Below, piece after piece: positions 1 through 46,593 of a DNA stretch of 46,593 nt. Numbering within the stretch: position 1 is the first letter of the stretch; each line of letters starts with the position of its first letter. Location: assembly GCA_006503475.1 (NCBI GenBank), contig RSEH01000325.1, positions 1-46,593 of the forward strand. Direction: 5' to 3'. The position numbers and the translations under genes are program-made. Source of the DNA: Stentor roeselii. Its lineage: Eukaryota; Ciliophora; Heterotrichea; Heterotrichida; Stentoridae. Below the pieces are notes generated by a model. It was not told where the DNA came from and did no database searches. It saw nothing but the letters and a program-made list of their open reading frames with translations.

Positions 1-1481
1 TCAAAATAAGGTATCCAAGCATCCCATTGGTTCCATACAGCACTTCCAAGATTCCTGAATTTCTCAAACCTCTCATTTTTCCTCTGAAGAAAATAATCCA
101 ACCTATTCACAATCATATGACAAGGAATTGAAATTTTCCCAAAGCAATTTTCCATAGGGCAGATAAAAAAAAACTCAAAATAAGCAAATCGTTTATCATT
201 AGAATACAGATCAAAAAAAGACTGTATTTGACTGATACCAGTATAAATAATGCATTCACTGCACATATTATGATTACATAAAAATGATTTTACATCATTT
301 TCATTTTTACAATGAAAACATTCAGTTGATATGTTAAACAAAGATTTTTTTTTTCTGAGTATCTTTGAAAATTTTGGTGTATCAATAGTTTTTTGGTTTA
401 CTCTTATGTCTTGATAGTTATGAATGAAATCTTTTCTCTCTTTTTTAGGCATATTTATAGAGCTTAACTGAAGTTTAACAATTATTGGGGACTTTGATCT
501 ATTCATATTTGAGGTTTTAGTAAGTTTCTTATCAGGTAAACAATCAGGTGTTGTTGGTCTGGAATTTTGTGAAATTTTAATTCTTTTACTAGATAGTTGC
601 CTTGATTTTTCAATTTTTTGTACAACTGTTTCCTTACTTTTTTCATGTCTTAAAAAATCATCAACTTGTTGTTTGCTACTCCTTATTTCATCTTGCTGTA
701 CAGGTTCTGAACATCTTTCAGTTTCTGATCCCTTCACTTCTTCACCTCGTAAAAATTTAGAAACTTGTTGTAAACTACTGCGAGTAACTATCTGTTTTGC
801 ACTATTTTTTAATTTATCGTTAAAACTAAATTTTTTATTCAACTCTTTAACCTGAACAATAGAAAAAATATTCTTTTTCAAATTTTCCTGATTCTCTTGA
901 GACTTTGACGTTAAATCCTCTAAATAAGCCTCAGAATTTTTAATCTTTGAAATAGGAGTAGTTTGCCTAGTGTCTTTCAAGTGACTATTAAAATACTCCC
1001 AACAATTCCTGCAATTTCGTAAGAAATCAAACATTTCCCTACCTGCAACTGAAAAGAACCCGAAGCAGTCTTTGCAGTAATTATGTCCATAGCAGAACTG
1101 TTTCATATTCGGAAACTTTAAACAAGTGGCACATCTCACAACACTTTTTTTAATCGGTTCAGAAACAGCTTTAAAAAATTTAGAGCAGTCCTCACAAAAC
1201 TTAAACACAGGATGTGAATTCTTATTCAAACAATCAGAGCAATACCTGTGCCTTTGACATACAGGAAGTGGTGAAATTCCTTTTTCTTTCTTACAAGAAT
1301 TACAAATATCGAGCAAGACCTGATTTTTATGAAGATTTTTTTTAATTTGAGTTGAAACTGTGAATTTCTTTTGAATCGTTGCCGTCATATTGTCTTCTTT
1401 TCCTTCTAAAATTTTCGGTCTCTTCAAAAGAGGAGAAATATGCGAGCGTTCACCTGGAAGTCCTTTAAAAGATTTTTCCAT
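1..1481 (-). CDS. Triple RING-like zinc-module protein, 3' end cut by window edge
   Basis: One uninterrupted minus-strand frame of about 493 codons runs from an ATG at 1481 off the left edge, so the C-terminus is missing. Three Cys/His clusters have RING-HC spacing. Module 1: C60, C63, C75, H78, C81, C84, C96, C99. Module 2: C117, C120, C130, H133, C136, C139, C157, C160. Module 3: C388, C391, C402, H404, C407, C410, C441, C446. The middle (about 165-385) is Lys/Ser/Gln-rich and probably disordered. C-x2-C...C-x(1-2)-H-x2-C-x2-C...C-x2-C is the pattern of RING ubiquitin ligases, but hydrophobic core positions are divergent, so ligase activity is an inference. The start context is GGCTATAAAT before ATG. 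A CacyBP/SIP homologue follows 24 nt upstream on the same strand; that family bridges RING ligases to Skp1 in animals, so the pairing may or may not mean anything. Specific function unknown. Confidence 0.75.
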   Translation of the reverse strand, partial: MEKSFKGLPGERSHISPLLKRPKILEGKEDNMTATIQKKFTVSTQIKKNLHKNQVLLDICNSCKKEKGISPLPVCQRHRYCSDCLNKNSHPVFKFCEDCSKFFKAVSEPIKKSVVRCATCLKFPNMKQFCYGHNYCKDCFGFFSVAGREMFDFLRNCRNCWEYFNSHLKDTRQTTPISKIKNSEAYLEDLTSKSQENQENLKKNIFSIVQVKELNKKFSFNDKLKNSAKQIVTRSSLQQVSKFLRGEEVKGSETERCSEPVQQDEIRSSKQQVDDFLRHEKSKETVVQKIEKSRQLSSKRIKISQNSRPTTPDCLPDKKLTKTSNMNRSKSPIIVKLQLSSINMPKKERKDFIHNYQDIRVNQKTIDTPKFSKILRKKKSLFNISTECFHCKNENDVKSFLCNHNMCSECIIYTGISQIQSFFDLYSNDKRFAYFEFFFICPMENCFGKISIPCHMIVNRLDYFLQRKNERFEKFRNLGSAVWNQWDAWIPYF

Positions 1482-1505
1482 ATTTATAGCCATCTATCAT
1501 TATAC

Positions 1506-2129
1506 CTAATTGACCTTCTGAACAGCAGGAGAAAGCAACTTCTTCATTTCTTCATCGCCGTCTCTGTAAAGTTCCTGATAAAGTTTCATAAGTTCCTGAC
1601 TCACATCTTTTTCACTTCCAGAGACCTGAACTTCTTCATGTTGAGTCAAGTTTCCCTTCCCAGTGAGTTTCTTCCAACTCAATATTTCCTTCTTCTTCAA
1701 AGTGACAAGAAAACCGTTTGACTTCTTGGAAAGTCTCGCGTCAGTGATTTCCCCTGCCAAGTTCATTACTTTGAATCGATAGTCCGCTCCTTGGAAGCCA
1801 GTGATTGAAACAGTCAATTGGTCCTTTGCGAATTCAAGTTTCACGTCTTTTTCTGATACTGAGTCGAAGTTTTCCAGGCAGGTCACGAAAATCTTCACCT
1901 TGTCTCTTGACTGGTCCCAGGAGAACTTGTCGATTGACTTCCAGGACTTTTCGATTGTGGAATGGCTTGATATTGGCTTTGGGGATGATGAAAGGATTTG
2001 GTTTAACTCGGTTGAAATTTTTAGTCTTTCTTGAACTAGAACTTGCTTCACGAAGTCTCGAGTTGATCTTGAGAGTAACTTGTCGACTTCGCTTAGGTCT
2101 TGTTGAAGTTCAAGTCTTCGAGAATCCAT
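1506..2129 (-). CDS. CACYBP: CacyBP/SIP-like protein (CS and SGS domains)
   Basis: 207 aa, close to the roughly 230 aa of animal calcyclin-binding protein. The N-terminal 50 residues are a charged helical hairpin as in the Siah-interacting dimerisation domain. Residues about 59-160 form a CS (p23-like) domain, opening with WKSIDKFSWDQ and including FDSVSEKDVKLEF. Residues about 165-207 are a short acidic SGS-type tail with a DGDEEMKKL stretch. In animals CacyBP/SIP links Siah-type RING ligases to Skp1 and also binds cytoskeletal partners; role here is inferred from family. Start ATG at 2129 is preceded by TTTTCTATAA. Closest alternative is a Sgt1-like CS/SGS protein, but no TPR region is present and the N-terminal hairpin fits CacyBP better. 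Confidence 0.8.
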   Translation of the reverse strand: MDSRRLELQQDLSEVDKLLSRSTRDFVKQVLVQERLKISTELNQILSSSPKPISSHSTIEKSWKSIDKFSWDQSRDKVKIFVTCLENFDSVSEKDVKLEFAKDQLTVSITGFQGADYRFKVMNLAGEITDARLSKKSNGFLVTLKKKEILSWKKLTGKGNLTQHEEVQVSGSEKDVSQELMKLYQELYRDGDEEMKKLLSPAVQKVN

Positions 2130-2972
2130 TTATAGAAAATGGAAATTTGATGAGAAATTTTGGGTTTTTAGTTAAGTGGATTATTTTTGGAGGATTTTAT
2201 GTTTTTTATTGATTTTTTTGGATTTCGATAGTTAGGATTAATTTAGAGAATTTTTATTGAGGATTTTATTGAGACGTAGGATATTTTATTGATTCATTTG
2301 GAGTTAGTCTGATTTGTTGAAAATTTAAATGTTTTGTGGTGGAATTATTTCTAGCCAGAACAATTTTAAGTTTATTATAAATATTATAAGTGTTTCAATT
2401 GTTCTTATTTCGAGATGCTTGAAATTCTTATTTAAATATCTGTTCAAGCTGTATTAATAATAAAACTTTGAGTATTCAAGACCTTTGAAATTGTAAAAAA
2501 TCAAAATTGAATATATCTCATATATTTAATTAGAATGCTATTTGAATTAACTTTGAAATAGTTTAACTTAATTCAAGATAGATTATCAAGAATCATTGTT
2601 TAATCGCACTTTAATAATTTTGCCTTAGAAACTTGATCTGATGATTATGAGTTAAAAATTATTATAAAAGTTAAAGACGCAAACTATTGTTTAATTTGTT
2701 AGAAAAGCTATGTATATACTGATTCAAATAAATAATTTAAACTCGAAGTACTAGCTAACATTTCAATGACTCCACAAAAGCTTCAAATAACAAGCCTATC
2801 TAAATCCGATCTCAACAAATTTCAAATTACAAAATTCACATAAACAAAAAAATTCTTTAATATTCTCTACATTAAAACCTTTAAATAAATGATCAAAATT
2901 GAAATTCACCCCAAAATCCAAAAAATTTCCCTGCATATTTTTAATTCAAAACATGAACTCCATTAAAATATA
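2130..2972. other. Gene-free AT-rich stretch
   Basis: About 840 nt between the 5' end of the CacyBP-like gene and the 3' end of the NEK gene. Both strands are broken by frequent stops. I see no tRNA-like box pair, long repeat or recognisable family fragment. It is one of the larger gaps in the window and may hold promoter sequence for the CacyBP-like gene. Confidence 0.5.
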
Positions 2973-4319
2973 CTAACTATTCCTTTCCAATTCAATCAAA
3001 CTATAAATAATAGGAACAAACTGCGTCTGTATCTCTCTATCCATCAAATGTCCAAGCCTCGGAAACAACACATCAAAATCAAGGTCATCTTCAGAGCTAA
3101 CAGTTGCATTAATAATCTGAAGAGCCTGAACAAAAACTTCTTTTCCAAGAGTTTTTTCCAAATACATCTTCATAAGTTTCACCTTATCCTCCTTTTTCTC
3201 CTCCTCATCAATATCATCTTCACGATCAGGAGGAACTTCAACCTCATCCTGTCTCGAAACATCCACCATTTCCTCTTCATTCGCTAAAACAACTTCATTC
3301 ATTTCACAAATCATTAAAGCTTCTTCCTGTGCTTCTTTATCAATCATTTCATTATTTTTTATATCAATCTTCATCTGCCTTACAGACTTCAAAAACTCTT
3401 TATTTCTTTCTTGTTCTTCTTCAGAAACCAAAGAGTTTTCCGTTGAAATTTCACTTAAAAGGTTGAAATCATGAAGAATTGTATGAGAAAATTCTTGATT
3501 TCTTTCAGCAGCTGATAAAAAGTTTCGAATTCTATTACGAATCAAAGGATCCTTCAAGATCTGAGAAACTGTTGGACGAGCAGCAGGGTCAACTTTAAGC
3601 ATTTTTTCAATAAGCGCGCGAATACCATGCGAGTAACTTCTTGGAACAGGGTTGTACTTTCCTTTGATTATTTTCAAAGCTAGAAAGTGAAGTGAGCTGC
3701 CGTCAAAAGGAGGTTTTAAACAACAAAGTTCATATAAAAGTACCCCTAAGCTCCAGACGTCACTTTTAAAGTTATAAGGTCGGTTTTCAATGATTTCAGG
3801 TGAAAGGTAATAAGGAGTACCCACCATTGTCTTTGCATTGTCCATAGTCGCTGAAAGGACTTTCGCAATTCCGAAGTCTCCTAACTTGACTCTTCCTTTT
3901 TTCGTCAGAAAAATATTTCCTGCTTTCAAATCGCGATGAAGAATTTTCCTGTCATGGACGTGTTTCATGGCCAGACAGATCTGAACAAACCAGTTCAAAA
4001 CTTCGTCTTCAGTGAAAGGTCGCCCGGCTCTTTCCTTGATCTTGCTTTGAAGGTCGCCTCCATCTGCGAAGTCCATCACAATGCAAAGTTTTTGCTTCTT
4101 TGTTGTGTACGCGTCGCGGAAGCTGATGATGTTTGGATGTTTTAAGTGCTGGAGAATCAACGCTTCTCGGATGGTTTCGTCTTTTTCTTGCTGGGTCATG
4201 AATTTTATGTCGATTTGCTTTATCACGCACTTTGCCTTGTCGGATAAACTTTCTACTAAATAGCATTTCCCGAAGGAACCTTCTCCGAGAACGCGGATTA
4301 TTTTGTACTGTCCTGCCAT
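2973..4319 (-). CDS. NIMA-related (NEK) protein kinase
   Basis: 448 aa. The catalytic domain fills residues about 5-262: glycine loop GEGSFG (12-17), ATP-binding Lys34 in CVIKQ, catalytic loop HRDLKAGN (128-135), DFG at 148-150 and activation segment GTPYYLSPE (167-175). HRDLKAGN and the GTPYYLSPE form are typical of NEK1/NEK5-type kinases, which control cilia and cell-cycle microtubules. The C-terminal 180 residues are acidic and helical, including an E/D-rich run near 355-375, consistent with a regulatory or coiled-coil tail. All catalytic residues are present, so it should be active. It starts head-to-head with the next gene, only 6 bp (TATAAC) between the ATGs. Ciliates have many NEK paralogues, so one-to-one orthology is not claimed. 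Confidence 0.93.
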   Translation of the reverse strand: MAGQYKIIRVLGEGSFGKCYLVESLSDKAKCVIKQIDIKFMTQQEKDETIREALILQHLKHPNIISFRDAYTTKKQKLCIVMDFADGGDLQSKIKERAGRPFTEDEVLNWFVQICLAMKHVHDRKILHRDLKAGNIFLTKKGRVKLGDFGIAKVLSATMDNAKTMVGTPYYLSPEIIENRPYNFKSDVWSLGVLLYELCCLKPPFDGSSLHFLALKIIKGKYNPVPRSYSHGIRALIEKMLKVDPAARPTVSQILKDPLIRNRIRNFLSAAERNQEFSHTILHDFNLLSEISTENSLVSEEEQERNKEFLKSVRQMKIDIKNNEMIDKEAQEEALMICEMNEVVLANEEEMVDVSRQDEVEVPPDREDDIDEEEKKEDKVKLMKMYLEKTLGKEVFVQALQIINATVSSEDDLDFDVLFPRLGHLMDREIQTQFVPIIYSLIELERNS

Positions 4320-4325
4320 TATAAC

Positions 4326-4991
4326 ATGTCGAGTAAGAAGAAAAGGATTAAATGCAAAATTAGCTCTACGGAAATCAGGACTCCTATCAATTTAAAAGAC
4401 CTGGCTTCTAAACAAAAAGTGATTCATAGACAACAGTCTACTAAAAATATTCCTTTTATTAAACAACGGGAAGCTACTCCTCTTTCACAGAAAAGTTTTT
4501 GTAAGAATCCTGCTGCTTCTCTTCGGAACTTTCAAAATGTTGAAAATCCGATTTTTTCTGAGGATTTTTCATTGAAAAACTCGAAAGTTCCTTTGAAAAT
4601 CGATGTTAGAAGTGAGACTTTTTCTCAGAATGATGGAGATTTTGATGATTTTCAGAGACAGATGAATAGGTTTTTCCCGGAACAGGAAAAAAGTTCGAAG
4701 AATGACTTGGAAAAAATGATTGCTTTGAAGTATAAGGAAAAATATAGAGAAAAACTTAATGAAGCTATTGGAAAACAAAATGAAATTCATCGGTTTGAAA
4801 TAGAAACTATTAAAAATCAGTTTGAGGGAAAGATTTTTAAGTATAAGGAAATTATTAAGAAATTGCAGGAAGACTGTGAAAGACTTTCTAGGAATAAGGG
4901 AAATTTTAAGAAAAATGAAGTACTTGACCCTTTGATTGAAGAAAATATTTGGCTGAAACATCAGATCAAGAACTTGAAAGGAGGGAAATAG
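4326..4991 (+). CDS. Basic N-terminus, coiled-coil protein of unknown function
   Basis: 221 aa. The N-terminus is strongly basic (MSSKKKRIKCKIS). The middle is Ser/Phe/Asn-rich and probably unstructured. Residues about 120-215 form a predicted coiled coil rich in Lys, Glu and Ile with heptad-like spacing (for example FKYKEIIKKLQEDCERLSRN). No family recognised. The ATG is the first in frame and sits 6 bp from the ATG of the divergent NEK gene, so any promoter elements must lie inside one or both coding regions, or the mRNA is nearly leaderless. A cytoskeletal or centrosomal role would fit the composition but is only a guess. Confidence 0.65.
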   Translation: MSSKKKRIKCKISSTEIRTPINLKDLASKQKVIHRQQSTKNIPFIKQREATPLSQKSFCKNPAASLRNFQNVENPIFSEDFSLKNSKVPLKIDVRSETFSQNDGDFDDFQRQMNRFFPEQEKSSKNDLEKMIALKYKEKYREKLNEAIGKQNEIHRFEIETIKNQFEGKIFKYKEIIKKLQEDCERLSRNKGNFKKNEVLDPLIEENIWLKHQIKNLKGGK

Positions 4992-5129
4992 AAAAAATTT
5001 TGGTTGTAAATTCAGTAGATAATAACATAGAAGGATATAGGATCAAAGCTTATGAAAATTTTATTTATGATGGATTGGATGTTTTTTTAGTATTGAACCT
5101 GCAAAGCTACACTCAATTCAATATAAAAA

Positions 5130-6800
5130 ATGGGTGGAAAAGTATCAACGAAAAATTCAAACTTTCCCAACTTTCACTACCTAAACCGAAAAACCCTAGA
5201 AGTATATTCATTTTCCAACAAATCCGTCAAAAAATCCCCAATATCCCCAACACTGAAAATAACCTTAAACTCCGCTCTTTTCATCGAAGAAACCATGATC
5301 TACCTAGCAGGAGGTTCAACATCATCCTCCGAAACATCCTCAAATTTTTCTAGTTTCGATTTAAAATCACATTCCTTCTCAAATCTCTCAAATTTACCTC
5401 AATCAACAAAATTCGGTCAGCTTGTGCCCTTCAAAGACTTCTTCTTCCTCGTCGGTGGAATAACCTTCGAGCCCCTCTCAGGAAAGAAGCAATCAAGTCA
5501 CCTGATGAGATACTCGAAATCTTCAAACATCTGGGAAGTTTTAACCCTTCAAGAAAAAAACCCTTCAAATAAAAATGTAGGATTAACTGAAATCTTCCAT
5601 CCAGGTTTTTTCCTTTTAAAACAAAAAATTTTCATATTTGGAGGATTTTTGCGAAAAGGAAACTTACGAGAAGCGAACCCGAAAATAATAAGTTTTGATC
5701 TAAATTCAAAAAATCTGAAAATAAAGAAAGAAAATCTCAAGTTTAGACTTGATCTTTACAAGCCTTTATGTGTCACTTGGAAGAAAGAAGTTTTCATCGC
5801 TGCAGGGAAGTTTATTGATTCTACTCCGAACTTTTTAGTTTATGTTCTAGCGAAAAAAAACCTTTCTGTTATCATGACGTTGAACACGCGAATAGAGGAG
5901 AACTACCCGGTTCAGATTTGCCAAAATTTTCTCATTTTTCCAGCTTTTCCTAGATTTTACCTGAAAACAGAGGAAAACAATGACTGGATACCTTTCGACG
6001 TCTCTGATCATTTAGAAGTTCCAAAAACAGAGAAAATACTGAAAAAAGTTAAAAATTCAACAGACCCTCCAAATGAAAATTTTAAAAACAACTCAGAGTC
6101 GCCAGAGATTCTTTCTCAAGAGACAAGAAGAAGCTCAATAACTGAATTTCCAGCTTTATTCGATAAAGTCTTCGAAAACCCTGAACCATTCACCCTACCC
6201 TTAAAAAAAGCAATAAAAATCTTAGAACTAACAAAAGAAAAACTAGCAAAAAAGAAAACCAACGCTTTAGAAATAAACGAAATCTTAAACCGACTAGAAT
6301 TCAAAAAAGAAGTCACAACCGACGACTTAAAACTTGAATTTTCTCTAATCCTCGAAGAAAAAACCTACCCAATGGCAGACATTGTAATTTTTTACCGTTC
6401 AGTCCACCTACCCCTCTGCTGCCGTCAAGTAAAATCCTTCATCTTTCTAGAACTTCTACGAAAGTTCTCAATAGACCCTTCATCATCCCTAATCCCCGGC
6501 GACTTACTCCCAGATTTTCTTTTCAAGATGTTAAATTCAATTCTAATCTTTTCCAACTACCCTCTTCCATCTTCTATAAACAATGGCAAAAAAGGAGCCA
6601 GTCGATATCGAGTTGAAAGAAATCTCTGTGTCGTACCCTTCACTTCAAGACGAGTCAGAAGTTTCAGAAGAGCGAAAGTCCTCACGTTCTTTAAGACCTC
6701 AGCCAAGGAACCTGCCGATGCCGCCGCCATCATCATCGCTGCCGTCATCAACGCCGATAGTTCCGATTACCTCGCCAGCGGCGGGTGTAAGTTTCACTGA
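5130..6800 (+). CDS. Kelch-repeat-like protein; 3' end uncertain
   Basis: Open from ATG 5130 to a stop at 6798-6800 (556 aa). The first 280 residues contain degenerate kelch blades marked by hydrophobic-GG motifs: IYLAGGS, FFLVGGI, IFIFGGF and FIAAGKF. Residues about 290-420 are charged and probably linker or helical. The last 73 residues overlap, in another frame, the start of the LSD1-type gene at 6583, and they look like shadow sequence (Arg- then Ala/Ile-rich). Coding character in this frame seems to end near 6560. One frame over, a TAA at 6577-6579 stands 3 nt before the next ATG, so a 1-nt indel would give a natural terminus of about 483 aa. No 15-16 nt GTA..AG intron explains the shift. 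Kelch propellers mediate protein binding; partner unknown. Confidence 0.65.
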   Translation: MGGKVSTKNSNFPNFHYLNRKTLEVYSFSNKSVKKSPISPTLKITLNSALFIEETMIYLAGGSTSSSETSSNFSSFDLKSHSFSNLSNLPQSTKFGQLVPFKDFFFLVGGITFEPLSGKKQSSHLMRYSKSSNIWEVLTLQEKNPSNKNVGLTEIFHPGFFLLKQKIFIFGGFLRKGNLREANPKIISFDLNSKNLKIKKENLKFRLDLYKPLCVTWKKEVFIAAGKFIDSTPNFLVYVLAKKNLSVIMTLNTRIEENYPVQICQNFLIFPAFPRFYLKTEENNDWIPFDVSDHLEVPKTEKILKKVKNSTDPPNENFKNNSESPEILSQETRRSSITEFPALFDKVFENPEPFTLPLKKAIKILELTKEKLAKKKTNALEINEILNRLEFKKEVTTDDLKLEFSLILEEKTYPMADIVIFYRSVHLPLCCRQVKSFIFLELLRKFSIDPSSSLIPGDLLPDFLFKMLNSILIFSNYPLPSSINNGKKGASRYRVERNLCVVPFTSRRVRSFRRAKVLTFFKTSAKEPADAAAIIIAAVINADSSDYLASGGCKFH

Positions 6801-7119
6801 ACAGCAGCGATTGAGGAACTCGGCGCCGGTTCAAACTCCGATCGTTCCAGCAGTGAGTAGACCACCTTCAGGAATAATTTCGCCGATGTACCCGACGGCA
6901 GGTTTTAGAATTATTAACTGTAGTGGATGTCGAGGAATGATTCAGTACCCGGCTTCTGTTATGATTGTTTGTTGTACGGCTTGTCATGCCACTACAGCTA
7001 CTAGACCTTTGGTTAGTATTGTTTGTTACTATTGTAGGCACTCGGCTTATTATCCTGCTGATCAGGTCAGAGTCACTTGTAGATGTGGGACGGTTTATGC
7101 TATTAGCCCTGCTTATTAA
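6583..7119 (+). CDS. LSD1-type zinc-finger protein
   Basis: 178 aa. The first 100 residues are acidic then Pro/Ser-rich, probably disordered. Residues about 108-175 hold two Cys-pair zinc modules. The first, starting INCSGCRGMIQYPA and followed by CCTAC, matches the plant LSD1-type finger pattern (C-x2-C-R..YP...C-x2-C). The second is CYYCRHSAYYPADQV followed by CRC. LSD1-type fingers act in protein interaction and transcriptional control in plants; many protists have uncharacterised members. The frame from the first ATG shares codon habits (CCG, TCG, ACG) with the conserved finger region, which supports start 6583 despite overlap with the kelch frame. It ends 7 nt from the stop of the convergent peptidase gene. 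TMEM55-type lipid phosphatases also have such Cys pairs, but no membrane helices are seen here. Confidence 0.75.
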   Translation: MAKKEPVDIELKEISVSYPSLQDESEVSEERKSSRSLRPQPRNLPMPPPSSSLPSSTPIVPITSPAAGVSFTEQQRLRNSAPVQTPIVPAVSRPPSGIISPMYPTAGFRIINCSGCRGMIQYPASVMIVCCTACHATTATRPLVSIVCYYCRHSAYYPADQVRVTCRCGTVYAISPAY

Positions 7120-7126
7120 GATATCC

Positions 7127-9091
7127 CTAATTAACTCCTAATTTATTCAACGCCCAAATATAAGTTCGTGCCAACAACTCAAATCCCGTCTTGATCTTCT
7201 CAAATCCATGTCCATCATTAGGAAACAAATAAAACTCCACATCTCTATTCAAGTGCTTCAAGGTCCTATACAGCTCTAAAGTGCAAACTGGAGTGACTCT
7301 TGGGTCAGCTCCTCCTGCTGCCAAGAACACAGGACATTGAATTAAATGCGCTCTAGACACTGGTGAAATCGAGTACATCTTCATATAATCCTCAGCTGTT
7401 GGGGGATGGTCTGTTTCTCTTCTAAAAGAAACATAATACCCCCAATTATCCATATCTGACGTTGAATGCATCAAAGCAATATTCGCGACTGAATTCAAAA
7501 TCACTGCAGCGTCTGGTTGGACTATTGAAGCCAAATGAGCACTTAAAAATCCTCCAAAGGACTTGCCGTGAAGAAGGAGTTTTTTTGGGCTAAGCGACTT
7601 TTTCACCATTGTGATCACTTCAACACATTCTTCTACTTCTACTTGACCTGCGTGGCCGTTTAGACGGTCTCTGATCGAGTCGCCGAAGCCGGTGGTTCCA
7701 GAGAAGTTGAGTTCTAAGATGTTGAAGCCAAGAGTTAAACGAACTGAACTGGTCGGTCCGTATTCAGGCTGGGTTAAGCCGTGTGGTCCTCCATGCATTG
7801 AAACTAGCAAAAAAGAGTTTTCAGGTCTTGAAGTTAAAATACTTTCAATCCCGTTAGAAGTAATAACTGAAAAACTTGCAGAGTCAAGAGCCTGTTCAAT
7901 TTCTCTTTCAAGGTCAGTTTCAGCATCGACTTTCAAGTCATCTAGAAGTGCCAAGGTTCCAGAAGCACTGGAATAAACAAAAAGTCTTTCACTGGTCTTA
8001 TAATTACTACATTTCATCAAGACATTCCCGCCATGCACATCAAGAATAGCACTTCCATAAGGTTTCGCGATGGGAAAGGCGATTTCACTAACAGATCCCG
8101 ACACATGGACCAAGAAACAGCTCCAACTAGCTCTAAACGAAGACTGAAAAGCAATAGTTTCATTATTAACCCAGTTATAATTATGAAACTTGTCCTGATA
8201 TCCATAAATCCCATTAAACCCTTCCCGATTCTCCTGAATGACATCAACGATCACTGAAGAAACTCCAGTGCTTAAATAAAAAACAATCATTTTCAATCCA
8301 ACAGTATGTCCAAAAGTATTTTCAGGATTCGCCAAGACGGACACTCTTTGCCCATCAGGACTAAACTTCGGGAAAATGATTCCTTTGATTGAATCATCTT
8401 GCTTTAAAGTACATTTGGTATTCGCAAGGAAGTCATGAACGACACAAAACGACTGACGATTCGAGACAGTCCGATGCCCGACTAAAAACAGTTCTCGAGG
8501 ATGAGCCGTGTAAGCGAATGTCAAGTTCGAAGGGTGAAAACTCGCATGCATGGCAACCATCCCTTCAGTGTCAATCATCTGGATCCCTCCAGTTCTAACA
8601 TTCATCACAAAGAGCCTCAAGTCATACACCTCAGTCAGTTCATCTCCATAGTTATCTCTGTAAAAATTCACTTTTTCATCACGTCCCCATAAGTTATTCT
8701 TCAACGTCGGCAAGGCTTCTGCAGAGTAAACCACAAACTGATCATCAAAGCTCCAAGAAGGCTTTCCGATAGTCGTGTGAAGCACTGGCTTTGAATGAAT
8801 AGATTTATAAGGAATTACTTTCATTATACGGGAAGAGTCCCATACTTCCCAACATGAAGTCTCTGTTGAAAGATGAAGTCGATATTTTCGAGAACGAGAA
8901 AAAATAAGCTCTTGTCCTGAAGGAACTGAAAAAGAACAAGAGTAGTTTTTGATGAATTTTCTTGATACACCTTGCACAGGGTCTAGCGTCGTGATTGACA
9001 CAACTGCAGATGATTCAGAAAAAAGTGCTGCAGAGTCAGGGTTAAGATGAAGTCTATAAGCGGACTCGACTAGAGATTCAACCTTCTCCAT
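7127..9091 (-). CDS. APEH: Acylaminoacyl-peptidase-like serine peptidase (S9 family)
   Basis: 654 aa, slightly shorter than the roughly 730 aa of animal APEH. The N-terminal two-thirds reads as a degenerate beta-propeller (for example FPKFSPDGQRVSVLA). The C-terminal alpha/beta hydrolase has oxyanion loop HGGPHG (433-438), nucleophile Ser511 in HGKSFGGF, acid Asp596 in GGADPRVTP and His628 in NDGHGFE, in the right order and spacing. Residues after the nucleophile (LNSVANIALM) resemble the APEH signature more than prolyl oligopeptidase. The family releases N-acylated amino acids from blocked peptides in the cytosol. No signal peptide. The ATG at 9091 directly abuts the TAA of the upstream same-strand gene (TAAATG). 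The 3' end is 7 nt from the convergent LSD1-type gene. Confidence 0.9.
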   Translation of the reverse strand: MEKVESLVESAYRLHLNPDSAALFSESSAVVSITTLDPVQGVSRKFIKNYSCSFSVPSGQELIFSRSRKYRLHLSTETSCWEVWDSSRIMKVIPYKSIHSKPVLHTTIGKPSWSFDDQFVVYSAEALPTLKNNLWGRDEKVNFYRDNYGDELTEVYDLRLFVMNVRTGGIQMIDTEGMVAMHASFHPSNLTFAYTAHPRELFLVGHRTVSNRQSFCVVHDFLANTKCTLKQDDSIKGIIFPKFSPDGQRVSVLANPENTFGHTVGLKMIVFYLSTGVSSVIVDVIQENREGFNGIYGYQDKFHNYNWVNNETIAFQSSFRASWSCFLVHVSGSVSEIAFPIAKPYGSAILDVHGGNVLMKCSNYKTSERLFVYSSASGTLALLDDLKVDAETDLEREIEQALDSASFSVITSNGIESILTSRPENSFLLVSMHGGPHGLTQPEYGPTSSVRLTLGFNILELNFSGTTGFGDSIRDRLNGHAGQVEVEECVEVITMVKKSLSPKKLLLHGKSFGGFLSAHLASIVQPDAAVILNSVANIALMHSTSDMDNWGYYVSFRRETDHPPTAEDYMKMYSISPVSRAHLIQCPVFLAAGGADPRVTPVCTLELYRTLKHLNRDVEFYLFPNDGHGFEKIKTGFELLARTYIWALNKLGVN

Positions 9092-9487
9092 TTATCTAAT
9101 TAAATCTTTTATCATGTTCTGGTGACGTGATACCCAAATGGACGCTAGCATGCTGTTATAGTGGTAAACCACGTAAATCACTGCCTTTGTCAAAGCCTTC
9201 TTCTGGTTGCTACTCACTTGCACGAAGACATCTTCGCCGTCAATGTCGACACTCGCCTTGAAAGCTTTTCCATCAGGATAAACATCAAGTTTATACTTCC
9301 AGTTCCTGATCTTCATGTATTCCTTAAGCAGCTGTTCAGGGTCAGTGATATAAAGAAGTTCACTTTCCCTTAGAATAATGCTCGGAACATGGTTAAATGC
9401 TTCAGCTTCATCCTGAGGAGGTCTGAGTCGTTCATTACTCGTAGTCCTGAAGGGAGCCCTATGATAACTTTGCAGCCCGTTATCCAT
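9092..9487 (-). CDS. Small protein with a dsRNA-binding-like fold
   Basis: 131 aa. Residues about 50-112 read as alpha-beta-beta-beta-alpha of a dsRBD: DPEQLLKEYMKIRNWKYKL, then a Gly turn (PDGKAFKASV), a strand (DVFVQV) and a helix opening with SSNQKKALTKAV, close to the family's xSKKxAKxxAA motif. Residues are divergent, so dsRNA binding is an inference. No other domain fits in the short ends. The stop is directly followed by the ATG of the peptidase gene. A GTA..AG 15-mer lacking a stop lies at 9119-9133 and could be a silent intron that would remove five residues. The start sits 29 nt from the divergent membrane-protein gene. Confidence 0.55.
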   Translation of the reverse strand: MDNGLQSYHRAPFRTTSNERLRPPQDEAEAFNHVPSIILRESELLYITDPEQLLKEYMKIRNWKYKLDVYPDGKAFKASVDIDGEDVFVQVSSNQKKALTKAVIYVVYHYNSMLASIWVSRHQNMIKDLIR

Positions 9488-9516
9488 TATTGCCCCCCTA
9501 ATCAGCGAAAATATAA

Positions 9517-10434
9517 ATGAAAAAAGAAACTTTAGAAGAAATCAAAGAAAGTATCGAAGAAAGGGTTTCTTGTTTGATTCTCTTCGCGTTAGTCGCTGAG
9601 TTGATTGTTTTAGTTGTGATGGTCGTTTTTGAGTATAACAAAGAAGATGCTATTGACTTTTTCTATCTTTATTCAGTGATTTTCTTGATTCTTGGAATGA
9701 TTTACTTCGCTTGGAGCTCGGTTGTAAAGGAAAACGCGTATGAACTGGTATCGTTTTTAGTGATTTCTGCTTTGCTTAATATTTATGCAGTCATTCAAGC
9801 TCTTAATGATGGGCCGCTTACTTTTTTGCATTGGCTTGCTTTGATTGTTTTTGTTCTTGCTCAAGGGTTTTACTTTCTTTGCTTTCCTTTTGCTTATGCT
9901 AGGTATTCTCGACGAAGTAAAAGTGAAATCAAAGGAAATCATCCTGGACTTGTTACGGGATTTAAATTAAGACAACATTTTGAATCACTTGCGAAACTTG
10001 ACTTTTTGTTGTTTTGTTTAGTTGATTGTGTTTATTTGTTCGCGATTTTTAGTGATTGGAACTTTTTTCATGGACTTGGATTGGTTTTAGGATTTTGTGG
10101 AATTGGATTTGCTGGAATTGTTTTGTGGATTGGAATGAATTCTGTAGGGGTTAATTAGGTGGTGAAGGAGAGTAAATTGCTTGTTTCAGGGTTTTTTGGA
10201 TGCAGATTTATACTAGAAGGACTAAAAGGTTTCTTTTTATTTCAAGTACTATACGGTCCAGAGCCAATAGTCCAGCGATTAATCTACTACGAAATGTTAG
10301 TAGTCTCTATAATCGACTTTCTACTCTACATCTACCACTTCTTAATAACCTGCTGGGTGTTAAACTATTTCAATCTCGGTTTAAAAGCTCTTTTTCTCAG
10401 TTCAAAACCATCAAACGTTAGTCCCTTCCTCTAA
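9517..10434 (+). CDS. Multipass membrane protein, two exons
   Basis: Exons 9517-10143 and 10159-10434 give about 300 aa. Without splicing the frame stops at TAG 10156-10158; removing the 15-nt intron joins GMNS to VVKESKLLVSG in frame and both halves are hydrophobic. I count about seven to nine membrane segments, including LILFALVAELIVLVVMVVF, LYSVIFLILGMIYFAW, WLALIVFVLAQGFYFLCF, LFCLVDCVYLFAIF, LVLGFCGIGFAGIVLW and IIDFLLYIYHFLITCWVL. The N-terminus is charged with no cleavable signal. No family recognised; ciliates have many such uncharacterised multi-TM proteins. Starts divergently from the dsRBD-like gene and ends 25 nt before the convergent STAND gene. Confidence 0.75.
10144..10158 (+). 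other. 15-nt intron
   Basis: GTAGGGGTTAATTAG, phase 0, with an in-frame TAG. Removing it fuses two hydrophobic ORFs in the same frame. A at positions 10-11 is a plausible branch-point. Confidence 0.9.
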
Positions 10435-10459
10435 CACACTAACTAAAACCATTAATTTA

Positions 10460-13400
10460 TCATTTTCCCTTCAACCCAAAGGAACTTTCAAAGCTCTTTC
10501 CAAAAAGCTTCTTATCAACAACAGCATCCCAGACCTTTGTCTTCGCCCTGACCCATTGAGACTTCGGCACATGAGGCCTTCTAAGCCTTCCTTCTTCCAA
10601 GTCCTTGATTTTCAAGTACAAATCACGAAACATTTCCTTTGAATTGACCAGGTCGAAGTTCTTAACAGGGTCGATTCCAAGATTTTTCCAGATTTGATTG
10701 CAAACTTCTCTAACATTAACAATTTTTATCTGCTGTATTTCAGTCCTTTCACGAATTTGCAAGACTTTACTTTTGCTAGTTTCTAGAAGGTCAATCAAAT
10801 CGATGTAATTTTTTGGTTCTTCTTCTTTTTCTGGTTTGGTTTTCAGAGATTTTAAATATTTTAACTTTTCTTCAAGATGAGACTTTTCGTTTTGAAGGTC
10901 TGTTAAATTTTTAGATAACTCGTTTTTCTGATGAAGAAGTTCGGAGTAGTTCTGAAACTTAAAAATCATTGCGTTTATGTCGAGTCCTTGGAAGTCTTTA
11001 CTTGAACTGACGATTTTTTTAATGGATTCTTCGAATTTTTCGACTTTTGACTCTAAACTCGCTTTGACCTGAATGACTTTTTTGATATTCGCCCTTCTTG
11101 ACTTGATTTTTTCAGCAAGGCTTGATGAAGGCTCAACTTCAGGAGTCATCAGCAGAAGTTTACGTCGATTAAACCCATGCACGATAGACTTGTTGATAAA
11201 AGCGTTTAAAGAGTACTTCTCTGAAAGTTTTGTTAAAGTTGAAGTCCCTGCTGAGCGTTTTTCATTGATGGCTGATTTTAATTCGTTGTACTTGCCAAGA
11301 TAGACAAAAGTGTCTTTTTCGTATTGTTCAATGCATAAACTTTCAGATCGAATGAAAGATGAGCAGACGTCGATGGCTTTGATCATGTCATTATTCCATT
11401 CTTTTATAAAAGGTGGATTTTTTTCACAGCTTTCAACGATTTTCTGAAGAAAATCAACCTCAGCCTGTGCAAGGACAACTTTTTCTAAACTTTTATTTGA
11501 CTGGTACTGCAAATTCGCGAATTTTTGAAGAACTTCTTCTTTTTCAAGTGATTTGGCTTTTAACAATCCTATTTGTGTAGCGATATTTTCTATTTCTTTA
11601 ACTTTAAAAGCATGAATTTCTCGTAGTTTATTAAACTGCTGTTGAAGTTTCTGTGTTTCTTTAAATTTTTTTTTTAGTTCAGCTTCTGAAAACCTGACAA
11701 GTTGTGAGTTGAGTTTTAGAAGGACTGTATTGATTCCTGTGTCTTTTAATGAAAAGTTGATTGAGTAGGTCTCAGGTCTTGCATCAGGAAGTGTGGATTG
11801 ACTGAAAGAGCTGATGAAAGACTTGTTGACTGTCTGAGAGTCTTGAATGACTTCTGCTTGACTGATTTTTCGTTTAATCCCGAAGTTGGTCCTAATCATC
11901 TGCAGTGAATTTCCTCTCGACAACAGTGGCTTCGTCGTATTCGGCCTTGAAAGACCTTTGCCTGGACTCGGGTCAATTATTTTCAAAAGACTTTCAAAGA
12001 TTCCTTGCTCCACATCCTGAGGAACACCGACTGGCCCTCTTAAACTCGCGAGTAAGGCAGAAGGGTTCACATTGGCACTGAGTGCAATAAGAGGAAACTG
12101 TATCCAAAACCATCTCTTATAATGATAAAATTCCGCTGAAATCACTGAATTTTTCTTTGAATTATCCAAGTTCATCTTCACTACTATTTCTCTTAATTCA
12201 TTTCTTGAACTTTCCTGAAACATACGAAGTTCATTGTCAAAAAGAGGACTTTCAGGGCTTTTATTGAAAACTGCTGAGATTTTTTCAGCTTCTTGGAAAA
12301 GGTTGACCTGTTCGAGACTTTCCTGATGGATTAATGGGTAGTTCCTGAAGTTTACACTTTTTGGACTTTCCAGAAGGCCGTAATCGTCGAAGAAACAGAA
12401 GAAGTTTATTACAAGGTTCACGATTTCTTCTGGTTTTAGAAGAGGGTGGTTTGAGATGAAGTCTTCGATTGACTTGTTGTATTCTTCGACTGGGTCGAAG
12501 CCGTTCTTTTCCAGGTCTTGCCAAAGAGAGCATAGTTCAATTTTCTGTCTTGTGTTAAACATGTTGATGAAGACATGAATGCTGCGAACTCGGTCTTTTA
12601 AACGTTTCCAGTCTTTACTGACTTTTAAAGCGTTTAGCAGCTCGTTAACGCGAAAAAAGCTGTTTTTTTCTTCTAAAACCAGAGAAATTTCCCTAGCAAG
12701 CACTTCAGGGCACTCGATTTCAAGACAGTCACGGAAGATTGAATTGGAAAAACAGTAAAATTCTTCTTGTTTTATCAAACAACAGTCAAAAATCGTTAAC
12801 ACCTTGCTAGTGAGCTTCAAAGAAACACCTGAACTTAAAGCGATCTCTTCTTTTGAAAGGTTATTTTTGCATAGTTTCAGCACAGAAAGAACTTTTTTAA
12901 TCTTCTGGCTGCAGCTTGAAGCGAAAAATCGCGTCGCATAAATAAATAAAGACTCGACATTCGCGATTTCTTTATAAGTCGGTATCACAAACTTGGTAGT
13001 TTTAGGAAAAGAAGACAAAGACCAAAAAAGTAGAAGTTTCATAAAAAGTGGGTTTGAAGTAGATTGATTTTCTCTTAAACAAATTTGAAATTCTTCCAAA
13101 TTAGACGATTTTAACAGTTCAGGCCATTTAGAAGTCCAGTCATTTAACACCCTGAACCTGTACTTTCGACGCAGTTCAGGCACTTTTAACACCTTGCAAA
13201 GCGGGGAAAGAAACCGAAAGGCTTCTGAGTTTTCTCTGCAGGTGTAAATAAGGCGAATGTTCTCAGGGATGACTACCGGCAGCCACTCTGCAGTGTCTTC
13301 TCGCCCGTTGCTTATTTTGTACTGGTCTACCCCGTCAAATATTATAACAACGCATTTTCGTGTCTTTTTCGGCATCGGCAACGAGTGACTTGTTTCGAAA

Positions 13401-13738
13401 AGTTTGGAAAATTGAGTCCTTAAACGTTCTTCTTTTACTGAAAGTTTCAAGTTTAACTCGTATTCTTTACGTAAAGAGTCTAGGATGTTGAATAAGGTTT
13501 GACTGAATGATGGGCAGGAACTCAGACCAGGGTTCTCGTAGATGATTAGGTTGTTGTCTTTGGAATTGTACTCACGGTGGTAAGTTAACCACTTCGAGAT
13601 CAGTGAAGACTTTCCTGAACCTGCTGGACCTGCTATTAGAAGAGGAGTTGATTGAGAAAAGTCTTCTTGTTTGAAGTTTGCTACCCAGAAGTCTATTGAT
13701 TGGATTAGTTTTGTGTCGAATTGGAGGTTGGATGTCAT
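10460..13738 (-). CDS. STAND/NACHT-type P-loop NTPase with long coiled coil
   Basis: 1092 aa from the ATG at 13738; a longer frame upstream would need TTG. Residues about 8-180 form a P-loop NTPase: Walker A GPAGSGKSS (37-45), Walker B VVIIFDGVDQ (130-139), then NIRLIYTCRE resembling a sensor strand. The layout is closest to the STAND module of nephrocystin-3-like proteins. Residues about 260-380 look like a winged-helix/helical region. The centre is Ser-rich. Residues about 690-1035 alternate long charged coiled-coil segments. No TPR or WD repeats are visible, unlike animal NPHP3 or typical NLRs. STAND proteins act as ATP-dependent switches or scaffolds; NPHP3 works at the ciliary transition zone, but assigning this one to cilia is a guess. 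All P-loop residues are present. Confidence 0.8.
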   Translation of the reverse strand: MTSNLQFDTKLIQSIDFWVANFKQEDFSQSTPLLIAGPAGSGKSSLISKWLTYHREYNSKDNNLIIYENPGLSSCPSFSQTLFNILDSLRKEYELNLKLSVKEERLRTQFSKLFETSHSLPMPKKTRKCVVIIFDGVDQYKISNGREDTAEWLPVVIPENIRLIYTCRENSEAFRFLSPLCKVLKVPELRRKYRFRVLNDWTSKWPELLKSSNLEEFQICLRENQSTSNPLFMKLLLFWSLSSFPKTTKFVIPTYKEIANVESLFIYATRFFASSCSQKIKKVLSVLKLCKNNLSKEEIALSSGVSLKLTSKVLTIFDCCLIKQEEFYCFSNSIFRDCLEIECPEVLAREISLVLEEKNSFFRVNELLNALKVSKDWKRLKDRVRSIHVFINMFNTRQKIELCSLWQDLEKNGFDPVEEYNKSIEDFISNHPLLKPEEIVNLVINFFCFFDDYGLLESPKSVNFRNYPLIHQESLEQVNLFQEAEKISAVFNKSPESPLFDNELRMFQESSRNELREIVVKMNLDNSKKNSVISAEFYHYKRWFWIQFPLIALSANVNPSALLASLRGPVGVPQDVEQGIFESLLKIIDPSPGKGLSRPNTTKPLLSRGNSLQMIRTNFGIKRKISQAEVIQDSQTVNKSFISSFSQSTLPDARPETYSINFSLKDTGINTVLLKLNSQLVRFSEAELKKKFKETQKLQQQFNKLREIHAFKVKEIENIATQIGLLKAKSLEKEEVLQKFANLQYQSNKSLEKVVLAQAEVDFLQKIVESCEKNPPFIKEWNNDMIKAIDVCSSFIRSESLCIEQYEKDTFVYLGKYNELKSAINEKRSAGTSTLTKLSEKYSLNAFINKSIVHGFNRRKLLLMTPEVEPSSSLAEKIKSRRANIKKVIQVKASLESKVEKFEESIKKIVSSSKDFQGLDINAMIFKFQNYSELLHQKNELSKNLTDLQNEKSHLEEKLKYLKSLKTKPEKEEEPKNYIDLIDLLETSKSKVLQIRERTEIQQIKIVNVREVCNQIWKNLGIDPVKNFDLVNSKEMFRDLYLKIKDLEEGRLRRPHVPKSQWVRAKTKVWDAVVDKKLFGKSFESSFGLKGK

Positions 13739-13812
13739 AAGGTTATCCAAAAAATCTAATTGGCTCCTACGTTAAAATTACTCATACAGCATTTTGCTAA
13801 TCATGGTTATAA

Positions 13813-14691
13813 ATGTCTATTTTCGGCTGGCTCAGCCCTTCCTTTTGGTACCAATTAAGATTTTTCTGGCCTCACAAGCTGAACGGAAGATGGCATTTCA
13901 TTAAAAGAGATATCGGGTTGGCGTACAACTATCCTCCGGCGATAGAAGGCCGTAACTTTCACATGAGATACAATCCTCCAATGATGTCCCGATGGTACTC
14001 CTGGTTGGTCTCAACAGGTATATACCGAAGAACAGCTCAAACTTTCTTAGACCACGTTGTTTACCGAGTCAAGCCTCGAGGAGTCATGATTTCTGACTTT
14101 GTAGGTTCAAAGAGAAGAAGGGTTCGTTACCCGATCTTCTCGAAGAACAAAGACCCCTACTGTTACATGTTGCAACAAGCAAGAATCGTCAGAATGCGAC
14201 AATGGAGGAGCTTCGGATGGGCAGTTCCTGAAAGACACGGCCCTGGGCCTGGTCTGGGACTGTTGACGCCGGCACTTGATTATCCTAACAAGTTGACAAG
14301 GATGATTGAAGATGACTGGACTGATACTGGAGTTAATGCCTGGGCATTGAAAATGATTCCACTTATTACTATCAGAAAGTATTTCAATGAATTACCAAGA
14401 ATCATTCCTCATATGTATGGAGTTGACTATACCAAGGAAGATATGTTCAATCATATTACTTGGGGAAAAGACCCGGGATATGAAAAACTTCAGGAAATAC
14501 TCAACCCCACTGACCCTGATGTTATTGCTCAGAGGAAGGAAGATCATGAAATAAGAGATTACCTCTGGCCCGAATTGGCTGCTGTTAGAAGTCCGGACTA
14601 TAAACTTAGATGGCCTTATCCAGATGATAACATTTATCGGCCTACATACAACAGAGGCTTCACTCGTAAGTATTGGTCACGAGTATTTTAA
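13813..14691 (+). CDS. Trp/Tyr/Arg/Pro-rich protein, possibly mitochondrial
   Basis: 292 aa, basic, unusually rich in Trp, Tyr, Arg and Pro (for example FWYQLRFFWPHKLNGRWHF near the N-terminus and YWSRVF at the C-terminus). There is a Gly-Pro run (RHGPGPGLGLL, about 146-156). No repeats, coiled coil or clear membrane helix, and low-complexity is lacking, so it looks like a folded conserved protein. I do not recognise the family. Composition is like the ciliate-specific supernumerary subunits of mitochondrial respiratory complexes or ATP synthase, or mitoribosomal proteins; this is only an analogy. Start context is GGTTATAA before ATG. The stop is 9 nt from the convergent STPGR gene. Confidence 0.7.
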   Translation: MSIFGWLSPSFWYQLRFFWPHKLNGRWHFIKRDIGLAYNYPPAIEGRNFHMRYNPPMMSRWYSWLVSTGIYRRTAQTFLDHVVYRVKPRGVMISDFVGSKRRRVRYPIFSKNKDPYCYMLQQARIVRMRQWRSFGWAVPERHGPGPGLGLLTPALDYPNKLTRMIEDDWTDTGVNAWALKMIPLITIRKYFNELPRIIPHMYGVDYTKEDMFNHITWGKDPGYEKLQEILNPTDPDVIAQRKEDHEIRDYLWPELAAVRSPDYKLRWPYPDDNIYRPTYNRGFTRKYWSRVF

Positions 14692-14700
14692 GTAGTTAGT

Positions 14701-15450
14701 TTATCTAAAGAACTCATGTGAATTGCTGACTGAATAAAGATTACAAGCACGAATGTCGAGATTTTTCTTTGATCCTCCGAATCCATGAGTTTTTTTAGTA
14801 ACTGGGGCAGGAAGACTTGAGTAAGTTCCAGGTCCTGGGTTGTCATTAATCACTATTTAAGTTTTACATGGTTGTAGTCTGATCGCCTTTGGAAGTCTGA
14901 CACCTCTAGTGAATGATCCTGAGTTTTTATACATGGCTGGACCTGGGCCGAGTTTTCCTTTGTACGTGTTTTCGAGGTTTTTCAAGTAGAGCTTGTCTGA
15001 GACATATCCTTTCATTTTTATTGGAAGACGCTTGTTTATTGATTGAGGTTCGTAGTTTCCGCTTGAGTGAGAAGGTTGGTTTATAGTTGATCCTTTTTCA
15101 CCGATTCCGAATGAACAGGCTCGCTTATTTCTCTCGGTGTATAAGTAAATAGGACCTGGTGAACGATCTCGTCCCATTAAGAAGTAGTCTTTTCTTTGCT
15201 CACCTCCGAATTTAGGCATACTGCTTGATTTGAATAGAACGGTTGCATTGGGAGAGTATTTTGAGACTGGTGGTGAGTCAAACCCTTGGTACTCCTTAGC
15301 AAGTTCATTCGAAATAAACATGCTAGGATATTTTTTCCCTTTCGGAATCACAGGTCGAGGCGGGTTATTAAAAACCTGAGATCTCGTTGAAAGGTCTTGA
15401 CTGACGTTATAACTTCCAGGAGCTGCTTGAAATGTTTCAAGATTAATCAT
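14701..15450 (-). CDS. STPGR (sperm-tail PG-rich repeat) protein, two exons
   Basis: Exons 14868-15450 and 14701-14852 give about 244 aa. The unspliced frame stops inside the 15-nt intron, but the sequence after it continues the same repeat: DNPGPGTYSSLP. PG-x-Y repeats are APGSYNV, SPGPIYL, GPGPAMY and NPGPGTY, each followed after about 10-20 residues by a Phe-Gly/basic stretch (CSFGIG, HGFGGSKK). STPGR proteins are found on or inside ciliary and cortical microtubules; a microtubule-inner-protein role is an inference. The ATG at 15450 is one nucleotide after the TAA of the same-strand upstream gene. The stop is 9 nt from the convergent gene. Confidence 0.85.
14853..14867 (-). other. 15-nt intron in STPGR gene
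   Basis: Minus-strand GTAAAACTTAAATAG, phase 1, containing an in-frame TAA. Splicing restores a fourth PGxY repeat in frame, which is strong evidence that it is real. Confidence 0.95.
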
Positions 15451-15451
15451 A

Positions 15452-15847
15452 TTAACTAGTCATCAGCATTATGTTATTAGGATTGACTAGAAAAACCCCT
15501 CTTCGCACTTCAATTGGCGGTATAAACAAAACACGACACCCGACATTAAGTTTGAATTCCCAGTGATTATATTCAAAAGCAGGAACTTCAGTATCCCCAT
15601 CAGAAGCCCTAATCAAGTAACTGTGATTAGAAGTATTCTGATCACTCAAGGACCTTGCCACATCTCTCACAGAAACAACCTCCAAAAGAGCAAAAGTGCT
15701 AAAAACTCCGTTTAAAACCTTTAAATCTTCAACAGGCTGCACAATTTCCCTAATATTCATCTTCAATGCAGCTTCAAAAGCAAGTGCCTGGCTAGAAAAA
15801 GTCTTTTTTAGCAGAATTTTGTGATTTTTAACTAAAACAAAGTTCAT
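15452..15847 (-). CDS. Small protein, possible OB fold
   Basis: 131 aa. Residues about 42-125 have alternating beta-strand character: VFSTFALLEVVSV, a polar loop (SLSDQNTSNH), YLIRASDGDTEVPAFEY, VGCRVLFIPPIEVRRGVFLV. That resembles an OB fold in order and length, as in RPA-like or nucleic-acid-binding accessory proteins, but no signature residue settles it. The first 40 residues are basic and helical. Followed by the STPGR gene with a one-nucleotide gap (TAA T ATG). Function unknown. Confidence 0.6.
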   Translation of the reverse strand: MNFVLVKNHKILLKKTFSSQALAFEAALKMNIREIVQPVEDLKVLNGVFSTFALLEVVSVRDVARSLSDQNTSNHSYLIRASDGDTEVPAFEYNHWEFKLNVGCRVLFIPPIEVRRGVFLVNPNNIMLMTS

Positions 15848-15893
15848 TTTTAACTATTTAAACCTCGTAGTAGCTTTTATCATTTTTCACTAT

Positions 15894-16556
15894 CTAAGTA
15901 AAAATTACTTTGTTCCCATAAAACATTTTCTTGATGCCCCACTCGTTTTCAGGAGTCACAACATTAGAATCCTCATTGAAAGCCTCAACACAAAGCCAGA
16001 TAAGTAAAACAGCAAGAATTCCATAGAACCTTTTTAAACCTTACGTAAAAAACAGTACTTTTACCCAAGGACTATACTGAAACTCTTTAGAACATCCATA
16101 TTTTGTCTGTTTTTCAATAATAGTTGTGCAATCTTTCAATAAATTTGCAATATAAAACTCTGTCTCTTTCTCACTACAGATTAATTTAAACTCAGTGCGT
16201 CTTTTCACATCACCCCAGAGAATATCTCTACAAAGTGACCCGCCTTCATAATAAACCCCGACCCCTGACATTGACCTAAGTTTTATCGGATTCACGAAAG
16301 TCGCCTCATGACGGCCAAGGATCTGGCAGTGGTCTTTAAATTTGGAAAAAAGAATGACTGAGGCTTTTTGACCTTCACAAGTCTCGTCCAGGTCACCCCC
16401 GATAGAAAATTTCAGCTCGTCTGTGCCGAGATCTAAGACGTAAGGGTTTGAATCTCGTAGTTTCGACCAGTTGTATTCTTGAGAAGTTTCATAGTCCACG
16501 TAACTCAACTCGTCACAAGAAGCAAAAGAAAGAAGCTTTAAAAAAATCAAGTTCAT
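15894..16556 (-). CDS. Mannose-6-phosphate-receptor-like (MRH) type I membrane protein, two exons
   Basis: Exons 16045-16556 and 15894-16029 give about 215 aa. The N-terminus is a signal peptide (FLKLLSFASC). The luminal part has paired cysteines and the MRH-type motifs YYEGGSLC and RRTEFKLICSE, matching the Gly-x-x-Cys and Arg...Cys elements of cation-dependent M6P receptor, MRL1 and ATG27. The unspliced frame stops just as the membrane helix begins; removing the 15-nt intron completes it (LFFTFYGILAVLLIWLCV) and adds a 25-residue cytosolic tail. That tail ends WGIKKMFYGNKVIFT, with aromatic residues that could act in sorting. Inferred role: sorting receptor or ATG27-like traffic protein in Golgi/endosomes. 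Ligand-binding residues are not certain. Confidence 0.75.
16030..16044 (-). other. 15-nt intron in MRH-protein gene
   Basis: Minus-strand GTAAGGTTTAAAAAG, phase 2, with TAA created at its start in the unspliced frame. Splicing completes a transmembrane helix and tail. Confidence 0.93.
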
Positions 16557-16710
16557 TTGTAATTTTTTATAAAACTTTATTGACTTTCATAATTTCTTTA
16601 AGTAAGGAGAGAGAATCTTTGTTGAGGAGAAATTTAGAAAAAAGTGGTTTTAGTAAAAAAGTTGATTTACTTCTGAGTTATCTTCAGATTAATATTTAAA
16701 CTGCAACACA

Positions 16711-18582
16711 ATGAATGAGCGGAGAACTGACTCTTTTAATCAAGTTAAAACATTACGGAATAGCACAGAACAAACTGGTAATGATTTTGATCAGAACTTT
16801 GAACATCTTGTGTCGAATGGTCTTGTTCGTCAGGCATCTCCCCATGTTTTCATGATGGACAATCAAGAGCCTTCAAGTCGTTTGCGTTTTCTTTCAGAAA
16901 ACAAGGATTTTAAGTACTTGATCTACCCTGACGACCCTTTGAAGGTTTTTTGGGATATTGTGGTCTTTCTGTAACCTTCAGGTAGATTTGTGATTTATAC
17001 TGTCATTATTGTACCCTACCGCATCTCTTTTGTTGACAAGCAAAATGCTTATTGGGATAACTTCGAGACTTTTATTGATACAGTCTTTATTTTTGATGTG
17101 ATTGTCAATTGTTTTACTGCTGTTTATATCAAGGAAGAACTAGTGGTTAGGTATAATGAAATCCTTAAAAATTACGCGAAAGGATGGATGACTTTAGATG
17201 TACTTTCGGCTATACCTTTGAATATCATTATTACCGGGTCCGAATGGGGAACCTTAACAAAACTAATAAAATTTCCAAGACTCTACCGAATGCTAAAAAT
17301 TACAAAGATCCTAAAAACATCATCAATAGCCCAAGCAATTTATTCAATCGAATGCCTAGAATTTCTGACTCACTTATCACTTCAAACAAAGCGACTAATT
17401 TACTTTTTCATGAGTTTTTCAATTTTATGCCACTTATTAACCTGCCTTTGGTTTTTCATGTCGACATTGAACCCAGAACTGAACTGGGTGTTAAAATACG
17501 ACTTTTCAGATAAATCCACTTTAGAGCAGTACCTGGCGAGTCTTTACTGGGTGGTAACAACTTTAGCAACAGTAGGATACGGGGACATCACAGCTTCAAA
17601 CAGCACAGAGCGAGCAATGTGCATCTTCGTGATGCTCTTAGGAGTCTTTTTTTATTCCTACACAGTCGGAACGATTTCAACAATAATGAGCGAGTTAGAC
17701 CGAGAACAAGAAAAAATCGATGGAAAGATGCATATTTTGCAGGACATTCAAAGAGAATTTAAATTGAAAAAAGCTCTGTTAAAAAGAATCATCAATTCTT
17801 TTAAACTTAACAGGTCTTCAACTACTGAAGACTACTCCGACCTTCTTAAAAGTCTTCCAAGAAGACTCGCACTTCAGCTGAACTTTTGTGTTAATAAGAA
17901 ACTTGTGGAAAAATCGAATAAGTTCTTTAGAAATAAACCGATTGCTTTTATTACTATTGTCTTGGAATACTTGAAATCGATTAAACTTAGTGCGAAAGAA
18001 GTCATTTTCTCGAAAGGAGATGTGAGTAATGAAATTTACTTTATTAGTAAAGGAGAGATCTCTATTTTTGATGAGTATTTTAAAAATGAAATCAACTTTG
18101 AAGTACTTATGGAAGGAGAGTTTTTTGGAGAAGTTGGGGTGATGCTTTGTGAGAGAAGACTTTATTTTGCGAAAACGAATCGAGTTACTGAGTTGATGAT
18201 TTTAGACAAGGATGTTTTGTTTGATGCTTTGAGACCTTTTCCTGATTTGATGAAAGAAATGGAGGATGAAGCGGTTAAGAGGAAAAAACATTATAAGGAT
18301 AAAATTGAGAGGTATTCAAAAGAGTTCATCATTAATCGAAACCTTGGAAAAACCGTGGCAGTTAACAAAAACCACGACGAAGAAGAAGCTGACAACAAAG
18401 CTGAGAACATTCGCTTTTTCAATAGTGTGAAAAACACTCTCTCTCAAAAGGCAGTCGAACTAGTAGAGGAACAAAAGCCCTTAACAGAAACCTTATTAAA
18501 AGAACTAAACGATCTCGAAGCATGTATTTTAATGTTCCAAGAAAAAGTAGCGGCAGTTGAAGAAGAGAAAAGAATTAATTAA
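16711..18582 (+). CDS. EAG/CNG-family potassium channel with cyclic-nucleotide-binding-like domain
   Basis: Exons 16711-16970 and 16986-18582 give 618 aa. The intron falls in S1; splicing restores FWDIVVFLFVIYTVIIVPYR, a typical EAG/HCN S1. S4 lies near residues 175-197 (KFPRLYRMLKITKILK) and has only part of the usual Arg/Lys ladder. The pore helix and filter TTLATVGYGD end near 287, so it should be K+-selective. A C-linker is followed by a CNB-like domain (about 415-512) with GEFFGEVGVML. In the phosphate-binding cassette the usual Arg-(Thr/Ser)-Ala is RRLYF, so the Arg is kept but the Thr-Ala is lost; cyclic-nucleotide gating is doubtful. The tail is helical and acidic. No PAS domain at the short N-terminus. 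Confidence 0.92.
16971..16985 (+). other. 15-nt intron in channel gene
   Basis: GTAACCTTCAGGTAG, phase 2, giving TAA in the unspliced frame. Splicing restores S1 of the channel exactly, so this is the best-supported intron here. Confidence 0.97.
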
Positions 18583-18598
18583 TAAATGTAGAATATTC

Positions 18599-20029
18599 TC
18601 ATTTTTGACTTAATAGCAAGAACATGTAAGTTTTTTCTATCAAGAAACTCGCCTGCCCTGCACCTTTTCTATTTTTATCCTTTTCAAACTTCGTCAAAAA
18701 CATTGAAACAGGCTCAGAAGGTCTTTTTTCTTCAAAATTTTCCAAGTTTTTAATTCCAACAAATGAAAAATTTTTCGAGTTCCTGTCTTCAATATACCAA
18801 TTTTCATCTTGATAGTAAAATCTGAGATGATCTCGAGCGACTTCTGGCATGCAAGATAAACAGTAAATATCAGGATTGATACCATTTCCTCCTCGTCCAA
18901 GTGAAAAGTTGTTTTTTAAGCTTTTTTCAGAGTTTTTTTGAAAAGTTTTGATTAAATTTTCTTTTCCTTGAAAAGGTCCGTTAATCCATTGAATAACAAG
19001 AGAAGATTCAATTTTTTCTCCAACTTCAAAAAAACTGATGTTTTTAATGAAAAAATCGTATTTTCTACAAAGGTTGACAATAGTTCCTTCATTCACTTGG
19101 TACATCCTTTCATTGACAGGAACTTCCATCAAGTCTTCATCTAAATAGTTGAGCTTTATGTAAGAAAATCCTTCATCTCGTAAATCCTGAATAAAAACTT
19201 GTTCCTCATCCAAATAAATAACGAATGAAATTAGTTTTAATCGAGAATTTATATCATCAGGAAGGATTATATTGCAGAACTTGCTAGTTCCTATCAAAAT
19301 CATCGAGTCAGACCTGTCATTATATTCACTTTGCCCGCAGTTTCCAAATGAAAACACTCGATCACGATAAACCCTGGCAGTGCCTTCAAATCTTTCAGAA
19401 TACGCTCGAGTCACAACGATTTTCAACTTTCTGTCAGTTCTTAGCTCTTGAAAAAAAAAGTTTTTTTGGATGATCACTTTTCGATACTCTCTTAAAAAAA
19501 TAATCAAGTTTATGTCGAATAACTTCAAAAGAATGTCCTCAGTGATGAAAGGGGTTTCAATTGAAAGAAGATTTTTTATTACTTTTAAGTCTATTGAGTC
19601 TGAGAAGGAGTTTTCTATGTGAAAAGTTTCGGAAAAGCAGGGAATTGAAAGAGTTTCAAATATTTTTTTAACTTTTTGATGAAAAAGGGCTTCAAATGTT
19701 TCGAAATTTTGAAGTTCTGATGATTTTGGAGAATTTGATAGATGATTTGATATCTTTTGTAGAACAGTTTGGCCTTGACTGGAGTTGAAATAGAAATCTG
19801 ACTCAGATAATGAGATATATGAAGAGTTATGTTGATTTATGAGATAGTAGAAAAGCTTTTGCTCTAATTGGGTAAGACTACTATTTTTTTCTTTTTGGTC
19901 TTCAATTAAACTTACTTCAAATAAGACCTGCTCGTTTATACTTTCAATCTCAAGACCTTCAGAATAAAGAATTTTAACCAATTCCTTGATTTCAGCTAGT
20001 CTTTCTTGAAAAATCATTTCATCAGACAT
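18599..20029 (-). CDS. FHA-like domain protein
   Basis: 476 aa from ATG 20029; a longer frame would start at TTG. The N-terminal half (1-210) is helical and acidic with no family recognised. Two FHA-like modules follow. The first, about 240-340, contains MILIGTSKFCNI and VFIQDLRDEGFSYI. The second, about 370-470, contains FSLGRGGNG, VARDHLRF and WYIEDRNSKNFSFV. FHA consensus is GR, S-x-x-H, N-G-T; here GR and His are kept in the second module while the Ser is Ala and NG is NF, so phosphothreonine binding may be weak. Cytosolic or nuclear, no signal. Ends 16 nt from the convergent channel gene. Confidence 0.7.
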   Translation of the reverse strand: MSDEMIFQERLAEIKELVKILYSEGLEIESINEQVLFEVSLIEDQKEKNSSLTQLEQKLFYYLINQHNSSYISLSESDFYFNSSQGQTVLQKISNHLSNSPKSSELQNFETFEALFHQKVKKIFETLSIPCFSETFHIENSFSDSIDLKVIKNLLSIETPFITEDILLKLFDINLIIFLREYRKVIIQKNFFFQELRTDRKLKIVVTRAYSERFEGTARVYRDRVFSFGNCGQSEYNDRSDSMILIGTSKFCNIILPDDINSRLKLISFVIYLDEEQVFIQDLRDEGFSYIKLNYLDEDLMEVPVNERMYQVNEGTIVNLCRKYDFFIKNISFFEVGEKIESSLVIQWINGPFQGKENLIKTFQKNSEKSLKNNFSLGRGGNGINPDIYCLSCMPEVARDHLRFYYQDENWYIEDRNSKNFSFVGIKNLENFEEKRPSEPVSMFLTKFEKDKNRKGAGQASFLIEKTYMFLLLSQK

Positions 20030-20138
20030 TTTAATCAATTCGACATAAAATCAAGTTGACAACAAATCCAAGATGCTATCTTTCAACTACAAAAAAATTT
20101 ATAAAATATCTAAAATCCTAATTTGTTTATACTTCCTG

Positions 20139-21098
20139 TTATTTTCTGAATTTTCTCATACCAAAATTCATCATTCTTTGTTTTTTCCAGGTTTCAGGTC
20201 CAGCCATGATGTACTCTTTAGTTTGATTATACCCATCGTTCATCATTAAATTTATCTGCTCAGGGTCAGCTCGAAGTGCGCCATAATCTCTCTTTGGGAT
20301 TATGAAATGTCTGAAACTAACTCTATCATAAAGTTGTTTCATCTGCTCGGTATACCAGTTATCTGAGAAGTACTCTTGAATCAAATCAATTCTGTTGATT
20401 GTTTGTTTTGTAGAGTTCATCTTTTGTCTCTCAAGGCCATCGATTGGAATACAATAAATGATATCAACGACGATATCCGGGTCATCAAAACCGTAATCTC
20501 TGCAAGCTCCGATAGCATCAAAAGGATTCGCATTAGCGACCATGGCACCATCACCATACCACTCACCCAATACCTCAACAGGAGGAAAGAAAGGAGGATA
20601 AGCTCCAGAAGCATAGCAAGCCTTAGCAAGATAATTCGCTCCAAATCTCTGATCAAAGGTTGAATAATTTCCAGTATCATAGTGAGTTGCAGCGACAGTG
20701 ATATTTCTTTTAACAATATCTCCAGTCCACTTAATGATATACTTGTAAAGTTTTTCCGTATTCACCAGTCCTCCCTGTTTAAAAATATGAAAAGGTTTGA
20801 ACGTATAAAGATCCCCAGGTCCCTTGATATCCTCCCAGGCAGCTTTGATATGAAGTGCCATTTGTCGTTCATCTCCAGTTGAATACCCAAGTCCAAAGCA
20901 CGAGTTAATAGCTCCAATAGAAACTCCTGACATGACACGATATCGAACCTCTTCAGGAGGCATCAAGTCAGTTAAAGCTAAAATCGCTCCAGCTTCAAAT
21001 GCGCCTCGAGGTCCTCCACCAGCCAATACCAAAGCATGGCATTTTTCCGTTTGAGCTTTCACGTTGACTAGTAGAAGAATTAAATAAAAAATTCGCAT
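20139..21098 (-). CDS. Secreted patatin-like phospholipase
   Basis: 319 aa from ATG 21098; the longer frame begins with TTG. An N-terminal signal peptide (FYLILLLVNVKA) is followed by the patatin fold: oxyanion loop GGGPRG (27-32), nucleophile Ser60 in GVSIG (58-62) and catalytic Asp183 in YGDGA. The dyad is intact, so it is probably an active lysophospholipase/phospholipase A. Length is usual for a single-domain patatin. The signal suggests secretion or delivery to food vacuoles/lysosomes, as for many ciliate digestive lipases; that is an inference. No membrane anchor visible. Confidence 0.92.
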   Translation of the reverse strand: MRIFYLILLLVNVKAQTEKCHALVLAGGGPRGAFEAGAILALTDLMPPEEVRYRVMSGVSIGAINSCFGLGYSTGDERQMALHIKAAWEDIKGPGDLYTFKPFHIFKQGGLVNTEKLYKYIIKWTGDIVKRNITVAATHYDTGNYSTFDQRFGANYLAKACYASGAYPPFFPPVEVLGEWYGDGAMVANANPFDAIGACRDYGFDDPDIVVDIIYCIPIDGLERQKMNSTKQTINRIDLIQEYFSDNWYTEQMKQLYDRVSFRHFIIPKRDYGALRADPEQINLMMNDGYNQTKEYIMAGPETWKKQRMMNFGMRKFRK

Positions 21099-21141
21099 TT
21101 TTATTAAAATCAATGGAAGAACTTTCTATTAATCTAATTCT

Positions 21142-21687
21142 TCAAGCATGGTTAAACCTAGGACGTGGATTCGGACGCTGTTGGTTCGGATGTTCTTTGT
21201 ACTCCAGATAAACAGAGTCGTTTAAATGCCAGATCTTCTTCAAGGTCTCTTTGATTGAGTTCTTCACTGACAGGTCCTGACCGGAACGTATCCAAATTGA
21301 GAAAATGTCTTCAGAAGGCCTTACTGAAACAACTACTCCACAGATCTCGTCATTTACGTCGAATTGTTCACCGATCATGTTTATTAACAACTCTTCCCAG
21401 AAAACTGAAGCTGCGCCTTTTTTGATACGCAAAATCCATCTTGCACCTTTCTTGTTTGCCTCGTCTTCCCACATTGGTTTGATTCCTTCTTGAAAGACGT
21501 GGTAGTCTGTGTTTACTGGAACGTCGTCTGGCTTTTTCAGGTGGGAATAGTACTGCCAGAACTCTTCTATTGTTCCGAAGGTACCGAGGAATTTTATTGC
21601 GTCTTCGTAATCTGTCGCTTTTTTGTTACTGTCACTTATGCTGTACCAATATGAGTACCTTTTTTCGAGAGGTGTTCCAGTGTTCAT
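21142..21687 (-). CDS. EIF4E2: Class II eIF4E (4EHP/eIF4E2-like) cap-binding protein
   Basis: 181 aa, a single eIF4E domain. Matches to animal 4EHP include YSYWYS, TIEEFWQYYSHL, HVFQEGIKPMWEDEANKKG and CGVVVSVR. Cap-stacking residues are Tyr27 (where class I has Trp56) and Trp73 in PMWED (Trp102 in class I), with Glu74 next to it for guanine contact. Tyr in place of the first Trp defines class II. The dorsal face for 4E-binding motifs (FW at 43-44) is retained. Class II proteins bind cap weakly and often repress translation without eIF4G; that this one is a repressor is an inference. Ciliates have several eIF4E paralogues. Confidence 0.92.
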   Translation of the reverse strand: MNTGTPLEKRYSYWYSISDSNKKATDYEDAIKFLGTFGTIEEFWQYYSHLKKPDDVPVNTDYHVFQEGIKPMWEDEANKKGARWILRIKKGAASVFWEELLINMIGEQFDVNDEICGVVVSVRPSEDIFSIWIRSGQDLSVKNSIKETLKKIWHLNDSVYLEYKEHPNQQRPNPRPRFNHA

Positions 21688-21833
21688 TTTTATTTGAGTG
21701 ATTGATAAGATACAGGGTGTTAGGGTGTTAATTTTACTATGGTGATTTGATGAAGATTTAGAGAGTTTTCAATTGTTTTACTCGAGTGAAGATTTTTTAG
21801 GTGTTTTTTAGGAAGTTTTGGGGTTTGGATATT

Positions 21834-22226
21834 ATGAACGGCCTTTTGGATTGTAAGCTTGAGACTAGTAAGGAATGTTTTAATGTTTTGCTCAATTTAT
21901 CGGAAGAATTGAACTTGGATGAGGAAAGTACATTGGATTTTAAGGAAGTGTTTATGAAAATTAAACCAACACCTTTTCTTAGGAAACGCGGAATGATAAT
22001 TAGTGAAGATATAAATCGAACTCTATCAACTCTTTCTGGTCTCAAGTCCAAACTTAATCAGCTTCAAGAAGTAGTTAAAAGTAGAACAAAAATTATTGAA
22101 AAACTTGATAAAGAAAACTCGATTCTTTCTATGAAAAAAGAATTTTTACGAAAAAAACTTCGAATCAAATTAAAGAAAATGAGAGATACTAAAAGGTGCT
22201 GTTCTTTTTCAAATTTATTTAACTAG
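21834..22226 (+). CDS. Small coiled-coil protein
   Basis: 130 aa from the first true ATG at 21834 (the frame is open earlier but only with GTG). Residues 1-55 are acidic and helical. Residues about 62-118 form a basic coiled coil (LKSKLNQLQEVVKSRTKIIE, then LRKKLRIKLKKMR). The tail KRCCSFSNLFN has two adjacent cysteines. No family recognised. Lies divergent to the eIF4E gene with about 146 nt between them. Confidence 0.55.
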   Translation: MNGLLDCKLETSKECFNVLLNLSEELNLDEESTLDFKEVFMKIKPTPFLRKRGMIISEDINRTLSTLSGLKSKLNQLQEVVKSRTKIIEKLDKENSILSMKKEFLRKKLRIKLKKMRDTKRCCSFSNLFN

Positions 22227-22359
22227 CCTCTATTCTATTACCTCTAACCTAGTTAATCCATACTAACAAACTCTCATTCACCCTAAAATCTAATCTCTTC
22301 TAAAAATAATCTAAAAAATCATAAAAAATCCATAATCATCAGTTTCAAACCACTCATAA

Positions 22360-23166
22360 ATGTCAATAAAACCCGAAGACTTTACCTTTTCACCTAAATC
22401 CAGCCAAGGCCGCTTTTACTTCGACCCGTCAATAAAAGGTTCACCAGAAAAGTTATTAGATCACCTAGAGCTAAAAAAAGACCGTCACGAAGCTTTAAAA
22501 AACTATTACCTGACAGTGATTGACCAGTTAAAAGACTTCACCCGAGTGTCTATCCAGCAACTCGAAGACCAAAAAAAGCTTCTATTCGAAGAAATCGAAA
22601 AAAAGTGCAAAGAATCCGTGAAAGACGTGCGAAAAAGAGCGATCAAGAAAGAATCAGAACTAAACGAAAAGCTTCAAGAAGCAGTTTTCCACTACGACCA
22701 AACCAGCATCCTTATAAAAAAACTGCAAGTCCTGGGAAACGAGAAGTCCTTAATCAAAGAAGCAGAAGAGAACTTAAAGTCCTGGGCACGAGAAGTGGAA
22801 GTAAAAAGCAGTAACGTTGTTTTTCCAATCCCATCACTGACCTTAACAGCAGAAGAACGTAGTGAGTTCACTTTTCTCTCGAAATCAATTCAAATCTCAG
22901 GGTTTTTATCAGATATCAGTCCTTTTCACTCACAATTTCAAGATAAACTTAAACTTTTCGTGCCTTTTGGCTACCCAGAGTACAGCAATTACTATGCTTT
23001 GAACTTTCTTTCAACACCAACTTGCTCTAGTGTAGTCTCTGCCTTGACTCAGTACTTCGGAATTGACCTTCTCGGACTTTCTCTTGAACCACATGGGGAA
23101 GAAATTGATTTAAACACGAAAATTCCGTTATCAACGAAATCTCTTTATTTATTGATTTCAAATTAA
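22360..23166 (+). CDS. Coiled-coil protein with C-terminal globular part
   Basis: 268 aa. The N-terminal 30 residues are polar (FTFSPKSSQGRFYFDP). A long coiled coil covers about 30-150 with KLLFEEIEKKCKESVKDV and repeated Lys/Glu heptads. The C-terminal 115 residues are hydrophobic with beta character (NYYALNFLSTPTCSSVVSAL) and may be a small domain. A coil followed by a folded part recalls B-box/TRIM-like architecture, but no B-box cysteines are present. Not recognised. Followed after 16 nt by the PDI-like gene on the same strand. Confidence 0.65.
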   Translation: MSIKPEDFTFSPKSSQGRFYFDPSIKGSPEKLLDHLELKKDRHEALKNYYLTVIDQLKDFTRVSIQQLEDQKKLLFEEIEKKCKESVKDVRKRAIKKESELNEKLQEAVFHYDQTSILIKKLQVLGNEKSLIKEAEENLKSWAREVEVKSSNVVFPIPSLTLTAEERSEFTFLSKSIQISGFLSDISPFHSQFQDKLKLFVPFGYPEYSNYYALNFLSTPTCSSVVSALTQYFGIDLLGLSLEPHGEEIDLNTKIPLSTKSLYLLISN

Positions 23167-23182
23167 TATAATTTTAACACGT

Positions 23183-24448
23183 ATGTTTCTTGTTTTGACT
23201 TTTTTTTCAATGGTCTTTGCCCAGCCTGACCCGAAAATATTTGAAAAGTTTCCTTCTGGGGCGAAAATGGACAAAAGGTTCAACAACATGAAGAAGAAAG
23301 AAGAAAAAATGACCTTTTTTTTGTATTCTAATCAAACTGATGACCCTCTTAATCAAGATTTTTTAGATGTTGGAAAAATTGAGAAATTGAGCAAGATCAA
23401 GTTTAAATTGATTGATTGCATTGAAAATAAATTTTATTGTGAAGATTTGGGAATTAGTTCTTTTCCTTCTGCTAGTTTTAAGATTGAGGATCAGATTTTT
23501 AATTTCACTTGGGATTTTCAGAAGAAGGATTTTGAAGAATTTGCTGGGAAAATCAGTGCTGAGCCTGTTATGACGGTTTATGATTCTGAGAGTTTGAATC
23601 AGTTGACTGGACATCCTGTGGCTTTCATGCTTTACTATAATCCGGAGGTTTTGAAGATTTTAGATACTAGTTATATTGACCAATTCAAGACTATTGCTAG
23701 ACAGTATAAAAACTCTCACGTATACTTCGGAATCTGCCAAACCGGTAAAGTTTCATACCTAAACGACATCGGCCGTCGAGACCTGCCTATTCTTTTGCAG
23801 CTCGGGGCAGACGAGGCATACAAATACAACATCTCAAAAGCCTTAACCAAAGAAAACATGCAATCTTTCATAGAAAACCACAAATGCCTAATGAAAATCC
23901 GAATAACCCGAAGTAACTGGCAAGAAACTCTTGACTGTTTCAAAGGAAAAATCGTTGGAATCAGTTTTTTAAGCAACGAATCTTCAGCAAAGTTGAATAC
24001 AGGACATCTGAACTTCTTGATTCGAGACCTGAGAATGGAAAATGACTGGCGTTTTCAATTCGCGTCAGTCAATTTAACGACTTTTGATGAACCTGGAAAG
24101 GTTTTTAACGTCCAAGCCCCAAGTTTCGCTCTTATCGATTTCAGAGAAGAACCTCAAGTCAGAGTTATTCAAGACGTTGACTTGAAAAATCATGAAAAAA
24201 TGAAAAAGTTACTCGAACTCGCCTGGAATGGAGAAAACTTAAACGACTTCGGAATCCAGCCTTTTCAAGTAACCGAAGAAGCCAAAACCTTAAAAAATCC
24301 AGAAAAAGTTCAAGAAAACCCAAGAAAACCTCAACCAAAACCAGAAAAATCTCAAGAAAACCCAGAAAAACCGAAAGAAAAACTAAGAAAAATTAAAGAA
24401 AAACCTGAAAAAATCCAAAACCAAAGAATAAAAACCGAGGATTTATAA
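23183..24448 (+). CDS. ER thioredoxin-fold (PDI-like) protein without CxxC
   Basis: 421 aa. A signal peptide (MFLVLTFFSMVFAQ) precedes repeated thioredoxin-like folds. The first, about 30-125, keeps the cis-Pro loop ISSFPSASF but has no CxxC at the active-site position. At least one more divergent thioredoxin-like region follows (about 125-240 and possibly 240-350). The last 60 residues are a Pro/Lys/Glu/Asn repeat of short units like ENPEKPKEK, and no KDEL-type signal follows. Non-catalytic PDI relatives work as chaperones or scaffolds; the substrate here is unknown. Several N-x-S/T glycosylation sites fit a luminal location. Its stop lies 6 nt from the stop of the convergent gene. Confidence 0.7.
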   Translation: MFLVLTFFSMVFAQPDPKIFEKFPSGAKMDKRFNNMKKKEEKMTFFLYSNQTDDPLNQDFLDVGKIEKLSKIKFKLIDCIENKFYCEDLGISSFPSASFKIEDQIFNFTWDFQKKDFEEFAGKISAEPVMTVYDSESLNQLTGHPVAFMLYYNPEVLKILDTSYIDQFKTIARQYKNSHVYFGICQTGKVSYLNDIGRRDLPILLQLGADEAYKYNISKALTKENMQSFIENHKCLMKIRITRSNWQETLDCFKGKIVGISFLSNESSAKLNTGHLNFLIRDLRMENDWRFQFASVNLTTFDEPGKVFNVQAPSFALIDFREEPQVRVIQDVDLKNHEKMKKLLELAWNGENLNDFGIQPFQVTEEAKTLKNPEKVQENPRKPQPKPEKSQENPEKPKEKLRKIKEKPEKIQNQRIKTEDL

Positions 24449-24454
24449 GATACA

Positions 24455-25207
24455 TTAAAAAGTAGTCTTAAGTCTCATATGATTTTCCTTTGCCTGACGA
24501 ATGAGTCTTTTAAGTTCTTCCACATTTGAAGTAGAGTAGTTCTTTTCCACAGGAGTCATTTTCGGTGAAGTCGCCGGCGAGAAGCTAAAACTTTGACCAG
24601 TCAAGTTTTTGCAAGACATGTTCCTAGAAGCCAAGTTTTTCATTTTGACAATGTGATGATCAGAAAGTTTATTTCTCTGATCACGAGAATGAGGAATTAT
24701 CTGACTTGAGTCGTCTTCTGATAGTTTTAAAGCTTTTGAACGGAGTTGAAAACTTGATGAAGACATGCAAGGGTTACCCGGGGTATTGGAAGAGTTGGGT
24801 TTTATTTGAGAAGAGTTTTTTAGTTCTTGTTGATGGAGATTGTTGTTTAGTCTTTCGATTTCGGACTCGAGTAGTTGTTTTTTTAACTTTAAATCTGAAA
24901 TTTCACTTCGAAGTTTTTGGTTTTGGGTTAAGAAATGAGAGTTCTGAACTTCAAGTTCCTTGATTTTTGACTTGTTTTGTAAGTCGCTGGACTTCAGGTC
25001 GGAAATTGTTTCGGAGAGGCTTTGGATCTTCTCGATGCTTTGGGTGTATTGACTGAAACAGGACTCGGCTTTTTCGCAGAATTCTTCCATTTCGAAGAGT
25101 TTGCCTTTTAGAAGATTGTTTTCTCTTTGTAGTTCGAAAACCTGTTCTGTTGTCAGGTCGATTTTTTCGTCTTGGAAGCTGACTCGCTTGTTGGACCTGA
25201 TGGCCAT
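24455..25207 (-). CDS. Coiled-coil protein
   Basis: 250 aa. Residues about 18-130 form a continuous coiled coil (LQRENNLLKGKLFEMEEF, LQNKSKIKELEVQNSHFL). The C-terminal half is Ser/Asn-rich with possible phosphorylation sites (SFSFSPATSPKMTP) and a short helix at the end (VEELKRLIRQAKENH). Basic N-terminus MAIRSNKRVSF. No family recognised; composition is like basal-body or cortical scaffold proteins, but that is only a resemblance. Confidence 0.7.
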   Translation of the reverse strand: MAIRSNKRVSFQDEKIDLTTEQVFELQRENNLLKGKLFEMEEFCEKAESCFSQYTQSIEKIQSLSETISDLKSSDLQNKSKIKELEVQNSHFLTQNQKLRSEISDLKLKKQLLESEIERLNNNLHQQELKNSSQIKPNSSNTPGNPCMSSSSFQLRSKALKLSEDDSSQIIPHSRDQRNKLSDHHIVKMKNLASRNMSCKNLTGQSFSFSPATSPKMTPVEKNYSTSNVEELKRLIRQAKENHMRLKTTF

Positions 25208-25562
25208 TTGAAATATTATTCACTGGAGCTTTAGATAAAAATCAGAGAAAAGTTTAAAATTGCAAGAAAATAGTGAAAATAATAACTTTTCTGATAAGAT
25301 CAATTAAATAAAGACTTTATTTGAAAATTTTAAATAAATTTCAATCAAAATCAGGAAAATAAGCACTTTTAACCTAAATCCTAAAAAAAATTCCATAAAA
25401 ATCATGAAAATAAGCACATTTAACCTAAATCCTAAAAAAATTTCAATATTTATTGAAACCATTTTCAGCCCTCTACTTAAAAACCCTTAAACCTCATAAA
25501 CCAGTTTCTATAATTTAAATAAATCTTAAAACACTTCAACTCCTCCTCCTCAAATTCTCCAC
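25208..25562. other. AT-rich intergenic stretch with a short tandem duplication
   Basis: 355 nt between two minus-strand genes. No coding frame is convincing. The only structure I see is the 51-nt duplication listed separately. Confidence 0.5.
25349..25450. repeat. 51-nt imperfect tandem duplication
   Basis: Two adjacent copies with period 51: each contains GAAAATAAGCAC, then TTTAACCTAAATCCTAAAAA. They differ at a few positions (CACTTTT against CACATTT), so the duplication is fairly recent. Lies in the 3' flank of the TTLL gene. Confidence 0.8.
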
Positions 25563-27203
25563 CTAATTCATATTCATCCTCGTCGGCAACTTGGACCTTG
25601 AAGACTCTAAAGCCTTCAAAGGTGTCGCAGCAGACCTAGCCGACAAGTCCTTTCTAAGACTTCCTAATTTCGATTCATATTCCTGCAACGAGTGTTTATA
25701 AATATCCTTTTTCGCAGCAGCATAATGTGCCATAAGCAAGTTATTCAAAGGTCTTTCCACATCAAAAAACTGTTTATACAAAAGTGATTCTTGACTTGGA
25801 AAACAACATTCAAAATTTCCTTTTCTCTTGATTTCAGTTTCAGTTTCTTTCAAGACCTGCAATTCTTTCTTGCTCAGTCCACTTGCCCCATTTCCAGAGC
25901 TCCAAGCAGGCCTCGCGACTTGACTATTGCGTCTTTTCGGTCTTTCAAGGCGTCGAATGCCTGTCAAGTTGAAGAGGTCAGCGATGAGGACTGATTTGAT
26001 TCTAAGGTCGATGGAAGTCTCAGTGTTCATGGAAGGCGAAAGGTTGACTTCCAAGAGCCAGGGTCTCAAGTTGTCGTCGATCAAGATGTCGAAGCCGAGC
26101 AGTTCGAAGCAGTTCTTCCTTGACGGGACAAACATGTTCATTGCTGAGTTGATCACTGTTTCTATTGAGATTATTGTTTTCACTGCTATGTCTTTGATTT
26201 GATCCCAGATGACTGAAAAATTCACTCCTTGGGATAAGAGAAAGTCTTTTAATGCTGTTAATGTCCATTTGAAACCTTTTCCGTCTTCGTGCATGTCGAT
26301 GAAGTTTGGAGAGTATTTGTTTAGGGAGTAGTTTGTTAGGTGAACGAAACGGTTTCGGAAGTTGGATAAGTCGTATGGCTCAGTTGCAAAACGAGCCATT
26401 CCTTCTCGGTAGATGTAGATTCGTAATGGGTCCATACTTGTAACTGCCACGTAGATACGGAGGTCGAATTTTAAACCGTTTATTAATAGAGGGTTTGATA
26501 TGTATCGACTTGCTACCATCGCCTGCCCCATGGGTATTTCCGCAAAGCGATTAGTTAAAAAAATTCCTTTGCCCTGCGAACTTCCAGCAGGTTTAACAAT
26601 CCAAAGTGCCTCAGGATCCTTATCCATTCTCTCTGACAACAAAATGCTTTCATTAGGTAAAACAAAAGTTTCAGGTATAAAGTTATAATGCCTTTTCCCA
26701 TGCAGACTCTGCATTTTCGAGATGTTTTTAAACAAGTTGTCCTTCTTAGTAATTTCATGACTTCTCGGAAAATGATTTACTTTTTGCCTTGGAGTTAAGT
26801 TCTGATAAACTTGGCTTCGCATGGCGGTATTGCTCCACCCAACAAGCCAATTGGCCTTTCCTTCTCGAAACCCATTATCTTCAAAGACCCACCTGATGAG
26901 CTTCACCTCATTTCCCAGGAACTTAAACATATATCCCGTATTCGGATGAGTAAAGGGTCTCTCGGCCAGTAAGACTGGCCGAAAAATCAGGAACTTTAAC
27001 CCTGTATCAGTTTTCACTGCTGGGGTCCCGTTGTAGGCAAGGGAATCCTCGTCTTCGCGCTCTTGGATCATCATGTTTGGCTTCGAAAATCGGAAACTAT
27101 CATTTGTTGGCTTCTCAGTGATTGAAAACTTGTGGACTGAGCGGATTTGAGGTAAACGAGACTTTGAACTTTCAGACCGGGCTCTTGGAGGTTTAGAATC
27201 CAT
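25563..27203 (-). CDS. Tubulin tyrosine ligase-like (TTLL) glutamylase
   Basis: 546 aa. The TTL fold (about 100-425) shows HFPRSHEITKKDNLFKNI (144-161), WIVKPAGSSQGKGI (201-214), KFDLRIYVAVTS (245-256), VHLTNYSLNK (287-296) and the Mg-ATP/catalytic segment FELLGFDILIDD followed by LLEVNLSP (384-391). The Arg/Lys before KKD, the GxGKGI loop and the E-x-N motif are intact, so it should be active. The match to TTLL4/5-type polyglutamylases is good throughout. The family adds glutamate side chains to tubulin C-terminal tails in cilia and cortical microtubules. N- and C-terminal extensions are basic/Ser-rich and may bind microtubules. Which tubulin it modifies cannot be told. Confidence 0.93.
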   Translation of the reverse strand: MDSKPPRARSESSKSRLPQIRSVHKFSITEKPTNDSFRFSKPNMMIQEREDEDSLAYNGTPAVKTDTGLKFLIFRPVLLAERPFTHPNTGYMFKFLGNEVKLIRWVFEDNGFREGKANWLVGWSNTAMRSQVYQNLTPRQKVNHFPRSHEITKKDNLFKNISKMQSLHGKRHYNFIPETFVLPNESILLSERMDKDPEALWIVKPAGSSQGKGIFLTNRFAEIPMGQAMVASRYISNPLLINGLKFDLRIYVAVTSMDPLRIYIYREGMARFATEPYDLSNFRNRFVHLTNYSLNKYSPNFIDMHEDGKGFKWTLTALKDFLLSQGVNFSVIWDQIKDIAVKTIISIETVINSAMNMFVPSRKNCFELLGFDILIDDNLRPWLLEVNLSPSMNTETSIDLRIKSVLIADLFNLTGIRRLERPKRRNSQVARPAWSSGNGASGLSKKELQVLKETETEIKRKGNFECCFPSQESLLYKQFFDVERPLNNLLMAHYAAAKKDIYKHSLQEYESKLGSLRKDLSARSAATPLKALESSRSKLPTRMNMN

Positions 27204-27612
27204 TTTTAAGGTTTTATGATTTCTGTGAATGATGTGGAGAAAGGTTTTTATGATTTTTGGTTTGGTTGAGAGGATGGAGGGATTTTTTGGGATTGGGGAA
27301 TGATAGAGGAGGAGAGATTTTTGATTGATTTATGGTGATTATTGGTGATCTTTAAGTTTTGGTTGATGAGAAGTTAGAATTTTATGAGAGAATGAGGACC
27401 ATTGTTGATATCTTGAAATAGCTACCTGGTACTTTGTGTTTGTTAAAATAATCATTCAGTTGGTAATATTTCAACATTTATTTCTTTAGTTTTTCCTAAT
27501 AATCAACCAGAAGTTAAGGTGAAGAAATAAAACCTCTCCAAATACCAATATATCATAAAGCTTTACTTTTGAATACCCAGAAACTAAAAGAATTAACATA
27601 ATATAACTAAAA
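27204..27612. other. Gene-free stretch
   Basis: About 400 nt between the TTLL start and the VAC14 stop on the same strand. The half next to TTLL is G/T-rich, the other half plain AT-rich. I see no ORF, repeat or RNA gene. Confidence 0.5.
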
Positions 27613-29784
27613 TCAATGATAATGAGAAAATCGAGTTTCAATCATTTGTTTTTCACTAAGTCCAAGCTGATGACAGTTCAAATTCCTCCTATGAACCGGT
27701 AAATTAACATCAATAAAATGCTGTTTAAGTTCCTCATACTTCAAAATCTTATAATTAGAAGGAAACAAAACAACCTGCGCGGGTAAATTTTTATGTAAAG
27801 AGCTGACATCCTTAAGTCTTTCCTGCAGCATTAAATAAGCTTTAGAGTTAGGCAAAATCATTAAAATCGCATAAAGACTCTTAAGTAAAAAAGGTTGTTT
27901 ATAATGTTCCAAAAGCTGCAACCTAACATCTGTTCATCTCTTACACATAAAAGCAGGCGAATTCAAAAAGAACACAAATTTCGCAAGTTGTGTTAAAAGT
28001 TCAGCAGTGATTTTACACCTCGAGCTAATTACCCCTTACAGCAACTGCAGGATTTCATAGCTAAGTTCATAAGCCTGGACTAAAAACGTAAGACAAAGTG
28101 CAGAAACCGGGTTTTGACACCAAGTTTTAAACAAAATTTCAAATAATTCAATACATTCCTCATCTTCTCTTTCTAAACAACTCTTAAGTCTTTCCCGCAA
28201 AGCTTCTAAAGATGCATCAGTTAAGAGCAGGTCATTGATGATCGCGATCATCCTTTCCCTGAACTTTTGCTCACTCTGTAATAAAAGTAAATTCGCGAAA
28301 TTTTGAAGAACTTTTTCAGTTCCCAGCTCTTGACAAAGCACTTTTATCATCATTTTCGCTTTTTCCTGCATCAAGTTTGAATTCGTGCAAAAGAGTCTAA
28401 GAAGGTTGTGAATGACTTTTGTGAAGTACCCTTTGTATTCAGCAACTTTACATAAAACCTGAAGAATACTTTCAAAAATTACTTCTGTCGCTGAAGGTAG
28501 TCTTGCTGCGAGACTATCAAGTAAAATTCCTAGTTTTGACTCGATACTTTCAGGTAAAATCGCCTGTAAAGCGAGAATCCATTCAAGAGTGACCTTCTGA
28601 GTGACGATTGACTCATGGTTGATGAAAACCATGAAGATATCAACAATGTCTTCATATTGACTGATAGTAGTTTCTCGACTCGTTGTTTTCATGAATTTCA
28701 TCAATTTTGTATTCACCTTCGACGCTTTAGCGGCGATTAAAGGCGTTTTATCCGCGATGCACTGAAGAGCAGATTTTAAAATAGTAGGAAAGATCTTAAA
28801 AAGCACCTTATCCGACTTATCAAGAAGGTCAGAAGTCCAGACAATAGCTTCTGTCCGAACGTTTTCATCTGAATTCGCTGAAAACTTCGAAAGTGTTTCC
28901 ATTACGAACAACAAGTCGTATTCTCCATGACTCGCTGCAAGGACTTCAATAAGCAAGTCTTTTGAGAAGTTATAAGCCACTTTTCGCACGTTTTCATAAC
29001 GAGACCCTAACAAGTTGAAAAGTCCTTCAAAGTAACAGTGAAGGTGACTCACAACTGAATAGTTCGGAATCGAATCAAGCACCACGACCCAAGAGATGAG
29101 AAGGATTTGAACATTGGCATTATGAGAAGTTATCAACATTTCTTTCACAAGTGTCATGAATTTAAAAGAGTTGAAAATTGATCCGTCAGCTTCACATTCA
29201 ACTATCAAAGTTTTTAAAAGAAGGTCTAATTTTTCAACTGCTTTTTTCACGTTTAAGTCGTTGTCTGCGAAAAGCTCGGTCATTGGTTTGAAGATCTGGT
29301 CGAATAGAAGAAGGACTTGACTTCTGCATATTTTACTTATGTTGTACATGCTTTCAACGGCAGCGTATCGGATTTTACTGTCAGGGTCACGGAAACAGAA
29401 GAGGACTGGGTTGATCAAGTAACTGACAAGAGGTGTTAAATCATCACTGAGCATTATCGTTGAAGAAAGGGCAGAAAAAGCCATAAGTCCTGCCTTTTTA
29501 AGCACATCAGAGTTATTTTCAATGTACTCAGTCCTAAACAAATCAACAGCATTTCTAATCATTGCAAAATTTCCTCTTTCCACGAAAACCGTCAGAATTT
29601 TATGAAGTTCATTTCCAGCTTGTTTACGTTTATCGTAGTTTTTATCGATCAGCATCTTTAAAACATTCGCAGGAATTTCACGTTTTACTGGAAAAGTTTG
29701 ACTGGCAGTGCTGAGAAGCCTTTCAGTCATCGCACCGACAGAGACTTCAGAATCAGACCTTTCAACGAGTGGCCTGTTTGACAT
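27613..29784 (-). CDS. VAC14: VAC14 homologue (PIKfyve-complex scaffold), three exons
   Basis: Exons 28040-29784, 27945-28024 and 27613-27929 give 713 aa, near the roughly 780 aa of human VAC14. The N-terminus is HEAT repeats (about 35-430), including DKNYDKRKQAGNELHKI and FCFRDPDSKIRYAAVESM. The conserved C-terminal VAC14/Fig4-binding region is split by two 15-nt introns; splicing restores NPVSALCLTFLVQAYELSY, then LTQLAKFVFFLNSPAFMYVR, then LQLLEHYKQPFLLKSLYAIL and MILPNSKAYLMLQERL. VAC14 oligomers hold the kinase PIKfyve/Fab1 and phosphatase Fig4 on endolysosomes to make and turn over PI(3,5)P2. An unspliced reading would lose this C-terminus. Starts 9 nt after the stop of the preceding same-strand gene. 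Confidence 0.95.
27930..27944 (-). other. 15-nt intron (second) in VAC14
   Basis: Minus-strand GTAAGAGATGAACAG, phase 1, with an in-frame TGA. Splicing rejoins SPAFM to YVRLQLLE as in VAC14 of other eukaryotes. Confidence 0.95.
28025..28039 (-). other. 15-nt intron (first) in VAC14
   Basis: Minus-strand GTAAGGGGTAATTAG, phase 2, giving TAA in the unspliced frame. Splicing joins YEILQLL to SRCKITAELL within the conserved domain. Confidence 0.95.
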
Positions 29785-29793
29785 TATTAAGAT

Positions 29794-30255
29794 TTAATCA
29801 GGGTGTTGCCCTGTATTAGGATTATCTGGCAAAGATGTTAAAGTAAGAAGTGCTTTTTCACGATAAGTCTCTAACAAGTGAAGGCGAAGCCTTGTTTTCA
29901 TATCAAGACAATTGTAAAACTCGAAGTAAGGAAAGACTACCAGGACAAAAGGAAACAATACGAATTTTCTCAGTCTTGACCAGGGCGACATGAAGTAAAG
30001 ATCATAGGAAATCGTTAGAAAGAAGGGAACAACGCTTAGACATGAATGAGCTTTCACTAAAAAGTCAACATCTTCTGATAACTCCTGGTCTTTCTTGTCT
30101 AGTTTGGAAAAGTTGCTGGTTATGTAGGCTTCAACTAGTTCTTCTTCTTTTTTAAATAGTTCTTTTGAGTATTTAGTGTCTATCAGGCTTTTGCAGTATT
30201 CTTTTCGCTCTTTTCGCCGCTGTAAAAGATCATCGAGTTCAGGAAGGTTGAACAT
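29794..30255 (-). CDS. Small two-helix membrane protein
   Basis: 153 aa. Residues 1-65 are charged and helical (RRKERKEYCKSLIDTKYSK). Two hydrophobic segments follow: about 70-88 (SCLSVVPFFLTISYDLYF) and about 98-115 (FVLFPFVLVVFPYFEFYN). The C-terminus is helical then polar. No family recognised; a hairpin membrane insertion with both ends cytosolic is plausible. The ATG at 30255 is 6 bp (TTATAT) from the ATG of the divergent gene, and the stop is 9 nt before VAC14. Confidence 0.65.
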   Translation of the reverse strand: MFNLPELDDLLQRRKERKEYCKSLIDTKYSKELFKKEEELVEAYITSNFSKLDKKDQELSEDVDFLVKAHSCLSVVPFFLTISYDLYFMSPWSRLRKFVLFPFVLVVFPYFEFYNCLDMKTRLRLHLLETYREKALLTLTSLPDNPNTGQHPD

Positions 30256-30261
30256 TTATAT

Positions 30262-31509
30262 ATGAACTGCTATAGCAAGAATCATAAGGAAAAAATCGAG
30301 GAACTGGCAAAAGTTGAGCAGAAAAGATATGAAGAACTTATTACTCAGTCTAGAAATTCTCATAAAAATATCATTAGTTCTGTTAGGAATACTTTGAAGT
30401 AACTTGTGATTAGCAAATTTGAAGGGAAATCGAAAGGTCTGCATTTGGAAAATAGGAAAAATACGGCTGAAATCGTGAGAATCTCCTCTGCTGGGAAACC
30501 TGAAACACCTGAAGTTGATTATGAACCTGCTTCTCAGATAGTTAACAAAAAGACTTTGAATCAAGAAGAAAATCTAGAAAAATCTGAAGATTTGAAAAAG
30601 GAATTGAAAAAAGTAGGGCTTCGCAAAGAAAATCCGCCAAGAGCTGGGAAAAAAAGTGAAAAAGTGAAAAATGATTTGTTTAAAAAAGAACTTGAAGAAA
30701 TTGAAAATCAGGAAAAAATGCTTCAAAGTGAAATTCAGGCTTTGGACTTCAATGGACCGAAACTTAGACTTTTTGAAAGTCTTCAGGCTATTGCTGAGGA
30801 AAATAAAGATATGGAAGAGACTCTTGGAAAGAATAATCCTTTTGCTTTTCAACCTTCAGCAATTCTCATCAAAAATACTGGAAATCAGGATGAAAATTTC
30901 GCTAATCAGGAATTTTTTAAAAAACTTCAGCAAGATTATGAAAAAAAAATAGAAAATCAGAGTATTGATGGAAAAAATCAAAAAAATGAGAGAAAAGCTC
31001 AGGTTTTTGATGAAAAAAATCAAAAAAATGAGGGAATAGCTCAAGTTTTCAATGAAAAAAACTTGAAAAATGAAGAAAAATATGGAAAAAATCATGTTTT
31101 GTTAAAAGATTTAAGAAAGAAAAGTGATAATCAAGAAAAAAATAATATAGAAGAAAAAGGTTTAAAGGAAATTAAAGTGAAACAATATGTTAAAAATGAA
31201 GAAAATAAGACTGAGCCGAAGGTATTAAATGAAACAGAAGAGTTTTATGAAAATGTTGAAAAATTTAGTCCGAAACAGATAAAAAAATATGCAGGCAGGG
31301 GACGAGTTTTTTCTAATGATCGAAAAAACAAGGAAAATCCTAGAGGTGGCTCTAGTGGAATGCGAGAATCCTATCAAAGTGAGAAAACAAAGAAAAGCGA
31401 ATTAGGGAAAAAAGAAATAAGGGATTCGAAAGAAAGTCTAGCTACTGTTTCAAAAGATTATGTTAGGGTGAATCCGAAAATAGATATAAAACAACTGTTA
31501 TATTCTTAG
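30262..31509 (+). CDS. Lys/Glu/Asn-rich repetitive protein, two exons
   Basis: Exons 30262-30398 and 30414-31509 give 410 aa. The first exon (MNCYSKNHKEKIEELAKVEQ) has its own ATG; the continuing frame alone could begin only with GTG, and a 15-nt intron joins them in frame. The sequence is mostly charged helix and disorder. Residues about 230-265 are 14-residue repeats (KNQKNERKAQVFDE, KNQKNEGIAQVFNE, then a partial). The tail has basic/Ser-rich stretches. No family recognised. It starts 6 bp from the divergent two-helix gene. Confidence 0.7.
30399..30413 (+). other. 15-nt intron
   Basis: GTAACTTGTGATTAG, phase 2, with TAA in the unspliced frame. It links a short ATG-led exon to a long frame lacking an ATG near its start. 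Confidence 0.9.
30973..31080 (+). repeat. 42-nt coding tandem repeat
   Basis: Two full copies (30973-31014, 31015-31056) and a partial third encode KNQKNE-x-x-AQVF-x-E. Copies differ by only a few bases, so the array probably varies in number between strains. Confidence 0.8.
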
Positions 31510-32600
31510 AAAGTTTTACATTCATATTAAGAAAACTTTATAATAAATTACGAATTGATGATTGATAACTAAATGAAAATAATCAAGTACTGAATATTAA
31601 TTGATAGAACTTTGTTATGGTTCATTTGTGATGATCTCATTTCAAAAAATTATAAAAAAAATATAGTAAGATTTTAATAAAGTTTGATGATTTCTTTTAA
31701 CTTTTAATTTACAAGAATATTAAGGCTCTCATTTATGATTTTTTTGTCTTGAAAGTTTCTAGCATTAAGGAAATTTTACTTATACTGCCGGGTTCATTAC
31801 TTAATAGGAGGCCATTTTATTTTAAGCTTAAAATGGTAAATTGAATAATTTTATTGATAAATAAGGTATTTCAATATTTAACCTCAATAGTCGAAAGGTA
31901 AGTATCGTGGTATCTCTTTAAAATATTTGCAACCTTCTTAAAATTCGTAAAGTTCCATTAATATTCGAGAAAGTAGAAAAGCTTTCATTTTTAAACTTAA
32001 TATCCAATAAAATGATAAATTAACTTTAATCAATTGAAGAAAGAACATCGAATTATAGTCATCATTAATGAAAATAATTTCGAATCTCCAAGGCAAGATA
32101 TTTGAATGATGCTCCTAAATACTGAAAAAATAACATATTTTTCATTCTAATTTTTATTAACTTAATTCTCTAAATGATGATCTTCCTATAACTTTAAAAA
32201 AGTTCCATAAGTTTAAAAACTGCAACTACACAAAGTTCAAGTAATTTTATCCTTGAGTCTTGACCAAAATTACCTTTGAACATTCCCCAGTTACTATTTT
32301 TCAAGATGGTGAAGAGTTTATCTATTGCTCCTCTTGAGCCTGGCCTGACAAAAGGAATAAATTGTTGATAAATAGTTAATACTGTTGTGTTAAGTCTATT
32401 GACTTTTTCTCAAGGCTTCGTTGTTTGCCCTAATGTATTATGCAACCTTAAATATTGTGCAAAGGGTTACATTCACTTCAATATGAAAGAAACTGATCAC
32501 CCTGATTGCATGTAATCAGCGTATATCAAGAGTTTTAAGCCAAATCCATTAAAAAATCATCACAATCCAATCCTCCTAATTCCCTCTAACCTATTATCTT
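31510..32600. other. Largest gene-poor stretch, between convergent genes
   Basis: About 1.1 kb between the stops of the Lys-rich gene and the phosphofructokinase gene. Very AT-rich with many stops on both strands. Only the minus-strand segment at about 32194-32460 looks protein-like and is listed as a possible gene remnant. No transposase, RNA gene or clear inverted repeats seen. Confidence 0.5.
32194..32460 (-). pseudogene. Possible decayed ORF fragment
   Basis: The minus strand keeps an open frame without ATG, read as RLHNTLGQTTKP, a TGA at 32410-32412, then about 71 codons to TAA at 32194. The post-stop part has natural composition, including PGSRGAIDKLFTILKNSN and WGMFKGNFGQDSRIKLLEL. 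Local base composition is less AT-biased than the flanks. No 15-nt intron removes the TGA. Family not recognised. It could be a gene fragment, a decayed duplicate or chance. Confidence 0.3.
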
Positions 32601-34166
32601 CTACCTATTTTTAAAGCTTGGTTGACCAGTGGAAGCCATGAGTCTCCACCACATCATATTATTATCAACATCAACTTTCCTCTGCCCAGGTGTAGACCCT
32701 TTTCCTTCACACATGGTAGTCATAAGTTCCACAGGAATATAAACGATTTGTCCAGCAACAGTTCCAACAGAAAACGCAGTAAACCCAGCGAAAGCTCCAT
32801 GAACAGCAGCTTGAGCAAGCATAGTACATAAAAGTCGATCATTAGAATTAGCAGGAACACTTCGAATCATATAAGTAGGGTCAATATACTTAAGTGTAGC
32901 TTCAATCCCCTGGGCCTTGCAAGTTTTAACAATCCCATCCTTAAGATGTTTTCCAATATCATAAAGAATAGGATTACCCGAAGCATCTTTTCCACTATTT
33001 CCCAAATTTTCATCTAAACATCCCGAAGCCGCTCCTTCTGCAACAACAATGACTGCATGTCCTTTGACCTTAAGTCGATTGACGATGTAGCTATAAACTC
33101 CATTAGGACCATTGAGTTCATATTCACTTTCAGGAATAAGACACAAGTTCACATTTCTATTCGATAAAGACGAGTGAAGAGCGATGAATCCGCTATTTCT
33201 TCCCATTAACTTCACCAGGCCGATTCCGTATTCAACGCTATTCGCTTCAGTGTCTGCAGAGTTGATCGCTCTTTGAGCTTCTTCAATAGAAGACTCGAAT
33301 CCAAAGCTCTTATCAATGATGGGGATGTCGTTGTCGATGGTCTTCGGAATGCCGACGATTGATACAAAATTTCCACGTTTTGACATTTCTTCAGAGAGGA
33401 CTGAAATTCCACGATGAGTCCCGTCACCTCCGATGATAAAGATCTGGTTGAAGCCTTTTTCTTCGATACTTCTGACAATCCGCTCTAAGTCGAACCCGCC
33501 TCTTGAGGACTTGAGGATTGTTCCTCCTTTGTTGTGAATGTCGATCACGTCATTGGGGAGTAATTTGATGATACATTTCTCAGTGTAAAATCCTTTATAC
33601 CCGTTGACTATTCCATAAATCTCAGTCGTTCCGTAGTTAAAATGAAGACTCATAACTATTTCTCGAATCACTACATTAAGACCTGGACAAAGACCTCCAC
33701 AAGTCACAATCGCTGCCTTTACCCGAGATGGATGCATCACGATTTCACGTCTTGGGGCGCCTTTGACTAGATAAATATTTCCTTCTTTCAGGTACTCTTC
33801 TGAAAATGCACTATTTGCGTTGATAAAACCACCGACTTTAGAAAAAATCGAGTCTGGCATGAAACTTCTTCCTGAGTTTACATCTTCTTTGTCACCTGCG
33901 CCGAGCATTGGGTTTATGAAGATGCTGTCTGGGTCAACTGGTAGAAGTTTAGGAGGGAAAAGACCTAAACTTTGAGAGTCCATGATTGACTTGTGCTCGA
34001 CCAGGTTGGGATTTTGGCTTTTTTGTATTCTTGAACATGCGTCGACTATGCTTTTTCTGTGACTATTTCGGCGGTTTATAGGCGATTTTCTCTTGCGTAA
34101 GAATAAAATACCTCCAAGAGTCAGAGTTCCGATGACTAGGATTTCGATGATTTTTTCCCTGTCCAT
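32601..34166 (-). CDS. PFK: Plant-type ATP-dependent 6-phosphofructokinase with N-terminal membrane helix
   Basis: 521 aa. The catalytic domain begins near 148: GGLCPGLN (157-164), GGDGT (246-250), PKTIDND (274-280), MGRNSG (321-326) and PES (345-347). GGDGT (not GGDDS) points to ATP as phosphate donor, while Lys in PKTIDND is shared with PPi-type and plant-type ATP enzymes; the context VGIPKTIDNDIPIIDKSFGF is most like plant and trypanosomatid PFKs. It catalyses the committed step of glycolysis. The N-terminus is unusual: residues about 7-23 (IEILVIGTLTLGGILFL) form a membrane helix followed by RKRK, so the enzyme may be tethered to a membrane facing the cytosol. Catalytic residues are intact. 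Confidence 0.93.
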   Translation of the reverse strand: MDREKIIEILVIGTLTLGGILFLRKRKSPINRRNSHRKSIVDACSRIQKSQNPNLVEHKSIMDSQSLGLFPPKLLPVDPDSIFINPMLGAGDKEDVNSGRSFMPDSIFSKVGGFINANSAFSEEYLKEGNIYLVKGAPRREIVMHPSRVKAAIVTCGGLCPGLNVVIREIVMSLHFNYGTTEIYGIVNGYKGFYTEKCIIKLLPNDVIDIHNKGGTILKSSRGGFDLERIVRSIEEKGFNQIFIIGGDGTHRGISVLSEEMSKRGNFVSIVGIPKTIDNDIPIIDKSFGFESSIEEAQRAINSADTEANSVEYGIGLVKLMGRNSGFIALHSSLSNRNVNLCLIPESEYELNGPNGVYSYIVNRLKVKGHAVIVVAEGAASGCLDENLGNSGKDASGNPILYDIGKHLKDGIVKTCKAQGIEATLKYIDPTYMIRSVPANSNDRLLCTMLAQAAVHGAFAGFTAFSVGTVAGQIVYIPVELMTTMCEGKGSTPGQRKVDVDNNMMWWRLMASTGQPSFKNR

Positions 34167-34196
34167 TTATTTTATCGAGTCATGATTCAAAACTTA

Positions 34197-35294
34197 TTAA
34201 AATTTATCGGTGTGCTCTTCAATCAGCTTGCCATCTTCCCAAAGGCCTTCAAGTCTCTGTCCTGTGGCAGTGATCATGAAACCCTTTCCGGCTTGTTTTC
34301 CATCTTTCCAAGCACCTTCATATCTTCTTCCATCAGGCCAAGTGAAAATTCCGAATCCTTGTTTTTTGTCATTTGCGAAGTCACCTTCGTATTTTCTTCC
34401 ATCTTCCCAGGTGAAAATTCCTTTTCCTGATTTTTTGCTTTCACTCCATTCTCCTATATAGATACTTTTATCCTTCCATACATATTTTCCATATCCATGA
34501 AACTTATTTTCTTTGAATTCTCCTGAATAAGAAGTGCCATCAGCCCAGAAGTATTCTCCTTTTCCAAATTTTTTACCCATGATGAAGTTTCCAGTAAACC
34601 AAGAGCCATCAGGCCAGTTTTCCTTTCCACTTCCATTTTGTTTATCATTGAGCCACTGCCCATCATACACAGACCCATCACTATAGATATACTTTCCATT
34701 GCCGTTGGCCTTATCATCAACCCAATCCCCTTCATAGACGCCTCCAACTGCATTGATAAGTCTTCCTTTTCCACAAGCTTTTCCATTATGCCAGAACCCT
34801 TCATACTTAGACCCATCATTCCAAACAAAAGTGCCGAAACCGTGATGTTGATTCAAAGCGTTGAGGTCCCCTGTGTAAACTCCTGTACTAGTTTGAATCG
34901 GACGTCTTCTTACGCCAAGTTCATCTCGGATTCCAGGGCAATTGAAAGAACCGAGCTTTCTTTCCATTTTTTCCACGAAAGAACTTGGCAAGGTTTCTGA
35001 GTCGTTGTTCGCTGATGATGATTTCTTGTAAAAGTTTATTTTTCTATCAGTTGAACCGTCGTCAAAGTGCATTACTATTGTTTTCGTTCGAGATATTTCT
35101 TTCAATCGTCGGCGGTCAAGGTAGCCTCTAAGTAAACCTTGAAGTTTCATCAGGTCTCCTAAAGAAATGTCAGCAGGACGAGGGTCGACTTTTAAAGGTG
35201 AGACTCCTCGAGTGTCTACTTCTTTGGTCTCGTCTTCAGCGATTTGAAGAGTCTCAGTTTCTTTGGATTTTAAACAAGAACAGCCTTTACCCAT
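34197..35294 (-). CDS. MORN-repeat protein with IQ motif and acylation site
   Basis: 365 aa. The N-terminus MGKGCSCLK has Gly2 for myristoylation and Cys5/Cys7 for palmitoylation. Residues about 46-66 (LMKLQGLLRGYLDRRRL) fit a degenerate calmodulin-binding IQ motif. From about 135 to the end come nine to ten MORN repeats of the form YEG-x-W-x5-6-G-x-G-x-F-x-W-x-D-G (for example YEGDFANDKKQGFGIFTWPD). MORN proteins attach to membranes and cortical structures. Together these predict a membrane-anchored, possibly calcium-responsive cortical scaffold; that is an inference. Starts 30 nt downstream of nothing closer than 35415 and ends 30 nt before the phosphofructokinase ATG, same strand. Confidence 0.92.
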   Translation of the reverse strand: MGKGCSCLKSKETETLQIAEDETKEVDTRGVSPLKVDPRPADISLGDLMKLQGLLRGYLDRRRLKEISRTKTIVMHFDDGSTDRKINFYKKSSSANNDSETLPSSFVEKMERKLGSFNCPGIRDELGVRRRPIQTSTGVYTGDLNALNQHHGFGTFVWNDGSKYEGFWHNGKACGKGRLINAVGGVYEGDWVDDKANGNGKYIYSDGSVYDGQWLNDKQNGSGKENWPDGSWFTGNFIMGKKFGKGEYFWADGTSYSGEFKENKFHGYGKYVWKDKSIYIGEWSESKKSGKGIFTWEDGRKYEGDFANDKKQGFGIFTWPDGRRYEGAWKDGKQAGKGFMITATGQRLEGLWEDGKLIEEHTDKF

Positions 35295-35414
35295 ATATTA
35301 TGGACAGTAACGAAAGGAATGATGAAAGAAAAAATCTCTGGTTTTGAGGTTTTTTAGAGAAATAAGGAAAAAAGAAGAAAAGTTTTAGGTTAGATGAACA
35401 GAAGGTTTTTTAAG

Positions 35415-35795
35415 TTAGAATAAATTTTTAGGTGATCGAATGCGGAAAGTGATTGGATGTTCTTTTTGGTTAAGAAAATGGTCTTTTTTTGAAGACTTTT
35501 TTTCTTCTTCTGTGAATTTTGACTTGTTTTCAGATCGTTCTAGGGAAGAGTCTCCAGTAAATGCGCTTACGTGTCTGGGACGTGGGATTGGTTGAAGGAC
35601 AATTGAAGAAAAATTACGATGGTCTTGGGAAGAGGTCCGAAATTCACTGCTTCTTGAATAAACTGGGATTTCACTGTCTAGGTAGACTTGAGTTGGCTTT
35701 ATGCTCTTGTTAATTGGATGGATTAGTTCGAAGTCTTGTACTCTGGTTTTAAGACTTGAGTTAAGTTTGTATTTTTTTAGGAATTGAGTCGCCAT
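35415..35795 (-). CDS. Small polar protein, unknown
   Basis: 126 aa, Ser/Lys/Arg-rich with basic and acidic patches (FTEEEKKSSKKDHF) and no cysteine clusters, repeats or hydrophobic helices. Pro-Arg motif PIPRPRHV near the middle and a basic end (IRSPKNLF). Probably disordered. Start context TATAATATAT before ATG is typical of this window. No family recognised; existence rests on ORF length and start context alone. Confidence 0.5.
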   Translation of the reverse strand: MATQFLKKYKLNSSLKTRVQDFELIHPINKSIKPTQVYLDSEIPVYSRSSEFRTSSQDHRNFSSIVLQPIPRPRHVSAFTGDSSLERSENKSKFTEEEKKSSKKDHFLNQKEHPITFRIRSPKNLF

Positions 35796-36331
35796 ATATT
35801 ATAAGGCATCAGTTATTAAAGGCTGAATCTTTTACATATAAAAAAATCTCCTTAATTTTAGAGGAGTTTTTTTATCGGACTATTTGCTAGGGATAAGCTA
35901 GGTTCGAGGAATTATGGAAAACTGTTACAAATTGATTTGAATCATATAATAGAAAAAATTTTAGAGAATTAGTGGTAAGTGAAGTACAAGAGTTCTGAAA
36001 CTTAAAGGCTTATGATTTTCATTTATTAAAGTCATCTGGATTTAACTAAACAGATTGAAATTTTCATTTTTATGAGAATTTGCATATATCTATTACAATC
36101 TTAGGTCATAGTGCAAATTACTTGTAGAACTCCACAATGATATCAATAATCAACTAAAAAACTCTTAACTTTAAAATAAACGCTGCTTCATCTTTTAAAG
36201 TAAATAAATCAAATTAACGAAAAAAAGAAGAATTACTAAAAAAACCTTTAAATAAATTTATTTCATTTACTTCATCCATCCGGCTAGAATATTTCAAAGT
36301 TGTTCAAAAAATCTTATCTCTTTAATTAGAA
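35796..36331. other. Gene-free stretch between divergent genes
   Basis: About 535 nt, AT-rich, between two divergent start codons, so it may hold both promoters. The only structure is the inverted repeat at 35840-35873. A GGTTCGA at 35901-35907 looks like a tRNA B-box start but lacks the rest. Confidence 0.5.
35840..35873. repeat. Short inverted repeat (A7-TCTCCT / AGGAG-T7)
   Basis: AAAAAAA-T-CTCCT and AGGAG-TTTTTTT pair as a 12-bp stem with one bulge and a nine-base loop TAATTTTAG. In bacteria this would be a terminator; here it could be a Pol III terminator, a transcript 3'-end structure or chance. Confidence 0.6.
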
Positions 36332-36715
36332 ATGGATGCTTATATACTAAAGCTTAAATACACCCAGCTCTGTCTGCCAGTAAGCCAAAAACCAGAAAGT
36401 CGTGATTTTCCGAGAGCCAAGCTCAGAACTATAACCCCCAAATGCAGGAGTTCTCTACTAGACTTGAAGTCGCATGCTCGTCCCGAGACTCCGAAGCCTT
36501 CAGGCGTTTATAACTATTCAAGCCTGCTGATGATGAAAACCAGAATATCTCCAAGTATCCCCAAGACTCCAGGTCCCCAACGTCGTCAAAGTAGCAAAAC
36601 AACTTCAAAATCAAGCACATCAAAAGCAGGAGAATACGCAAAACAGCACTTCCGAGTGAAAAGTCCTAAAAAGGTGCAAACAATTCCCTTATCCAGCCTG
36701 AAGCTGTTAAGTTAA
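36332..36715 (+). CDS. Small basic Ser/Pro-rich protein
   Basis: 127 aa, strongly basic. After a short hydrophobic start (MDAYILKLKYTQLCLPV) the rest is Ser/Thr/Pro/Lys-rich with several S/T-P sites (RTITPKC, RPETPKPSG, SIPKTPGPQRR), suited to proline-directed phosphorylation. No fold recognised; likely disordered. Followed 22 nt later by the ankyrin gene, same strand. Confidence 0.55.
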   Translation: MDAYILKLKYTQLCLPVSQKPESRDFPRAKLRTITPKCRSSLLDLKSHARPETPKPSGVYNYSSLLMMKTRISPSIPKTPGPQRRQSSKTTSKSSTSKAGEYAKQHFRVKSPKKVQTIPLSSLKLLS

Positions 36716-36737
36716 CCATTCAAAATAATCTCTAATA

Positions 36738-37220
36738 ATGGGAAAAAATCATTCAAAGCCTTCAAAACCGTCTGAATCTCAAAACCTTCCAAAGACCTTC
36801 GAATTTTTCACATTTAGTTCCAGTCAGCCAAGCCAAAGTCAAGTCTTACAAGCGGCATACATGAAAAACCCAGGTTTAATAATCGATTTTTTCCACAAAG
36901 GTCTAGATCTAGAAATGAGTCTAAACCAAGAAAACTGGAGACTAATTCACGTGGCGAGTCAAACAGGAAACAAAGACCTTGCAAAATTCTTGCTATTAAA
37001 AAAAGTCGACATTAACACCCGAGAGTCAAGCCAGAACTGGACCCCTTTAATGGTCGCGGTTTTCAACAACCAGCCAGAAATCGTAAAACTTTTGATTTCG
37101 TCAAAAGCTGATCAAAGCTTGGTTGATAAGGACGGGATGACTGCCCTGGCTTATGCTCTGCAGTTTAACAATAGGAACATATTTAAAATACTTAACTCGA
37201 AGTCGTTGTTTTATACTTAG
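36738..37220 (+). CDS. Ankyrin-repeat protein with N-myristoylation signal
   Basis: 160 aa. The N-terminus MGKNHSKPS fits myristoylation (Gly2, Ser6, basic following). Two full ankyrin repeats and a third partial span about 60-155: NWRLIHVASQTGNKDLAKFL, NWTPLMVAVFNNQPEIVKLL and GMTALAYALQFNNRNIFKIL. Small size suggests an adaptor on a membrane. Partner unknown. Followed by the GYF gene after 10 nt, and preceded by the basic protein after 22 nt, all same strand. Confidence 0.85.
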   Translation: MGKNHSKPSKPSESQNLPKTFEFFTFSSSQPSQSQVLQAAYMKNPGLIIDFFHKGLDLEMSLNQENWRLIHVASQTGNKDLAKFLLLKKVDINTRESSQNWTPLMVAVFNNQPEIVKLLISSKADQSLVDKDGMTALAYALQFNNRNIFKILNSKSLFYT

Positions 37221-37230
37221 ATACCGATAA

Positions 37231-37872
37231 ATGGCAAGTGTTTCGAGAGTCAAAAGAGTGAAGGACTGGAGGAAGAAAGAAAGTAATAAAGCGAAATTGA
37301 AGTATTCACGTGATTTGATACTTTCAATGTACTTGGCTTCTGAGGTGCCTGCTTTGGTTGTTCCGGATAATTTGATATCGAATCAAAGTCTTCCGCCAAT
37401 TTTGCAGGGTGTTGAGAAGGTTTCTTGTCAGAACAGCAGAAAACCTGGAAAAGTGAAGAAAAGAGAAAAATCAGTGAATTATAAAATTGCTATTTGTCAA
37501 ACTACTCCTGATGAAAACTTGGAAACTGAAGAACAACCTGGAAAAAGCTTGTCTCTTTCTTTTATTGATGACAAAAAAGAGATTTTCGAGTCTTATGTTA
37601 AATACCCTGAAGGACTTTTCAATAGTTTTATTGGAAAAAATCCTTTCGCTGAAGTGATTAATTTGAATTGCTCGAGAAATGCAGGAAATGTTTTTCCTTT
37701 GAATAAAAGTTTTGAAAGGATTTGGTTTTACAAGGATTTACTTGGAAAGACTCAAGGACCTTTTTCAAGTGTCGAGATGTTTAACTGGACAGCAGCCGGG
37801 TACTTCACCAGTCATTTGATGATAGCAAGAGGAGAAAAAAGTCAATTTTTCGCACTTCGAGCTTTTAATTAA
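37231..37872 (+). CDS. GYF-domain protein
   Basis: 213 aa. The first 150 residues are polar and basic at the start (VKRVKDWRKKESNKAKLKYS). The last 53 residues are a GYF domain: WFYKDLLGKTQGPFSSVEMF, then NWTAAGYF, the family's W-x-Y-x-D-x2-G-x2-QGPFS...W...GYF pattern. GYF domains bind Pro-rich ligands (PPG-phi type) in splicing, translational repression and mRNA decay; GIGYF proteins partner 4EHP in animals. A class II eIF4E is in the same window at 21142, but any link is speculative. Ends 11 nt before the convergent gene. Confidence 0.88.
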   Translation: MASVSRVKRVKDWRKKESNKAKLKYSRDLILSMYLASEVPALVVPDNLISNQSLPPILQGVEKVSCQNSRKPGKVKKREKSVNYKIAICQTTPDENLETEEQPGKSLSLSFIDDKKEIFESYVKYPEGLFNSFIGKNPFAEVINLNCSRNAGNVFPLNKSFERIWFYKDLLGKTQGPFSSVEMFNWTAAGYFTSHLMIARGEKSQFFALRAFN

Positions 37873-37883
37873 AGTTAATCTGG

Positions 37884-38528
37884 TTAATACACCTCGTCGC
37901 CACCTGCTGCCACCCACCGCCATCGATTTTGTTTCAGTTGTTTTCTCTTCGGCACAGGCACCGTTGTAGTTTCAGGTCCTACAGCGACTTCCACAGGTAT
38001 TTCTGAATCATCTGTCATCATCAGCCTTTTAATCGTGCTCATTTTCCTCATTTTCCCCATCGAAATCATTTTCTCTGAATAGTTCAAGGCCAGGGTGTTA
38101 GAATCAACTTTTTTCGACTTTTGTCCTGTTGGAAGAGTTTTCACAGTGTTGAATAAAATCGACTCTTTTGCTGACTGTTGGGAAAAACTCTGCATTTTTA
38201 AAGGTTTTTTCAAAGAAACTGGAAATTTCGGAGGTTTTGGACTTGGTTGAATAAGTTTTGATTGAAGTGGCTTTGAAAGTTTTAATGATTTGGTTGATTT
38301 GAAGATCGGGTTTTGAAAGGTTGAACTTGAGTGCAATGAAAGGCTTGGCTTTAAGGATTGAAGAAAGGTTGATTGAAGGGATAGGGTTGATGAGGAACTG
38401 TTGCTTATTGTTCGGTTGTGGCTGTAGACGTTTAGACAGTCTTTTGATGAACTGTCACTGCTTGGGTTGCGGCGGTGTCTTCTAAATGCTCGCAGGTCTC
38501 GGCTGTATGGGTTGTAATCATCTTCCAT
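37884..38528 (-). CDS. Ser/Lys-rich disordered protein
   Basis: 214 aa from ATG 38528; the upstream extension would use TTG. Composition is dominated by Ser, Lys, Leu and Pro with runs such as SNSSSSTLSLQS and KLSKPLQSKLIQPSPKPP. A Val/Glu/Pro stretch near the end (EIPVEVAVGPETTTVPVP) leads to a basic/Trp end (KRKQLKQNRWRWVAAGGDE). No domain recognised. Likely a phosphorylated unstructured protein. Confidence 0.6.
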   Translation of the reverse strand: MEDDYNPYSRDLRAFRRHRRNPSSDSSSKDCLNVYSHNRTISNSSSSTLSLQSTFLQSLKPSLSLHSSSTFQNPIFKSTKSLKLSKPLQSKLIQPSPKPPKFPVSLKKPLKMQSFSQQSAKESILFNTVKTLPTGQKSKKVDSNTLALNYSEKMISMGKMRKMSTIKRLMMTDDSEIPVEVAVGPETTTVPVPKRKQLKQNRWRWVAAGGDEVY

Positions 38529-38843
38529 TATTTGGTCGGAAAACGATGAGGTACTCAAAATAAAATTACAAGGATATTTTGATAGGATTTAGTTTGGAAA
38601 TTTTATGCCGGGTTTCATTTTTTTAAGATTATTAAAGAAATTTTCGCTTATATATTATGTTTTTCATTTTTATTTATAAATTGAATCATATAAAATAAGG
38701 ATAGTTTAAAAGAATGGTTGCTTTAAATATTTTTGGTTTATCTTTAAGTATTACAATTTTAATAATAAACATTTAAAACTTTAGGGTTTTATAATAATTT
38801 GAGTAACTTAGAATGCTAAAAGTTTTATTCTTGATTCTTATAA
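38529..38843. other. Gene-free AT-rich stretch
   Basis: About 315 nt between the Ser-rich gene and the GPCR-PIPK pseudogene. I see no frame or repeat. It may be the old promoter region of the pseudogene. Confidence 0.5.
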
Positions 38844-40066
38844 ATGGTAAATCAAAACTTCGAAGATTTTTTTGAATATCTTGCAATTTTATGGATGGTC
38901 TTTCAATACTTTTATCTATTTGGGCAATTATAGTACACTTTTTTATAAAAAAACTACTACGTCATCCGGGTGATTTGATATTATTGTGTATAATTGGGCA
39001 AATGCTAGTAAAAATATTGGTTTTAATAAATCTATTTTATTTTATCTGGTTGTGCGAATTTGTAATAATAATCGAGAATTTTCATCGTTTTGTATCTTAT
39101 ACCTGTGTGTCCAAGTTTATTTTAGAATAAAAATTAGGATGAGAGGTATTTTTAGATTACAACGTGTTATATACATCATATCTGCTTTTTTATTTTCAAT
39201 TTTTATATCTAGTTCAATTTTATCAATAATATTATATGAAAATATTTGCCAAAATCGAACATTATCCTTCTTAGAAGGCATATTATTATTAGATACCTAA
39301 AGTATTCTTGATAAAGTTGAATTAATTTTACTGTACATTTTTGTCTTTATAATTCTTACAAAAATTTGATTCAATTTACGAAAATCAAGAAGATAAAAAA
39401 ATGATAAACTTTATCACAAGTGACAATAAGTATATATTTAAAATAATAACAAAGAAAGAAAAAGATTTAATTATAAACACTCTAGAAAATAAGTATATAA
39501 ATAGAGTGGTAAATCAAAGCTGTTTCGTGAAAATTGTTGGTGTTTTCGGATTAAACCATTTAATTATCGACTTTTTAGTGATGGAAATTCCTGTAGATCA
39601 ATTTAAGGACGCTATAGTTTTCAATATTAAAGGTTTTCCAAAAAAAAATGATATTCTTTTTTGATTATCTTATTCCACAGTACGGAGTAGTCCTTCATGA
39701 TGAAAATCTTATTGAAAGTCGTTATAAACTGAATCTAAGTACTTATGAAACTTTAAAAGTGGTAGATATGATTTTGAAAGATTTGGATTTTGAGTGGAAT
39801 GAAAGTTACACAATATTCAATTTTAATTTGTTTTTACAGGCCAGATGTTAAGGTAAACTCAAGATATGTTGTAAAAAGAATTAACGAACTTATGCAATAA
39901 GTATTATAGACTATTGGAATCATGTAAATATTTTAAAGAGATTTTAAATATTCATTCAAAATTTAATTAAAGGCTCTGAAGATACTTTAATCAATGATCC
40001 TAAGTCTTACAAGTTAAGACTTTTTCAATTCTTCAACATAATAATTAACGATATTCACGATCAATA
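38844..40066 (+). pseudogene. Decayed tandem copy of the GPCR-PIP kinase gene
   Basis: Fragments in several frames line up in order with the intact gene at 40259-42154. They include LLRHPGDLILL (intact: LLRPPGDLIFC), CILYLCVQVYFRI (intact: CILCLCIEITFKL), FITSDNKYIFKIITKKE (intact: FFTSDNKFVVKTITRKE), PQYGVVLHDENLIESRYKL (intact: PRYGLLLKDLNLIESKYEL), TYAISIID (identical) and YKLRLFQFFN (intact: YKLRLLKFFS). Several frameshifts and stops separate them, and TM4-TM7 through the start of the kinase domain is mostly missing, a deletion of several hundred nt. The kinase GSTV-N-R is GFPKK, and the DYSIL motif is lost (SYTIF). No long frame survives, so it is non-functional as kinase or receptor. 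Boundary positions are approximate. Confidence 0.9.
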
Positions 40067-40258
40067 ATTTTTTAAAGTTTTAATTCCACAAACTATTATT
40101 TCTTATAAAACCACTAATTCAAAACTAATTTCCTTAAAAAATTATTCCTAAAATAATTTCCTTAAAAAAAAATTACCTTCTGACCCATAGTCTATAATTT
40201 ATAATCCATTCTCTTATAAAACCTTAAATCTTTAACTCTTCTTTTCAAGTCTTTACAA

Positions 40259-42154
40259 ATGGAACCCTACTCAATAGCATACATTACGATCGTCACTTTC
40301 TCGCTGCTATTATCGTCATTTGTGCTGATAGTTCATTTGCTTATCCCAAAACTTTTACGTCCACCTGGCGATTTAATCTTTTGCCAGTCAATAGCTCAGG
40401 TAATGATCGATCTTCACTGGTACAGTGTCTTCTTTAGTGCTCAAGTGAATGAAGACAGTAAAATGTGCATGTTTACTGGGGCTATTACTGTCTTTTTCAC
40501 TACTTTTTCATCAAATTGCATCTTGTGCTTGTGTATTGAGATAACCTTTAAATTGGCGAACAGGATAAGCACTCATAACAAACTAAGGAGAATTATTTAT
40601 TATTCTGCGATGATTTCATTTTCATCGTTTCTTTTGATACTAGCTGCAGTTCACGGAGATTTCGGATATTCATCTATCGGATCATGTTCCTTAAAGCCAT
40701 CTTCAATAACCTCATACATAAGGCTATCAAATTTCGCAATCGATATAATAATCCAAATCGTGCTAATAATCCACATCCTAAAAAAAATCGGAAAAATCTA
40801 CTCAAAAGTGACTTTAAACTATTTCCTAGTAGTAGTATCCGATTCAGTTTTCATAATATTAGCGAATCTCCTCAAGTACATATCATACGCAATAAAAGAC
40901 CAAAATTCCAAATTAATCCTTCTCCAAATTTCCAGTTTCATAGCAGCAGGGACAGGAATAGCGATAGGTCTAAGCCGCCTTTACAACAAGCGCCTTTTAT
41001 CCGAACTTTTATGGAAGTTAAGAAAAAAACCAAAAGTTTCTCTTTCCCATTCAATAAATTCTCATCAATCAGAATCAGACAGTTCCTTATTAATGAGCAA
41101 CATCTACAACATGGGAGATTTATTTGAAAGTATAACCAGCAAGTCCTTAGCACAGATGTTGATAACAATTTTCATCAAATCTTCAGAGTACAAAATCGAA
41201 GTCGAACATGAAAACGAGTTTGATGAGTTTTTGTTTAACGAAGAAAACTTTAGAGAACTTTCTGGAGAGTTAGGGGTGAGGTCTATAAATGAAAGTAATT
41301 AAAATTCAGTATTTGTTCCTGGACTTTGCCTTGTTGAGTACTTGCCTAGTTACTTTGAAGAGATAAGGCAGGATATTGGTTTGAGCAATTCAGAGTTTTT
41401 CTTGTAGGTGTTAAACAGATCTTTTAGTTTACATGAAAATCTTGCAAAGATGCATTCGATTAAAAAAGCCTCTGGGGGTAGAAGTAATGCTACGATTTTT
41501 TTTACTAGTGACAATAAGTTCGTGGTGAAGACTATTACCAGGAAGGAAAGAAGGTTTTTTTTAAAGGAAATTATCCAGAAGTATCGAGAAAGGGTTAAAA
41601 ATTCCAGCTTTTTAGTCAGAATTGTTGCAGTTTTTAGACTAACACCTGCGAATGTCGACTATTTGATCATGGAAAACACGGTCAGTCAAATAGAAAAAGC
41701 TGTTGTTTTTGATATTAAAGGGTCCACTGTGAATAGAAAAGTTGATGTTTCCTTTGATTATCAACAACCGAGATATGGGTTACTGCTCAAAGACTTGAAT
41801 CTTATTGAAAGTAAATATGAACTGGTCTTGAGCAAGGAACAAAGCCAAGAAATGCTTTCAACTATTTTAAGTGATTTGGAAATGCTTCACTCGGTGGAAG
41901 CTACTGATTATTCTATTTTAATCTGCTTTTACCAGCCGGATTGCAAGTTCACGTCGAGATATGTGGTTCAAGGCACTTCCATGACATATGCTATCAGCAT
42001 CATTGATTTTTTGCAGGAATTTAACTTTTTCAAGAAATCTGAAAGATTATTCAAGAAAATCGTTTACGATTCTCAAGAAATATCAGTGGCTGAACCTGGA
42101 TTATACAAGTTACGATTGTTGAAGTTTTTTAGTGATTTGATAAAAATTTCTTGA
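40259..42154 (+). CDS. GPCR-PIP kinase fusion (7TM receptor plus phosphatidylinositol phosphate kinase), three exons
   Basis: Exons 40259-41294, 41310-41403 and 41419-42154 give 621 aa. Residues about 1-245 have seven membrane helices, with LLRPPGDLIF in the first loop, like the Pro-Gly-Asp loop seen in GPCR-PIPKs of Dictyostelium and oomycetes. After a Ser-rich linker the PIPK domain (about 300-621) has ATP-binding Lys414 in KFVVKT, DIKGSTVNR (475-483) and catalytic Asp540 in TDYSIL. The two introns fall in the kinase N-lobe; splicing restores VPGLCLVEYLPSYFEEI and the run into SFSLHENL, as in PIP5K/PIP4K proteins. Receptor and kinase in one chain would couple an external cue to PIP2 or PIP synthesis; ligand and lipid specificity are unknown. 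It lies 192 nt downstream of a decayed copy of itself. Confidence 0.94.
41295..41309 (+). other. 15-nt intron (first) in GPCR-PIPK
   Basis: GTAATTAAAATTCAG, phase 1, with in-frame TAA. Splicing continues the kinase N-lobe. Confidence 0.93.
41404..41418 (+). other. 15-nt intron (second) in GPCR-PIPK
   Basis: GTAGGTGTTAAACAG, phase 2, with in-frame TAG. Splicing restores SEFFLSFSLHENL, the conserved run before the PIPK glycine loop. Confidence 0.93.
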
Positions 42155-42238
42155 ATAATTGATAAAACCATTCACTTAATCAAATTTAAATAATTTCCAT
42201 AACACCCTAAAAAGTCTTTCAATAAACACTAATCCTAA

Positions 42239-44809
42239 TTATTTAGAAATTTGAGCTTTAATAATAGGTGCCAAAGCATCACGAAGTGCATTATTCCTAC
42301 ATCTTACACTAAACTTAGCAGTACTTCCATTTCCTGTAATTCCCACTAAAAACATAACAAGTGTATCTTCAAACTGTCCAGCTCCAAGTATTTCAACCTG
42401 CGACAATTCAGAGATTTCATTATTAGAAAACAAGCAAAAACCCATAGTAAAGGTTAAAAAGCTGCACATTTCAGGAAAACTACTGAATTGAGCGAGTTGT
42501 ACAACAGAAGTATCTTCTTCAAAAACTAGTTTTTTCCATTCATTCCAAATACTTGTAGGAAGTTCTTGTCTTCCTTCTAAGAACCTCGCAACTGTCAAAG
42601 GCAGTTTCAAACAAAGTCGACAGGTTTCACCTGACTTGTTGATAACAGAAACCATTAATTTCGGTACTTTTGACGTGAAAGTCCCCAGCTGAGCTTTTAT
42701 CATTCTTGTTGTTTGCGCGTTTTGAAGGACTTCATCAGTAGTTCTTAAAGGTTGCATCATGATAGGAAAGCTTTCCATTGCCACATCTGAAAGTTCAGTT
42801 TGGACTTCGATGAAAGGCGTGGGTGACTTGTTGCCGATGAAGATCATGCAGAGGAGGTCAGTCGCTTGTCGCTTTATCTGAAAGCCGACTTGAACTACTT
42901 CACTGTCAAAAAGAACTCCCATTTCCATACAGTTTCCCATTCGGTAAAATAAGGAATTTTCAGCAGCCGGTTGAGAAATCGGTGAAGGTTTCGCTGGACT
43001 TACCTGAATTTCAAGATTTTCTTCTTTTTTTTTAGGTCCTAAAATAAAGTCAATGTCGAAATCATCGATTTTTTCCTGTTTTTTTTCTTTAGGCTCAGAA
43101 AAAAAAGGTTCTTGGACAGGGTTGAAAATTTGAGGATTTTCTTTTGATTTTTTTTCAGCTTGTTTTTTTTTCTCGAGTTTCTGTTGCAGGTAGTCGATGG
43201 CTTCTAAGGATTCTTTTAGTTCTTCATCTGTTTGTTGCTTTTCTATTTTCAGTCTCTCGATTTCTTTGTTCAGTCCAACGATGAGAGTATCTCGTTCAGC
43301 TAAGAGTTTTTTCGCTGTTTCAAGAGCTTCGAGAATCTGAGAGTTTTCTAGTTTTAACTTCGCTAAAGAAGGGTCTTCTCGCGAGTAGCTCGGGTCAAAT
43401 GAAAAATCTTCTCGTTTTTTAGGTTCTTGGAAAAATGGACGGTTTGATGACTCGAAGGACTTTTTTTCTTCTGGGAATAAAGAAGATCGTGTTTCTATTT
43501 TGACTGGCTCGGGGAAGAGGGAGGAAGTTTCAACAGATGCTTCTGGGAAAAGGGAAGACCTGGACTCTTTTTTTGGGTTTTCTGGGAATAAGGAATTTGT
43601 TGATTTTGCTTCAGGGAATGGAGAAATTGTTGCTTTCGGTTCAGGGAATAAGGAATTTGTTCCTTTCGCTTCAGGGAATGAAGAAATTGTTGCCTTGGCT
43701 TCAGGGAATAAAGAACTTGTTCCTTTCGCTTCAGGGAATAAAGAAGGCTCAGGGAATAAACTATTTTTTTCCCTTCCTGCCCTTTCAGGTCCATCTCCAC
43801 TAGGAAAAAGTGAATTCGATGCAGGAAACAAGTTCCCAGTAGTAAAACCACCTTTCCCTTTACTTTGAGGTTCCAAGACAATCGGCTGATGAGTGACGAA
43901 AGCAGAAGCTTTCGAGTTCTGAGCAGGCGAGATCTCCAAGTCAAACAAGTCAAAATTCGTATTCTTTTCAGGTCCAGATCGAAATCCAGGAGATCCAGTC
44001 ATAAAACTCGAGCTGTTTTTTCCTTCTGAAAGTCTTGGATACTTCTGATGAGAAGAAAGAGCAGCAGTGATTTTATCCATCAAATTCAATAAATTTTCAG
44101 TTTCCGCTTGATTTTCATGAGTCATCGCGACTTGCAAGGCATTTTCAATTGCAGGTTTCGCAGACCTTAGCATTTGTTTATACTCTTCAGTCATGGCAGG
44201 GTCCGAGCTTTCTTCAATCAACGTCAGAAGTTCTTCGATTTGTTCAGTTGCAGGAGATTTTCGAGAAATGCTGACTTTTCGCTCTTCCTTTACACGAGTT
44301 GGTTGTTTTGATGGGAATTTGACTCCTGATTCTTTGAGTTTATTGTAAGTGGTGAAAAAGATGCTGTCTGTCTTATCTGGCGCTTTGCCGAAGTCAGAAG
44401 CCCAGTTCTTTATGTAGTCTAATAAACAGGTTATGAACTCTAAAGATGCTGAACGGTTCTCTTGGCTTTGACTTGAGTCTTTGAAGATTGTCTCTGCTCG
44501 AAGCTCGATTGACTGGTCTTTCTTGTGAGATGCCAGGATTGAAAGACGGGACATTATTTTCTTTCCGGTGAAGAGAAGAAGTTGAACGTTTCCTACGAGC
44601 ATCAAAGTGTTCAGGGCTTTTAAGGCTCGTAACTTTTGGCTTGGTGGAGAACTTTTGGACTTTATTGTCTTTTTTATGTGGGAGATCACTTCTTTTATCA
44701 CTGGAAGCTTGGATGAACGGATCAGGTCTGCTAGGAGAGGGCATTGCTTTTTGTATTCTTCTTCGGAGAATAGGGCTTGTTTTAGCATGTCGACTGGCTT
44801 GAGACTCAT
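42239..44809 (-). CDS. GGA/TOM1-like adaptor: VHS, GAT, LFP-repeat linker, coiled coil and AP-2-alpha-type appendage
   Basis: 856 aa. Residues about 1-165 read as a VHS superhelix (LLADLIRSSKLP, KLRALKALNTLMLV, FFTTYNKLKESGVKFP). Residues about 187-255 form a GAT-like three-helix region (EQIEELLTLIEES, LLNLMDKITAALSSHQ). LFDLE (288-292) fits a clathrin box. Residues 326-446 contain 12 x-F-P motifs, mostly SLFPE. A coiled coil spans about 483-555. Residues about 615-856 resemble an adaptin ear: a beta-sandwich, then a platform part with LPLTVARFLEG followed by IWNEWKKL, like AP-2 alpha's LPITLNKF...WKQL. GGAs have VHS-GAT-hinge and a gamma ear without platform; this pairing with an alpha-type ear is unlike any I know. 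Inferred role: clathrin coat adaptor. Domain calls at both ends are by eye. Confidence 0.8.
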   Translation of the reverse strand: MSLKPVDMLKQALFSEEEYKKQCPLLADLIRSSKLPVIKEVISHIKKTIKSKSSPPSQKLRALKALNTLMLVGNVQLLLFTGKKIMSRLSILASHKKDQSIELRAETIFKDSSQSQENRSASLEFITCLLDYIKNWASDFGKAPDKTDSIFFTTYNKLKESGVKFPSKQPTRVKEERKVSISRKSPATEQIEELLTLIEESSDPAMTEEYKQMLRSAKPAIENALQVAMTHENQAETENLLNLMDKITAALSSHQKYPRLSEGKNSSSFMTGSPGFRSGPEKNTNFDLFDLEISPAQNSKASAFVTHQPIVLEPQSKGKGGFTTGNLFPASNSLFPSGDGPERAGREKNSLFPEPSLFPEAKGTSSLFPEAKATISSFPEAKGTNSLFPEPKATISPFPEAKSTNSLFPENPKKESRSSLFPEASVETSSLFPEPVKIETRSSLFPEEKKSFESSNRPFFQEPKKREDFSFDPSYSREDPSLAKLKLENSQILEALETAKKLLAERDTLIVGLNKEIERLKIEKQQTDEELKESLEAIDYLQQKLEKKKQAEKKSKENPQIFNPVQEPFFSEPKEKKQEKIDDFDIDFILGPKKKEENLEIQVSPAKPSPISQPAAENSLFYRMGNCMEMGVLFDSEVVQVGFQIKRQATDLLCMIFIGNKSPTPFIEVQTELSDVAMESFPIMMQPLRTTDEVLQNAQTTRMIKAQLGTFTSKVPKLMVSVINKSGETCRLCLKLPLTVARFLEGRQELPTSIWNEWKKLVFEEDTSVVQLAQFSSFPEMCSFLTFTMGFCLFSNNEISELSQVEILGAGQFEDTLVMFLVGITGNGSTAKFSVRCRNNALRDALAPIIKAQISK
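43472..43834 (-). repeat. LFP motif array in the adaptor hinge
   Basis: Coding repeats for 12 xFP motifs (10 LFP, one SFP, one PFP). Within 43570-43760 about 60-nt units, each of two motifs (such as SLFPEAKGT then SSFPEAKAT), are nearly identical at DNA level, so the array expanded recently by tandem duplication. Confidence 0.9.
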
Positions 44810-45228
44810 TTTTTTTATTTGGTGCAGGATTTGAGATTTTTAAGGGTTTTTGGTTTTAGGTGATTTGGATGGGTATGGATTTAAGTTTAGGTATGATGGG
44901 TTCAGATCTAAAGAATTTATTTGTTGTGATTATTCTTGTTTTAGATTTAGAAATTTATTTTATACTAGAATTTAGTAAATATTTCTTTGAAGAATGCTAC
45001 ATCATAAATCTATTGATCTCTTGGAGAATTATTTGAGTGTTGATATAGAATTTAATGCTCAAATTTTGATAAGCATTAAATAGACTTGCTTTATTTCCAT
45101 CGAATAGAGATATTATAGGCTATTCATTTACCTTAACATGCTAAATTTATTATTTAAATTTAGTATAAAAACATAAATATAATTAACTCGGTAAACCAAT
45201 TAAATAAAAATCCCTATAATTATGCATT
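44810..45228. other. Gene-free AT-rich stretch
   Basis: About 420 nt between two minus-strand genes, becoming more AT-rich toward 45200. No frame, repeat or RNA gene seen; it likely holds the adaptor gene's promoter. Confidence 0.5.
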
Positions 45229-46050
45229 TTAATCTTTCGGCTTTACTGAATGATGATGAAAACAAAAAATGCAATCAAAATCAGAGCCTTTGTATGATTG
45301 CTCTCGCGGATTTGCACATACATTGCAGGTAATATTCTTGGCATATACCCATTTATGAAACTTACGATTGTTATGGCACTTCCAGCAACACCATTTTTCA
45401 GCGCAGCATCCAGATATTAGATAAAAATGTAAATCTTTAAAATATTGACAGTAAATTGCTTGATAACCATTATTCTTGTATGTATATTGATTTTTATAAT
45501 TTGATTCAAAATTATTTGATAAATTGGAGTACTTATGATTATAGGATGGTTTTGAGTCCTGGCTTGTATAGGATGGCCTAAAGCACTCGATTGAAATAGG
45601 TCTATCATTCCTAATGGTTTTCCTCCACATTTTAGTCGCATCCTGAGCTATACTTAAATATGGAATCGCAGCAGCTCCACCCGGAACAAAATGGCATATA
45701 AATTTTGCGGCCTTTAAACCATAATAGGCAATTTTAGCTACTTTTAGCCAAAAATTGTTCCTCCAGTCATATCTGACAATTTGTGTATTTTCTATTTTAT
45801 ACTTTGATCTAAACATCCTTCCCCAGCCACCAAGCACAGTGAAACTCACATATTTTTTCTCGTCATGAAAAAGTCTAAACTTGAAGTTTTTTGTTTCATT
45901 TGTCAATTTATCTCTAAATTCATTAACTTTTGATCCTATCATTCCTGCTATTTCATGACCGAATTTACGAAGAGATTGTTTTATAATATCATTGTAGTGA
46001 GTTCTAGTAACTGGACCTTCAATCTCGATTTTTAAAGGGACAATAGACAT
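45229..46050 (-). CDS. Protein with C-terminal Cys/His-rich zinc-binding region
   Basis: 273 aa. Residues 1-100 are mixed charged with a helix then strands (FKFRLFHDEKKYVSFTVLGG). Residues about 105-135 are moderately hydrophobic (IAYYGLKAAKFICHFVPGGA and AAIPYLS), perhaps a membrane-associated helix pair. A Tyr/Asn/Ser linker follows (about 160-195). The last 75 residues hold many Cys: CCAEKWCCWKC, CNVC and CIFCFHHHS, in CxxC pairs that probably bind zinc. No family recognised. The left-edge gene at 1-1481 is also Cys-rich but with different spacing. Confidence 0.65.
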   Translation of the reverse strand: MSIVPLKIEIEGPVTRTHYNDIIKQSLRKFGHEIAGMIGSKVNEFRDKLTNETKNFKFRLFHDEKKYVSFTVLGGWGRMFRSKYKIENTQIVRYDWRNNFWLKVAKIAYYGLKAAKFICHFVPGGAAAIPYLSIAQDATKMWRKTIRNDRPISIECFRPSYTSQDSKPSYNHKYSNLSNNFESNYKNQYTYKNNGYQAIYCQYFKDLHFYLISGCCAEKWCCWKCHNNRKFHKWVYAKNITCNVCANPREQSYKGSDFDCIFCFHHHSVKPKD

Positions 46051-46593
46051 ATTTATTTTTTAAAAAAATGTAGAGCAAATAGGTCTGGTCTTCAGTTGAA
46101 GTTTATGCAAAATTTGTAGAGACTCAAAAATTTATTTAGACTTAGAAAGAGTATTTTGTATAATTTATTTTGCTGAATGCTGATTGTTATATAGGAGCCT
46201 TTGATCTCATATTGCAACCGTAAATAAATTCCAACAGTAATAAAAACACTCAGTCTATGTGTTCCTACAATTTTTAAGTAAATATTCACTAGGATCAGAA
46301 CTTATGAAAAAATTTTATTCTATTTTAACGTTGAAGAATTTTTATTATGAATATTATTCAAGGAATAATACCTTGAAAGAAAAATAATTCTAAAATTGAT
46401 GGAACTTGGTATGACCTGAAAAAAATTAAGCATCACACAAGGAATTGTTGAGTTAATGTAAAAAACAAATCGATTCATTCATATCGAGAAGATTAAATGA
46501 GGAAAATCTATAAATTACAGGATTTTTAATAAATATTTATAGACTTTATCTTAATCTGAAAGTATAATTTCTAATCTAAAACTAATAAGTCCA
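46051..46593. other. Gene-free right end of window
   Basis: About 540 nt, very AT-rich. A minus-strand frame at 46092-46289 is hydrophobic but lacks an ATG and conserved features. No telomere-like repeat is seen, so the chromosome continues. Confidence 0.5.

Follow-up and report, generated by a model that had tools for sequence, protein, structure and literature searches.

What kind of adaptor is encoded by a ciliate gene that appears to join a VHS-type head to an ear like that of the AP-2 alpha subunit, and how old is such a protein? The gene lies in the window analysed here, the whole 46,593-nucleotide stretch of Stentor roeselii contig RSEH01000325.1, and a first-pass annotation had interpreted it as a GGA-like adaptor invented independently by heterotrichs. 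The coordinates then given (42239..44809) were correct, but the strand was left unstated. The gene is on the minus strand, with a methionine codon at 44809, a TAA at 42239-42241 and 856 codons without an in-frame stop; stop codons are numerous in plus-strand frame 1. A frame with a PIP5K domain ends at 42154, tail to tail with the adaptor gene. Pfam lists three matches to the adaptor protein at E ≤ 10 and Adaptin_N is not among them, which makes it a stand-alone protein without an adaptin trunk. The predicted features are:

42239..44809, minus strand: whole gene, encoding an 856-aa VHS-(GAT-like)-hinge-coiled coil-alpha ear protein (open frame and paralogues)
44300..44809, minus strand: VHS-type head, residues 1-170 (hhalign against VHS, shuffles, PDB profile matches)
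44024..44251, minus strand: tentative GAT-like helical segment, residues ~187-262 (hhalign against GAT, phmmer)
43934..43948, minus strand: clathrin-box motif LFDLE, residues 288-292 (motif scan)
43469..43834, minus strand: hinge array of 10 LFP motifs (8 as SLFPE) plus SFP and PFP variants, residues ~326-447 (motif scan)
43148..43360, minus strand: probable coiled coil, residues ~484-554 (read from the sequence, family profile, heptad score)
42242..42952, minus strand: AP-2-alpha-type ear, residues 620-856, with the sequence match extending to ~763 (profile against AP-2 alpha chains)

A search of the organism's own genome with the adaptor returned 14 match rows at 10 places, the adaptor gene included. 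Seven further genes are full length and uninterrupted (C13, C38, C10, C76, C54, C279 and C1), and a mammalian alpha-ear query added the paralogue C100. The two halves of C100 are in frame and separated by a single TAG inside the 15-nt GTAAAAAACATGTAG; once this element is removed, the frame is open for 640 aa. Heterotrich introns are 15 nt long, and we infer that GTAAAAAACATGTAG is one of them. Profiles built without C100 find its head (34 bits) and its ear (59 bits), compared with 4 and 9 bits for the best of 60 shuffles. Head and ear are kept in eight of the ten paralogues that were re-read (the seven uninterrupted genes, and C100 via its putative 15-nt intron), and the other two are earless. 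With the adaptor gene itself, nine genes carry both parts, which argues against two frames having fused by chance. A reading as two separate genes or a chimaeric frame was also rejected because eight uninterrupted genes share the same head-to-ear order. Thus, profiles and paralogues bear out the original proposal that a VHS-type head and an AP-2-alpha-type ear occur in one chain. A possible 15-nt intron near residue 627 was ruled out because its removal would cut the conserved beginning of the ear. The genes C233 and C166 (L016 and L017) code for a VHS-type head (51 and 49 bits, respectively) followed by a coiled-coil-like tail, with no ear.

Proteins of similar layout have been described in other alveolates. 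Based on structure prediction, Plasmodium KIC4 has a VHS domain, a GAT domain and an adaptin appendage, 'an arrangement typical for GGAs'; the same report describes KIC4 as a GGA-AP beta hybrid, with TgKAE as its homologue (PMC10718435). The bifurcation of AP-2alpha and KAE 'is in all alveolates', according to the part of the Toxoplasma study on which we draw (PMC10105704). By these published descriptions, KIC4 is like the Stentor protein in standing alone without Adaptin_N and in having a VHS domain and an adaptin appendage, and Toxoplasma KAE (TGME49_272600) in standing alone without Adaptin_N and in having a C-terminal alpha-type ear and a coiled coil. The Stentor protein differs from these adaptors of the K13 compartment in its nine copies, in the SLFPE array of its hinge and in a GAT domain that is not established; furthermore, K13 itself is reported to be apparently absent from ciliates (PMC10105704, in the part cited). 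By analogy with these descriptions, from which its putative orthology is read, the gene is quite likely a heterotrich member of the KIC4/KAE-type adaptors of alveolates. Most simply read, the gene belongs to a family that spans the alveolates and has multiplied in this ciliate. The same kind of protein in malaria and Toxoplasma parasites suggests an old alveolate feature rather than a ciliate invention.

The first-pass annotation had instead proposed that a TOM1-type head and an AP-2-alpha-type ear were joined independently in heterotrichs. TOM1-type VHS-GAT proteins have a similar VHS head but no ear, and a canonical gene of this type (C142) is present as a separate gene in this genome and could have been the donor. 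The comparison made here also covers a single ciliate genome. However, the same layout in KIC4 and the naming of KAE as its homologue (PMC10718435), together with the split reported in all alveolates (PMC10105704), leave an independent invention unsupported as far as the cited parts of these papers go. Furthermore, the other ears of the family are 17-46% identical to this ear, which fits an old family. A separate fusion in heterotrichs appears improbable, and on present evidence the earlier interpretation was right on the parts and wrong on the history.

The relationship of the ear to AP-2 alpha was examined with the single sequence and with profiles. The protein alone scores 21.5 bits with Pfam Alpha_adaptinC2, below the family cut-off of 27.6, and finds AP-2 alpha appendages in PDB with an E of 9.7e-7. 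A profile of eight ears finds seven AP-2 alpha chains (E of 2.3e-19 to 3.3e-18), and the other two of its nine PDB matches at E ≤ 10 are the ears of GGA1 (0.0022) and GGA2 (0.2). The match spans residues ~620 to 763, which cover the sandwich lobe and the beginning of the platform; for the final ~90 residues (the outer part of the platform lobe), the profile comparisons gave no match to a known platform. A search with PF02296 gave nothing in this genome and is uninformative because the controls also gave nothing. Judged from these profiles, the predicted ear belongs to the alpha type over its first lobe and the beginning of the second, and to that extent the ear type first assigned to it was correct. 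The adaptor is thus like the AP-2 alpha subunit in the sequence of its ear and unlike it in having no Adaptin_N trunk.

The order of the head, the clathrin-box hinge and the C-terminal ear is also that of GGAs (VHS-GAT-hinge-GAE), and GGA1 provides the best non-alpha match of the ear profile. Hence the label 'GGA-like' is apt for the layout, but it is highly improbable that ciliates kept or acquired a true GGA here, meaning a trans-Golgi adaptor that combines VHS and GAT with a gamma ear. The ear is 16 orders of magnitude nearer to AP-2 alpha in E-value (2e-19 versus 0.002 for GGA1) and, at about 240 aa, has a two-lobe length, versus ~120 aa for a GAE domain. A probable coiled coil further sets the protein apart from GGAs, and its GAT domain is not established. 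The gamma ear of GGAs has also been described as an opisthokont acquisition (PMC3473312, in the part cited), in agreement with the first-pass annotation.

The candidate GAT domain is the segment at residues ~187-262. Its single-sequence matches are weak (Pfam E of 4.1; phmmer to TOM1 GAT E of 0.71). In profile-profile comparisons with GAT, hhalign gave 55% for a six-member profile and 35% for an eight-member one, and both scores exceeded all 100 shuffles in each test; with the six-member set, the score also topped those of helical decoys. In PDB, the family profile of the region brought up 20 sequences, among them many designed helical proteins but no GAT. The likeness of the segment to GAT is suggestive only, and of the 'VHS and GAT-like domains' proposed at first, the VHS domain is supported and the GAT-like one is tentative.

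Pfam does not list VHS for the single adaptor sequence at E ≤ 10, and the paralogue C13 has a weak, co-linear VHS match (E of 0.052). A profile of eight heads found seven PDB sequences at E ≤ 10. Four of the seven are VHS domains, including the top three (E-values of 0.048-0.34), none significant alone, and two are CLASP chains. Profile-profile alignments to a VHS profile of seven sequences (two from this genome and five from PDB) gave hhalign values of 96.8% for eleven heads (131 columns) and 97.0% for eight (117 columns), compared with 4.6% and 2.3%, respectively, against this genome's ENTH domains. As a yardstick, the true superfamily pair of VHS and ENTH gave 56%. The head-VHS scores (65 and 68) were reached by none of the 100 column shuffles in each test (maximum of 16.7), reversal gave 11-13, and 24 decoy windows of adaptin helical solenoid did not exceed 5.5% in hhalign. 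These comparisons identify the predicted head as VHS-type, as the first-pass annotation had it. A head made of another alpha-alpha superhelix (ENTH, ANTH or TOG/HEAT) would fit the CLASP chains and the weak ENTH matches of C1 (E of 0.093) and C13 (E of 0.72). Yet the contrast between 97% for VHS and 2-5% for ENTH, the low values of the solenoid decoys and an alignment that runs through to the WA..F and FP end of the VHS domain make such a head very unlikely and led us to reject it, in a comparison that covered ENTH and helical solenoids. A beta-adaptin-like ear, the type proposed for KIC4, whose predicted structure led to its final subdomain being labelled a beta-adaptin appendage (PMC10718435, in the part cited), is very unlikely here too, with no beta appendage among the nine PDB matches and hhalign values of 0.2-7.4% to this genome's own beta platforms, which leave a beta-type platform unsupported.

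Between head and ear, a motif scan confirmed the clathrin box LFDLE noted earlier and found ILNLD in the hinge of C38 and ILDLE in that of C10. The LFP motif occurs 10 times in exact form, and the 12 copies first counted are reached only by including SFP and PFP. SLFPE was observed 8 times versus 0.0025 expected, a count that none of 2000 shuffles reached. The array overlaps a DNA tandem repeat of 30/60 nt (43580-43745) and is not conserved, the ten paralogues examined having 0 or 1 LFP each; for these reasons it probably expanded recently in this gene. TLFPD and SFFPD, which resemble the SLFPE array of the adaptor, occur in C63 (L057), an Eps15-like protein that has two EH domains. The family profile has weak matches to coiled-coil chains near residues ~484-554. 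A crude heptad score peaks at ~490-517 in this protein and is not a specific test, because the peak falls elsewhere in the paralogues.

Alignment of the ear places W755, W758 and F657 at positions F837, W840 and F740 of mammalian AP-2 alpha, which are ligand-pocket residues of that ear. Six of the nine ears have tryptophan at the W840 position, two have phenylalanine and one has a gap; three ears carry an aromatic residue at the F740 position. Because these positions vary, binding specificity probably differs between members of the family. Plain counts in 13 Eps15-like, epsin-like and other EH/ENTH proteins gave WxxF in 4, DPF/W in 3 and FxDxF in 1, with no WxxF in the two proteins that have two EH domains. 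Thus, canonical ear-binding motifs are sparse in the EH/ENTH proteins of this genome by counts that carry no statistics. In Toxoplasma, it is the KAE ear and not TgAP-2alpha that binds TgEps15L, by way of WxxF (PMC10105704, in the part cited).

Is there still an ear on the AP-2 complex of this organism? Adaptin_N has 22 matches in the genome, 13 of them strong. One of these proteins, C295, scores 406 bits with AP-2 alpha trunks versus 200 with gamma and 146 with AP-4 epsilon, and by these scores it is an AP-2 alpha, the only one identified in this genome. It has 639 aa with Adaptin_N alone in Pfam and ends in VSVDLLDL followed by TAG, right after the trunk; a 513-aa open frame on the opposite strand ends about a dozen bases beyond this stop. 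The ear profile found no ear behind the stop in six frames of a 6.5-kb stretch (best E of 0.13). As a positive control, the same profile detected the ear of AP-1 gamma when run on the stretch with that gene (E of 7.8e-6). A mammalian alpha-ear fragment matched eight places in the genome at E ≤ 10, seven of them family members and one an unrelated frame (E of 0.14), in a search of limited sensitivity, since it missed the ears of C10 and C76. We rejected a second AP-2 alpha among the earless trunks because C131 is an AP-4 epsilon and C417 is nearest to AP-1 gamma; this rejection holds for the assembled genome and for the trunks searched one by one, a set outside which C103, C23 and C390 lie. The AP-2 alpha of this organism seems, from these searches, to have lost its ear, and its trunk and the alpha-type ears are encoded by separate genes. 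The situation is like that described for Toxoplasma, in the published parts on which we draw, where the AP-2 alpha ear is degenerate beside KAE; here, no AP-2 alpha ear was found in these searches.

Other trunks were noted in the same survey. C131 (L040) scores 409 bits as AP-4 epsilon and is 63% identical over 649 aa to C441 (L038). C441 and C131, two large subunits of AP-4 epsilon type, end in LLDL and LLEL, respectively; as for the AP-2 alpha of this genome, no ear was found. C417 (L043:3838-5523) is a 562-aa adaptin trunk closest to AP-1 gamma (156 bits) and without hinge or ear.

Elsewhere in the window, positions 40220-42154 of the plus strand contain two consecutive frames. The first looks like a multi-helix membrane protein and has no Pfam match at E ≤ 0.001, and the second has the PIP5K domain (E of 1.3e-45). 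The 15-nt GTAATTAAAATTCAG between them could be an intron, and the two frames possibly encode a receptor-PIP kinase fusion, which we take to be a known type of protein. A 1103-aa frame at 10463-13771 (minus strand) matches an NPHP3_N/NACHT-type ATPase (best E of 1.8e-5), and a Vac14 homologue is encoded at 28039-29793 (minus strand; E of 3.4e-27). Vac14 is a scaffold of the PI(3,5)P2 kinase complex. The stops of 22 genes of the window and of G000 are 13 TAA and 9 TAG; the lack of TGA among them is a hint that this organism may not read it as a stop. Together with the one inferred 15-nt intron, this would suit a heterotrich, for example Blepharisma.

In the proposed mechanism, the VHS head, perhaps together with the GAT-like segment, would bind cargo, ubiquitin or membrane, and the LFDLE motif of the hinge would bind the clathrin terminal domain. 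The coiled coil may make oligomers, and the ear would recruit accessory endocytic factors. In animals, this recruitment is the job of the AP-2 alpha ear. The AP-2 alpha of this organism appears to end at the trunk, and every binding step of the mechanism, like the place of action of the adaptor, is inferred. Disruption of KIC4 in Plasmodium trophozoites caused no detected defect in endocytosis (PMC10718435, in the part cited). Tentatively, the AP-2 alpha ear could have moved off the complex and been copied onto nine exchangeable VHS-headed adaptors, giving the cell a choice of monomeric 'plug-in' ears that recruit endocytic accessory factors. Such an event would be the alpha counterpart of the one that produced GGAs and would have taken place in the alveolate ancestor, with later diversification in heterotrichs; we regard this scenario as possible and somewhat doubtful.

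As far as the literature searched goes, the nine copies, the earless AP-2 alpha and the sequence-level evidence for a VHS head in a ciliate are new, and the sections of PMC10105704 beyond those cited may already include members from ciliates along with their AP-2 alpha. An ear whose first lobe and early second lobe are predicted to be of the alpha type bears on the beta-type label given to KIC4. More broadly, the Stentor protein links KIC4/KAE, an oddity relevant to malaria, with a free-living ciliate. With K13 reported as apparently absent from ciliates (PMC10105704, in the part cited), the VHS-plus-alpha-ear adaptor would predate both parasitism and K13. An apparently earless AP-2 alpha beside nine ear-bearing adaptors would also make Stentor a free-living cell in which to test whether ears can do their recruiting in trans.
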